Of a DNA stretch of 64,000 nucleotides, positions 1-64,000 are shown piece by piece. The position numbers and the translations under genes are program-made. Positions within the stretch are counted from its first letter, which is position 1, and every line of letters begins with the position of its first letter. The DNA comes from Stromatinia cepivora (Eukaryota; Ascomycota; Leotiomycetes; Helotiales; Sclerotiniaceae), in NCBI GenBank assembly GCA_014898415.1, contig RCTD01000019.1:930001-994000 (forward strand), in the 5' to 3' direction. The notes beneath the pieces were generated by a model. The model was not told the DNA's origin. It worked only from the letters and a program-made list of their open reading frames with translations, and did no database searches.

Positions 1-2605
1 AAATATCGTATTCTATAGTTTCATCTTAAAATTCTAATAGTAATTCAGTTTCTTTTAGTATTACTTTTATATTTGCTTTTGCAATCTTTATATTCTGTTT
101 TGCAGATTTGTTTTGATATAAAAAGGCAATTGTTATAATTTCGGATTGTATACCTGATGATTATTCACAAATAATTTATAGGAATTCTGATATATTGTCA
201 ATCCTAATTGTAATAATCTTTTCTCCAGTAGTTAATTCCATTTTCTTTTTCCAAATTTTCAATGTTTAAATTGTATCGTCTTTTTGTTTAAGTAATATAA
301 TTCAATTTACTTTTGTACAATTATTAATGATCAATATGAAATAATAATTCCCTCGAATCGATTTTGGGAATAATCCTATAATATCGAAATATATAAATTC
401 AAGTCTTTTTGATTTGTACAGATTCAATTGCTTCGGAATACGATTGATCATTTTGATGAGTATATATATTTCATAGATATCTAATTCAATTAGGACCTTT
501 ATCGGTTTGATTATATTGGATACCTTATATAGATTCTTGATCTTGTCTGAATCTAGATAATTGAATCTTCGATGTTATAATAGGTATTTCTTTTTCTTCT
601 TAAATATTAATTTATTATCGATATCTTTGATATTATCGATTATCTTTAAAGAAAAGCCTTTTTTCTGATCATTTTGGTATACATTAGAATAGAGAGCTGT
701 ATCTTTATATCCTTTGGTTATATATGAAACCATATATATTCTGTCTTGCATTTTAGTATAGATGATTTTCTTATTATCCTTTTTGAAATATATATAATGA
801 AAATTGAATTCTTTTTGCAATTTTATTTCGCAGATCCTTTTTTCTGATAACAAGTTTATTCCTAACCCTGATATGTATAATATATTTGAAAATAGTATTT
901 TAGAATCATCTTTATATATTATATCTATTAAACCTTAATAACAATAATATATCACTCTTCTATCAACTTTTATCCTTTGTTTGGTAATAGATTTTATTGA
1001 TCTAAATAATAAAGATTGATTAGATATATATAAAGAAATATCTATATCGGTATACTATTTGTTAGGGGAAATTTTATTAATAGTTTCTTTTGTCAAATTG
1101 TAATCTTCCTTTATTATATCTTCAATATCGGAGTTTGATTCAAAGATATTGTTAATAAAGTGTATTTAGTTTTTTTTGTTGAAATGAATTTTCTTTGGAT
1201 TTGGTGATCCCTTTTTCCTTTGATGATGAAGGTAATTGTGAAGGAGTTTATTGATTTATATTAAATGTAGGTAATCTCATATATAATGATCTTTTCTTTA
1301 ATATAGATCACAAGTATTGTTTGAAATCTCGAAATCTGATTTTTGATATCGAGAAATATATCTAGATCTTTTCGTAATTTATATTAACTCTGATTTATTC
1401 TTAAAACAAAATTCCTTAATCTATAAATACTTGATTTTATTATTAATATTAAAGTTGATTTGAATATCCAATATATCTATTACTCCTTAATAATCGATTA
1501 AAAGATTATATATTAAAACCAAAAACAAAATAATATTTTGATATATTGATCAATAGCTTTCGTTTACAGCTCCTAATTTCCTTTTGTACTCTTTCAATTT
1601 GTCCTAAACTTCGATAATGATTATATCGGAATAAGTATTGGATTGGAATTTGAAGTTCTGGATCATTATTATATATATATTGATTATAATTACACTGACT
1701 CTAATATATTTTGATTTAAAATATCTCCAAAATATATATACTATTGAATATTTATCGATAAAGACTTCATTATCATTATTAAATATTATATAAATATATA
1801 ATAATGTATTCGCTTCATTCTTTAAATATTCCGATTTCAACTCGATATTATAACATATATGATCATTAATCTTATAAGCAGATACTATATTGGATCCTGT
1901 AATCTATGTATATTCGTCTAATATTTGATTAATTGTATAAAACCATTCTTTCCCTTTCAATTATATCTTCGTTTATCTGAATTATCATTCATAATTGTTT
2001 TGATCAAGTTTCGAAGAATTGTTTGATTTCGATATTGTAAAGATTTCTTGCTATTTGATAGATATCGAAAATAATCTTTAGATTTTTAAGATAGTTTTAA
2101 AAAAAAAGATATACAACAAATAAATTTAAAATAATAAAGAAATATAAAAATAAAACAATAAAAAAAATTTATAAGATTATATTGTAATATATTTTTTTAT
2201 AGCTATACAAACTTACTTTTTGTCTCTACTATAATTCTATATTGATACTATACAAACTGCTCTCTGCTTTAACCTATGATATTGTAAGTTATAAACTGTA
2301 TTATCATATTTCAATTCTGCTTCAATGACACTATATAAAAACTCTGATTTTCATTCTATTCTATCCTTATTAGTTATACTAATCCTTTCTCAATTTGCTT
2401 TACTTTCTAATCACTACTATACAACCGGATCTCATAACCTATTAATTTTTGATATAGAAAGTAATAATATTATTGATTATATAAATTGAATTAAAGATTT
2501 ATAATTCTAATAAAAGTAGAATTGAGGTTATCCCCAAATATGGTCTGTACACCATTGTGATCTCGTGACCTCAATTCTAATCCTATGATGGCTTTATTTC
2601 CAACA
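1..2605 (-). mobile_element. Copia retrotransposon A, 5' part, RIP-degraded, cut by window edge
   Basis: This is the 5' portion of a Ty1/copia element read on the minus strand. Its 5' LTR is at 2440-2605, its gag remnant at about 1560-2000 and its GAG-pre-integrase remnant at about 560-900. The gag and pre-integrase stretches match those of the complete plus-strand copy at 7287-12773. Both carry the same pre-integrase stretch of the type LSEKRICEI..EFNFHYIYFKK. Reading frames are broken by many stops. The remaining integrase, RT and RNase H should lie left of the window, about 2.9 kb if it has the same 5.49 kb length. It is inserted in the larger copia element that continues from 2606. Confidence 0.85.
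2440..2605 (-). repeat. 5' LTR of copia A (166 bp) with adjacent primer-binding site
   Basis: On the minus strand it starts TGTTGGAAATG and ends GTTAATA-like, the same length and ends as the two LTRs of element B. The bases immediately inside (2439 downward) read GGTTATGAGATCCGG. This resembles the complement of the anticodon arm of initiator tRNA-Met, the half-tRNA primer used by copia elements. Confidence 0.85.
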
Positions 2606-5600
2606 ATATATTCTATATTTACTTTTTCTTAAAATAATAAAAAGTTTAAAAAGAATAAAAAGAATATTAATTCTGAAAATAATTAAAGAATTAAGAAGAT
2701 CTGGGAATATCCTTACAGAATTGAATCTGAATAGAATAATGGAATTGGTTATAATCACATTATATATAATTGCAAAGCCATAGAATTAGCGTTCACTGAA
2801 AAAACCAATCCACCATTCAAAAGGGTATTCAATGAAAACGAGCTACAAACAATTAGGGATCGAATAAGATTATATTTATGGAAATAATTTCATTTTGATT
2901 AAATCAAAAGGAAATGGATGAAAGGTTTTATTAATCCTTTAGGATCTTTAATCAATATTGTTTTTTGGATGTTCGATATAATTAATTAAAGATATACTTT
3001 ACAACAGTGAAAGTATACTATCTATTTAATAATACTCTATTCGATAATTGTAATATTATATATATTATGAACAATATATTTTTGTTGAATAATCATCGAT
3101 ATCGATTATTCGATCCCAATGATTTTGTAGAAGCAAGCATTTCTAATTTCCAAATTCTAGAATATAGGATTTGTATTATCAAAAGGATCATTAAAAAAGA
3201 AGATTACTCTAATAATGATTTGATTTTGAACGATATAGTATTTATTCCTGGTTTTCATATCAATATCATCTCGGAGGCTTAATTGAAGAAAGCTGGCCTA
3301 TAATTTTCAGGATATAACTATACTCTTCATAAAGAAGATTATACAAATAATATAATAATTGTTCAATATATTTGTACTGGAAATCTTGTATTCTTAAAAT
3401 ACAAACTACTTTCTATTTATTCAAATATTCTTTTATTTATTTCTATAAATAACTCTTTTATAATATATCTAACAATAAACAGAAAAATAAACAAAATATT
3501 CCATTATTTTTACGATTTATTTTTTCTAAAAGAAAATACAAATGAAATATAATATAAATACTCCAAGCATTTGAAAAAAAAAGCTTTTAAATATTTAATA
3601 TTTGCAATACAAAATATCAAAATAAAAAATATTATTTGTTTTAATTACATCGATTATATTTATATTTATATAAAGCAAATCATTTCTTGTACTCCAAATG
3701 ATCATTAATCATCTTAATCTTTCTACAAAATCTAATAAAATCTTTTTGATTTCAATAAAAAATATAACAATATATTATAACTCCTATTAATTAAAGAAAT
3801 ATATTATAACAAAATCTTTTTATATCCAATTTATTACAAAATATATAATAAAGTATTTATAATTATTTAAAACTTTATAGCCTAGGTTTACCATAAATAC
3901 AATTTAGCGATTATAATGATCAAATAGAATAATGATATATTTATTATTGGAATTATAAAAGCAATGTTATTTGAGAAATAGATCAAATAAAAAAATATCA
4001 AATTTGAATTATCCCTATTTTATATATATGAATTTAATGAAGGATTAGAATGTATAGGATAAGAAATAATTATAAAACAAATAAAAATATAAATTATAAC
4101 AAATTTACTAAATAAATTATAAATGGAAATGGTATAAATTGTTATTTATTTATATAATATAAATCCTTTGAAGGCCAAATCCTTCAAATCGTTCAATAAA
4201 ATATTCGATATATAATTCTATGATTACTTTTGTAAAGATAATCCTTTGTTTGTAAAGAAAATATCTAATGATCTTTATTTCAATTGAAATAGAATTTACA
4301 AATATAGATATCAAGTTTACCTTTTGGATAAGAACAAAAAAGCTGGAATTAATAGGAAATAATACAAAACCAATCCTCAAGTATATATTGGATATTTAAT
4401 GGGCTATATCTCAGGTATATTGATTTATTGTATATAGATATCTAAGTTCGATAAAATTATTATTATTCGAAATGTAATATTTAATAAGGAATTCATTTAT
4501 TATATAAATTCCATTAATTGAATGATCGATATTTATACTACAAAAGAACTTAAGCAATTTATTAGAGCCCTTAATTTACAAGATTATATCAAAATGGACA
4601 GGATGATCATTTAAAATGAGGATAATTATAAAAACTTTATTCATTTATTTATTTTTATAAATCGAAAAGCCTTTAATTCATTTATTAAGTATATTTCAGA
4701 TCTATTATCTATAAACGAATTAGTCTCGAAGATAAATATAGATCTGAAGAATAATAATGAAAATAAAAAAATTGATTTAGGATTATCCAATGTATTTAAT
4801 CCTTTAGGTGATAAGGATAAAGTATATAATAAAGATATATAAATATTGATCGATTTTCCCATTAAAGAAACTGAAGAAACCGATTCTTTTATTGAAAAAC
4901 AATTATATTTCGTGAATAAAAATATTGATATTATTTAAAAAGATATTCATAATAATAATATGAATCCCGATCTTATTGAATATATTGATATAGGGAATAT
5001 AGAGTATAAGTTTATTGATTATATTATTGAAGTTCTTTACAATATATATAAAAATAATCCAGAGATCGTTTCAATCGATCAATTTCAATGTTCCAAAAAG
5101 AAATATATATATTGGAATAATTAATCAAAGTATTCTGTAAAAGAAATCCAATTATTACAAAGATTACTGTACTTTATATATTTATTTGATCGATTTATAA
5201 AGGATTCGCGGATTTATAATTTCGAATAGATATTTAAGAAAACTTATATTATAAGGATTAAAATACCCAGGATTCAAATTAATCCATTTGAGTTTCAATT
5301 ATACAATTACTATTCGGAATTATCTCTTTTCTGGGAATCACCTGGTTTTCGCATCCTAAAACAATCAATATATATACAAAGGCAATTATATATACAATAA
5401 TATCATCAAAGGAGCAATCCCAATACTAAATCCTATATAGGAATTGTTATATCTCAAAGGATAGATTCAATAGGATTATTTTGTTTAAATAACTTTCATT
5501 CTATATTTTGACCTGATCAACAAAAAATGAATAATATAAAAGAATATTCTCAATTTGTAATAATTCATAATATAATTATTACTAAAATTGAAGCAAAACC

Positions 5601-7286
5601 ATTATTACCTTCTATTTGATTTATAATCAATAGATTATAGATAATATCATTTCTTCGAATTCATATATTTGCAACTTCAAAATTATCTTATTTTTATTAT
5701 TAATTAGAAGATCATTAAATAAAATATTAATTCAAATAGGACTGCAATTTTGAAATTAATAACCTTAAGGCTAAAAAAACCTAACATAAAATCGATTCTG
5801 GATCGGAACCTACAAAACCGATCCCCCTTCAATAGATATTTATATATAAATATAATAATCAAGATTTAATCATTTATTATCATTTATATTTAATAATACG
5901 AAAAGATCTCCAAATTAAGAATACTATTAAGATTATTTATGCTATTATATTAACAAACCGATCATTCCGAATCGTAATAACAATCATCATTAAATACAAT
6001 CTCGAAACAAAACAATACAATATAATCAATATTTTCGTCAATACTCTGTATAATCCTTCCAATACCCCAGTTATATATTATCTACCTGATAAATACAAAA
6101 TCCCAAACAAAAATATTATAATCGATCAAGTTTTATATAATCTACAAGATTCCTTAATTATATGATTTAAGGATTTCATTCGGACTTTCGAGAAACTAGA
6201 ATTGGTATAATACAAAAAGAAACCATATTTATATATTAACCCAAAGTACATCATCATGATTCTTTTCTTTATAAACAACATTCAGATTATTTATCATAAA
6301 AAAAACAAATCAACTACTACAAAGATTACCAAGGAAATCAAAGCTATATATAAACTACAAAACCTAGAAAACACTAAATGGTTTCTAAATATACATATAC
6401 TCTATAATCAAATTAAAAAAAAGTTGTAATTAATTTATAATATATACATTAAAAAGATTGCTAAGAAATTCAAAGCAATAAACAAAACAACAAGTAAATC
6501 ACTCCCAATAATAATATTTCGGAAAAATCAGGGTCAAATTCCTATATATATTATAAAAATATATCAAAAGAAAATGAACTTAGTATTATATACTGCAATC
6601 ATTATAAAAGCGGATATATCATTCGCTGTTTTGCAATTGAACCATTATTTGATCAATCCATCGAACGATTATATGAAAGCTATCGATCATTGTTTATAAT
6701 ATTTATGGAATACAAGATATCTCATAATCCAATATAACAATAATCAAATACCACAACTTTTTATCTTTTTAAACACTTCTTTTACAAATGATCCAGATAT
6801 TTATCGATCATTTCAAAAATATATTATATCCCTTTTCAATAGTTTAATCGTATAGAAAACATCCAAGCAAAACATCATAATCACCTTGATTACCGAAACA
6901 GAACTTCTCGGAATCAAATATATATTAAAAGAAATTATAACAACCTTATATTTTTTAAAAAAGATCAATTTAATAATGAAAAAGCCTATAACGATTTTTT
7001 ACAATAATTAATAAACAATCAAATTGATAATTGATAAGAACAAATGGATCACTACGAAACTATATTATATCGATATCCAAAATATATAATTACATCAAAA
7101 ATATTCAAAAAGGAACTTTTATATAACCTATCTACCAATTACCGATATAATTGCTAATAGACTCACCAAAAACCTTACAAAATAAAAGTTTGAACATTTC
7201 TAATCCTTTTTCAATTTATAAAATATAAACAATAGGATTATAAAGCTTGAATAACAACGATCATAAAACTTGAATAACAATAATCT
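2606..7286 (+). mobile_element. Large copia element CF, plus-strand copy, pol part
   Basis: This is a RIP-degraded copia pol region. A protease and pre-integrase remnant lies at 3000-3420, including a stretch close to VPGFHINIISEA at 3244-3280. An integrase and linker remnant follows at about 4140-5100, RT at about 5200-6300, and RNase H at about 6590-7200 (ADISFAVLQL, TETELLG, YLPITDIIA-like). Many stops interrupt every frame. The 5' part was displaced by insertion of copia A. The 3' part resumes at 12779 beyond inserted copia B. It is the inverted counterpart of the copy at 19565-28359. Confidence 0.75.
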
Positions 7287-7452
7287 TGTTGGAAATGAGG
7301 CCATCATAGGATTAGAATTGAGGTCACGAGACCACAATGGTGTACAAACCATATTTGGGGATAACCTCAATTCTACTTCTATTAGAATTATAGATCCTTA
7401 GTTTAACTTATATAGTCAATAATATTACTATTTTCTGTATCAAAAGTTAATA
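7287..7452 (+). repeat. 5' LTR of copia B
   Basis: It runs from TGTTGGAAATG to AAAAGTTAATA and is paired with the 3' LTR at 12608-12773 of identical length. Differences between the two are mostly C/T and G/A, as RIP would give. Confidence 0.9.
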
Positions 7453-7467
7453 GATTATAAGATCCGG
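7453..7467 (+). other. Primer-binding site of copia B
   Basis: GATTATAAGATCCGG follows the LTR directly. The less mutated copy in element A reads GGTTATGAGATCCGG, similar to the complement of the initiator tRNA-Met anticodon arm. Confidence 0.6.
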
Positions 7468-7899
7468 TTGTATAGTAGTGATTAAAAAACAAAGCAAATC
7501 GAAAAAGAATTAATATAGCTAGTAAAAATAGAATAGAGTGAAAATCAAAGTTTTCATATAATATTATCGAAATAGAGTTGAAATACGATAATACAGTTTA
7601 TAACTTATAATATCATAGGCCAGAACGGAGAGCAGTCTGTACAGTGCCGATACAGAATTATAATAGAGGTGAAGAACAAGTTCGTATAATTATAAGAAAA
7701 TATATTACAATATGATCTTACGAATTTTTTTTTATTGTTTTATTTTTATATTTCTTTATTATTTTGAATTTATTTGCTAAATATTTTTTTTTTTTTAAGA
7801 TTATTTTAAAAATTTAAAGATTATCTTTGATATTTATTAAATAGTAAGAAACTTTTATAATGTTGAAATCAAATAATTCTTTGAAGTTCGATCAAAACA

Positions 7900-10800
7900 A
7901 TTATAAACAATGATTCAGATAAACGAAGATATAATTAAGAGGGAAAGGATGGTTTTATATAATTGATTAAACATTAGACGAATATATGCAGATTGTAGGA
8001 TTCAATATAGTATTTGTCTATGAGATTAATGGTTGTATATATTACAATATCGAATTAAAATCGGAATACTTAAAGGATGAAGCGAATATATTATTGTATA
8101 TTTATACAATATTCAATGATAACGATAAAGCCTTTATCGACGAATATTCAATAATATATACACTTTGGAAATATTTTAAATCAAAATATACCAGAATCAA
8201 TATAGTTACAGCCAATACATATATAACGATGATCCAGAACTTCAAATTTCAATTCAATATTCATCCCGATATAATCATTATCGAAGTTTAGAACAAATTG
8301 AAAAAATATAAAAGAAAACTAGGAGTTGTAAACGAAAGCTATCGATCAGTATATTAAGATATTGCCTTATTCTTAGTTTTAATATATAATCTTCTAATCG
8401 ATTATTAAAGAATAATGGATATATTGGATATCCAAATCAACCTTAATATCGATAATAAGATTAAGCATTTACAAGCTAAAGAACTTTGTTTTAAAAATAA
8501 ATCAAAGCTAATACAAATTACAAAAGAATCTAAATACATTTCTCAACATCAAGAATCAGATTTCGAGATCCTAAATAATGTTTGTGATTTGTATTAAAAG
8601 GAAGATTATTATATACAAGATTATTTGCATTTAATATAAACCAGCAAATTCCTTCGCAGTTATCTTTATTACCAAAGGAGAAGAGGATTACCGAATCTAA
8701 AGAAAATCTATTTCAACAAGAAAGATTAAGTATATTTTGTTAATAATATTTCTGAATCAAATTTCGATATTAAGGATATAATAAAGGAAGATTGTAATTT
8801 GATAAAGGAAATCATTAATAAAGCTTTCTTTAGTAAATGATATATTGATATAGATATTTTTTTATATATATCTGATTAATCTTTATTATTCAGATCAATA
8901 GAATTTATTGTCAAACGAAGGATAAAGATTGATAGAGAAGTAATATATTATCGTTATTAGGGTTTAATGAATATAATATACGAAGATAGTTTTAAAATGT
9001 TATTTTCAAATATATTATATATACTAGGGTTAAAAGTAAATTTGTTATCAGGAAAAAGGATTTGCGAAATAGGGTTGCAAAGGGAATTCAATTTTCATTA
9101 TATATATTTCAAGAAGAATAATAAGAAAATCATTTATACTAAAATACAAAACAGAATATATATGATTTCATATATGATTAAAGAATATAAGGATATAATT
9201 CTCTGTTTTAATATATACTAAAATGATCAAAAAAAAGGCTTTTCTTCAAAGATAATTAATGGTATTAAAAATATCGATAACGAATTAATATTTAAGGAGA
9301 AAAAGAGATATCTATTATGATATCGAAGATTCAATTATCTAGGTCCAGATAAAATCAAGAATCTATATAAAGTATTCAATATAATCAAGCCAATAAAGAT
9401 TTCAATTGAATTAAATATCTGCGAAATATATATACTCATCAAAATAACCAATTGTATTCCGAAGCAATTGAGTTTGTACAAATCAAAGAAACTCGAATTT
9501 ATATATTTCGATATTACAGGACCATTCCTAAAATCGATTCAAAGGAATCGTTATTTTATATTGATTATTAACAATTGTATAAAAGTAAATTGGATTATAC
9601 TATTTAAACAAAAAGATAATGCAATTCAAATATTGAAAACTTGAAAAAAGGAAATAGAATTAATTATTAGAGAAAAGATCATTATAATTAGAATTAACAA
9701 TATATTAAAACTTTTATAAGTTATTTGTAAATGATTATCAGATATATAATCCGAAATTATAACAATTGCCTTTTTATATCAAAACAAATCCGCAAAACGG
9801 AATATAAGAATTGCAAAAACAAATATAAAAGTAATACTAAAAGAAACTGGATTATCATTAAAATTTTGAAACGAAGCTATAAAGCACAATATTTATATTA
9901 AGAATCGTATTAATATTGATCCTGATATAAATAAAATAAATCAATTCCTTATAGAAATTTTTATAAATATAATATCAAATATAAAAATATATAAAATCTG
10001 AGAGAGCAAATGTTATGCTTATATTAATTCTAAGATTATTCCGAAAAAATAGAAATACAACAAATTACAGGATATTTCGAAAATCAATATATTCCTAGGA
10101 TATTCAAAAGTTACGAATAAATATATCAAAATGTATTCTCCAGAATTAAATTATATATTTCGATCAAATAGAATAATCATAAATGAATTTTATCAAAAAG
10201 AAGATTTGGATTTTAAATTAAGAAATTATGAATCAGATTTATAAGGAATAAAGAATATAAAGTTAAATCAAAAATCTTGTAATAGATCGATAACAAATAA
10301 AGTATTTTTTCTATTCTCAATATTAAATGTGATATTTATATCATTTTTGTTCCAAATATTTTCTTTAGTAGATATTATATTGAGTTTAATAATTATATCA
10401 AACCCCCTAATTGTCGAATTGAAATCAAATAAATTAGATATATCAATATCAATATATAATGAAGATGAAGATGATAATATCCAGAAAACAAATCAAGAAT
10501 CTTTTTTCAAGAATATTTCAGATATCGAATCCATTATTTCAAAGGATCCAATCCAAGAATTATTTTTTGTAAATCCTGAATTTATATTAAAAACAAAATT
10601 TAAGATCATTTTAAATTTTATTAATAAATTTATTTTAGAAGAATCAAAAAATAAAGTAAATCTATAATTATCTAAAATCAAATAAAAGGATAAAATAGAT
10701 CTTGAAGATGAATTCTTAAGGTATTTAATACGAAAACAGAAAAAAGATATAGAATAAAATCCTAAAGAAGAATAAAAAAATAAAATTATAAAAGTATTGA

Positions 10801-12560
10801 TTGCAATATCTATATAAATCAAAACTCAAGAAAGTATAAAATATATTATAATTATAATCCCAATTATTTATAAAATAAACTTTTATATCAAAGATAAGAT
10901 CATTTCAGATTTTATAACTTCATTAATAAATACAAACAATACAGAAAATATAATATATCCGGCCGAAAAAATTCTAAAAATTAAAATACCAAGAACTTAT
11001 AAAGAAATAATATCGGATCAAGAACACTTTGAAAAATAGAAGAAAACTATTCAAAAGGAAATCATATCTTTGATTTAAAATAGTATTTGGGAAAAATATA
11101 TATTCCTTAAAGGAAATAATCTGGTTTCGATAAAATGAGTATTTATAATTAAAACCAAAGATAATAAGGTAGAATAATTCAAAGCAAGATTAATAGCTTA
11201 AAGATTCAATTAGGTATTAGAAAAGGATTATAACGAAATGTTTATATCAATAATAAAGCTAGATATATTTAAACTATTCCTAATTATTGTTACAAAGAAA
11301 AATTTGGAATGTTTATATTTCGATATCAAAAACGTTTTTATTAAATTGTATTTGAAAAAAGAAATCTACTTCGAATCATTTTAAAGTATCAAAATCAAAA
11401 AAGGATATGTATTACGAATTCTACGAAGCTTATATAATTTGAAGCAAGCTGGAAGGGATTGAAGTTTACTATTGAAGAAAGAGCTTTTAGGTATGGGTTT
11501 TGTATAAAGTTTAGTAGATCTATATCTGTATATATCCAAAGATTGTAATATAATATTATTGGTATATATTGACGATATCATTATTGTATTATGTATATCA
11601 TCGCAAATTATTTGGTTCGATGAAAAGTTATCGATTTGTTTTAATATCAAGAATTTAAAGGAGATTAGTAAGATCCTAAATATTAGAATTATTTGTAATA
11701 GAAAAGCGTATATATTAATTATGAATCAAAAAGAATATTTCGATGTTATATTAACCAAATATAATATTATATATAGATAATATCAAATTAAGAAATTGTT
11801 AATAATGGATTATATCTATCTTCAGCTAACAACCGATAATAATGAATTGGTAGATGTAAACGAATATCAATAATGAATAGAAAATATGATTCATTTAATA
11901 GTATATATTCGATCAAATATAATATTCTCAATTGGAAAACTTTTACAATTTATGACAAAATCAGCAAAACATCATATTATAGTTTTGAAGAATCTGATAC
12001 AATATCTATAATTAATAATCAAACAAAAGTTATAGTTCGGGTCAAAAAAAGTACAATTTGATATCTGTAAAGAATACAATATGTTTGATAATATAATAAA
12101 GGTATATACAAATATAGATTGGGTTAATGATAAATATAATCGGAAAAGTGTTTCAAAAGGAGTTGTGATATTCTATGGAGGTTTTATATTGTGGGTTAGT
12201 AAGAAATAAGTATCTGTGGCTATTTCTAGTATGAAATCAGAATATATTATGATGGCAATGTTCATCAAATAAGGGAGATAGGTTGTACAAATGTTCAAAA
12301 ATTTATTCAAATTAAGTTATATTGAAAAGAACAGAGATACGGTTTAAATGCTTAATGATAATCAAAGTGTTTTAGTTTTAATCAAGAATCCATATTTATA
12401 TGAATGATCTAAATATATAGATATCAGTTATTATTTCATTAAAGATTTGATAAAAAAGAAGAAAATCGTTATTAGTTATATTAATATATATGATATAATT
12501 GTCGACGGAATGACGAAGCTTTGTATAAGGATTGTTTTCGAAAGATTCAAGAAAATGTTG
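7900..12560 (+). pseudogene. Gag-pol of copia B, many stops
   Basis: Surviving open pieces are at 7986-8291 (gag), 8967-9221 (pre-integrase), 10329-10667 (linker) and 11559-11780 (RT palm, VYIDDIIIV). Translating across the stops restores copia RT phrases such as LRSLYNLKQAGRDW-like near 11420 and the RNase H stretch near 12240. No frame is intact over more than about 110 codons, so no product is expected. Confidence 0.85.
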
Positions 12561-12607
12561 GGATTAGTAGTCTAGAAGGATCGAATAGGATATCCTCAAT
12601 AGGGGAG

Positions 12608-12773
12608 TGTTGGAAATGAGGCTATTATAGGATTAGAATTGAGATCACGAGATCACAATGATGTACAGATCATATTTGGGGATAATCTCAATTCTACTCC
12701 TATTAAAATTATAGATCCTTAGTTCAACCTACATAGTCAACAATACTACTACTTCCTGCACCAAAAGTTAACA
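12608..12773 (+). repeat. 3' LTR of copia B
   Basis: It starts TGTTGGAAATG straight after the purine tract ATAGGGGAG (polypurine tract, about 12599-12607) and ends GTTAACA. The target duplication AATCT follows. Confidence 0.9.
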
Positions 12774-14931
12774 AATCTAGAATTTATATTTCTTCCCTTT
12801 AATATAAATAAAATGAATCCTATTTGGTATCCTAGATTATTATACTTTTCCACAATACACTTCAATTCGTATATTCTATATTCATTAGAAAACAAAGAAC
12901 AATCAAAATCGATCACTTTTCCGTTTTTCATTTTCCTATCCTCGAAAAAGGATAAGTTTCTTTCTAAACTCAATAACTTAAAGTTCAAATAAAAGAACCT
13001 CTAAATTATCTATAACAATCAAAAAACGAAAAACAATTAAAACAACCAGAATTATTAATACCATCGATATTATAGGAACTAAGGGATTATCCCTTCTTTT
13101 CCTTTTCTTTAAATATACTATCTACTCTTTCCTCCTTTTCTTCTTTATTACTCTTTCTTTCTCATCCTCATTATTATTCTTCGAAATCACAATATACTTC
13201 TTTCATTCGGCCTTTCGAAAACTCCAATAAATAATATGACGAAAAAAAAGAGAACGATAATATAGAGGTAAAAGAACAACTTTTTTCTTTTCCTCGATCT
13301 CCAGTATTATCTTCATTGCAATTTTGTATCCCTATTTGGATTATATAATCAATGATCAGTATATTATGAAAATAAGGGTAAACAAAGAATTTACTTTCGA
13401 ATTTTGCCGATAAACAGTAATATAATAATCTACTAAAAAATAAAGAAAAACTAATAAAAAATATATAGATGAATATCACAATTCCAATATTAACAATTAT
13501 TTGATTTGAAAAAATCAACAAAGCATTCATTATAGAAATTATATCTCCCAATGATCAATGATTTCATATATCGAATATATAGATGATCATTCCTTTCCCT
13601 ACAATTCCCTTTATCTCTTATTTTGATTAAAAAGCCAGCAACTTTCGATAACCTTTTTTCTCTTTCTTCTTCATCTAATTAATCATCTGAAAAATTTAAC
13701 ATTAAAGAATCGAATAAATCGTCATCATCAAATAAAGAAATATTCCCTCTTTTTTCTCCTTTATCAAACAATCTTTGCTTTGATAATTACAAATACAGAA
13801 TTAGTAAAAACCTTTTAATTATACAATAGAATTCAAGAATGAAACCTACCTCCAAATTACTATCTGAACCTATAATTAACAATTGATTATGATAAATAGT
13901 AATTCCTTTGATAAAGAAAAGCGATTTCTGAAATAAATAATGATACATTATTCTAAAAACAGATTTAGTTAAGCTATACTCTCAGAGATCGATATTTTGA
14001 TTCGTCATCTATACTAAACTTATTAATTCTTTTTGCTCGATTTATTAATCCCTCAAAGAAATATTGGAATCTTTTTTCACATTCGATTCTTTTAAAGTTT
14101 TCTTTTTAATCGTTATTTATCTAGCATAATTGAAATTTGTTTGTTTAATCTTTTTAGACCCCGAAATCTTAAGTATAATAATGATCAATAAAAACTTGAT
14201 TAAAACAAAAACGAAAATATAAAAAGGGGATTTATATATCTTTAAAAATTTATTTATTTTACTTCACTATTACAATCAATATATTGTAGTTTAATAATTA
14301 TATATATTTTCAATTGCTATATTGTAGAATCGATTATTCATTTATATTCTCTTAATAGAAAACTTTCTTTTTATTGTTCAAAATCTTGATTTTGAAGAAT
14401 ATTACAGATAGCAAACTAAAGATCAAAAGAAATTTGCGATTTATATATACTCAAATTCTTCTTTATTCTAAAAATATCAGGATTATTTCAGATTTATATA
14501 TTATATCAATCCTTAGTTGATGTTTATCTATGATCGCCTTATATATTCATTTACGAATCATATGAATTACCATTTTCTATACCTTTCCATTTGTTTCAGA
14601 TCGCTTTTCGATCTGGGGGATATATTACGGAAAGCCCTGCAATCCTCTGTATCTTATAAAGGATCAAAATATATACTTTCCAATCAAAATGAAGGATCTA
14701 CTAGCCCTTATCAATCCACCAATTGATAAAATGATCCTGATATACTAATAAACAAAGATCTAACCTAATTAAGATATATATCGATTAGATAATTATTCAT
14801 TTGTTCTATATATATAGCTCTTGATTCATATAATCAAAAGCAAATCATTCAATTCTTTTACTCTACCAATTACGTGTACCACCTATTCCCCGATCCCTGA
14901 AAGTGCTGTGTAATCATACTATCCCGTGATA
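12774..14931 (+). mobile_element. Copia CF, plus-strand copy, 3' extra region and 3' LTR
   Basis: This continues the CF element after the copia B insertion. An approximately 1.85-kb stretch (12779-14622) lies between RNase H and the 3' LTR. It is much longer than a normal copia 3' leader and carries antisense open stretches at 12749-12988 and 13174-13551. The same antisense stretches recur in the inverted copy (22042-22416 and about 21480-21880). The element ends with a G-rich polypurine tract (GATCTGGGGGATA, 14610-14622) and the 309-bp 3' LTR. Confidence 0.75.
14623..14931 (+). repeat. 3' LTR of copia CF (plus copy), 309 bp
   Basis: The ends are RIP-altered forms of TGTCACGG and CCGTGATA. 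It is one of four copies in the window (also 19104-19413, 19565-19873 and 28051-28359), all 309-310 bp. The upstream purine tract identifies it as a 3' LTR. Confidence 0.85.
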
Positions 14932-17900
14932 TATATATAATAAATATTCAAATATTACAATAGTATATTATTTATAAACCTTATAAATATTACTGGTGTA
15001 TTGATTAATCCAAATAATATAACCTGATATTTGTATAACCTATATTTGATCTTGAAAACGGTTTTCCATTCTTCGCCTTCCTTTATTCTAATTGAATGAT
15101 AATCATTGTATAAATCCATTTTGATGAATATCGTTGCTCCGTTTAATCGATCTTTTAATTCTGTAACTAATGGAAATGAATATCAATCCTTTTTGATAAA
15201 TACATTGAACTTTCTATAATCTATAATTAATCTTTTAATACCATCCTTCTTGAATATCTATATAATTAAACTTGTTATTTAGGATATAAATTCTCTGATT
15301 TATTCCTTAGTCAAATTGTTATTAATATATTCTTTGAATATCTTTAATTCATCAATAAATATTAAATAAATTGGAATATATATAAATATTTTGCCTTTCT
15401 TCAATGTTATCTTATAATCCCATGATTTATATTTTGATAAAGTTTTATAGATCTTAGATTCTTTAAAAATATATTTATATTTCTTATATTATTCTAATAT
15501 TATAAGTTCCTTTGCTTTGATTATGATTTCATACTGTGAGAAAGTTGGGATATCAAGGCCTAACACGTAGCTAGTTCGTAGTCATATGGTCACATGACTC
15601 TTCGTAGTTAGATATAAGAGAGGGCTCTGCTCCCCTCTCCTTGAAAGAAATCAATCGTTTTTCCATTAGTCTTTTTGTACCCCATTTGTGCACAACCCAA
15701 ACCATTGTCTAAACCTACTAGTTTTACTACTTGAAGCCTCTACAATGTAATCTGATCAGTTCCAATTCCCATTTCCCCTTGTAGCGTACTATCGGGACGC
15801 ACGTATCTCGACCTACCTCTTTCATAATACTATATCATTAACTTCTATATTTATAAAGAAGATGTACTATCCTTTACTTTTAATAAAGGATTCTGGACTG
15901 GATATTCTATATCGCCGATATTGTTCACATTTAACTCTCCTTAGCATATATTACATTTCGCAGATACTTTGAATATATCATTATAATCATTCTTGTATTA
16001 CTTAAATATTACTATTTCTTGTAACCAATCTATTCTTAAGTTGTATATTTTTAATTATAGTATCCCTAAGATGATTTATTGTTAATTCAATAATACAATG
16101 TTAAATTATATAACCTCCGAATATTGGATTATATTTATTTATATTAATTGTATTTCTTGAAAAACGATTTCATCAAATCCTATTAGTTGTTTATTAACTA
16201 ATTATAATTGATAAGGTTCTTGTTTCTTTTGGAATAGAATTCTTAAGTATTTTGTAGCTTCTGATACAATAAAATTCCTTGTAGTTCTTGAATCTATTAT
16301 AGTTGATTATATTTATCCATTTATCTTGATTCTGTAATATATCTATCCTATTTGTTCTATAATATTCAGTTATAATATAATTTGCTTATCTTTGTGATCC
16401 TGATTGATTTCATTAACAAATATTACATATTATGATTCTTTTTCTTCTAAATAAACTATATTCATCCCTAATCTAGTTTTGTAATCGAATAAATCTCTTT
16501 ATAAAATATATCGATAATTCCCTTGGGTTTTTTTTATCACTGTACTCATAATTAATGATAGTAGGATAACCTGAATTTGGATACAATATTCTTTTCCGAT
16601 TCTTTTATATAAAAACAAATTCTGGTTCTCGTTCTACTCGGATATATATTAATAGAATATTTTCTATAGTTCTTCTTGATCTGATTATTGAAGATATTCT
16701 CCATTAATTCTTTCTACAAAGGATATATTAATAGTAACTCCAAATTATAGAATTCGGTATTAATCGATATACTGAATTTTGTAAGATTTCCTTCTTCAGC
16801 ATTTGTTACACTAAGATCCTTATTGATGGTTCCCTTATCAGTATCTTCAAACTTCCAGATACAACGATTCTATTGGTCAATTTCTCGAATAGACCATAAT
16901 TCTCCTAATTGCAGGTTCTTATTTATCCATAAAAGATTTTCTATCTCTTCTTCTCCTAACTCTTCTTTATAAGTTAATGATAATATAGTTAATCTTGTAA
17001 TACTGACTATATATAGTTATGGCGTAAAGGTAGCATTAAATTAACCTTTACCGAATTTATTCTTAAAATTACTCTTTCTTCCATTTGTTTTCTTGCTTCG
17101 ACATTCTGCTACCCAATGCCCTACTTTTCTATATTCAAAGTATAAATTGTTGTTTCGTTTACGTTTCTTTTTCTGATCATTATTCCTGTTTATATAATAT
17201 ATAGTATCTAATTCTATAAAATCTCTGTATCTCTATGGGTTATATCATGGTCTACCCTTGTTCTTGCGGTAACACCCTTGATTTCGGTTTTCTTGAAGTT
17301 TGTATAATCTCTAGCTTTATTTAAATCTATAAAGATAATCGTTTGATTCAATAAAATCCTGGATTAGATTGTTCAAATCTATACTTGCAGTGGTTCTTTC
17401 TAATTCCAATTTAATCTCTAGTTTGAACTTTTTATAATAATGATTTATGATAGTGGCTTCATCCCAATTGATTATTCCTACATATCTTCGAAATTCCGTA
17501 GTATACTTTAATGTTGAACCTGTCTGCTTAAGGTTAAAAATCCTTTCTTCGGCTACTTCCAATTCGTTAGAATTTCTAAAGATCCTACGGATTTCTGTTT
17601 TAAATCCTTCAAAACTATTAAAGATTACTTAAATGGATTGTATACAATCTCCATTATTATACTCGAAATAATCGTATAAATATAACTGGATCCATTTGAT
17701 TGCTTCTCCTTTAAGATATAATGCGGCTTATACACTTTTAGATTCTATAATAATGAATTTGTCCTTATTAAATCTAAAATAAATTTCAAGTTGCAAAAGG
17801 AAAGTATCGAGTTCCTATCGATTATCTTAATATTTGTTTAATAAAGCAATCTTGAATATTTCGTTGATAATGATTTCCTTAGGTGTATCAGTTATTTCGA

Positions 17901-18328
17901 TATCATTAGTATCTACTGTTGGTGCAGATTGATCAATGATAATATCCCTAGATATTATAATAGTGGTTGATATTGAATCGGTATTTAAAACAGAAATAGT
18001 ACTCAAAGTATTACAGGAGCTACTTTTAGGGTTATATAAAAATGATTAAAAATCTTTCGAAATGGTTTAGACTAAACTTCAAATAGGAATTCAATAAGAT
18101 TGATAACTGATTGCAATTCTTGTAATTATAATAATAAAATTAATGATTGTTCTTGAACACGAAACTCTACATTGTAATAAAATCTATTCCCTTATATAAA
18201 CCTTCGTTCTCTATTATTCTATTGATCCTATTATATCCTATCAGGTAGAAGCAATAGGATCCAATGGGAATCTCTAATCCCGTGACTTCCTGATCATGTG
18301 ACTCGGTATGTTGGATGCCGTCGTAACA
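14932..18328 (-). mobile_element. Ty3/gypsy fragment E: LTR, gag, protease region, partial RT
   Basis: Read on the minus strand, an LTR-like start TGTTACGACGGC lies at 18328. A gag remnant follows at about 17290-17900; the open piece 17317-17562 reads AEERIFNLKQTGS, typical of fungal gypsy gag. A CCHC-type zinc-knuckle region lies at about 17080-17200. RT lies at about 14950-15470, with DYRKFNVFIKKD and EWKTVFKIKYRLYKYQV. The element stops in the middle of RT, so the RT catalytic end, RNase H and integrase are missing. A solo LTR from another family sits inside it at 15535-15826. Confidence 0.8.
15535..15826 (+). repeat. Solo LTR inserted in gypsy fragment E
   Basis: This 292-bp stretch is clearly less AT-rich than its host. 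It begins TGTGAGAAAG and ends CTCTTTCATA, with a short flanking repeat ATAC on both sides. A second copy lies in reverse orientation at 51374-51671, in the gene-bearing half. The two match along their length (for example GGCTCYGCTYCCCTCTC and GAAGCCTCTACAATGTAAT). Lower AT suggests later insertion than the surrounding gypsy element. Confidence 0.8.
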
Positions 18329-19103
18329 TCAGACCTCTTTTCAGAACCATCAATATAAAATATAAATCCATTTATTTCTCAAAATAATATAGTTTTATAT
18401 AATCATTTATTATAATTAAAATAACAAATTAATAATTCACTATTAAAACTTTTTCCAGAATTCATTTTTATAATAATTTATTAATAAAACTTTTTATTAT
18501 TAAATTTCTTTCAAAATGAATTAATGAATTATATTTTATATTATACTTATATTTAAAATATTAATTCATTTGATAAGATAACTTTAAAATAGATCTAATT
18601 CTATTTTAATAATTTTTTTTCAAATTATTAAAAGATTTTAAATTCGAATATAAAGATTTGATTTCTTTATTTTAATATTTCGTATTAAAACTATTATATA
18701 AATATTTTTATTATATATCATAGTATATCGAATTCGATAAGTAATTAAATATATATATTATATATATATATATATAATTTCGAAGAAGTATCGAATATTA
18801 AAAAGTTTCGAATTATTTTATTTAATATTGATTATATAAAATTATTATATTAAAAATTAAAATAATATATTAATATATTATATTCTTATATTGATATAAT
18901 AATCGAATATATATATTGAAGAATAATAATATCGAAGTTAATAATTCGAAGTTTTGTATATATTTAATTTTAATAAAGTTTAAATAATTTATTATATTCC
19001 TATCGATATTCTTGAATTTGTTGATATATTGAATAAATAGTTTCGAATGTAGTGTATTTTTATTTGAATATTTGTATATAGTTTTCTTATTATATTTATA
19101 TAT
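18329..19103. other. AT-rich stretch, no gene seen
   Basis: Almost pure A/T with microsatellite runs. The open stretch at 18870-19163 on the minus strand is low-complexity and partly overlaps the next LTR. Nothing supports a gene. Confidence 0.7.
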
Positions 19104-19413
19104 TATCACAGAAAGCCTTGTAATCCCCTGTATCCTACGAAGGATCAAGGGTATGCTTTCCAATCGGAATGAAGGATCTTCTAGACCTTACCAATCTCCC
19201 AGATTGATAAGATGATTCTGATATATTAATAAATAAAGATCTAGCTTAATCAAGATATTCATCGATTAGATAACCATTTATTTGTTTTATATATACAGCC
19301 CTCGATCCATATAATCAAGGGCAAGTCATTCAATTCTATTCACTTTACCAATCACATGTACCACCTATTCAACGATCTCTGAAAGTGCTCTGTAATCATA
19401 CTATCCCGTGATA
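19104..19413 (+). repeat. Solo LTR of the CF family
   Basis: A 310-bp copy with ends TATCACAG and CCCGTGATA, flanked by TATAT on both sides. The flank is AT microsatellite, so the duplication is weak evidence. No internal region is attached. Confidence 0.75.
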
Positions 19414-19564
19414 TATATATATATATATATAGAATATATAGTATATGGTTGATGTGTATTAAGTGAGATATTTGAAAAGGGGGGTAATTTCGATATTATG
19501 TATGATATTCGATATGATATCGATGTACAATAATGTATGATATATATATATATATATATAATAT
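19414..19564. repeat. 150-bp repeat flanking the minus-strand CF copy
   Basis: The stretch carrying TTGATGTGTATTAA and GATATGATATCGATGTA is repeated in the same orientation at about 28372-28500, on the far side of the CF element. Confidence 0.6.
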
Positions 19565-19873
19565 TATCACGGGATAGTATGATTACAGAGCACTTTCAGG
19601 GATCAGGGAAAAGGTGGTACACATGATTGATAGAGTAAAAGAATTGAATGATTTGTCCTTGATTATATGAATCAAGAGTTGTATATATAGAACAAATGAG
19701 TGATTATTTAATTGATATGCATTTTAATTAGATTAGATCTTTGTTTATTAGTATATCAGGATTACTTTATCAATTGGTGGATTGGTAAGGGCTAGTAGAT
19801 CCTTCATTCCGATTGAAAAGTATACGCTTTGATTCTTCATAAGATATAGAGAATTGTAGGGCTTTCTGTAATA
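19565..19873 (-). repeat. 3' LTR of copia CF (minus copy)
   Basis: A 309-bp LTR with RIP-altered TGTCACGG/CCGTGATA ends. The C-rich tract ACACCCCCCAGATC just beyond 19873 is the polypurine tract on the minus strand. Confidence 0.85.
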
Positions 19874-20343
19874 CACCCCCCAGATCGAAAGACAATCTGA
19901 AATAAATAAAAAGATATAGAAAATAACAATTCATATAATTCGTAAATGAATATGCAAAACAATTATAAATAAACATCAACAAAGGAATAATGTAATATAT
20001 AAATCTGAAATGATTTTGGTACCCTTGGAATAAAGAAGAATTTGATTATATATAAATCACAAATTTCTCTTAATCTTTGGTTTGCTATCTACAATATTCT
20101 TCGAAATCAAGATTTTGAATAATAAAAAGAAAGTTTTCCGTCGGGAAAATACAAATGAATAATCGATTCTATAGTGTAGCAATTGAGAATATATATAGTT
20201 GTTAAATTCTAATGTATTGATTGCAATGGCGAAGTAAAATAAATGAATTTTTAAGGTATATAGATCCTCTTTTTGTATTCTCGTTTTTATTTGAATCAAA
20301 TTTTTATTGATCATTATCATACCTAAGATTTCGGGGTCTAAAA

Positions 20344-20872
20344 TATAAGAATTTCTAATAAGTTTATTAAATCACTTAATAATGTTAACCGAACCGATGG
20401 TTATATGATCACGTGATATATTAATAATATAATTTAATATTATTAAATTTTATTATTATATAAAATTTCGATCATATATCATATTAGAATGATTTATAAT
20501 GGAATAGAATGTGATGGAAGTGTATAGAACTTTCTTATTTCTAAGGTTAAATATTATTGGTTACTATTTCATTTCATTATATAAAATGATTCTATAAGAT
20601 TCGATTTAAATCGATCTTATTTATAATCATAGAATATTATAGAATTTCATAGAATCCTATCAAATATTATAAATAAGAAGATTTTCTTCAAAGAATTCTT
20701 CTGAAAAACAAGCAAAATAAATTCAATATTCAATACACTCATATTTTGACTTCAACCATTATATATTCGATTACCCTTTTAAGCTATATAACTAAGTCTT
20801 CCACTATAATAATAGTGAATAGTATTATTATTATATTATTCATTATTATTAACCAATCAACCTCCTCCAAGA
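20344..20872 (+). repeat. Solo LTR of the chromovirus family inside copia CF
   Basis: This 529-bp stretch interrupts the CF 3' region. The uninterrupted sequence is seen at about 14106-14165 in the other copy. It is flanked by TAAAA on both sides (20339-20343 and 20873-20877). It matches, in reverse, the 5' LTR at 33227-33749, sharing CCGAACCGATGGTTATATG and CAACCTCCTCCAAG. The open stretch at 20746-20937 is inside this LTR and is not a gene. Confidence 0.8.
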
Positions 20873-21328
20873 TAAAAAGACTAAACAAACGAATTTCAAT
20901 CGTACTAGGTAAACAACGATTGAAAAGAAAGTTTTGAAAGAATCGAATACAAGAGAAGATTTTAGTATTTCTTTGAAGGATTAATAAATCGAATAAAGAG
21001 AATTAATAAATTCAGTATAGATAATGAATCAAAATATTGATCTTTAAGAATATAATTTAATTAAATCTGCTTCTAAAATAATATACAATTATCTATTTTA
21101 GAAACTACTTCTTTTTATCAAAGGAACTACTATTTGTCGTAATCAATTACTAGTTATAAATTCAAATAGTAATTTGAAGATAGATTTCATTCTTGAATTC
21201 TATTATATAATTAAAAGGTTTTATTAATCCTATATTTATAATTATCAAAACAAAAATCATTCGATAAAAAAAAGAAAAGAGAAAGGATTTCTTTATCTAA
21301 TAACAATAATCTATTTGATCCTTCAATA

Positions 21329-22416
21329 TTGGGTTTTTCAGATAATAAATTAAATAAAGAAAAGAGAGAAAAAGGATTATCAAAAGTTACTAGTTCTTTA
21401 ATTAAAACAAAAAATAAAGGGAATTGTAAGGAAAGGAACGATTATTTATATATTCGATGTATGAAATCGTTGATCATTGGGAAATATAATTTCTATGGCG
21501 AATACTTTGTTGATTCTTTCAAACCGAATAATCGTTGGTATTGGAATTATGGTATTCATCTATATGCTTTTTTATTGGCTTTTTTTTATCCTTTAGTAGA
21601 TTACTATATCATTGTTCATTAGCAAAATTCGAAAATAAGTTTTTTGTTTATTCTTCATTTTCATAGTATACTAATTGTTGATTGTATAATCCAAATAAGG
21701 ATACAGAATTACAATAAAGATGATATTGAAGATCGAAAAGAAAAGAGAAGTTATTTCTTCGCCCCTGTATTATCGTTCCTTTTCTTCTTGTTATATTATT
21801 CATTGAAGTCCTCGAAAGGCTGAATAAAAGAAGTACATTATAATTTCGGAGAACGATAATAAGGATAAAAGAGAAAAAGTAATAAAAAAGAAAAAAAGAA
21901 AGAAATAAATGATATATTTAAAGAAAAAAGAAAAAAAGGATAATCCTTTGACTTCTATAGTATTGATAATATTAATAATTCCGATTACTCCAATTGTTCT
22001 TCGTTTTTTAATTATTATGAATAATTTAAAGACTCTTTTATTTGAACTTTAAGTTATTGAGTTTAGAAAGAAATTTATTTTTTTTCGAAAATAAAAAAAT
22101 GAAAAACAAAGAAATAATTAATCTTGATTATTTTTTATTTCCTAATGAATATAGAATATATAAATTAAAATGTATTATAAAAAAGTATAATAATCTGGGA
22201 TATCAAATAGAATTCATTCTATTTATACCAAAAGAAAGAAATATAAGCTCTAGATTATTGTTACTCAAATTCTATAATCCAGATTATTATTATTCAAGTT
22301 CTATAATTCTATTATTCATATCTTATAAATTGAAAAAGGATCGGAAGTATTCGAATTTTTGTCTTATAAGATTTTTGGTGAACCCATCAGCAATTATATT
22401 AGTGATCGATAAATAG
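21329..22416 (+). other. Antisense open stretches in copia CF extra region
   Basis: On the strand opposite to CF pol there are open stretches at 21329-21622 (97 codons, C-terminal hydrophobic segment) and 22042-22416. Their counterparts in the other copy are 13174-13551 and 12749-12988, also antisense to pol. The shared opening MNFKLLSLERNL and shared hydrophobic stretches suggest an ancestral reverse-oriented ORF, now broken by RIP. The last third of the 22042 stretch runs into RNase H sequence and is not part of it. I do not recognise a family. Confidence 0.4.
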
Positions 22417-25400
22417 ATTATATAAAAATTCCCTTTTGAATATTCTTGATATAACTATATATTTTGGATATCAACATAATATAGTTTCGTAATGATCCAT
22501 TTATTCTCATTAATTACCAATCTAATCACTTACTGATTATCGCAGAAAATCGTTACAGGCTCTTTTATTGTTAATTCGATTTCTTTTAAGAAATAAAGGA
22601 TTACCATAGTTTCTTTTAATATATATTCGATTTCGAGAAACTTTGCTTCAATAATCAAAATGATTATAATATCTTACTTGAACATTTTCTATATAACTAA
22701 ACTATCGAAAAGGAATAAAACATATCCTTAAGATAATCGACAAGTATCTAGATTATTTACAAAAGAAATATCTAAGAAAACGAAACGTTATAGTATTTGA
22801 TCATCGTTATATTGAATTATAAAATATCTTGTATTCTATAAATATTATAAATAATGATCAATAATTTTTATATAATCGTTTAATGGATTAATCAAATAAT
22901 GATTCAATTACAAAACAACGAATGATATATCCGCTTTTATAATAATTATAATATATAATACTAAGCCCACTTTCTTTTGATATATTTTTATAATATATAT
23001 AAGAATTTGACCCTGATTTTTCCGAAATATTATTATCAAAAACGATATACTTGCTATTCCGTTTATTATTTTGAATTTCTTAATAATCTTTTCAATATAT
23101 ATATTATAAATTAATTATAGCTTTTTCTTGAATCAATTACAGAGTATATATATACTTAGAAATCATTTAATATTTCCTAGATCTTGTAGTTTATATACAG
23201 CTTTGATTTCCTTGATAATCTTTATAACAATTAATTCGTTTTTCTTATAATAAATAACCTGAATATTATTTATAAAGAAAAAAATCATAACAATATACTT
23301 TAGATTAATATATAAATATAATTCCTTTTTGTATTATACTAATTCTAGTTTCTTAAATATCCGAATGAAATCTCTAAACTATATAATTAAGGAATCTTAT
23401 AGATTATATAAAGTTCGATTGATTATAATATTTTTATTAGGATTTTGTATTTATTAGATAAATAATATACAATTGGAATATCGAAAGGATTATATAGAAT
23501 ATTAATGAAGATATTGATTATATTGTATTACTTTGTTTCGAAATTATATTTAACAATGATTACTATTATGATTCAGAATGATCGATTTGTTAATATAATA
23601 ATATAAATAGTTTTAATAATACTTTTAATCTGGAAATCTCTTTATATTATTAAATATAAATAGTAATAAATGATTAAACCTTGATTATTATATTTATATA
23701 TAAATATTTATTGAAGAGGGATTGGTTTTATAGATTCCGATTCAGAATCAATTTCATATTAGATTTTTTTAACCTTAAGATTATTAATTTCAAGATTGTA
23801 ATCCTATTTGAACTAATATTTCATTTGATGATCTTCTAATTAATAATAAAAACAAGATAACTTTGGAATTGCAAATATATAAATTCGAGGAAATAGTATT
23901 ACTTGTAATCCATTGATTATAAATCAAATGAAAAACAATAATGGTTTTATTTTAATTTCAATAATGATTATATTATAAATTATTACAAATTGAAAATACT
24001 CTTTTATATCGTTTATTCTTTATTGATTAAATCAAAATATAGAATAAAAGTTATTTAAACAAAATAATCCTATTAAATCTATCCTTTGAAATATAATAAT
24101 TTCTATATAAGATTCAGCATTAAAATCGCTTCTTTGATGGCATTATTATATACATAATTACTTTTATATACATACTAATTGCTTTAGAATGCAAAAACTA
24201 GATAACTCCCAGAAAAGAAGTGATTCCGAATAATAATTGTATAATTGAAACTCAAATGGATTGATTTGAACCCTGAATATTTCAATCCTTATAATACAAA
24301 CTCTTTTAGATATCTATTCGAAATTATGAATCTGTAAATTCTTTATAAATCGATTAAATAAATATATAGAACACAATAATCTTTATAATAATTGGATTTC
24401 CTTTATAGAATATTTTGATTAATTATTCCAATATATATATTTCTTTTTGGAATATTAAAATTAATTGATTAAAATAATCTCTGGGTTATTTTTGTATATA
24501 TTATAAAAAATATTGATAATATAATTAATAAATTTATATTTCATATTTCTTATATCAATATATTCAATAAAATCGGGATCTGTATTATTATTATAGATAT
24601 CTTTTTGAACAATATCAACATCTTTATCCATAAAATATAATTACTTTTTAATAAAAGAATCAATTTCTCCAATTTCTTCAATAGAAAAATCGACCAATAT
24701 TTATATATCTTCATTATATATTTTATCCTTATTATCTAAAGAATTAAATAAATTAGATAATCCTAAATCGACTTCTTTATTTCTATTATCACCCCTTAAA
24801 TCTGTATTTACCCTTAAAACCAATTCGTTTATAAATAATAGATCTGAAATATATTTAATAAAAGAATCAAAAACTTTTCGATCTATAAAAATAAATGAAT
24901 AAATGAAGTCTTTATAATTATCCTCATTTTGAATAATTGTTTTATCCATTTCGATATGATTTTGTAAATCAAAAACTTTAGCAAACTATTTAAACTCTTC
25001 TATAATATAAATATCGATTATTCGATTAATAGAATTAATCAATAAATAAATTCCTTATTGAATATTATATTTCGAATAATAATAACTTTATCGAACTTGG
25101 ATATCCATATACAATAAATCAATATACCTAGAATATAACCCATTAAATACCCAATATATACTCGAGGATTGGTTTTGTATCATTTCCTATTAATTCTAGT
25201 TTCTCTATTTTTATTCAAAAGATAAATTTAGTATTCATATCTATAGATTCTATTCCAATTGAAATGAAAATCATCGGATATTTTCTTTACAAATAAAGGA
25301 TTATCTTTATAAAAGTAATCACAAAATTATATATCGAATATCTTATTGAACGATTTAAAGGATTTAATTTTCAAAGGATTTATATTATATAAATAAATAG

Positions 25401-28036
25401 TAATTTATATTACTTCTATTTACAATTTGTTTGATAAATTTATTATAATCTATATTTTTATTTGTTTTATAATTATTTCTTATTCTATATATTCTAATTC
25501 TTTATTAAATTTATATATATAAAACAAAGATAATTCGAATTCGATATTTTTTTGTTTGATTTATTTCTTAAATAATATTACTTCTATAACTCTAATAATA
25601 AATATATTATTATTCTATTTAATCATTACAATTGTTAGACTATACTTATAATAAACTCAGATTATAAAGCTTTAAATAATTGTAAATATTTTATTATATA
25701 TTTTATAATAAATAGAATATAAAAAGATCTTATTATAATACATTTCTTTAATCAATAAAAACTATAATATATTGTTATACCTTTTATTGAAATCAAAAAG
25801 ATCCCATTAGATTTTGTAAAAGAATTGAGATGATTAATGATCATTTGGAGCGTAAGAAATGATTTGCTTTATATAAATACAAATATAATCGACACAATTG
25901 AAACAAATAATATTTTTTATTTTAATATTTTGTATTACAAATATTAAATATTCAAAAGCTTTTTTTCTCAAATACCCAAAGCATTTATACTATATTTCAT
26001 TTATATTTTCTTTTGGGAGAGATGGATTATAAAAATAATGGAATACTTTGTTTATTTTTCTATTTATTGTTGAATATATTATAAAAGGATTATTTATAGG
26101 AATAGATAAAAGAATACTCGAATAAATAGAAAGTGATTTGTATTCTAAGAATATAAGATTTTCAATATAAATGCATTAAGTAACTACTATATTATTTATA
26201 TAATCTTTTTTACGAAAAATATAGTTATATTTTGAAAACTATAGGCCAGCTTTCTCCAATCGAGTCTCCGAAATGATATTGATATAAAAACCAGGGATAA
26301 ATATTATATTATTCAAGATCAAATCATTATTAGGGTAACCTTTTTTTTGATGATTTCTTTAATAATACGAACTCCATGTTTTAGGATTTGGAAATTAGAA
26401 ATATCTGTTTCTACAAAATCATTAGAATCGAATAATCGATATTGATAATCATTCAATAGAGATATATTGTTTACAATATATATAATATTATAATTATCAA
26501 GCAAAATATTATTAAATAGATAATATATTTTTATTATTGTAAAGTATATTCTTGATTAATTATATCGAGTATTCAAGATAATAATATTGATTGAAGGTTC
26601 TGGAGGATTAATAGAATTTTTCATTTATTTCCTTTTGATTTAATTAGGATGAAATTGCTTTTATAAATGCAATCTTATTCGATCTTTAATTATTTATAGT
26701 TTGTTTTTATTGAATATTCTTTTGAGTGGTGGATTGATTTTTTCGGTGAATATTAACTTTATGATTTTGTAATTATAAATAATATAATTATAATTAATTT
26801 CATTATTTTATTTAGATTTGATTCTATAAAGATATTTCTAGATCTTTTTGATCCCTTGATTGTTTTCAAAATTGATATTCTTTTTATTCTTCTTAAACTT
26901 TTTATTATTTTGAGAAAAAATAAATATAAAATATACTCCTTTTTTAACTTTTAAGGAAATAAAATTCTAAAAGATTAATCCTCTAAAAACATTTCTAAAT
27001 TGTTTAAATAAAAGATTAGATAATCCAAATTGATTGTTTATCTCGATTTATATAATTATAATATTTACTCAAATTGGAAATATTTTGATATTAATAATTT
27101 ATAAAAAAATATTAATAATGATTTTATTCTATACCTTAATGATTTTATATACAAAAGCTTTGATATAGATTATAATCCAATCTCTATATTATTTGATAAA
27201 ATCGATTCTGTCGAGTAAGGTTTGTGTTAGAATAGATCGATATTCTTATAGTACTATAAGCTTAACAATAATTACTATAGATACAAATTTCTTTTTGAAT
27301 ATATTAATGATTATTTTGAATAAAAGAATTGTAATACTCTAATTGAGAATGAATAACTTTATAAAATATACTTGATCAATTGATGATTCGATTTATTTAT
27401 AAATATTACAAAAAACTTTGTGATTTTATATATATTCTTATTATTAGTATTGATACTCCAATTGGAAAAAGACAAATTTGAAGAAGATTTCTTGGAAGAT
27501 AATGAAAAATAAAGTAATGGATTTATTAAGAATGGATCCCGATATATTATTATCAGAACCTTTTATTTTTGTATCTTTATTAACATTTTTCCTGGATTGA
27601 ATCGTTACGAAATATTCCGAGAATTCTTTCTGATATTGAATTTGTTTCTTTTGATTATATTTGATTTAAAGATTGATAATAGAAAGTAAAATAAATAATT
27701 TGATTAAAAATCAATCAATCTAATTATAAATAAATTTATTCGTTAGATCGAAATTTGAAATGGATATCGTTAATATAGAAACAAACAAATCGTTCTCTAA
27801 ATTGATTGAATCCCAGATTCCTTAAACTTGATATTTATTTTTCAAGTATAGATACCATTCCGATTATTGAATACAGATTATAAGAAAAAGATCGTTTTGA
27901 TTTTTTACTATATTGAATAAAAGTAACTAAATTGATATAAATATTGAATTATAGATAAAATAAGAATGATATTTTAAAAATAATTCCTTAAATACTTAGT
28001 AATCATTAAATAGGAAGTTGTATAAATTTAAAGACT

Positions 28037-28050
28037 TCCGGGCTCATAAC
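28037..28050 (-). other. Primer-binding site of copia CF
   Basis: On the minus strand, GTTATGAGCCCGGA lies directly inside the 5' LTR. GTTATGAGCCC is the complement of the initiator tRNA-Met anticodon arm, the half-tRNA priming site known for copia. Confidence 0.7.
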
Positions 28051-28359
28051 TATTACAGGATAGTATGATTACAGAGCACTTTCAAGGATTAGGGAAAAGA
28101 TGGTATATATAATTGATAGAGTAAAAGAATTGAATAACTTGTCCTTGATTATATAAATCAAAAACTATATATATAGAACAAATGAATAATTATTTAGCCG
28201 ATATACATCTTAATTAAACTAGATCTTTGTTTATTAGTATATCAGGATCATCTTATCAATTAATAGATTGATAAAGGCTAGTAGATCCTTCATTCCGATT
28301 GGAAAGTATACACTTTGATTCTTTATAAGATACAGAGGATTGCAGGGCTTTCCGTGACA
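28051..28359 (-). repeat. 5' LTR of copia CF (minus copy)
   Basis: Read on the minus strand it starts TGTCACGGAAAGCCC, the least mutated end of the four copies, and ends CCTGTAATA next to the primer site. Confidence 0.88.
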
Positions 28360-28364
28360 AATAT

Positions 28365-29560
28365 ATAATATATAATTGATGTGTATTAAATGAGATGTTT
28401 GAAAAGAAAGATAACTTCGATATTATATATTTTATTCGATATTATATTGATATACAAAAGTGATATTCGATATGATATCGATGTATGATGATATATGATA
28501 ATGATTAGGGTTTGTATCGACTTTAAATAATAAAGAGTATTGATTGTATAATTGCTTTTTTCGTAATTATAATCAATAATCAACAAAATAAAAAATATTT
28601 TGAATCAATTTTGAATTCTAATAAAACAATCAATTGCGAATTATAAAGAATATATAAATAGGAATAAATTAGGTTTATTATATTATATAAAAAAATAAGA
28701 AATCTATATTAATATTAAGAATATAAAAACTTTTCGAAAAAATAAAAAAGCTAAATAAGAAACAGATAGATCCATACAAAATACCAAAAGTTTATTCTTA
28801 ATTTTGTTTAATCAAATTATCAAAAAATGTTTGAATCTTTTTAATATTTTATTATTCGATTTTAATATCAATATACTTAGTATTTTATTTTCAAAAACAA
28901 ATTGTAATTAATAAATCGAAATCAAAAATTATAAAAGATAAAATACTCAAAAAAAAAGATAAAAAGAAGATTTAATCCAAAAATAGATTTTCGAAAAGAT
29001 ACTTAACAATCATAATAAAAATGATTATTATTATCAAATTAAAAAAAGTATTACATTTTCATTTGATAATTAACAAATGATTTAAAAGAAAACAAAAGGA
29101 TATTAATCGAATATTACAAATTATATTCTGAAAAATTTGGATTATTATTATAAATTCTGGTTTATTTTAATACGGAGAAGTTTTTACTATTAATATCAAT
29201 ATTAATATTAGTATTAATATTTGTATTTTAAATATTATAAAGATCAATAAATGAAAATAAAGTATAATTTATATAAAAGAGAATAATATATTATAAATTT
29301 TAAATCATATTTTAAAAAATAAAAATCTTGTTTGTTATAATAAGAAATATTAATTTAAAGTTTTAAATTTTATAAATGGATTTATTAATAATTCTATTAA
29401 TTATTTAAAAATAAATTTGATTTTAGAAAGGAATACTATTATAGATTCATTATCTATTCCTAATTAATCTATATAGATGCTTCAAATATTCATTCATTAT
29501 ATAATCGATGCTTTTTCTAATATCTTCTTTTCTCCTTTATAGAATATCATTATATTACCA
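28365..29560. other. AT-rich stretch, no gene seen
   Basis: It contains the direct repeat of 19414-19564 at its left end, then low-complexity AT sequence. It may include the eroded 3' end of the chromovirus to the right. I see no second LTR for that element here. Confidence 0.6.
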
Positions 29561-31444
29561 AGGCCTCTCTCTATACCGTGATAAGAATAGAATAGAATTT
29601 TTAATGATTTCAATGAAATCATTTTTAATATAATTGATTTCGATAGGATTTTTAAAGGACTTTAATGATAATAATATAAGTATTATTTTAAATAAACATA
29701 ATCAATTGATGAAAGAACTTTTGGATTAATATAATGAATATAATGAATTGAATTTAATTAATCGATGATTAGATGTTAATAGATTTTTCGGATTTCGATT
29801 ATAAAATGTAAATAAATCTTTTCCTATATTTATTTTTATAATAATTCTATAGATTTCCTATTAGGATTTTATTACCGAAAAATATATTCGATGAATATTC
29901 TATCAATTAATAGAATTGGATATTGATAAGGATTTGGATAATATAGATGAAAATAGATTATTAAAGGAAGAAATATAAGAATAAAGAAAATGCGAATATT
30001 TAATAACGAAATAAAAATAATATATTTTTAATGATATATCAAAATAGATTGATTATATAAGGGTTTTTTAAATATAAATATTCCAATTTCTTAATATAAA
30101 TACAAATCCCTTTTGTCTTTATAATATATTTTGATAATATTATTTCTTTGTTTTTCGTCATTATTATAATAATAATATATTTTCTTTTTTATAGTTTTCC
30201 AAATACCTTTTAATATATATTAAATTTTGTAAAGCTTTTTATATATCTTTTATCAACTGATAACCTTTCTATTATACCAAATATTATATTCCTTATTCTT
30301 TTTTTTATGAATTAATATTTTTTTGATTTTATATTCTATATATCTTTCGATTTCTTTAAAGAACAAAGAATTGATGATGTCTTTGCATTCAAATTATAAT
30401 TCGAATAACGAAATATAAAAAACATTATATATTTTATATAATAATGAAAATATTAGTTTATATATTTGTTCATTATTTATAATATTAATCATAATAAAGA
30501 GATTATAAAACGATCGAAGAATTTCTTTTTGGATTATAATTATTTGATATTTTTGATATTGAATATAATTTTATTATCGATATGAAATCGTTAGAGTAAA
30601 TTTTTCTTATTATTCTTCGATTTTTTCTTTATTAAATTATTCCAAATTTCTGCCAACTTTGCTCTTTTCTGATTTAACAATTTGATATATTCTCGTATAG
30701 CAAATACCTTCTCTTTAATATTAATGTTTTTATCGATATAACTAAATATGAATAAATATTTATATATTATTTTAAAAAGTATTTCGTTAATTATATTATA
30801 CTATATTATATTATAAATGAATTCTATTAAAAATAATAATAATATCTAATTGTTTTATTTTTAATTAATATAACAAATAATATAATAAATCAGATTCTGA
30901 TTTTGCTGTTCTATTTGATTATTTATTTGTAAATAAAATATTATTAATAACTTATAATATATTCTTAAATAAAAAAATAAGCTCCTTTAAAACTCGCTTA
31001 CAAATTATAATCCTCAATTCAAAATTATTTCTTTTAATATATCGAAATGCTTAAAAATATATTGAAACAAAATTTTTATTAATTTAAATAAAGTTATTGT
31101 TTTATTAATTAAAATATATTAAACGAATTTTATATATCTATTAATAATAATAAAAACAATATTATATATATATTTATCTATTGCTATTTCTTTCTAAAAA
31201 TCAAAAGAGAATGATAGAATTTGTAATTTATTATAAAGTCAATAACATTTTATAATTATCCATTAATAAATTATATATATTTATATATACCTTTTTATAT
31301 CTTTCGTTATATTAAATCAAAAATATTTGTTTTTCAGGATTTCCCAGGTTTTCTTGATATTTTAATAATCTTTTATAAAATCATTATAATGAATCTCTAA
31401 GATTTCGATCTTTAAAACTTTATTTAACAATACAAAAACATATC

Positions 31445-31516
31445 TGTCACGGGAAATGATTACTATATTAACTCAATTAACCATTCGTCAAGGGTGGCGT
31501 CACTTTTGGTGTGACA
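31445..31516. mobile_element. 72-bp mini-element with TGTCAC/GTGACA ends and target duplication
   Basis: A short, comparatively GC-rich stretch begins TGTCACGGG and ends GGTGTGACA. It lies in AT-rich degraded chromovirus sequence and is flanked by the perfect duplication ATATC (31440-31444 and 31517-31521). The TGTCAC terminus is shared with the 309-bp and 150-bp LTRs in this window. An extremely short solo LTR or a deletion derivative is plausible. A tiny TIR element is the alternative. Confidence 0.7.
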
Positions 31517-33226
31517 ATATCTATTATAAATAAACAAACTATCAGCATCGATTTTCCAAAGTATAACATCTTCAATTGAATTATATTAATACTTCAGATA
31601 TTCTTTACTTTTCGTAAAATCGTTATTTTTTTGAAACTACAACAAAGCATTTTTTATTAATTTCAATATTAATTCAAATATTGTTTTGTTATTAACTAAT
31701 ATACTAGCTATCCAATATAATATCGATTATTTGTAATCAATTCCTATTAACAATCCTCCAAAATCGTATAAAAATAAATTATATTCCTTTCATTAGAAAA
31801 GGTTTATAATATTTCATAAAGATTCTATTTTTATTTTCAAAAAAAAAGAAAATTGCAATTATTATCATAATACTATTTAATTTATTCTATAATATAAATA
31901 GCATTTCATTAATATTATTTATATTTTCTATATAATCTGATTATTTCGATGAATTGTTAATAAGGTTTAATTTATTCGATCTATAAATGATTGTGAAATT
32001 ATAAATAACCAGAATTTCGGTTTATTATATTTATTTATTATTGAATTTTTTTTTTCTTTATAAAATATTAAAGATTGTTATGATTCATTTTGATTATAAT
32101 AATATATCGATGATTTATAATATAATATTGTTATTGAACAAAAGTTATATAAATAATTAAAAGTTCTTAATTATAAATAAAGTATCTTTGTTTTGCTGGA
32201 TTGAATTTCCTTGAATAAAAGATAATAAGATATTATTGAAAAATAATAAAATCGTATATATTATTGATAAATAATTAAGAAAGTATATATTCTAATACAA
32301 ATTCAGAAATATCTATTTCGATTAAGATTCGGAATATTGGATCGAAATATTGAAATATCAATATAATAATAAAAATTTCTTTTAAATTATCAAAAGCATT
32401 TTGAACCTTTTTTGTCCATTTGAATTTTAATATAGTTTTTCTTTTTTGATATTTTGTAATAGATTTATTAAATTATAAATAATTCGCGAATAGATTGCAA
32501 TAAATTATTAATAGAAATTTGTAAAGTTTAAAAAGATTTGAATTTTGTAAAAGGATATCGATACTGATTATTCAATAATGATTTGAATTCTGTTTGATTT
32601 TATAATAATACTCTTTTTTGATATAATAAAATCTAGGAATTCTATTTTATATATATAAAATATATATTTCTTTCATTTAATATAGAATTTATATTCAAAT
32701 AATTTAATAAGGATTCTATAAATATTAATAAAATAGGTTTCTTTGTCTTCGAAATAAATAAAAATGTTATCTAAATATATAATATAAATGTTATTTATAA
32801 GATTAATAAGTGTTTGATTGATATATATCTAAAAGATAATAAAGGTATTAATTAAATTGAAAAATATAATTACATATTCAAATTATTTATAATAAATACA
32901 GAATACTGTCTTCCATTCATTGTTTTCTTGTATATATATTCGATAATATATATCTTTAAAGTTGAGTTTTATAAAGAAGATCCTTTATTTTAAATAATTC
33001 AATAATTCATCAATTAGAGGTAAAGGGATACAATCCTTCTTTATAATTCGATTAAAGCTATAATAATCGATATATAATCGATAATCATTTCCTTTCTTTA
33101 AGATAAATATAATTAAGATTCTAGCGGAATTAATTGAGTAACGAATCCAATCTTTCTTTTGATATTTTTTGTGATACTTTTGTAAAATTGTTAATTCCTT
33201 TTTCGAAAGAATATATATTGATTTTT

Positions 33227-33749
33227 CTTGGAGGAGGTTGATCGGTTAATAATAATGAATAATATAATAATAATATTACTATTATTATAGTGGAAGACTT
33301 AGTTATATAGCTTAAAAGAGTGATCGAATATATAATGATTGAATTCAAAATATGAGTGTATTGAATATTGAATTTTATTTTGCTTGTTTTTCGAAGAATT
33401 CTTTGAAGAAAATCTTCTTATTTATAATATTTGATAAGATTCTATGAAATTCTATAATATTCTATGATTATAAATAAGATCGATTTAAATCGAATCTTAT
33501 AGAATTATTTTATATAATGAAATGAAATAATAACCAATAATATTTAATCTTAGAAATAAGAAAGTTCTATATGCTTCCATCACATTCTATTCCATTATAA
33601 ATCATTCTAATATGATATATGAACAAGATTTATATAATAATAAAATTTAATAATATTAAATTATATTATTAATATATCACGTGATCATATAACCATCGGT
33701 TCGGTTAATATTATTAAGTGATTTAATAAACTTATTAGAAATTCTTATA
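33227..33749 (-). repeat. 5' LTR of chromovirus G
   Basis: It is homologous along its length to the solo LTR at 20344-20872 in opposite orientation. The shared motif CCATCGGTTCGGTTAAT lies near 33700. Confidence 0.8.
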
Positions 33750-33843
33750 ATATTAAAATTTGATATTGATTTATTGGATAATTATTGAATTATTAAAATT
33801 TAAAGATTGAGGGTAGTTAATAATGAGGTGGTAAATTGAGGTA

Positions 33844-35660
33844 AGTCTAATACCCCACTTTCGGACCACCCCCTGTTTTGGGCCACCTCGAAAATATCAT
33901 TATATAAATTTTAAACTTTAATAATTCAACAATTATTATATTTCAATAAAATCCTCTGTAGTATTTGTTTTATAATCATTATTAGAATCATCCTTTTCAA
34001 TTTCACGATTTCCAATCTCAATTTGTGTTTCCCGAATAGCTTTAATCCTTGCAAATTTCGAATTCGGATTAGTTTTTATTATTCGTTTTTTTTAAGTATA
34101 ATCTGTTTTAATTTATATTCTAATTGTTTTATTTGATGTTTTGATTGTATAAGTTTATAATCTTTAGTATCAAAACCTTTTGTGATTTTATAAAATAGTA
34201 ATCGATAAATTGAAAGATCGGTTTCTTTTTTTTGAATTATTATATATATATATATTTTCGAAGATTTGATACTTTTTGAGGGGTTTTCTATAGAATAAAA
34301 GATGATTTTATATTTTATTAATATTGAAAATCATTATTTGAAATAGGATTTTGATTTAGAATTTCGTTATTATTATTTTCAAATAATAAACGATTTATAA
34401 AAAGTTTAGTATAGTTTTGAGATTATAAATCAAAAGTCTTTTATTCAGATTTGATATTATAAGTTGTTAAATTCTTTGTTTTAGCTTTTTGATAATAAAC
34501 AAGAAAGTTATGTTTTTTAGTTATTGAAGAATTCAATAAAGAATCCAATTTATTGAGGTGATATTTATAAGTATTTTTGAAAGATGAAAATACTGACAAA
34601 TTTATTGATTGTAATATATATAATGTATGTAGCGGTAGAAATAGAAGATGGATATTGTTTTTGAAGTATTTAAGTATAAATTTAGTGGTTTTATAATTTT
34701 TATAATTATCTAATATGAATAGTCTAGTTTCTTTAGATCGGGAAGGGGTAATTTGAGGAATAAAGATTGTTTTCAATTATTCAAATTTTGTAGTATCTAT
34801 TGTTCATTTATTATTTGTGATAGTGAACTTTTATTCTTTATATAGAATAAAATTTGTAGGAAACTATTATTATTGTATATATTTTCCTTTGAAAATAATA
34901 AATGGTTTGAATGCTTATTTTGTTATCGAAATATATTCAATAAAAGATATCCAAATTCTTGAATTAGATTGTTTTTTTTTGAATAAAACAATGTTTTGAA
35001 TTTCCTATTACTAAATTATTTAAATCCTGATCTTCTATAATACTAGTTTTATTTATATTTCATTGGTTTTCGGGTTTAATATGCTTAATCGAGGGCAAAT
35101 TGAACTTTTCAAATTATTTGCTAATAATTTCATTAATAATATTTGAAATATGTGTAGAATCGATTCGATATTGTCTTTTGGTTTTAATTTCAAGATTTCT
35201 TTTCAAAAAATTCTGTATTTATCGTTTTTCAAGTGAAAAATTATCTTTTTTTATTTCGAGGAGACTTTTATTTATTTCCCTTATTTATCGATAAATAAGA
35301 CTAATATTTAATCTATTAATGTTCTTTTCTAAACCGGAGTTATCTTTTGTATATTTTGTATATTATTTCTATAAAATAGATAATTATCTATTCGATTTTG
35401 AAGTGTAATATAGGGAATATTATATTCCGAATTGGTTTGATATATAATTAATTTATTTGTAATTATATTAAGGGCTATAACAATATCATCTTTGATATAA
35501 GTATTCGTTATATTATAAATAATAATATATTCAAATTTCAGATTGATTGATTGAATGGTTGTTGAATTATTAAAGATTTAATAAGGGAGATTGCTTAAAA
35601 TGGGGTGGTTTTTTAAGGTGGCCCGAAAGAGGGGGTGGCCCGAAAGTGGGGTATTAGATT
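33844..35660 (-). mobile_element. Fot1/pogo-type DNA transposon, degraded
   Basis: This 1,817-bp element is flanked by TA (33842-33843 and 35661-35662). Its terminal inverted repeats share A(G/A)TCTAATACCCCACTTTCGG and continue with repeated CCACCCCCT and GGGCCACCT motifs. The best transposase remnant is at 34441-34776 on the minus strand. Its LFILDNYKNYKTTKFI, LLFLPLHTLYILQ and LSVFSSFKNTY phrases match the DDE catalytic core of Fot1/pogo proteins (canonical LILDGHGSH, LPPHTSHVLQPLD). An N-terminal helix-turn-helix remnant lies near 35400-35500. Many stops: inactive. Its right end marks the edge of the AT-rich block. Confidence 0.88.
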
Positions 35661-35850
35661 TAGCCGGAAACCAGGGGTGGTTGGAAATTAAGGTAATTGA
35701 CTTACAGGAACCTTAAACGATCAAGTCATTATGATAAAATACCTATGGCCCCCATTAAGATATTCAATGGTTGATTAAACTCAGTATATATACAGATTTC
35801 ATACATCGAATCATTTCAATGTTCCAAACAAACTCAAACATTAGAACCCC

Positions 35851-36753
35851 TCAGTATTGTAGCCAAGGATGAGAAAGAGACGGATCAATTCCAAGCCTTT
35901 CACACATTTGCACCCTCTCCCTTTCATCAGCCACCAGATTATTCATTTCCTCTCTCATTCGCCTACAAAACTCTGCTCTTTTGTCAATAGCTGCTAGAAT
36001 TTTTTGAAACTCCTTCTCGTCATCCTCAATAATAATCTTAATCTCCCTTGCCATTTCCCCGTATTTATCCTCATATTCCCTCACCAAATACTTAAAGACC
36101 ACCATATCCGTATTCTTCAAATTGGGGTCGTCTGGTTCTGGGACCCTCGCATAATCTTCTACCTCATATAGCTTTTCTTCTTCCAGCAATTCAAGACCCA
36201 AGATTCGTTTACGAAAACGGTAGATGCAGGCCCTGTCGATCTCGCTCTGGAGGAGGCCTTGCTCCATTTTCTCCTTCTTGGCCGCCATTTTTTCTCTCTC
36301 AGCTTGTTCCTCCGCAGATTTTTTTTCTTTCTCGGCTATATCGTCGGGGTAATTGCCGGTACGGAGGAACACTATCCATGGATTATTTTTATTCTCTGCG
36401 GACACGCTACCGACAATAATGAGCCTGATGAGATGAAATAGCGCTAGGATTCCAAGAGCTATTACACATTTCCACCATAAAGCCGAGTCAGTTTTAGTTT
36501 TGGTGATGTTTGATGTGGTTGATGTGGTTGATGTGGTTGATGTGGTTATATTTGATGAATTACTTGTGAGCGATGTGGAAGGGAAACATGTGGATGCTGT
36601 GGCATTGGCTGGAGAGGTCAATGTTACATCGGCGGTATTTGTGGTGGGATTGGGGCTGATGCCGGTGCTTAATGTGGTTGGTAAGATATCGTACAGGGTT
36701 TTGATGACTGTGACAGTTGTGGTTGTGGATGTAAAAGTGGAGGAAAACGACAT
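35851..36753 (-). CDS. Orphan single-pass membrane protein, Ser/Thr-rich N-terminus (300 aa)
   Basis: An uninterrupted single-exon frame of 300 codons in normal-composition DNA. Residues 1-90 are Thr/Ser-rich with a Thr-Ser run at 71-81, and many sites could carry O-glycans. A hydrophobic segment at about 94-117 (CVIALGILALFHLIRLIIVG) is a membrane anchor. Residues 130-300 are highly charged and helical, with a Lys/Glu-rich stretch at 140-170 that could form a coiled coil. No signal peptide is evident before the anchor. I do not recognise the family and infer no function. It is the first gene beyond the transposon block. A smaller protein of similar plan is encoded at 57391-57939. Confidence 0.75.
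   Translation of the reverse strand: MSFSSTFTSTTTTVTVIKTLYDILPTTLSTGISPNPTTNTADVTLTSPANATASTCFPSTSLTSNSSNITTSTTSTTSTTSNITKTKTDSALWWKCVIALGILALFHLIRLIIVGSVSAENKNNPWIVFLRTGNYPDDIAEKEKKSAEEQAEREKMAAKKEKMEQGLLQSEIDRACIYRFRKRILGLELLEEEKLYEVEDYARVPEPDDPNLKNTDMVVFKYLVREYEDKYGEMAREIKIIIEDDEKEFQKILAAIDKRAEFCRRMREEMNNLVADERERVQMCERLGIDPSLSHPWLQY
36509..36547 (+). repeat. 9-bp coding minisatellite
   Basis: Four tandem copies of GATGTGGTT lie inside the gene at 35851-36753. On the coding strand they give the Thr-Ser-Thr repeat at residues 71-81. Copy number is likely to vary between strains. Confidence 0.8.
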
Positions 36754-37260
36754 TTTGTGTTTGTTCCTATTCTAATTATGATAATGAATGAAAAAGTGAT
36801 AAAATGGGGGTAACAGCGATGCTTTTATACAAAAGGCGAAATCGATCGGAGTACAGATTACATAAATTCGGTCTAGACTTCGCCAACAAACTTAGTGGCT
36901 TGCTAACTGGGTTCATGATATAGGTTTGGTTAATCGCAGGCGAGGAGTTTTAGCTGACCACTATCCCATCCTTCCCCACCCCTAGCTTACTACTACTATC
37001 ATACACTTTTTAACTCGTGACATACTAGCATACTAATCACCTTTCTAAAGGAGTAGAATAGGCTAGATAACTCAAAAGTACCAAACTAGCAGACAATTAT
37101 TAAGATAAAAGGGGAGGGGGAAAAATGCTCCACATAACACATCCAGCTCTACAAAGGATGATCATCTGCGGAGATCTGACGAGTAGGAAATTGCTTAGGG
37201 GATAAAGACATATCTGTGTAACCTGGCGGATAAAACACGTGATGATAACTTCGGTGAAAC
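36754..37260. other. Intergenic, no gene seen
   Basis: Normal-composition DNA upstream of the minus-strand membrane-protein gene. It presumably holds its promoter. No RNA gene or repeat is recognised. Confidence 0.5.
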
Positions 37261-37263
37261 TCA

Positions 37264-37948
37264 GGGCTGTTTCGGATAATCCTCCTTTTCCTATGAAATA
37301 TATTCAACAGTAAAAGAGCGGATTTTGTATAATATTCTATAATTCAACAAATTATTTTATAGGGCTTGTAAATATACTAAACTATTTGCTTTTCAATTTA
37401 TCAAATAATGAAATTTGTATAGGAAAAATAAAGTATAGATTAAAAACGATGAATATCAAAAGATACCTCACTTTTTTTTCTATCAAAACCTGTCCTTTTG
37501 ATAGATTATTATAAACTTTAAAATCTAAAATATTAATAATATTAATGTATATACCCTGAAATTATAGGATATAAAGAATAAAATTCAAAAATAAAGTTCA
37601 GGAAGTATATAATTCTAAATTGAATTTATTTCTACTTTCACTTAATCAATTATTTAGATAATGACAATAAACTTGAATTTTCATATCCTATCATTTAATA
37701 ATATGTGTATTATTTATATACTCCACTTCCTCTTCAAATTTCAATGAATTCAACGAATTCAATGGATTTTGTAGCGGATTATATAAACGAAAGGGACTAT
37801 CAAAATTTATATTAATTTAACTTCTGTTCTATAGCAGAATTCAAATTTGTCGATGTGTTGAAGAATCCTTAAAAGAGTAGATTCCGCTATATAAAAGGGA
37901 GTGGAATATTCGACGGAAAACGATAGATTATGAATGCCGAAACAGCCC
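37264..37948. mobile_element. 685-bp TIR element (MITE-like) with TCA duplication
   Basis: It begins GGGCTGTTTCGG and ends with the exact inverse CCGAAACAGCCC. TCA lies on both sides (37261-37263 and 37949-37951). The interior is AT-rich with no coding capacity. A 3-bp duplication with GGGCTGTTT-type ends resembles PIF/Harbinger-type elements. That assignment is by resemblance only. Confidence 0.8.
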
Positions 37949-37951
37949 TCA

Positions 37952-38734
37952 ATCAAGCCTCATTCAACACTGAGAGATGCGTGGCATTCCTTTCTCTTTG
38001 ATCTTAACTAATTTCGGAGTACAATACTAGAAGTAGTGAGGAGTTCCAACCATTCAATATCTGTTGACGATCCCTCAATTCGGTAGCTCCAGACTTTGAA
38101 ATCATCCCATACAATGAATGGACCCAGAGTACTACACGGCCATAAGACACCAACATACGCCAATTCGGTCATAGAAATACGATGGCGTTGTTTTCTTCCC
38201 AGCTATAGCTCGATCTGCAAGTGAATCTGATGTTACCCTGCAAGACTTTGACAAATGCCGATTCGAAATTTAAAGGAATCCTTCATGTGCAATGGAACTC
38301 CCAGGAGGGGTTTTCCCAGAATTAAGATAATGATGTGCAAAATGTACCAGATAAGTCTTATCACCAGACAATCATTACCTCATCAGGTCAGAGGAATACG
38401 CTCATTAATATAGAGGTCCTTCTCCCTTGAAGTCTCTATGATAAATCTTTTGCGCTCACACAGCCATTGGATACCTCAACTCGATTACATCAATTTCAAT
38501 GTTTTTCAGATATGCAACAATTCCCCCACCTTGAAGTTTCCTCATGGTGGCGACAGTGAATATAATGATGGGGCGGCTTCTGGTGCATATCTGAACAATG
38601 ATGTCGTCCAAGTATTCGAGAGGATCCTTCCGGTGAGGAATTTGTTGCGCACAGGTTGATGGATGTGTTAGGCAAAGCGCATGCGCTGCTGGGTTCCGCG
38701 GAAAGTGAATTCATGGGCCGGCAGTGATGGGACT
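37952..38734. other. Intergenic, no gene supported
   Basis: Normal composition. Short overlapping open stretches on both strands at 38438-38786 show no recognisable domain. Degenerate copies of the CAGATATGCAAC motif of the adjacent tandem repeat occur at about 38505 and, inverted, at about 38585. Confidence 0.5.
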
Positions 38735-39296
38735 CCACAACGCCACCTAAGATCTGATAAGATTTTCGAAGGCTAGATCTGACCAATGGATTAACGAGCG
38801 CAAAGCTTGGGTCTCTTCTGCTCTCTTCTGCGCTCTTCCAGAGCCAACCATCCTTATACTGAATTTTCAGATATGCAACAAAAGAATTTAAGGTTTTGAG
38901 GTTGTTATGGTGGTTGGCCCGATCCTACAACGCCACCTAAGATCTGATAATATTTCTAAGGATAGATTTAGCCAATGAATTAACGAGCGCAAAGCTTGGA
39001 TCTCTTTTGCTCTCCTTTGCTCTTCTTTGCGCTCTTCCAGAGCCAACCATCCTTATACTCAATTTTCAGATATGCAACAAAAGAATTTAAGGTTTTAAGT
39101 TGGCCCGATCCCACAACGCCACCTGAGATCTGATCAGATTTCAAGGGCTGGATTTGACCAATAGACTAACGAGCGCAAAGCTTGGGTCTCTTTTGCTCTC
39201 TTTTGCGTTCTTCCAGAGCCAACCATCCTTATACTGAATTTTCAGACATGCAACAAAAGAAAATTTAAGGTTTCAAGGCTGCGATGGTGGCTTGAA
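38735..39296. repeat. Tandem repeat, three units of about 188 bp
   Basis: Units begin at 38735, 38925 and 39111 with CCACAACGCCACCTRAGATC-type sequence. Each carries ACGAGCGCAAAGCTTGG, AGAGCCAACCATCC and TTTTCAGATATGCAACAAA. Flanking single copies of the CAGATATGCAAC motif at about 38505 (direct) and 39330 (inverted) raise the possibility that the array lies in an approximately 840-bp inverted-repeat element. No ORF. Confidence 0.8.
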
Positions 39297-39346
39297 ATTG
39301 CTAAGTGAATAACTTTTGAGGATATGATGTTGCATATCTGAACAAT

Positions 39347-40497
39347 CGACCCCTGTTTAATGTTTGGAATAGGAGGGAGATGCTAGAAAGGATTGGTCCT
39401 GGATGGCAGCAAGCTCCAGCTGCTCCTGACTTTGCGATCAGCTTCTGGCTGGTCGGGTTCTGGGTGCTCGTCTGAAAAGGTGAAGTCTCAATTAGAAGTG
39501 ATGGTAGTAGTGGCGCCAGCCGCAGCGGCACATTACTGCCATTGCTCTTGCTAACGCTCTCGTGCGGGAACTAGAGGCGCAGAAAGAATACAAGACGAGA
39601 AGATCCATGCTCAGACTCTCCAATGGTCCGGACTTGAAGACTAGATTTAAGCTTTCAATGATCGAAAATTTTAGAAAATTTTAATCGTATTTAATATTTA
39701 AAAACTTAAAAATATTTAATATGATTCATTATTTGAATTGATTTGAATATCCCAAATAAATTCAGGAATCCAAAAGCTTCTCATTGTTGGACTGTATTCC
39801 AGACTATTGGATACCCTGGCATGGATATACAAACTGTCCACTCAGAAGCTGATCGCAAAACTTGAACCAGTTTCGGCCTGAAAAACAGTCGCTCAAATGG
39901 CCATATACTCAAAGAAACCCAATAATTACCAGCCTCTTGAGTTCGGTAACAAAACCTGACCATGGGGAACCGCAATGAATTGGATTGAGGATATATAACC
40001 TTACTCTTCGAGCACTTCGAAGCCTTCGGGAGTTTCTAACAGTGATTGATATAGTTTGGCAGTGATGCTTTGGATCTACCCTACCACTGGGAATTCATCA
40101 AGATTGCATCAATTTCAACTCTTTGGAAGACATGTCGTCAAATTTGAGGTTTGAAACTAGTGATGATTACATAAATGCTGACTATTCACATTTTTAGCCC
40201 ACCCAACTCTACATGATTGTTGAAGCTGGAATTAGACAATATTGTTAGTCGATGTTCTTTTTTAGTTTCAATGATCAATCGTCGAATTTTTAAGAATATA
40301 AGAAGGAAAATATGCTTAGGCAGGTATTCCTGTGAACTTATGGTTTGGTATTATCGTGTCAATTTAATTATCTTTGTTTGGTCACATAAATCAACACACA
40401 ATTCTTGAGGGATTTAATTTGCTATTTATTCAATAAGAAAAAACTAATGATTCGCAGATACCTTGACCCATCGTCGTTCTAAAAGAACGTTCTCTTT
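39347..40497. other. Intergenic, no gene seen
   Basis: Mostly normal composition with a short AT-rich patch near 39660-39760. Short open stretches at 39781-39975 and 40217-40408 have no recognisable features. Confidence 0.5.
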
Positions 40498-42000
40498 TCA
40501 ATAAACATATTCACACCAATATATAGAATTAGGGTCAATCGTACCATTCAATACCAACATCCAACGCGCTCTTTGAAGAACAGTAAGATTGAAAAACTCC
40601 GTTTGCAGTAAATCTACCATCGAATCAGCACCACATTGCGCAGCTATACTTAGCATATTTACTCCCCAGGTCTCTAGATCAATGTCTAATGCCAACAACA
40701 TCTTCAACATAACCGTATCCTCACTCGACACCGCCCATCTTAGCGCTGAGTCATTCGTCCGTATGTGGTTTAAAGTAGCCCCGCGATTAAGGAGCTTGCG
40801 AACAATTGGCGAATTCCTTGCTTTGGCTCCTATGGATACGATTTGATCTCCTAGCCATCCTAATCTGCTTTGATTCTTACAACCGAAGATTGGGTTGGCG
40901 CCGCGTTCAAGTAGAAGATCAACGACATCTTCATGGTTTCCCCTGCAAGCTGCTGCTAAGAAAATTTGCCCGGGCCAAACGCGGATGTTGATTCCTCCAT
41001 CAAGGATATACCTCACTATTTCCAGATTTCCGAGATGAGCATGCTTCTCTAGATCTCCGCGGAGCTCCGATACGGGTTTTTCATAGAATCCTTCGAGGTA
41101 CTTGTATACTTCAAGATTTCGTGTTGACGAGTCCGACCGAAAAATAGCATATGCATCCTTCGAGCCACGGTCGACATGAAGAAATGATTTGACCATGAGG
41201 TCCATACTTTCCCGAGTGGTCCGCGATGGTGGAAATACAGCAAGTCGGACCATATCTAAGTCTCCACTCCTCGCAGCCCCAGTGACTGAATAGTAATAGC
41301 CATCCAAAAGCGCACTTCTTGATTCAAGGCCTTCTAGCTCAACCGTCTTCTGCTGCAAATATTCTAGTATGTGAGTGTTTCCTGCCCATGCAGCCAGCCG
41401 CATAACCGGGCCAAAGAGAGGGCTGCTGCTGAATGGTGAATACTTCCCGTCAATTAAACGTTTTACTACAGGAATAACATTAAGATACGCTGCAGCACAC
41501 AACAGATCCAATTCGAAATCATCCTGAGATTTGGACGGAGATTCGAATTCACCGCAACACGTTCCTTCCTCTAATGCCGGCCAACAAAGAGTTTCTATTG
41601 TTGCTTTCAAGTCATCGCCCGTTTCCGCGCAGAGAGTTTCGGCAACCCGACGAAGCTGGTTAGGGCGAGATTGGCAAGAGTCTGAGTGATATTGGACCCT
41701 GTACACAAGGTAAGAGTGCCAAAAATTGCTCGCTCGTTGATCTTTACGGATGTACCAGTCGGACAAAAGATAGCAAGTAGAATAAGAGTCCAATATCTGC
41801 GACTCAAAAAGTGCAAATTGAACGTCTTTGGAAAATCGCTCTGTATGCAAATGTCAGCTAAGAAAATCTGTGATTGCTAATATGAGACCAAACTTACTGC
41901 ACACAAGCTTAAGTTTTAATGACCTCCTGACTCCGCGAATGAAGACGGCTTCAAGCAAAATCTTGTGGATCAGCTCGGGTGCTAAATCCAGAAAATGCAT
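40498..42000 (-). CDS. F-box and ankyrin-repeat protein (481 aa, two exons)
   Basis: Exon 1 is 41898-42000 and exon 2 is 40498-41840, joined by a 57-bp intron (donor GTAAGT, acceptor CATACAG, phase 1); together they give 481 codons. The N-terminus reads LAPELIHKILLEAV and, across the splice, LVCKRFSKDVQFALF. This is the usual F-box opening of fungal F-box proteins, expected to bind Skp1 in an SCF ubiquitin ligase. From about residue 125 onward come degenerate ankyrin repeats (HLGNLEIVRYILDGGINI, NHEDVVDLLLERGANP, IVRKLLNRGATLN). The start gives the conserved F-box; starting at 41850 instead would lose it. A broken copy of its middle part lies at 51225-51373. The substrate is unknown. Confidence 0.85.
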
Positions 42001-42530
42001 TTTCTTTGATTTTCCGTTATGGACTTGCACAATTTCAGGAGGTGAATTGTTGTTGATCTTTTAGAATGTTGAGAAGAAATTGAAATTTGAGGAACTTGAG
42101 GTTGAACTTATATGCTGGCTCAAAACGAAATAAGACACTAATATGTGTACCTGTTTTGCCAAAGAAATTCACCACCGAGGTGCTCGATGAACGTGAATAC
42201 ACCAAGGCACATGAACAAGACGTCGTGAGTTCAAATGGACAGAATAGATTCCTACAGCAGAAGCATTCCAAGGGTACAAATATATTTAAATGTCGACACA
42301 TCCATCCCAGAACACGAAATTGTACCACAGACTATGCTCAACCCACCTCGAAGTGCGCAATTAAGCATGTACTATGGCAATAGCATTTTACCCATTTTGT
42401 TTGCCCTTGGCTTAGGTTTGTAGTGGCTCGCAGTCTTTCAGTAGCAAGCCGCTACCTCCATCGTATCCTCGCCTTGACCGAATGCTGATATCGCGTTTAT
42501 TGTTGGAAAATTTGTTTAAATTCAATAATT
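42001..42530. other. Intergenic between two minus-strand genes
   Basis: Normal composition. It contains the 3' flank of the NACHT gene and the promoter side of the F-box gene. Open stretches here overlap on both strands and lack domains. Confidence 0.5.
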
Positions 42531-45500
42531 TCAACCAGTAGTCATCAATTTCCTAATCATCGATAGTTCCAATTTACCACCTTTTCCGTCAAACACTTGA
42601 TCCACATCCGACTCTTTGCTTCTCCAGTATTTTCTCATGGTCTCGGTTAACAATCTTCTCGACATAATCGTTCTTCCTTGGTAATTCAGATATGTATTCG
42701 GATCGGCCCCATGATCCAGCATAACTTTGACGATTTCCAAATGATTGCACACCAAAGATTTCTCCTCATCTGAATATTGTTGTGAGCCATTTCCATCGTC
42801 CACCCGTGGAAGAATTGCACAGACATTGCGAATGGCTATTTCAAATGCGGTACATTCCCGGATTGGTGAGAAGTCTTTCATCTTTCTGTTAGGTTGAGCT
42901 CCTTGTGCCAGGAGCAATCCTACCATGCGGGAGCTTGGAGGAATGCGATCTCGAAGATAATCTGAATTCTCCTTTTGCTCCATGCCTTGAACATAATACT
43001 CGTCTGTTGCTGCAAGGGCATATGACAACAGAGTGTGGACGACGGAGCTTTTTGTTTTTGGAGCAAGGTGATTCAAATTCCGTTTAACGTATGCACAAAG
43101 GTCCCAGTTTACTGCAATGTGCAGGAAAGAAGAGAACTTCATTGGTGTCCAGATTGTGCTTTTGAGCCTTGAAGCGTGTGTCAATGTTGCAAAAGTTTCC
43201 AAGGGCTCGATATAAGCATCTGAGCCTGCAATGTCAGCCTCATGAGCGTAATGAAGGACTGTCGTCATAAAGAGTGAAAGCGCGGAACGGTCATTTAAAA
43301 TCTTTTTCCGAGCTTCGGAAATTCCAAGCTCTCTTACATATGAGCACATAAGTGGAGTGTATGGCTCAAATTGCGTTTCTGAAACATGGTTAAAGAGCTT
43401 TGAACGTATTTCTGGGCGTTCCAAATAGTCTCGGACGCTACGATGCAAGTACACGACCCGATAGCCAAGATATTCAAAACCAGGAGAATACCTCCGCCCA
43501 ATCTCGAGTAAGCCTGCACACCTTACTTTTAAATGATCTCGAATGTTGATGTTTCTCATTTGCAGCTCCTGCAAGTTGAATGTGGTACCCTCGGCTCGGG
43601 AAGTACCATAATCAAGAGCAAAGGAAAGACTCAAGGTATCTAGTGTCTTGACGCTCCTCTCACATATGTGCGCGGCTCGTACAATGAGAAATATCAATGC
43701 GGCTTTCTTGATATAGAACGGGTCAATGTTGTCAAGCATTGAGGAAAACAGCTCTTCAAGATCTAATGGAACTATTTCGATACGTTCCTGTAGATCCTGC
43801 GGACTATCTCTATTGGCGAGGCCTCTTTCAATCTCTTGTAAGACAAGCTTAACCCACAAGAAAACCCCATCTGCTCGCGATACGATCTTTCGGATATAAC
43901 TTAACGCCTGGACTGGTTGCTCCACGCATAAATGTTGGTAGTTGACATTCTTTTGGAGAGTTGACTTGACAAAATGATCAATATCGGTTCGTGTCAGATC
44001 CTGCAGCCGCAATGATGGCCCAGATCCGAAAGTATCATCGAACTCAAGTAGCGGACGACTGGAAAGACATATCTTCAACCATGGTACTTGGGCGAGCATA
44101 CTGAAATATTCGGCAATAGTCGAAGGTTGTCCCTCGTATTCGTCAAGACCATCAACAAACAGACAAAGTTTGAAGCTCTGTACGTCTTGGCTAATGAGGA
44201 TGCGCATTGCAGCCTCTAATTCGTTTAAACCCCAATGTTCCATCTCCATCGAGTGATTATTGTGACTTGCTTCAGCAAAAGGCTTTACTAAATCATTGTA
44301 GATCTTAGCCCACCTTGTAGGGAAGCAGAAAGGAAGAAGATCAGGTAAATGTCCAAGGATCTCTATAAGAAGTGCTCGAAGTAGACCATACTGCGACCTC
44401 TGTTCAATAGTACCACTGTTCCAGAAGTAAAACTTTGCCATAACCAGGGGCAGCGGAGCGGACCATTGCTGCAAAAGCTCATTTGCGGTATTGTGACTAG
44501 AAATAAACCTCATCAGTGTTGATTTACCCGAAGCCGCTTTCCCGTTGATCCAATATATACCAGAGCAATGTCGCAGCCAATGCGCAAAACTAGACCACGG
44601 CGTAGAGCCATGTGTGTCATCAAACAGCCACTCGAAGGTCCCTCGATACACATCTGCGATAGTTTCTTCTCGTTCTTTCAATGTTGGAAACTTCAGGCTT
44701 TGAATCAGGCATTGAGCAACTTGTAAGCGGATCGCCTTTTCTTGCCACCTAAGGTTGTGTAGCATCTGCTCTTGAGATATTTGTTTTCCTGTGGTCATTA
44801 AACCTTGGTTTCTATGACGTTTGTAAGTAAATGACTAACAAAGGGACTTCGGGTAAAAAAAAAGAGGCTCAAAGGCATTGTTGAAAGAGTGAATAGAAAT
44901 GCAGGAGATGGGGGGATTGATTTGTAGCTTTACACAAAATGTGCATTAGTCCAAGCTGTTGGACTAGATGTGAAGAGCTTGAGCGTTCGGAAGGCTGTGA
45001 AAGGTCTAGTCTGAGACGACCTGACATTCAGAAGATCTTCAATATTCCCCAAAACGTGAATGTCCCAATGAATACAAGAATCAACAATCTCATATTGTTC
45101 GAATTTCAGCGTGGTTTACCAGAACTAAGTTCTGGCTGGTATTGGAGAGTGAGTGGGTGATAAAAGAACAGACTAAGCTTACTGGCTGTCTTCGATCATG
45201 TCCAGCTGGGGCACAACAATCGGAGAAAATGTGTGCTTGTTAGCTAGTAGCTCCATTCTCCCAAGCAATTGAGTGATTGCCGTGGTTTGGTCTTGAACAC
45301 TTTTGTTAACTTCGTCGTGATGCTTTAGAAGTGCAGTAACAATAGTTTGCGTATTAAAGTCGAGGTTGTCGAAGCGACTTGTCTGACTCAATGATATGAG
45401 AGAAAGCTGATCTCTTCTAATCATTATTTTCTGTGACACACGGACTTCTTGGAATTACTTACCGAAGATCAACAACAATATGCATCTGTATAGAATCCCT

Positions 45501-45914
45501 CAACAAGGCCAAGCGATTTTTCAAATCCGTTAATTCCTTTTCAGACCAAACTGACTTCAATGCTTGTTTGAGGGTTTGCCATTTCCTACACTTGCCAGTG
45601 GCTGTAACTTTTAAACTGCTCAGTTTACTATTGAGCTCTGTGGACACTTCCATTGCATTTTTGCAGATGCAAATGAATGAATTATCTGTCGGTGTAGGTA
45701 TAACCCTATTTCCACAGAGATCTGAATAAGAATCCGAGAGCCTCTTAGACAACTTAGAGAGATCATCGGCCGCAAGTCCTAATTGTTGATGAACATTTAG
45801 CGATTGAGCTCCGGATCTGTAGAGTTCATTAGTGCCAGCTATCACCTTGGAGCTGAAATCCACGAATTGAATGATTGTCCCTGCCAATGACAATGCATCT
45901 AATGGATTCATCAT
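42531..45914 (-). CDS. NACHT-domain STAND (NLR-like) protein with HeLo-like N-terminus (988 aa)
   Basis: The model has three exons: 45463-45914, 45183-45416 and 42531-44811, in frame to 988 codons. Residues 1-150 (DALSLAGTIIQFVDFSSKVI) match the fungal STAND N-terminal domain related to HeLo, known in heterokaryon-incompatibility and cell-death proteins. The NACHT P-loop GKAASGKST is at about 319-327 and Walker B LCLFVDGLDE at about 444-453, followed by LSSRP. The C-terminal third carries winged-helix-like and degenerate ankyrin-like segments (MVGLLLAQGAQPN, IVKVMLDHGADPN). Intron 1 is only 46 bp, but its phase fits and the other acceptor gives a stop. Intron 2 (44812-45182) is 371 bp, unusually long; a small exon may be hidden there. 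The likely role is intracellular recognition linked to incompatibility or defence. Confidence 0.85.
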
Positions 45915-46502
45915 CGTGACAACCGATAGTAGACAGAGGAATAGACCTTTGTGACTACATCTCTGATATCAAGCTGCGGCACAGCCAAAGGCCACCTCAA
46001 CATTAACGACGTTACATTTATTGTAGGCATGGCTGAGGGATTTGACCCATGGTATATTACGTGGATTTTATTGACCAACAGGCAGCCAATCAATCACGGA
46101 AACATGTTGAAACGCACAACAGAAATTGCAAGAAAGTCCAGTATTAATTCTGGTGGCATATTTTCTTCAGTATAAGGGTAAATATAATTTTTCAGATATA
46201 ATTGTGAGTGTACGGTGTACGTTGAGTTATGCTTTGATGTGACATTAGGCGCTAGAACAAATAAAGCAAAGCCGCCTTTCCGCTAGCGTCCGCTTAAGCT
46301 GTTCGGCCCTCACCCCAGTGACCCACGTTCATCCCAATCCAATGTTGCTCTCCTACCTCCAGAAATTTGGATAACCTGCCGTTTTGATACAGATTTCAAA
46401 CGTTGACTAGGAATAATAGATGAATTGTAAGTATTAACTTTCACAACATGCACAGCAAATACTGATCAAAAAGAGAGAAGTTTTAGAGCACTAAATACAA
46501 AC
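45915..46502. other. Intergenic, divergent promoter region of NACHT gene and nitrilase gene
   Basis: 588 bp between divergently transcribed genes. No RNA gene or repeat recognised. Confidence 0.5.
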
Positions 46503-47599
46503 ATGGCACTGGTACACAAAATCGCGTTGATCCAGCTTTGTCCGAAGGTTTGTTGAGTTTTTCTTGTTGACCTACAATCATTATTGCTACGTGGCCGAGG
46601 GCAATATTGGTCTATTGAGGAACGCCTATATCAAGCACATATGCTTGTTTCCTTTTCCGGCATACATGTGATATTTACAACATGTGATACACCCGTCCCT
46701 AAACTTAGCAAGAATTCAAGCTCATACTCTTCTACTAGCCTCTAGCTATCGATTACAACTATGAAAAAGCGGTAGCATTCATCAGAGACGCTGCCTCTCA
46801 GGGATGTGACCTTGCCGTTCTTCCAGAATATCACCTCACTTCATGGGTCCCAAATGAACCTGAATTCCTTTCACTATGTCACCACGACGTCACATCCAAA
46901 TACCTAGCTGGCTATCGATCCCTCGCCTCTGAACTCAAAATATCCATCGTCCCAGGCACAATCTGCACCTTGCACCCCGAAAGATCTCTCCTCCACAACA
47001 CAGCACACTTCATATCCCCAGAAGGCAAAATCGTCTCTTCCTACACCAAAAAGAATCTCTGGCACCCAGAACGTCCACACCTAACATCATCAACCCATGA
47101 CCCGCACACCACTTTCGAGTCCCCGCTCGGTAAAATCGGAATGCTTATCTGCTGGGACGCCGCATTTCCCGAAGCTTTCCGAGAGCTCATCTCTCAAGGC
47201 GCAAAACTCATTATCATTCCCACATTCTGGACTCTTAGCGACTGTACCCCTGCAGGCCTAGCACGCAACCCGCTTTCCGAAGAATTATTTGTTCAATCTA
47301 TGTTAATCTCCAGAGCATTCGAAAACACTTGTGGAATCGTATTCTGTAATGCTGGAGCACCGATAGGAAAGGGTAAAGAGAATGCAGGATTTCTGGGTAT
47401 TAGTCAAGTTACCGTGCCATTTCAAGGAGCTGTAGGGAGAATGGGACGAGAAGAGGGAATGAATGTGGTAGAGCTGGATATGCAGATTTTGCATGAGGCG
47501 GAAGAAGCATATAAGGTGCGTATGGATATGGAAGGGAAAGATTGGCATTATGCGCATACGTTGAAAAGAAGAATTAGCAATGAAGAGAGCAAGTTGTGA
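46503..47599 (+). CDS. Carbon-nitrogen hydrolase, nitrilase superfamily (301 aa)
   Basis: Exon 1 is 46503-46547 (MALVHKIALIQLCPK) and exon 2 is 46739-47599, with a 191-bp intron in phase 0. Its donor is the uncommon GTTTGT and its acceptor ACTAG. The superfamily triad is visible: Glu45 in LPEYHLTSW, Lys119 in SYTKKNL and Cys153 in MLICWDAAFPE. The length is normal for a single-domain member. These enzymes hydrolyse amides or nitriles through a cysteine thioester; the particular substrate cannot be told from sequence. No targeting signal is evident, so a cytosolic location is inferred. The codon before the splice joins smoothly to PLAIDYNYEKA, as in other fungal members. It is divergent from the NACHT gene, and no functional link is implied. 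Confidence 0.87.
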
Positions 47600-48030
47600 G
47601 TGAGGCGCGGTGTTCAGTTCAGTTGTGCCTTGGCACCAAATGTTCGATTGATGTTTTAAGTTTTTGCGATACACCAAACCAATTCAAATTATATATGGTC
47701 TCTTTTCACGTGCTATGTTCGTCCTTCAGATGCAAGATACTTTGCTGTTGGAAAATGATTCAATAAATGTGTGTATCTTATAAAATCTCCTCAAGGTGCT
47801 ACGTCCAAAGGACCACTTCGAAAACAGTTGAATTCTTCTAATAAAAAGTATTAAGTGAAAGGGCCGATTAAGATAGATTGATACGAAACGCGTCAAATCG
47901 CTGTTAAACATTTAATCTTGGGACGTGATTACAAGAAATACACGCTATGTAACACGCTAAGAAAATCCTTGACAATAGGGAAATAAAAAGGATCATTCTC
48001 AACATCTTTTTCCTTTCTATGACAAGCAAA
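47600..48030. other. Intergenic, upstream of microexon gene 1
   Basis: 430 bp with no ORF of note. It ends in a pyrimidine-rich leader followed by CAAAATGTC, a reasonable fungal start context. Confidence 0.5.
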
Positions 48031-49344
48031 ATGTCTGGTACGTGACGATGAATACCATCACTTGTCGTGCTATTTGATTAGTTACGTATGCTGACGATTG
48101 ATTCTTAGGTACTATAGCCCAAGCGGTCCGCCGGAGAAGAATGCAAAGAGGGTAAGTACTTTCATGCGCTTCGTTCCAATAGATAGGTATATAAACTAAT
48201 GAACCGTTATTAAAAAGGACACAAGCATCTGACCACCAAGTCTCTGTGGAGTAAGCTCGCAACACTTAACATAATTCTGTTAGCCGATTAGCTTACTTAG
48301 ATGATAATAGGGAATACGTTGTACAAGCTGAGATAGAAAGGGAGCAGTGAGTATGCCCAACAGTGTTGGGAGTTTCAAATTTCAATATGGACTTGCATCC
48401 AGAGACGCGATACTGGATGAAATGTAAGGCTCAAGTCAATTTTCTGCTAGCCAATCATGAATTTACTAAAAACGAATTAGTAGGGGGAAGTTTGAAGCGG
48501 GAAGGTTCGTATTCCCGTGTATTTTACGTGCTTCGGATCCCGGTATTGACTTGCAATTCAGAGCGGATTGGAGGGTCATCGAGAAGAATTTGTGAGTCCT
48601 TGAGCCATGTTAGTAGTATCAAAATCTTGAGACTAATCCTCGGTTTCAGCGAAATGAAGATTCGCAAGCTGTAAGTTTCATACATTTATATTGTGCGTAA
48701 TCTTCAATGTTGACCAGATATAAGCGACAATGATGTGAATGACTTGTAAGTTTTTCAAATGTAGATCATCAGAAGCTTGTTTACTGACTTATCTCTAGTA
48801 AAATTACACTGGAAAGGATGTAAGTGCCTTGAGCATCAGCAAATGTAGTAATATCCAAATTCTAACACTAGCTCTCTGTTTTAGTCGAGTCGAAAATAAT
48901 AACTTGTAAGTTTTCACATCTTTACCTTTTACGCGATCGTTAATATTGATAAATTTTAGGTCCGAAAAATGCAGCCGTGTGTAAGTGCCTCGACTATGAT
49001 TATTGTAAGCTTATATATTGACTTATCTTTAGTCAGCACGAACTTAACTCAAGGTAAGTGCTTCAAGCGTCGATTACCATAACCTTCGTTGGTATCATTG
49101 AAGAGAATCCCCATTTCCTACATCTAGGTCAATTTATTCTGTCATTCGTATTCTCATCACACCCTACTTATACCCCCGGGGTACCCTCTCGATACTATCA
49201 GTCTTCTACCTCTACCAAATTATATCTGCTCTGCTCTTCACATTCCTCATCCTGCCTTTCTTGACTGAATTTTTCTGCCTAACTAGCCGCGCCAGTATGT
49301 CTACGCTTGCGAATCTGTCCACTCTCTTCATTGTGTTCATTTAA
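48031..49344 (+). CDS. Microexon gene 1: coiled-coil protein of 14 exons (178 aa model)
   Basis: Exons: 48031-48037, 48109-48151, 48218-48250, 48311-48346, 48403-48423, 48481-48504, 48562-48591, 48650-48670, 48725-48745, 48799-48819, 48885-48905, 48960-48980, 49033-49053 and 49128-49344. Exons 3-13 are 33, 36, 21, 24, 30 and then six of 21 nt, all multiples of three and all in phase 2. Introns are 52-74 bp with GTAAGT-type donors and YAG-type acceptors. The joined frame has no stop. The N-terminus is basic (AVRRRRMQR); residues about 30-107 form a charged coiled coil in which each 21-nt exon is one heptad. The last exon is open for 72 codons and strongly hydrophobic (LLFTFLILPFL), perhaps a membrane anchor; this end is the least certain. 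I do not recognise the family. Confidence 0.68.
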
Positions 49345-50220
49345 CTCAACCTTCGACCTTTTTCGATGCCTGTTTTATACACCGGTCGTTCGGTACTCAA
49401 AGTTTTCCCAGAAAGTTCTCTAGGCGTTGGGTAGAAAATTTTATATATTGCCCTTGAACATGTAGTATGTACATTGGACTGCAAGATCAGAACATAGGAT
49501 TAAATGATGTTGCTAGCTGCTAGAACGACTGTTTTTGTTCCCCTATGTAACATTGGAGAAAGTAGTTCAAGAGTCTCTTACGCTAATAATTCATCATTCT
49601 TGATGATGTCTTTCTGGACTTGATTCCAAAGCCAAAGATCAGGTTTTCAAACGATTCCTAAAACTGTTCCAAGATGAAAACCACCACTCTTCTTGTAACT
49701 CATGCCAGTCTCAGGCTGACATGTTTAGATTATCCTAAGACTCTCGGTTTGCTTGGAGATCATTGGATTGTGTTTTGATAACTTGTCACTTTCATCCTAT
49801 TGCTACTCTGTCAATCTAGTTACCTTAAGTCAGTAATTTGCTGTTGCATTTCTTTGTTTATGAGTCATGCACTTATGCAATGCTAGTATAAACCATGATG
49901 ATAGGAAGAGGAAAAGAAGATGTGGGTTTCCGTGGCAGACATGAAGATGGATCTGTCTTCCGCACTACACTTTCTCGCCACGGTCTAAAGACCCCACCAA
50001 TATTGTTAATCTACAGCATTGTTTCTGTCCCCTAAGACATTTCAATATCACTCCACCGTGCTGCACTGCACCGTACTTTCGTGATCTAAGCCTAGTAGCA
50101 AACCCAAAATCCCGAGACTTTTCTGCACATCTCCTTTCTTACTGGAACTCATTTTTATGATATCAAATCCTTTTCATACTCTATCATCCTAGATCAAGGC
50201 TTCTGTCTAGTTACTGATAG
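49345..50220. other. Intergenic between the two microexon genes
   Basis: Normal composition passing into AT-rich DNA after about 50200. Upstream exons of microexon gene 2 may lie here, but I cannot identify them. Confidence 0.4.
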
Positions 50221-50306
50221 AAATCTAAGATATAAAATAGAACTTGAATTTCTAGTAGTCTAAAATTTTAAATTCAGAGTATTCAATATAGCTAACTTCT
50301 ATTTAG

Positions 50307-51190
50307 TCAAGAAGAAATCAAGAATTTGTTAGTATATTCTATTTAGACACTATTATCTATTATAAGAACTATAGACTAATTACTTTGATTTGAGAAATGA
50401 TCAACTTAAGACAGAGTTAGTATACTATTAATCAAATTATACTTGGATATATATTAATATTTTGATTTCTAGAAACCACCAGAAAGAACTACTGTTCGTA
50501 AATCTTATTCCTAGAAAAAATTCAATTCCAATATATCTAATATGTAATCGAATAGTAAAGATCGGATTCAAAGTTTGGAAAAGGAGTAAGTTAATATTTG
50601 TTATTTATTCTTTTTTTCATACGCTATAGCTTTCTAAGTAATACTAATATATTATTTAATTTTATAGACTGTATGTTAATAAACGTAGTTCAGAATAGTA
50701 AGTCTTTAGATTGATATTTAATTCTCAACCACTAATCTACATAACAGCAATAGAGACCATAAAAATTTGTATGTAAAATATATGCTGTTAATAATTATAG
50801 AATACTAATACTAATATCTTGAAGTATGGAGGAAGCAAGAGCACGGTAAGATTTTCTATTCAACATCTTTTAATCTTATAGAAATATAACTAAAATAATA
50901 TTCTAGATGGGCGGACCAAGACAAAGTTTTGTAAGTAAAGTTTTGTATATTTCAACATTTTTGACTAATTATAAAACAATAGTAATGTCGAAATGAGATG
51001 GAATTGGAAGTTTATAGTTACGCTTTACGAGCTGCTATATTGTATTGGGCGTGCATTTCAAATGTAAGTCTATTTCTATTAAGAATTCATCTTAATTATA
51101 ACATAGAACTAATTGAACTTTAGTCCGATCTCCTTCATCTCATTTGTTCTTGCATGTGTTGCAGAGTGGAGAACCAGACAATCCAGTTGA
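50307..51190 (+). CDS. Microexon gene 2: coiled-coil/membrane protein, 5' end unresolved
   Basis: Ten consecutive exons join in frame: 50307-50327, 50395-50415, 50473-50493, 50556-50585, 50668-50697, 50748-50768, 50825-50845, 50907-50930, 50983-51063 and 51124-51190. Sizes are 21, 21, 21, 30, 30, 21, 21, 24, 81 and a 67-nt last exon, all junctions in phase 2, introns 50-82 bp. The product begins as a coiled coil (EEIKNLNDQLKTENHQKELL, then DRIQSLEKELY) and ends in two hydrophobic segments (FIVTLYELLYCIG and ISFISFVLACVA), closing with TRQSS and a stop. A candidate 33-nt upstream exon at 50221-50253 reads well but is followed by AG-TAG, with the GT one base late. Either the 5' part is arranged differently or the gene is broken there. 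It lies 1 kb downstream of gene 1 on the same strand. Confidence 0.6.
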
Positions 51191-51224
51191 GTCTTTGTAA
51201 TAATAAAATCCATCAAATACGATC

Positions 51225-51373
51225 AGCTTAACAAAACTTTGCCGAGCCAGCCGCGAATATCGATTCGTTCATCAAGGATATACTTCACTATTTCTAGATT
51301 TCCGAGATGAATATGTTTCTCTAGATCTTTGTGGAGGTCTATTATGAGCTTTGCATAGAATCCTTCGAGATAC
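51225..51373 (-). pseudogene. Fragment of an F-box/ankyrin gene
   Basis: About 50 codons (YLEGFYAKLIIDLHKDLEKH, then IHLGNLEIVKYILDERIDI) match the middle of the F-box/ankyrin protein at 40498-42000 (YLEGFYEKPVSELRGDLEKH and HLGNLEIVRYILDGGINI). Nothing of the F-box or the remaining repeats is present. It is cut off on its N-terminal side exactly where the solo LTR at 51374 begins, and ends shortly after on the other side. It is antisense to, and just downstream of, microexon gene 2. Confidence 0.85.
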
Positions 51374-51671
51374 TGTGAAAGAGGTAGTCGAGAATATGTG
51401 TGTACCGATAGCACGTTGTGAGGGGGATTAGGAGTAGGAACTGAATGGATTACATTGTAGAGGCTTCAAATTGTTAAATTAGTAGAATAAATAATGAGTT
51501 GAATTGTGTTCAATTGATATACAAAAAGATTAGTGGAAAAACGATTAATTATTAAGGGAGAGGGAAGCGGAGCCCTTTTTTATAATTAACTACGAAGAAT
51601 TGTGTGACCATATGATTATGAACGAGCAGACCATTCTGAAAATTCTTAATTGATATTATTATAATATTACA
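51374..51671 (-). repeat. Solo LTR, second copy of the family at 15535
   Basis: 298 bp. On the plus strand it begins TGTGAAAGAGG and ends TATTACA. The reverse complement aligns with 15535-15826 from end to end, sharing CATATGGTCACA and GAAGCCTCTACAATGTAAT. GATAC precedes it and ATATC follows, so a clear target duplication is not preserved. Confidence 0.8.
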
Positions 51672-52317
51672 ATATCAATTCTATTTCCAATATCAAATAT
51701 ACCATTCATCTAGAGACAACAATGGAGATCCTAGCGAGGTAGAAGTGTCTTCCAGTGAATGATACTAATCTATCTCTATTCTCAAATTTCTGATGATAAG
51801 TCTGGGTTTTAGTATGTATACTTCAAGAACCTAAGATAAAATGCATCCTTATTAGATATTATTTTGCAAAAAAAAGCAGAATATTATTCATAATCATTTC
51901 TCGAAAGAGATATAATGTAATTCAATTCATTCTATTCATTCTATCAATCATCCACAATCCCATCATCTTCAAAAGACCATTAATTCCGCTTAACTATATA
52001 CAGGATAATGATCTACAAACCCCATAATCGACATTATTTCATTTCTCCAACTCTATATTACATAATCCAAGCATTAATAATCCCACAGCCCTAGCCCATA
52101 TACGCGTATTCAAATAAATCTAAAAAGTTCCATTTATGCGCCTCGAGCTATGCCGCCAAAGTTCAAGTTAATGACCAAATTCCTTCTATATGCATGCGTC
52201 ATTCATAGCTTCGTGATATTATTAACTTGCTGTTTTTTCCCACCCCACTCCGTTTCGTACACATCTACTTTCTCCGATATTCCTTAACTATTCCGTTGAA
52301 TCCCGGTCCGGAGATAC
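51672..52317. other. Intergenic, 3' flank of exgD
   Basis: AT-rich on the left, normal composition on the right. No gene or RNA recognised. Confidence 0.5.
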
Positions 52318-54969
52318 CTAATAGTACTCGGGTAAATCGCTAAAGCTCGGAATTGCCGATGAACAGTTAAAGTCCGGTTTGTATGCTAGTTTTGGAAGAA
52401 TTCCTGCTGCTAATCCTCTTTGATAACCTATTAATTTGGTATATTAGTATCCGATCAAATATTCTGCACATACCTCCCTCCCATTTCCCACGAATGAACC
52501 CATCAGTATGAAGAAGGGAAAGCATAAAGACAAAAGGAAAGAAAGGAGAAACTCACTCCACTGCGTCCCACCCCCCTCACTAGTTTCCGTAGCCCAAGTC
52601 CAATAAAACCAACCCCAACTCAACTCAAAACTATGCATCTGCGCTTCTGCAAACATCTTCAAAAAGCTCTTGTACGTATCACTATAAGTACTTGGATCTG
52701 CATTTGCGTTGGTACAACTACATGTACTATCCTGTGTGGGACAATCTGGCGTCGTTCGCTCTGTCGATGGATCTCCAGAATGATATGTACCTTCCCATCT
52801 ATTCCCTTGATTCACATTCGTGAGATACGTTGCGCAATCCGTATCGGCTTGAGACCATTCGGCAACCATCGTGGGTCCAAATCCGGTATTTTTGTTCATG
52901 GATATTTCGGTTTGCTTGGTCCAGCCACTACAGGCATAATTAACTTTTTCCGAATGGTTGTAAAGAATTTGACCATTGTTGAAGATGACATATTGATGAA
53001 CATCTAGAATTAGATTGTCATAACTAGTCAAATCACCGTGCCAATTTTCGAGCCCCCGAAACCCATCTCCAATTACGACCTGCGCTGAAATGCCATTCTT
53101 CGCCACCAAATCCGTCACAACGGATGTCCAGTTTAGAACAGAATTGGGATCGATTGCTGTCATTCTAGGTTCGTTGGCCAGGCCATAGAAAGTAAGAATA
53201 TTTTTATAGCGATCTTGAGCAAAGAACTTGGAGAGCCGATCGTGGATTTCAATGCTACGTTGAGCATTCAGATCGCCATTAGTTCCGTTTAACCAACCAA
53301 CAACTCCTTGACGACCGGAGTGGTTCCAACCATTTTGGGATCCAGGAAGTCCGTGAAGATCGAGGTTAATGCGAAGACCATGTTTGCGAGCCCATTCTAT
53401 ACCACGGAGAAGGTAGCGCCACGAGGTGCGAAAAACATAGGGATCATCGTCGTAAGTTATCACTGCCCAATATGAGTAGGGTATTCGAACATGATCCAAC
53501 CCAGCAGCGGCGATATCAGCAAATGTTTGTTCAGAAACGAAGGTTGCATAATGTTTTTCGAGGGTAGATGCAGCCGCACTGGCACCCAACTTAGTGGTCA
53601 GTGTCCATTCATCGATAATTCCATCTGCTGATGAATAAGAATTGAAGAGAGATGGCGTAATGAAAGGTTCGATAGAAAGCCAACCCCCTAAATTAACACC
53701 TCTGGCTGGTCTTGAAGTATACGGTCCCCAGTCTGCAGATATTTTAGGTGCATTGGAATTTGGTGCTATGTTATCGCTGTAAGAGGCATTCAAACCCATG
53801 ACCGGAAGATCTCCAACAGTTTCGTTTGTATAGGTGACATTGAAATCTAAAGTGTCGTACCATGTAAAAGGATCCAAATATGTCCCTTGAGCTGCAACTG
53901 GAATATCACTTTCTGACATGCCATCAAGGTTTGAATTTGGAGGACTTCCATTCTCTGTTGCGGGGGCTGTAGACGAAGAGGAACTTGATGTGTGCTTTTT
54001 GCTAGCGCTCACAGCAACTGCTATTATAATTATCAATATTACTATTCCAATGCCAATTCCAATCCCTAAATACATTATCAGCTCTAAACATAATTTTTTC
54101 GACCTAGAGTTTGAAAACTCACATATGCGTTTCCGCCTTTTTCTGAAATCCTCATCACTTTCGATATACTTCTCATAATAGCTTGATTCCGTAGGCGCAT
54201 ATCCACCTCTCAACCCCCTCAGATTCCTTAAATCATTTTTCAGTCCTGCACCGCTGAATATTCTTCGTTGCTTCAGCTCTCCTTCGCCTTCTTCCAAAAG
54301 TGCTCCACTAACAACTCTCCGCTTCTTTGTTTTAGGTTCTTTCCGAGGCTTCTCATATACTATTTCATCGTCTGTAAATTTATTTGGTATCTTCAAAGGC
54401 CGTTGCTCTTTACGCGGAGCATTTTGTTTTGGTTCGGGGATGTCATTTTGCTTTCTTCTCTGTTTTTGAATACGTAGAGCCGTTTCTGCCGCTGTCTCGT
54501 AATCGGAATACTCGTGCTCCCGTTTCTTTTTATCTTTACTAGGGTGTCCAGATTCATCGTCGGTATATCCATGGTCTCGCCTTGTTCTTTCTTTCCTTGG
54601 TGAACCGGGAATCTCATCATAATCGCGTTCTCTCCTCCTTCTATTTTTACTCGGGGAGCTAGAATCCTCAGTCGCATAACCGCTCTGCTTTCGTCTTCTG
54701 TCTTTGCTAGGTGACCCTCTTTCCCTCGATCGTCCATGGTCCTCCTTCACTGGTGGTCTCGATCTCGACTTCCTCCTCTCCTCTCTCCTCTTCTCTCGTT
54801 CAAGGGAATCATTTAATCTTGTTATGGAATCGATTGATAAGGTCTGCGATTCAGTTGGTTCAGAAGGTGCTTCAGATTCTGCGACAATGGCCCTTGATCT
54901 TCGTTCTGCTCGTCGTTTCTCGTGTAATGTACTTTTTCTATGTGGTCGTTCAGATGCGTCCCCTGCCAT
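52318..54969 (-). CDS. exgD: Membrane-anchored exo-1,3-beta-glucosidase D, GH5 (840 aa)
   Basis: Exon 1 is 52557-54969 and exon 2 is 52318-52427, with a 129-bp intron (donor GTGAGT, phase 1); together 840 codons. Reading through the donor instead gives a non-homologous hydrophobic tail, while splicing restores YQRGLAAGILPK, typical of the family's end. Residues 1-295 are a long basic Ser/Arg-rich cytoplasmic tail, followed by a type II membrane anchor at 297-320 and a Ser/Thr stem. The GH5 (subfamily 9) catalytic domain runs from about 412: RGVNLGGWL, VRIPYSYW, LDLHGLPGSQNGWNHSG. Acid/base Glu600 is in LANEPRM and nucleophile Glu704 in VAEWSQADTDC. It releases glucose from the ends of cell-wall beta-1,3-glucan at the outer membrane face. 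Confidence 0.95.
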
Positions 54970-55382
54970 TCTCTATCCTCCTCCAGCTCTCGTAAATTAT
55001 AAATGCGAAAAGTGTGCCAATATAAATGAAACTATCGAATTGACATGGTTTATATTATATGTACAATGAATTGTAATCGTGCTGACCTTGCATCAAAAAA
55101 TTCTGTATGTTCGACAATACGTATGCATCGTTCCTATAGCAACATCCTCATCCGCATAAATTTGGGGGCTGGTCTATAAAAGCTTGGCGGTTAAGTCCCA
55201 CATCATCGGTTTATCAATCGATCGCTTAGAAACGGCTTACATTCCCCAGATTTCTCCGCGTTTTTTGTAACTCTACATCAATATTGTAACTTTCCATATT
55301 ATCATGGATATTTCCTAGTACAATACAACCATTTCATTCAACGTCGTAGAACGTTGTACTTGTATTCATAAATTCTTTCATC
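54970..55382. promoter_or_regulatory. Bidirectional promoter region, exgD and E1 beta
   Basis: 413 bp separates two divergent start codons, so both promoters must lie here. No specific operator is recognised. Confidence 0.5.
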
Positions 55383-56708
55383 ATGCGAATAACTTCAAAA
55401 TTATCGACTTCCTTGGTCAACTCGATCAAACCTCTGAAACCTTTAAGAAATATCCACAATTCGAGATTCCCAAGAGCATATTCGACTTATCCTCCACAAG
55501 CAAAACTTAACAAGGCAATTGATTATGGGTCAACGACAATGTTATGCCATAGCACATCAAGTGCATTACAAAATCCAGAGCTTCCACCAGAAATACGAAA
55601 TGGTACCACAAAACGAATGAACCTATTTCAATCCATTAACGATGCATTGTCCCTAGCATTATCTAACGATGAAACAACCATGGTTTTCGGTGAAGATGTA
55701 GGGTTTGGAGGGGTATTTCGTTGCAGTACTGGACTTGCTGAACAATACGGATCGGAAAGGGTATTCAATACACCATTATGTGAACAAGGAATTATAGGAT
55801 TTGCGATTGGGGCAGCTGCAGAGGGCATGAAAGCTGTTGCTGAAATTCAGTTTGCCGATTATGTATACCCAGCCTTTGATCAATTGGTCAATGAGGCGGC
55901 GAAGTGGAGATACAGAGATGGAGAATATGGGAGAGGATTGGGTGGACTCACTGTTAGAATGCCGTGCGGAGCAGTAGGACACGGTGCTTTGTTCGTTCTG
56001 ACTTTCATGAACCACTTTGCAGGAACTCAAACTAATGATGAATTATAACAGATATCATTCCCAGTCTCCGGAATCTCTATTTACACATATTCCTGGCCTT
56101 CGAGTCATAATGCCACGATCACCAATTCAAGCAAAGGGTCTACTTCTCTCTGCTATACAAAGTCCAGATCCATGTATCTTTATGGAACCCAAAGCATTGT
56201 ACCGTGCAGCCGTTGAACAAGTCCCAATAGACGCCTATACACTACCTCTCTCCGTTGCAGAAATTGTTAATCCTGGAAAAGATCTAACTTTAATCTCTTA
56301 CGGTCACCCTATGTATACATGTTCCGCTGCATTAGAAGTAGCTGAACGAGATCTCGGAATCAGTGTTGAGTTGATTGATTTGCGGACCGTATATCCATGG
56401 GACAAAGAAACAGTGTTGAAGAGTGTAAGAAAGACTGGAAGGTGTGTAGTAGTACATGAAAGTATGATAAATGCTGGGATTGGTGCAGAAGTCGCTGCAA
56501 GTATACAAGAAGATAAGGAGACATTTTTGAGAATGGAGGCACCAGTTGCTAGAGTCGCTGGCTGGGGCATACACATGCCACTAATGTTTGAGAAGTTTAA
56601 CGTACCAGACGTTGCTAGTAAGTCCAGTGGAGGTCCTTGGATTTTGTTCTATTGACTGACAATCATATAGGGGTTTATGACGCTATTAAGAAGTCCATCC
56701 AGTACTAG
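55383..56708 (+). CDS. BCKDHB: Branched-chain 2-oxoacid dehydrogenase E1 beta subunit, mitochondrial (403 aa)
   Basis: Exons are 55383-55990, 56052-56617 and 56671-56708. Introns of 61 bp (donor GTTCGT, phase 2) and 53 bp (GTAAGT, phase 1) restore [15 protein letters not shown] and [17 protein letters not shown]. Unspliced frames end early on both occasions. Residues 1-40 are basic and Ser-rich without acidic residues, a typical mitochondrial presequence ending near RAYSTYPP. The E1 beta core follows: [61 protein letters not shown], and the C-terminal transketolase half [12 protein letters not shown]. With E1 alpha, thiamine diphosphate, E2 and E3 it decarboxylates 2-oxoacids from Leu, Ile and Val. 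FGGVFRCS with the YHSQSPE loop favours the branched-chain rather than the pyruvate enzyme. Confidence 0.94.
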
Positions 56709-57390
56709 ATTGGGGTTTGGGGGTAGACGCATGGTGTCTAGATTATGAATATGATAATGACCTTGATGATGATTCAATTAGGCGTTATAGAAATGAGATA
56801 TTCGTTTTGTATACCTTAATGTTAGAAACATTACCGGGCATCGACATGAAAAGTTTGATTGGTCTAAAGTTGTAGGTAGTTTCCACTGATTTGATGACCG
56901 CATATCCAACAGTAGAATTTTTAACATCACAAATTTGATCACACATCTCTTTTCCCAGATTATCTAGTACAGTTACATACCCGCATCTCCAAGCTGAAAG
57001 TTTATCCCAAGAATATCATTTCCTTAAATATTACATCCCACTAATCAAACGTTCACATGACCACCTTTCTGATATACACAAATCACCGACTCCATACCAC
57101 CAAGTCACCACTTCCAGATTTATCCATCTTATCCCTCTATCTTTCTTCCCAGAAATAGTCGCCGTATCGCTTGCAGAGCTACCCCATCATTTCCCAAATT
57201 TAGTACTATCCCATGACCTGCAATTGCCCAGATAGGCTTCCAGCGCCGTTTTGGATCTCTCGTCCACACGAAGTTTGTGAAATCTGCCAAACTTATACAC
57301 TTTCCCTTTCAGGATTATTTCTCTGCTCTCGCCTTCTCCATCTTTCTTCCCTAATATCTCATTCCTTCAATCATATCAATTCCCTCATTC
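56709..57390. other. Intergenic, convergent 3' flanks
   Basis: It lies between the plus-strand E1 beta gene and a minus-strand gene. The open stretch at 57213-57623 on the plus strand mostly mirrors the opposite-strand gene and is not supported. Confidence 0.5.
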
Positions 57391-57939
57391 TCAGTCGTTA
57401 TTCTCCCCCTGCTCATCTACCATCTCTCCATACGAATCTATCTCTTCCTCCTCACTATCCCCCCTATCCTCCTCACTCCCAACACCTCCCCCACCTTGCC
57501 CCTTCACCGCAATTTCCCCACAATAATCAACATCCCCAGATGCACAACCACCATAAACAGACTTCATCACACGCACTAAAATCCCCATACTCAAAACCAA
57601 AAGATTCAAAATACCAAGAATGATTAAAAGATCCTTCCACCGATGATTCGGATACAGATATAGATCACCGAAAAATTTGGCATAGTTATCTAATGCCGGC
57701 GGAGGTGCTGAAAGATTAACATCGGCTGGATATCTTCCGGTAAAAATATTGAATGTGAAGATTTCTATCTCGGGCGAGGTGCTCGAGGTGCTTGATTGCA
57801 TCAGAGGGTATGGTATTTCGGGGTGCTCGAGGATGAATTTAATGGCCTCGTCTGTGAGAGTAAAAGTGGGTGCTAGATCATAGGGGAGTATTATTGTGGC
57901 TGTTGAGTCCAAGTGCGATATTGTGTACATGAGCGCCAT
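57391..57939 (-). CDS. Small orphan single-pass membrane protein (182 aa)
   Basis: A single uninterrupted frame in normal-composition DNA. Residues 1-100 lack a signal peptide. A hydrophobic segment at about 102-122 (DLLIILGILNLLVLSMGILV) is a membrane anchor. The tail is Gly-rich and then acidic (EEDRGDSEEEEID). It resembles the protein at 35851-36753 in overall plan only: a non-cytosolic-looking N-terminal half, one anchor and a charged tail. I see no clear sequence similarity and do not recognise the family. The acidic tail matches a CT-rich stretch on the plus strand, which explains the antisense open frame there. Confidence 0.65.
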   Translation of the reverse strand: MALMYTISHLDSTATIILPYDLAPTFTLTDEAIKFILEHPEIPYPLMQSSTSSTSPEIEIFTFNIFTGRYPADVNLSAPPPALDNYAKFFGDLYLYPNHRWKDLLIILGILNLLVLSMGILVRVMKSVYGGCASGDVDYCGEIAVKGQGGGGVGSEEDRGDSEEEEIDSYGEMVDEQGENND

Positions 57940-58207
57940 TGTGAATTTTGATTTTGATTCTGAATGATGAGAATATGTGGGAGTGTTGAAGGAAGTGGAG
58001 GTGATTATATACTAGATTTGGAGAAATGATATATTATGTGTGAGTTTACTAGTCTAGTCTAGACTTCGCTTATACTCCTTCATTTTGCTAAATTGTTGAT
58101 GGCTTATTCAGATCATGAGGTTATAACTAAATTTATTCAAATTTTACTTAATCGTAGGCTAAAAGTCTTAATCTTAGTCTACCCTTCCTTCGCCACTACC
58201 ACAATTA

Positions 58208-58608
58208 GGCTGCGCAATGGTTACCCGCAGCGCATAATCCATTAACGAAATGAATAATTAAAGAATCTGAACAAATATCCATAGATTATTTACAGATTAT
58301 TTGTAAATATCCACCAATCCATAGATAATCCATCCACTTATAAATTAATAAATATCCATAAATAATTTATAAATAATCTTTAAATATCTATTCAAATTAT
58401 AATAATTTTTACACTAATCTTTCATAAATTATATAAATTATTCATCAAATTATAAATAATCTATAGATATCTATAGATAATTTATATAAAACAGATTATT
58501 TTAAAATCTCAATAAATAACTCACAAAACAGATAATACCTTCAATAAATAATTTACGGAGCAGATTACCTATAGATACCCGCGGGTTGCGGGTTATTTCT
58601 GCGCAGCC
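58208..58608. mobile_element. 401-bp MITE with TA flanks
   Basis: It begins GGCTGCGCA and ends TGCGCAGCC. The inner inverted parts ACCCGC and GCGGGT also correspond, and TA lies on both sides (58206-58207 and 58609-58610). The interior is A/T with repeated short motifs such as AAATAATTTATAAATAATC. It has no coding capacity. TA flanks suggest a Tc1/mariner-type element. Confidence 0.78.
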
Positions 58609-58610
58609 TA

Positions 58611-59530
58611 ACCATAATATGCAACTTCACTCCCAGACGGATCGAGAACTCCAATAGCTGTTCTCTTGAATAGTCCTCATTGTTCATTCGTCAAATCAAA
58701 TACTCCTCACAAAGCCCCATTAAGGTCAAACTATTCGAATCATAACAAATTACTATTCCAAATTTAGCTTTCAAAATGGCTAATCAATGAGAAAAGATCA
58801 CATCTTAAGTTAGAGTTGTAATATGGGCGGATTTCAAGCACTCCCATGGCATTGGACAAAAGAGAAAGATTAAATGCTATGTTCAATTTATACAATGTAA
58901 GAGGATTAATTATCAAATCAATTAAGTTCACACAAGGACAGAGATATCTAAAATGACATAGTAATATTGTAAGACTTTATCTAGTATCTAGTATAGGAAT
59001 TCCCAGCTAGAGCTAAGATAAACTCTCACGTACTTCTATCCAACAAAAGGATGAGTTAGACTCCAAATAGGATATTGTGCTGCAAAAAGAATCTTGGTGA
59101 TGTAAGGTCCAGGTTCACCCTATGGGCTTTCAGAAATGCTCCGAATAGGTTCAATTTTATGCCATTGAATGTATTCTTCAGAGCTGGTATAGATTTATCA
59201 TTCATTCTCTGATTCTTTTCAGTTGCTAAAAAGACCATCGTAAGTCTTACATGAACATAATAGTTTTAGCGCATATGTAAGAAGTTCTGTTGGATTTCCC
59301 CCTATCCGGCACTCCAAGCCAAAGTCGTAGATAAACGACATCGAAAGTTCCCTTGCAACTATTTGATCTGAGGTTCTCTAGCTCAAAGTGATCCAGGATC
59401 TCTAACTTCAAATCTGGAGTAAATATCTACCATCTAATGTAAGGAGTCCGAAATATCGAAACCGCATGTATAGCTGCGTTGTTTCAGTACTTGTCAAGCG
59501 AGATCTAATTACCGGATTCTACGTGATTGA
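58611..59530. other. Intergenic, no gene supported
   Basis: Normal composition. A 60-codon open stretch at 59056-59238 on the minus strand has no recognisable domain. Confidence 0.45.
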
Positions 59531-59769
59531 CATTTGTTCCGGGCCATTGCGCAATATCGGGATTCCGAAATCAACGTAGTATATTTCGAAATGAACTAAC
59601 TCATTTGTAAATATGTTAATTTATTCGCTAATAAATTCAATTTTAAAATGAACTAGTTTATTCTATAGTATATCCGTTTATAATAATAATAAAATTATTC
59701 GCAAATAAACTAATTGATTTACAAATATTTTTTATATTCTATTATATTAATTCAATAAATAAATAAATT

Positions 59770-59919
59770 TGTCACGAGATACACGTGATCGCGTCCGATC
59801 GGGCTAGTACGGTACTAAGCTCCGAGTCGATCATATATATAGTTTTGTAGCACACTCTTTTTAACTCTGTAGTTTTTAATTCTAAGGTTGATCTTTAAAC
59901 ACTCATTGGATTCGTTATA
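59770..59919 (+). repeat. 5' LTR of the gag-only element
   Basis: It starts TGTCACGAGATACACG and ends TTCGTTATA. It is paired with 61296-61445. Confidence 0.85.
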
Positions 59920-61295
59920 TTATTAAAAACTCTTCCAGATAAGAAATGGAATAATATTTGCACATATTTATGTACACTCTGTTTGTTTTTGTTTAGGTAT
60001 ATTGTTTATATTCTTTTATTTGTATATAGATCTTTTTGATATTATTCGAAAATGTTGTCTTTTTTCTTATCCTTAATTTCTAAACTATGGATTATGATTC
60101 GATAAACCTTATGATTATAGAATTTTGTGGTGAAGTGATTTATCAGTAGGATGAAATCTTGTTTTTACGTTCCTTGATTTTCGAATGCATTCCTGTTGTT
60201 TATATTCCTTCTTATCCGAAACCCTTTTTCTTTGATCCTGAAAAGTTTAGTGGTAGTTTTCAAAAGTTCGATATTTGGCTTTCTTCGATTCGAGTGAAAC
60301 TATAAGTAGACGGCGCTGTGATTAGTAATTCTATAGTTCAATTTTATTATGTTTATTTCAATTTCGAATTTCATGTATAAGTTATGGTATTATTTTAGTT
60401 TTCTTCTTTTGATCAAAACGTTTTTTTAGATCATATGATAATCCTGGATCAATTTATATGCGTTTATAATAATCCGAATAAAGTTCAAGAAGTTAAAGAT
60501 AAATTATTCATTTTCAAATAAGGAACTGATTTTTTATATGTTTATATTGCAAAATTCGAAAGGATCCTTTACAAAGCCAAAAGTCAGAATTAACCTGATT
60601 CGAATAAAATCTTAATTTTTCGTAATAAACTCAATGTTACTCTTAGAAATTGTCTTTTTTAACAACTTTCTTTTTTTCATTTCTATCCCGATTTTGTTTA
60701 GGTCATACAACAACTAGTTACTCGCATAGCGAATGGATTTCCTGTATCATTCCATTTTAGTAAATCTAGAACCCCATATATATTACAGAATCCATCCTAC
60801 TCTCGGAATTATAATCCAATGGATGTTAGCAATCTTAATGTTATTGGTACCTTTAGCCTTTTTGATGTTCAATCGGATAAATCCGATCGTACCTTAATTC
60901 TACCCCGTATACGAATACCCGAGTTTTCCTTTTTTGAAAGAACTCTTTTGTGTAAACAAAATAAATGTATACAATATAAAAGTAATTTTTATTGGGTAAG
61001 AATCTATCCGCTAGATCCGTATCAAGGAGTTCGAAATCGATAAAAATCTATTCCGGTTATTATATTGATTATTGAACCCGAAAGCGACGATGATGAGGAT
61101 TTAGGAAAAATGATTAATGGTCGATATTTTGAAGATCGTTTGGAGGAGGTATATGGTATAGTGGATGTGTATTCGTTGGTTGTAATGCAATCTGTACATC
61201 AGGAATTTTTATCAAAAGAAGATTAATGATCATTTTGTACTTAAGTTATTCATTTAAAGTGAATTCGAAGCGAACTCTTCAGAAGGGGGGGGTAA

Positions 61296-61445
61296 TATTA
61301 CGAAATACATATGATCGCATCCGATCAGACTAGTACAGTATTAAGCTCCGAGCCGATCATATATATAGCTTTGTAGCACACTCTCTTTAGCTCTGTAGCT
61401 TTTAATTCTAAGGTTGATCTCTAAACGCTCGTTGGGTTCGTCACA
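61296..61445 (+). repeat. 3' LTR of the gag-only element
   Basis: It starts TATTACGAAATACATA (a C-to-T/G-to-A version of the 5' copy) and ends TTCGTCACA. Confidence 0.85.
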
Positions 61446-61913
61446 AAATTAATATTTATAAAGAGTTTAAACCTATAAAGATTTAAAATTTATCGAAAAA
61501 AACTTTAATATTATTATTTGTTTATTTTATATAATAATTGTAATTATGATTTATATATTAATTAAATAATGAATATATAAAAAATATTATTATTAAAAGA
61601 AAAAAATATTGATAAGATTGAAAATAGGAGGAGGGCGATGATGAGATTGAAAAATGATGATGATGAAGTTAAAAATATAAATAACGATGAGATTGTAATT
61701 TTCTTTTCTTTTTATATTAATATATATACTAGTTTAATAATTAATGAACTAGGATATTGAATATATTATCTTTATATGAACTTAGTTCATTTATGAATAC
61801 TCTTATTTTTTCCAATTTCAGTATCAACTAGCTCATTCCGCAATCTAGTATATTTCGGAATGAGCTAAGTTGATTTCGGAATGTCAATATTGCGCAATGG
61901 CCCGGAACACATT

Positions 61914-62909
61914 AGATACCTACCTATTGAAATAACCTAAACGGCCCCGTAAGCGAACTAACTATTTATTACCAGAGAATTGAATGTTACCTGGGATAAT
62001 GCTCTACCGACCCCAACTGTTTATTTAACTCGAACATGCATGATGACTTCGACCTACTGTAAGCATTATACAAATTAGTTCGCTTGTTATCGTGCCAGTT
62101 GGCGGTATGAATACTCTCACCACATGACATGAACAAACAGTGTCACATTTCAGTGTCTCGCTTAACAACCCCCCAGTGAACAACCAACTCTTCAAGTCCA
62201 CACCCCATTCCCTCAAAATCTCTCCCCCCAACCCCGCACCCCAACTTCCAGCATCCTAACTTCAGCATTTTAACTTCTAACCCCAACCTCCCAATTCCCA
62301 TAACTCGCAAATATAAAATGATGGAACCCTCCTCTACAGGCTCCCTGCAGGTGAAAACAAAACTCAACAATCATCCACTACCACTCACTCACGCCCAAAC
62401 CTCCTGATTTCCAATTCCAGTTCCAATTCCAACCTCCAACCTCTCAACATCTCGCCTCCAAAATCCACATCATATACCCATCATCTACCAAACAAGTTGG
62501 ATTCTTCTAACAATTCATTCATTCATTCATCCATACACCCATTAATCCATACACCCATTAATTCATTCATTCTACAGCACATCCATTCCAATGCAATATG
62601 AAACGAAACACCATATAAGACTTACATAAAATATCCCCCCCGCCCCCAAAAAATCAAAACAATAATAATAATAAAATAAAGTGGATATTGTTTTCTATTC
62701 TCTATCTCTAATTTCTTATTTCTCTTATTTCTCAAACTCCAATGTTTGATGTCGATGTTGATATCCGTCTAATACCTTTGTTCATATTTCAAATATATGT
62801 ATCTACGTCTGCTAATGGCATGCCATGGGATATATCTTATGCCCATTTTCCCCCGCGCTAAAATGTGTGTATAATTACAATGAAATGAATAAAAATTACG
62901 ATCACGAAG
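61914..62909. other. Intergenic, 3' flank of the next gene
   Basis: C-rich plus strand with short repeats such as CATTCATTCATTCAT near 62515. Open stretches at 62025-62370 are low-complexity and unsupported. Confidence 0.5.
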
Positions 62910-64000
62910 TTAATTCGCACCAGTACTTTTCTCCTGAGGTTTTCCTCTTCCTCTTCCTCCACCACCACCACCCCTCACAAATTCCCCACCACCTCTTCCC
63001 CTTCCACCTCTCCCTCTCGATCCACCCTTTCCTCTACCGCCACCAGACTTACCACCACCTCTATTAACGCCACTGGTAGAAGCCTTTGCCCTCAAAGCCT
63101 CTTCCTCTTGAGCCCTTTTACTTTCTTGATCCCACCATTCTTGGAATGCTTGTTCTTCTTGAATTTCTTGAAGACTTCGTTTTGCAACTGCTTCCTTAAT
63201 CACTTCTTGCTCTCTTTGTTGCATTCCTATGATATCAGCCATGGATAATTGCAGTGACGGTTCGGCTTTCGCTGCTGGTGCTGTATATGATTTTGAATGA
63301 GGAATGAGTGGAGTAGATTTGCTTGGTGTTAACAGGCTTGGCTTTGAAGGACCAGGTGAAGATCTTTGTGCTTTCGTGATGCTGTTATTATCATTCCTTT
63401 TCTGACCAGAAAATCGGGTATCTGGCGCCGTGACTCGGCGCATAGCCGAAGGAGTACTTGCAGGTGAGATCGCAGGTGAGATTGCTGGGTTTGGTGCCAA
63501 GGATGACGGGGAAGATTTGTTATCCTCAACAAGAATGTCCTTGAGGTTCGTTTTTGAACCCACACCTGCAAATTGCCAAGGAGAGGATGCCTTGTCTTTA
63601 CCCTTGTTCACAGGAGTTTGTGCAATTGCTTGTTGAAAAGCTGCCTGTTGCTTCTTACGTTCCTTCTGTGAAAGTTTTGGAGTAGATGGTTTGGCATTCG
63701 CTTCATCCTTGGCCTTTTGAGCCGAGAGACTCATTGATAAATTGGAAGTACGGTTCGTTGATGCCTGGGCCATGATGTCTTTCATGTCCAGCTTTTGTAA
63801 AAGATTAGGAGAAGACCATGTTTTATTTCCAGATTGAGGAGTGTCGGAATTGTAGTTGATTCCTAAACCGACAGAATTTCGTAGATCCGTAGGAGATCCT
63901 GACTCGAAAACCTTGGGCGTCGAGCTAGTTGTAGGGAATCTTGGAGTAGTTGGACCACCAGGGGAAGCAGAAGGTAGGTCAGTAGCTAAGTTCAGGTCAG
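62910..64000 (-). CDS. C-terminal part of a probable BTB/ankyrin (IBtK-like) protein, cut by window end
   Basis: The frame is open from the window end through 62910, giving 362 visible codons of a longer minus-strand gene. The region is low-complexity and disordered, rich in Ser, Pro and Thr, with short conserved islands. These are KTWSSPNLLQKLDMKDIMAQ, KLSQKERKKQQAAFQQAIAQ, SPWQFAGVGSKTNLKDIL and a helical SLQEIQEEQAFQEWWDQES. It ends in a Gly-Arg-rich (RGG-type) tail that may bind RNA. WSSP, LKDI and QKERKKQ islands followed by a QEEQ.FQEWW helix are what I associate with the C-terminus of fungal IBtK-like proteins with ankyrin, RCC1 and BTB domains upstream. Those domains lie outside the window, so the name is tentative. 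Confidence 0.5.
   Translation of the reverse strand, partial: DLNLATDLPSASPGGPTTPRFPTTSSTPKVFESGSPTDLRNSVGLGINYNSDTPQSGNKTWSSPNLLQKLDMKDIMAQASTNRTSNLSMSLSAQKAKDEANAKPSTPKLSQKERKKQQAAFQQAIAQTPVNKGKDKASSPWQFAGVGSKTNLKDILVEDNKSSPSSLAPNPAISPAISPASTPSAMRRVTAPDTRFSGQKRNDNNSITKAQRSSPGPSKPSLLTPSKSTPLIPHSKSYTAPAAKAEPSLQLSMADIIGMQQREQEVIKEAVAKRSLQEIQEEQAFQEWWDQESKRAQEEEALRAKASTSGVNRGGGKSGGGRGKGGSRGRGGRGRGGGEFVRGGGGGGRGRGKPQEKSTGAN

Follow-up and report, generated by a model that had tools for sequence, protein, structure and literature searches.

Two adjacent loci of the ascomycete Stromatinia cepivora can be read as protein-coding genes built from arrays of very short, symmetric phase-2 exons, and the commonest exon length, 21 nt, corresponds to exactly one heptad of a predicted coiled coil. 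We think it probable that these loci encode modular coiled-coil proteins which carry a C-terminal hydrophobic segment and which have grown by duplication of heptad-sized exons. Both arrays lie on the forward strand of the 64,000-nt stretch that we analysed (the window; contig RCTD01000019.1 of assembly GCA_014898415.1, positions 930,001 to 994,000), and coordinates below are counted from its first nucleotide. The first, gene 1, was the subject of a preliminary description of this DNA; the second array (gene 2, which starts 963 bp downstream), the heptad register and the duplication of a block within gene 1 are additions to that description.

The preliminary description proposed that gene 1 occupies 48031-49344 and is read in a single frame from 14 exons. 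In silico splicing bears this out, giving a joined coding sequence of 537 nt, with an open frame of 178 codons and a stop. Exon 1 (48031-48037) contributes 7 nt counted from the ATG, an alternative in-frame ATG at 48019 also being possible, and is followed by exon 2 (48109-48151, 43 nt), exon 3 (48218-48250, 33 nt) and exon 4 (48311-48346, 36 nt). Exon 5 (48403-48423) is the first of 21 nt and encodes the heptad DAILDEI. Exons 6 (48481-48504, 24 nt) and 7 (48562-48591, 30 nt) are succeeded by six further exons of 21 nt, namely exon 8 (48650-48670, EMKIRKL), exon 9 (48725-48745, DNDVNDF), exon 10 (48799-48819, KITLERI), exon 11 (48885-48905, RVENNNL), exon 12 (48960-48980, SEKCSRV) and exon 13 (49033-49053, QHELNSR). 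The claim that exons 3-13 are all multiples of three in phase 2 also holds: these eleven of the twelve internal exons have phase-2 introns on both sides, and together they make up 270 of the 537 nt (50%) of the coding sequence. The final exon, exon 14 (49128-49344, 217 nt including the stop), encodes a hydrophobic C terminus. It is CT-rich and weakly supported, with its frame staying open in 666 of 5000 shuffles, and this frame could be a chance product.

The 13 introns of gene 1 are 52-74 nt long. A regular succession of GTAAGT-type donors and AG acceptors had been reported, and we find donors of the form GTRNGN in 12 of the 13 introns, seven of them GTAAGT, and acceptors that are TAG, CAG or AAG in all 13; the donor of intron 6 is a weak GTTCGT. 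A branch-like YTRAY motif stands 11-23 nt from the intron end in nine of the 13, with introns 3, 4, 5 and 13 having none nearby. The acceptor of intron 5 (48424-48483) is a tandem one, TAGTAG, by which a codon would be gained or lost and which leaves 3 nt of exon 6 uncertain.

Gene 2 (50307-51190) is spliced in silico from ten exons, a to j, which are joined across nine phase-2 introns and remain open to a stop codon. All eight exons with an intron on both sides (b to i) start and end in phase 2. The array opens with three exons of 21 nt, exon a (50307-50327, heptad QEEIKNL), exon b (50395-50415, NDQLKTE) and exon c (50473-50493, NHQKELL). Two of 30 nt come next, exon d (50556-50585) and exon e (50668-50697), followed by two more of 21 nt, exon f (50748-50768, NRDHKNF) and exon g (50825-50845, MEEARAR), then by exon h (50907-50930, 24 nt), exon i (50983-51063, 81 nt) and the hydrophobic last exon j (51124-51190, 67 nt including the stop). 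YTRAY motifs are found 10-24 nt from the end of eight of the nine introns; intron g has none nearby. The first exon or exons were not placed, donors upstream of 50307 being poor. Confidence is lowest for exons a and b: the array begins with the donors GTTAGT, GTTAGT and GTTCGT, and its first acceptor, which closes the weak intron after exon a, is GAG.

Single splice sites come cheaply, and the exact junctions were initially picked by eye. It might therefore be argued that splice-like motifs merely happen to link an open frame in what is non-coding DNA. Training splice sites on the long reading frames yielded just 10 introns, and for this reason we used a generic fungal donor score, taken from general knowledge, with shuffled sequences as the control. 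Our principal search looked for chains of symmetric exons of 15-48 nt in one phase and an open frame, separated by introns of 45-85 nt. At gene 1 it found a chain of 12 links, 10 of which are introns as drawn by hand; of the two mismatches, one is 3 nt off at the TAGTAG acceptor and the other, the last link, takes another acceptor at the 3' end of the intron after exon 13. The longest chain in 1000 dinucleotide shuffles had 5 links, reached in 2 of the 1000. The chain at gene 2 had 7 links against a shuffle maximum of 4; it spans seven of the nine introns, six of them as drawn by hand, leaving exon a outside, taking in exon b by its 3' intron only, and starting exon f 6 nt later than our model does. 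When strong donors and a branch motif were required, the chains had 6 links at gene 1 and 5 at gene 2, and the shuffles gave at most 2 and 2. Under all four settings used, none of 1000 shuffles equalled the observed chain length of either locus.

We also surveyed 264 kb of DNA, out of the 55.67-Mb assembly of 48 contigs, with the symmetric-chain search on both strands. Among 1050 overlapping 1.5-kb windows, no chain exceeded 4 links besides those of genes 1 and 2. A looser search of the same 264 kb (700 windows, both strands), in which any exon of 9-45 nt was allowed, chained 13 introns at gene 1 under its loosest setting, nine of them as in the hand-drawn model, compared with a maximum of 7 in dinucleotide shuffles (2 of 1000). 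Its best windows held 13 and 8 chained introns, both at gene 1, and 7 at 50001-51500. Six introns were chained in two overlapping windows near 64251-66500. We rejected this candidate third array: its six links are obtained only with weak donors and without the branch rule, and it is absent among the windows with at least 4 links under the symmetric-exon rule. We likewise set aside the reading of the two arrays as one gene, since gene 1 runs to a stop and the automated chains break off at 49103 and resume at 50416.

Other properties of the two loci were compared with randomised versions of the models. When the exon mask is shifted circularly along gene 1, the contrast between its exons and introns is matched in 5 (GC content) and 3 (purine content) of 1080 positions, and that of gene 2 in 7 (GC) and 1 (purine) of 874. 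Shuffling exons 1-13 of gene 1 leaves the frame open in 4 of 5000 trials, and shuffling exons a-i of gene 2 in 12 of 5000. Strong donor hexamers, a set picked after the introns had been viewed, number 13 on the forward strand and 1 on the reverse strand at gene 1, and 7 and 0, respectively, at gene 2. Given chain lengths unmatched in 1000 shuffles per locus under four settings, together with the heptad register and the protein match in Sclerotinia nivalis described below, we regard a chance origin of the arrays as extremely improbable.

Across the two genes there are 19 microexons, of which 12 are 21 nt long (seven of the 11 in gene 1 and five of the eight in gene 2), and each of these twelve encodes one heptad. 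The other seven, of 24, 30, 33 or 36 nt, break the heptad rule. We numbered the heptad such that the codon split by the junction is its seventh position, and counted I, L, V, F, M, C, Y and W as hydrophobic. At positions 1 to 7, hydrophobic residues then occur in 1, 3, 1, 8, 0, 1 and 9 of the 12 heptads. The summed hydropathy of positions 4 and 7 was equalled in none of 100,000 random choices of position, and a test in which the best of all position pairs was allowed gave 0 of 20,000. Taken gene by gene, the test of positions 4 and 7 gave 0 of 20,000 for gene 1 and 76 of 20,000 for gene 2. It is important to note that the exons had been selected on splice sites and frame, not on hydropathy, before the heptads were tested. 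By hydropathy permutation, then, the exons show the hydrophobic a/d pattern of a coiled coil. With positions 4 and 7 hydrophobic and position 7 at the junction, the codon that the intron splits is usually that of a core residue, and one 21-nt exon more or fewer would change the coil by one heptad, with both the frame and the register undisturbed.

An independent, computational view of the splicing comes from a related species. Searching 5.8 billion proteins with the conceptual protein of gene 2 gave one match out of 4 candidates, OCU04_008399 of S. nivalis, a hypothetical, uncharacterised protein of 124 amino acids (E 2e-28). Over exons d-i, 55 of 75 residues are identical (6 of 10 in exon d, 6 of 10 in e, 6 of 7 in f, 6 of 7 in g, 5 of 8 in h and 25 of 27 in i); the match covers the first residues only of exon j. 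OCU04_008399 thus runs uninterrupted across five of the proposed introns of gene 2, with one extra residue at the junction of exons h and i, the fifth of these introns. Its N-terminal half departs from the proposed microexon model. We take this protein, annotated by others in another species, to offer the strongest support for splicing, yet it is itself a prediction that is known from the protein alone. In an AlphaFold single-sequence model, residues 33-123 of OCU04_008399 form one helix. The best model has a mean pLDDT of 77.7, with block values of 71-95 over residues 31-120; the other four models have means of 37-39.

The preliminary description had looked to relatives for conservation of the phase-2 pattern. 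Conserved splicing is supported for gene 2 only, by way of OCU04_008399; for gene 1, the protein search returned none of 45 candidates at E≤1. Over a wider length range, the gene 2 search gave none of 30 candidates at E≤1. Within the S. cepivora genome, the gene 2 protein found itself only, and its DNA found itself and a piece of an ankyrin gene lying outside gene 2. A six-frame search of the same genome for paralogues of gene 1 gave 13 weak matches (E 0.1-5.3), aligned chiefly to the hydrophobic tail and some in opposite orientation; we discarded these as copies of an AT-rich repeat. This repeat, probably a mutated transposon, is at least 3 kb long and is present in 13 copies on ten contigs, roughly 78-84% alike over long stretches.

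Nor could we substantiate that gene 2 is a paralogue of gene 1, given that their protein similarity was equalled in 634 of 2000 heptad-preserving shuffles. The introns of the two genes show no likeness (mean z -0.1). With neither introns nor proteins significantly alike, the two genes may be kin only in kind. A profile built from 12 units had 17 matches in the 264 kb, of which 12 were the training units, one was a partial match to exon h of gene 2 and four were weak matches in DNA of 8-17% GC, the best of these at E 0.06. Neither protein scored above any family cut-off in Pfam; matches below threshold included several coiled-coil families, with NACHT and ankyrin absent. Among solved structures, none resembled gene 1 at E≤0.1.

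Similarity of a different kind is found inside gene 1. Introns 7, 8 and 9 resemble introns 10, 11 and 12, respectively, with z scores of 5.3, 2.6 and 3.4 against a null that keeps the splice signals, and when introns 4-13 are reordered at random, an ordered run of equal strength turns up in 15 of 5000 cases. The stretch from intron 7 to exon 10 (48592-48819) aligns with that from intron 10 to exon 13 (48820-49053) with a score of 107, compared with 54.8 ± 11.2 in shuffles, none of 2000 of which did as well. Taken alone, the introns of these blocks share 63-67% identity (z 8.3). The exons agree at 8, 5 and 7 of 21 positions (z -0.75), and 1582 of 2000 shuffles were as good; if the exons shared the 65% identity of the introns, 20 or fewer matches in 63 positions would have a probability of 8e-8, a comparison in which gaps were allowed in the intron alignments but not in those of the exons. 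It looks, from these alignments, as if a block of three introns and three exons has been tandemly duplicated.

There are two ways in which such a pattern could have arisen. Either a block of three heptads was duplicated, with later change being faster in its exons than in its introns, or copying involved the introns alone. We favour duplication of the block because of the collinear order and the heptad spacing. The second possibility is akin to gain of introner-like elements, which are near-identical introns spread across many genes of one genome. Related introns would have been inserted repeatedly into an ordinary coiled-coil gene, and the 21-nt spacing would reflect a preference of insertion. 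The likeness of 63-67% between introns 7/10, 8/11 and 9/12, set beside flanking exons that are unlike, is what such gain would produce. But the likeness follows the order of the introns with an offset of exactly three (the 15 of 5000 reorderings given above) and does not extend across all introns, the mean z over all 231 intron pairs being 0.26; and a constant phase 2, with heptad spacing at one position of the register, is not expected from insertion. The DNA of gene 1 matches itself only in its own genome, in a search that introns of about 55 nt at 65% identity would escape. Repeated insertion is, in our view, unlikely, and we keep to the duplication of a heptad-exon block.

The surroundings of the arrays raise another possibility, that one or both are relics, once functional and now decaying in a region subject to repeat-induced mutation. 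Stretches of about 20% GC alternate in the window with islands of about 42% GC. AT-rich stretches and GC islands of this sort are common in filamentous ascomycetes that have repeat-induced mutation. Gene 2 lies within a stretch of 30% GC, and just 3' of it is a 146-bp piece (51229-51374) with 80% identity (117/146) to 40957-41102, part of an ankyrin-repeat frame at 40498-41850. Of the 29 differences between the two, 17 are changes from C to T or from G to A in the 146-bp piece, which resembles repeat-induced point mutation. The position of gene 2 beside this fragment, its missing 5' end and its weak first splice sites would all fit a relic. We nevertheless consider decay distinctly unlikely, in that both frames are open across all microexons and exon i of gene 2 still shares 25 of its 27 residues with the S. 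nivalis protein.

Arrays of short symmetric exons are known from animals, and the preliminary description, by reference to them, implied a parallel to secreted proteins. Schistosome micro-exon genes (MEGs) are described as having runs of short symmetric exons of 6-36 bp that make up ∼80% of the coding region, together with signal peptides, some of the proteins being membrane-anchored (PMC5825161). Gene 1 resembles these in its run of short symmetric exons. It differs from them, as so described, in that such exons make up only 50% of its coding region and in that it has no N-terminal hydrophobic segment by simple hydropathy, the highest mean over 19 residues, with start points from residue 1 to 19, being -0.34; and in genes 1 and 2 the commonest exon length is that of a heptad. 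Aphid bicycle genes, putative effectors of insect plant galls, have ∼17 exons on average, with unusually small internal exons that are nearly all in phase 2 (PMC9168663). Genes 1 and 2 share with them the many small internal exons, almost all in phase 2 (11 of 12 in gene 1, 8 of 8 in gene 2), and unlike bicycle genes as described they show coiled-coil periodicity.

Could the arrays nonetheless be MEG-like or bicycle-like genes for secreted, fast-evolving proteins? The number and phase of the short exons would suit such genes, as would the exons of the duplicated block, which appear more diverged than its introns, and the membrane anchoring described for some MEG proteins (PMC5825161). However, the protein of gene 1, which lacks the N-terminal hydrophobic segment and has 270 rather than some 80% of its 537 nt in short symmetric exons, reads instead as a heptad coiled coil with a C-terminal hydrophobic segment. 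A secreted protein of this type is thus highly unlikely, and the parallel drawn earlier is not supported for the product: without a hydrophobic N terminus, the likeness of gene 1 to MEG and bicycle genes is one of architecture, not a claim about function.

The statement that no fungal counterpart has been described proved too strong, given reports on Tuber and Trichoderma. The nank (NACHT-ANK) genes of Tuber melanosporum are described as containing tens of codon-sized microexons (Iotti et al. 2012, via PMC3689799, PMC4986451, PMC10197012), which are in-frame, 3 bp long and diversified by alternative splicing. Like them, the present genes are fungal and have many in-frame microexons per gene; they differ from nank genes as described there in having exons of 21-36 nt, not 3 bp, and in encoding a coiled-coil protein with no NACHT or ankyrin match, not an NLR. 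In Trichoderma, the transcription factor gene Xlr2 is reported to have one functional, regulated microexon (PMC11121469). It too is a microexon of a filamentous ascomycete, single as described where genes 1 and 2 have arrays. In literature searches that extended to Leotiomycetes and Botrytis, and within whose reach most subscription papers and most preprints did not fall, we found no fungal array of heptad-sized exons.

Taken together, we propose the following mechanism. The exon chain, the open frame, the heptad register, the similarity of the blocks and the S. nivalis relative of gene 2 are all computed results. Two adjacent protein-coding genes would consist of arrays of symmetric phase-2 microexons, with each 21-nt exon supplying one heptad and the following intron falling within the codon of the seventh residue, usually (9 of 12) a hydrophobic core residue. 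The exon would in this way be the unit of the rod, because a 21-nt exon is a heptad and the intron lies inside the seventh-residue codon. At 50-82 nt the introns are short, and intron definition, a general feature of fungal splicing, would allow them to be recognised one by one; recognition of introns as single units allows the exons to be tiny. Duplication of intron-exon blocks would lengthen the array, their loss or the skipping of exons may shorten it, and such changes in units of 21 nt would keep both the frame and the register of the coiled coil.

Most likely, the product would form a long, oligomerising helix that its C-terminal hydrophobic segment keeps at a membrane, the attachment being suggested by hydropathy alone. 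The best 19-residue hydropathy, 2.16 for gene 1 and 1.74 for gene 2, is C-terminal in both, which would fit tail-anchored membrane proteins with their single transmembrane segment at that end. For gene 1 the hydrophobic segment is provisional because it lies in the CT-rich exon 14; in gene 2, exon i, which adjoins the hydrophobic last exon, is the best-conserved part. We infer that the cell splices the arrays, that the products oligomerise and attach to membranes, and that variation in length is put to use; a role of the rods in recognition is speculation. More broadly, and tentatively, the two loci may exemplify a class of fungal genes whose coiled coils evolve with the spliceosomal microexon as their unit. 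Exons of one heptad, split at the codon of a core residue, would be extended by multi-exon duplication and would then diverge faster than their introns, giving coils that change rapidly and vary in length, perhaps by exon skipping too, for recognition at membranes.

Provided that the splicing is genuine, a filamentous ascomycete has evolved arrays of tiny in-frame exons in genes other than the NLR genes of truffles, and the size of an exon is tied to a structural repeat, one exon being one heptad with the intron at a fixed position of the repeat. The old question of exons as structural modules would become testable at small scale, with a rod that could lengthen or shorten one repeat at a time. 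Genes of this type may be missed or garbled by fungal annotation: our protein search found no relative for gene 1, and OCU04_008399 is only partly consistent with the array. Should the preservation of introns and divergence of exons in the duplicated block hold in relatives, it would be the mark of a fast-evolving protein.

The neighbourhood of the arrays contains several other features. Rfam gave no match within 36000-64000. On the reverse strand, 40498-45914 is an NLR-like region comprising a 755-aa frame (42531-44798) with matches to NPHP3_N and DUF7791, an adjoining 151-aa frame without a Pfam match, and the ankyrin-repeat frame mentioned above. Beyond it, at 38735-39277, a 186-bp unit forms a tandem array of 2.9 copies with 82% matches. 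Downstream of gene 2, also on the reverse strand, an 841-aa frame (52444-54969) has a long charged N terminus and a hydrophobic segment ahead of a domain of the GH5 cellulase family.
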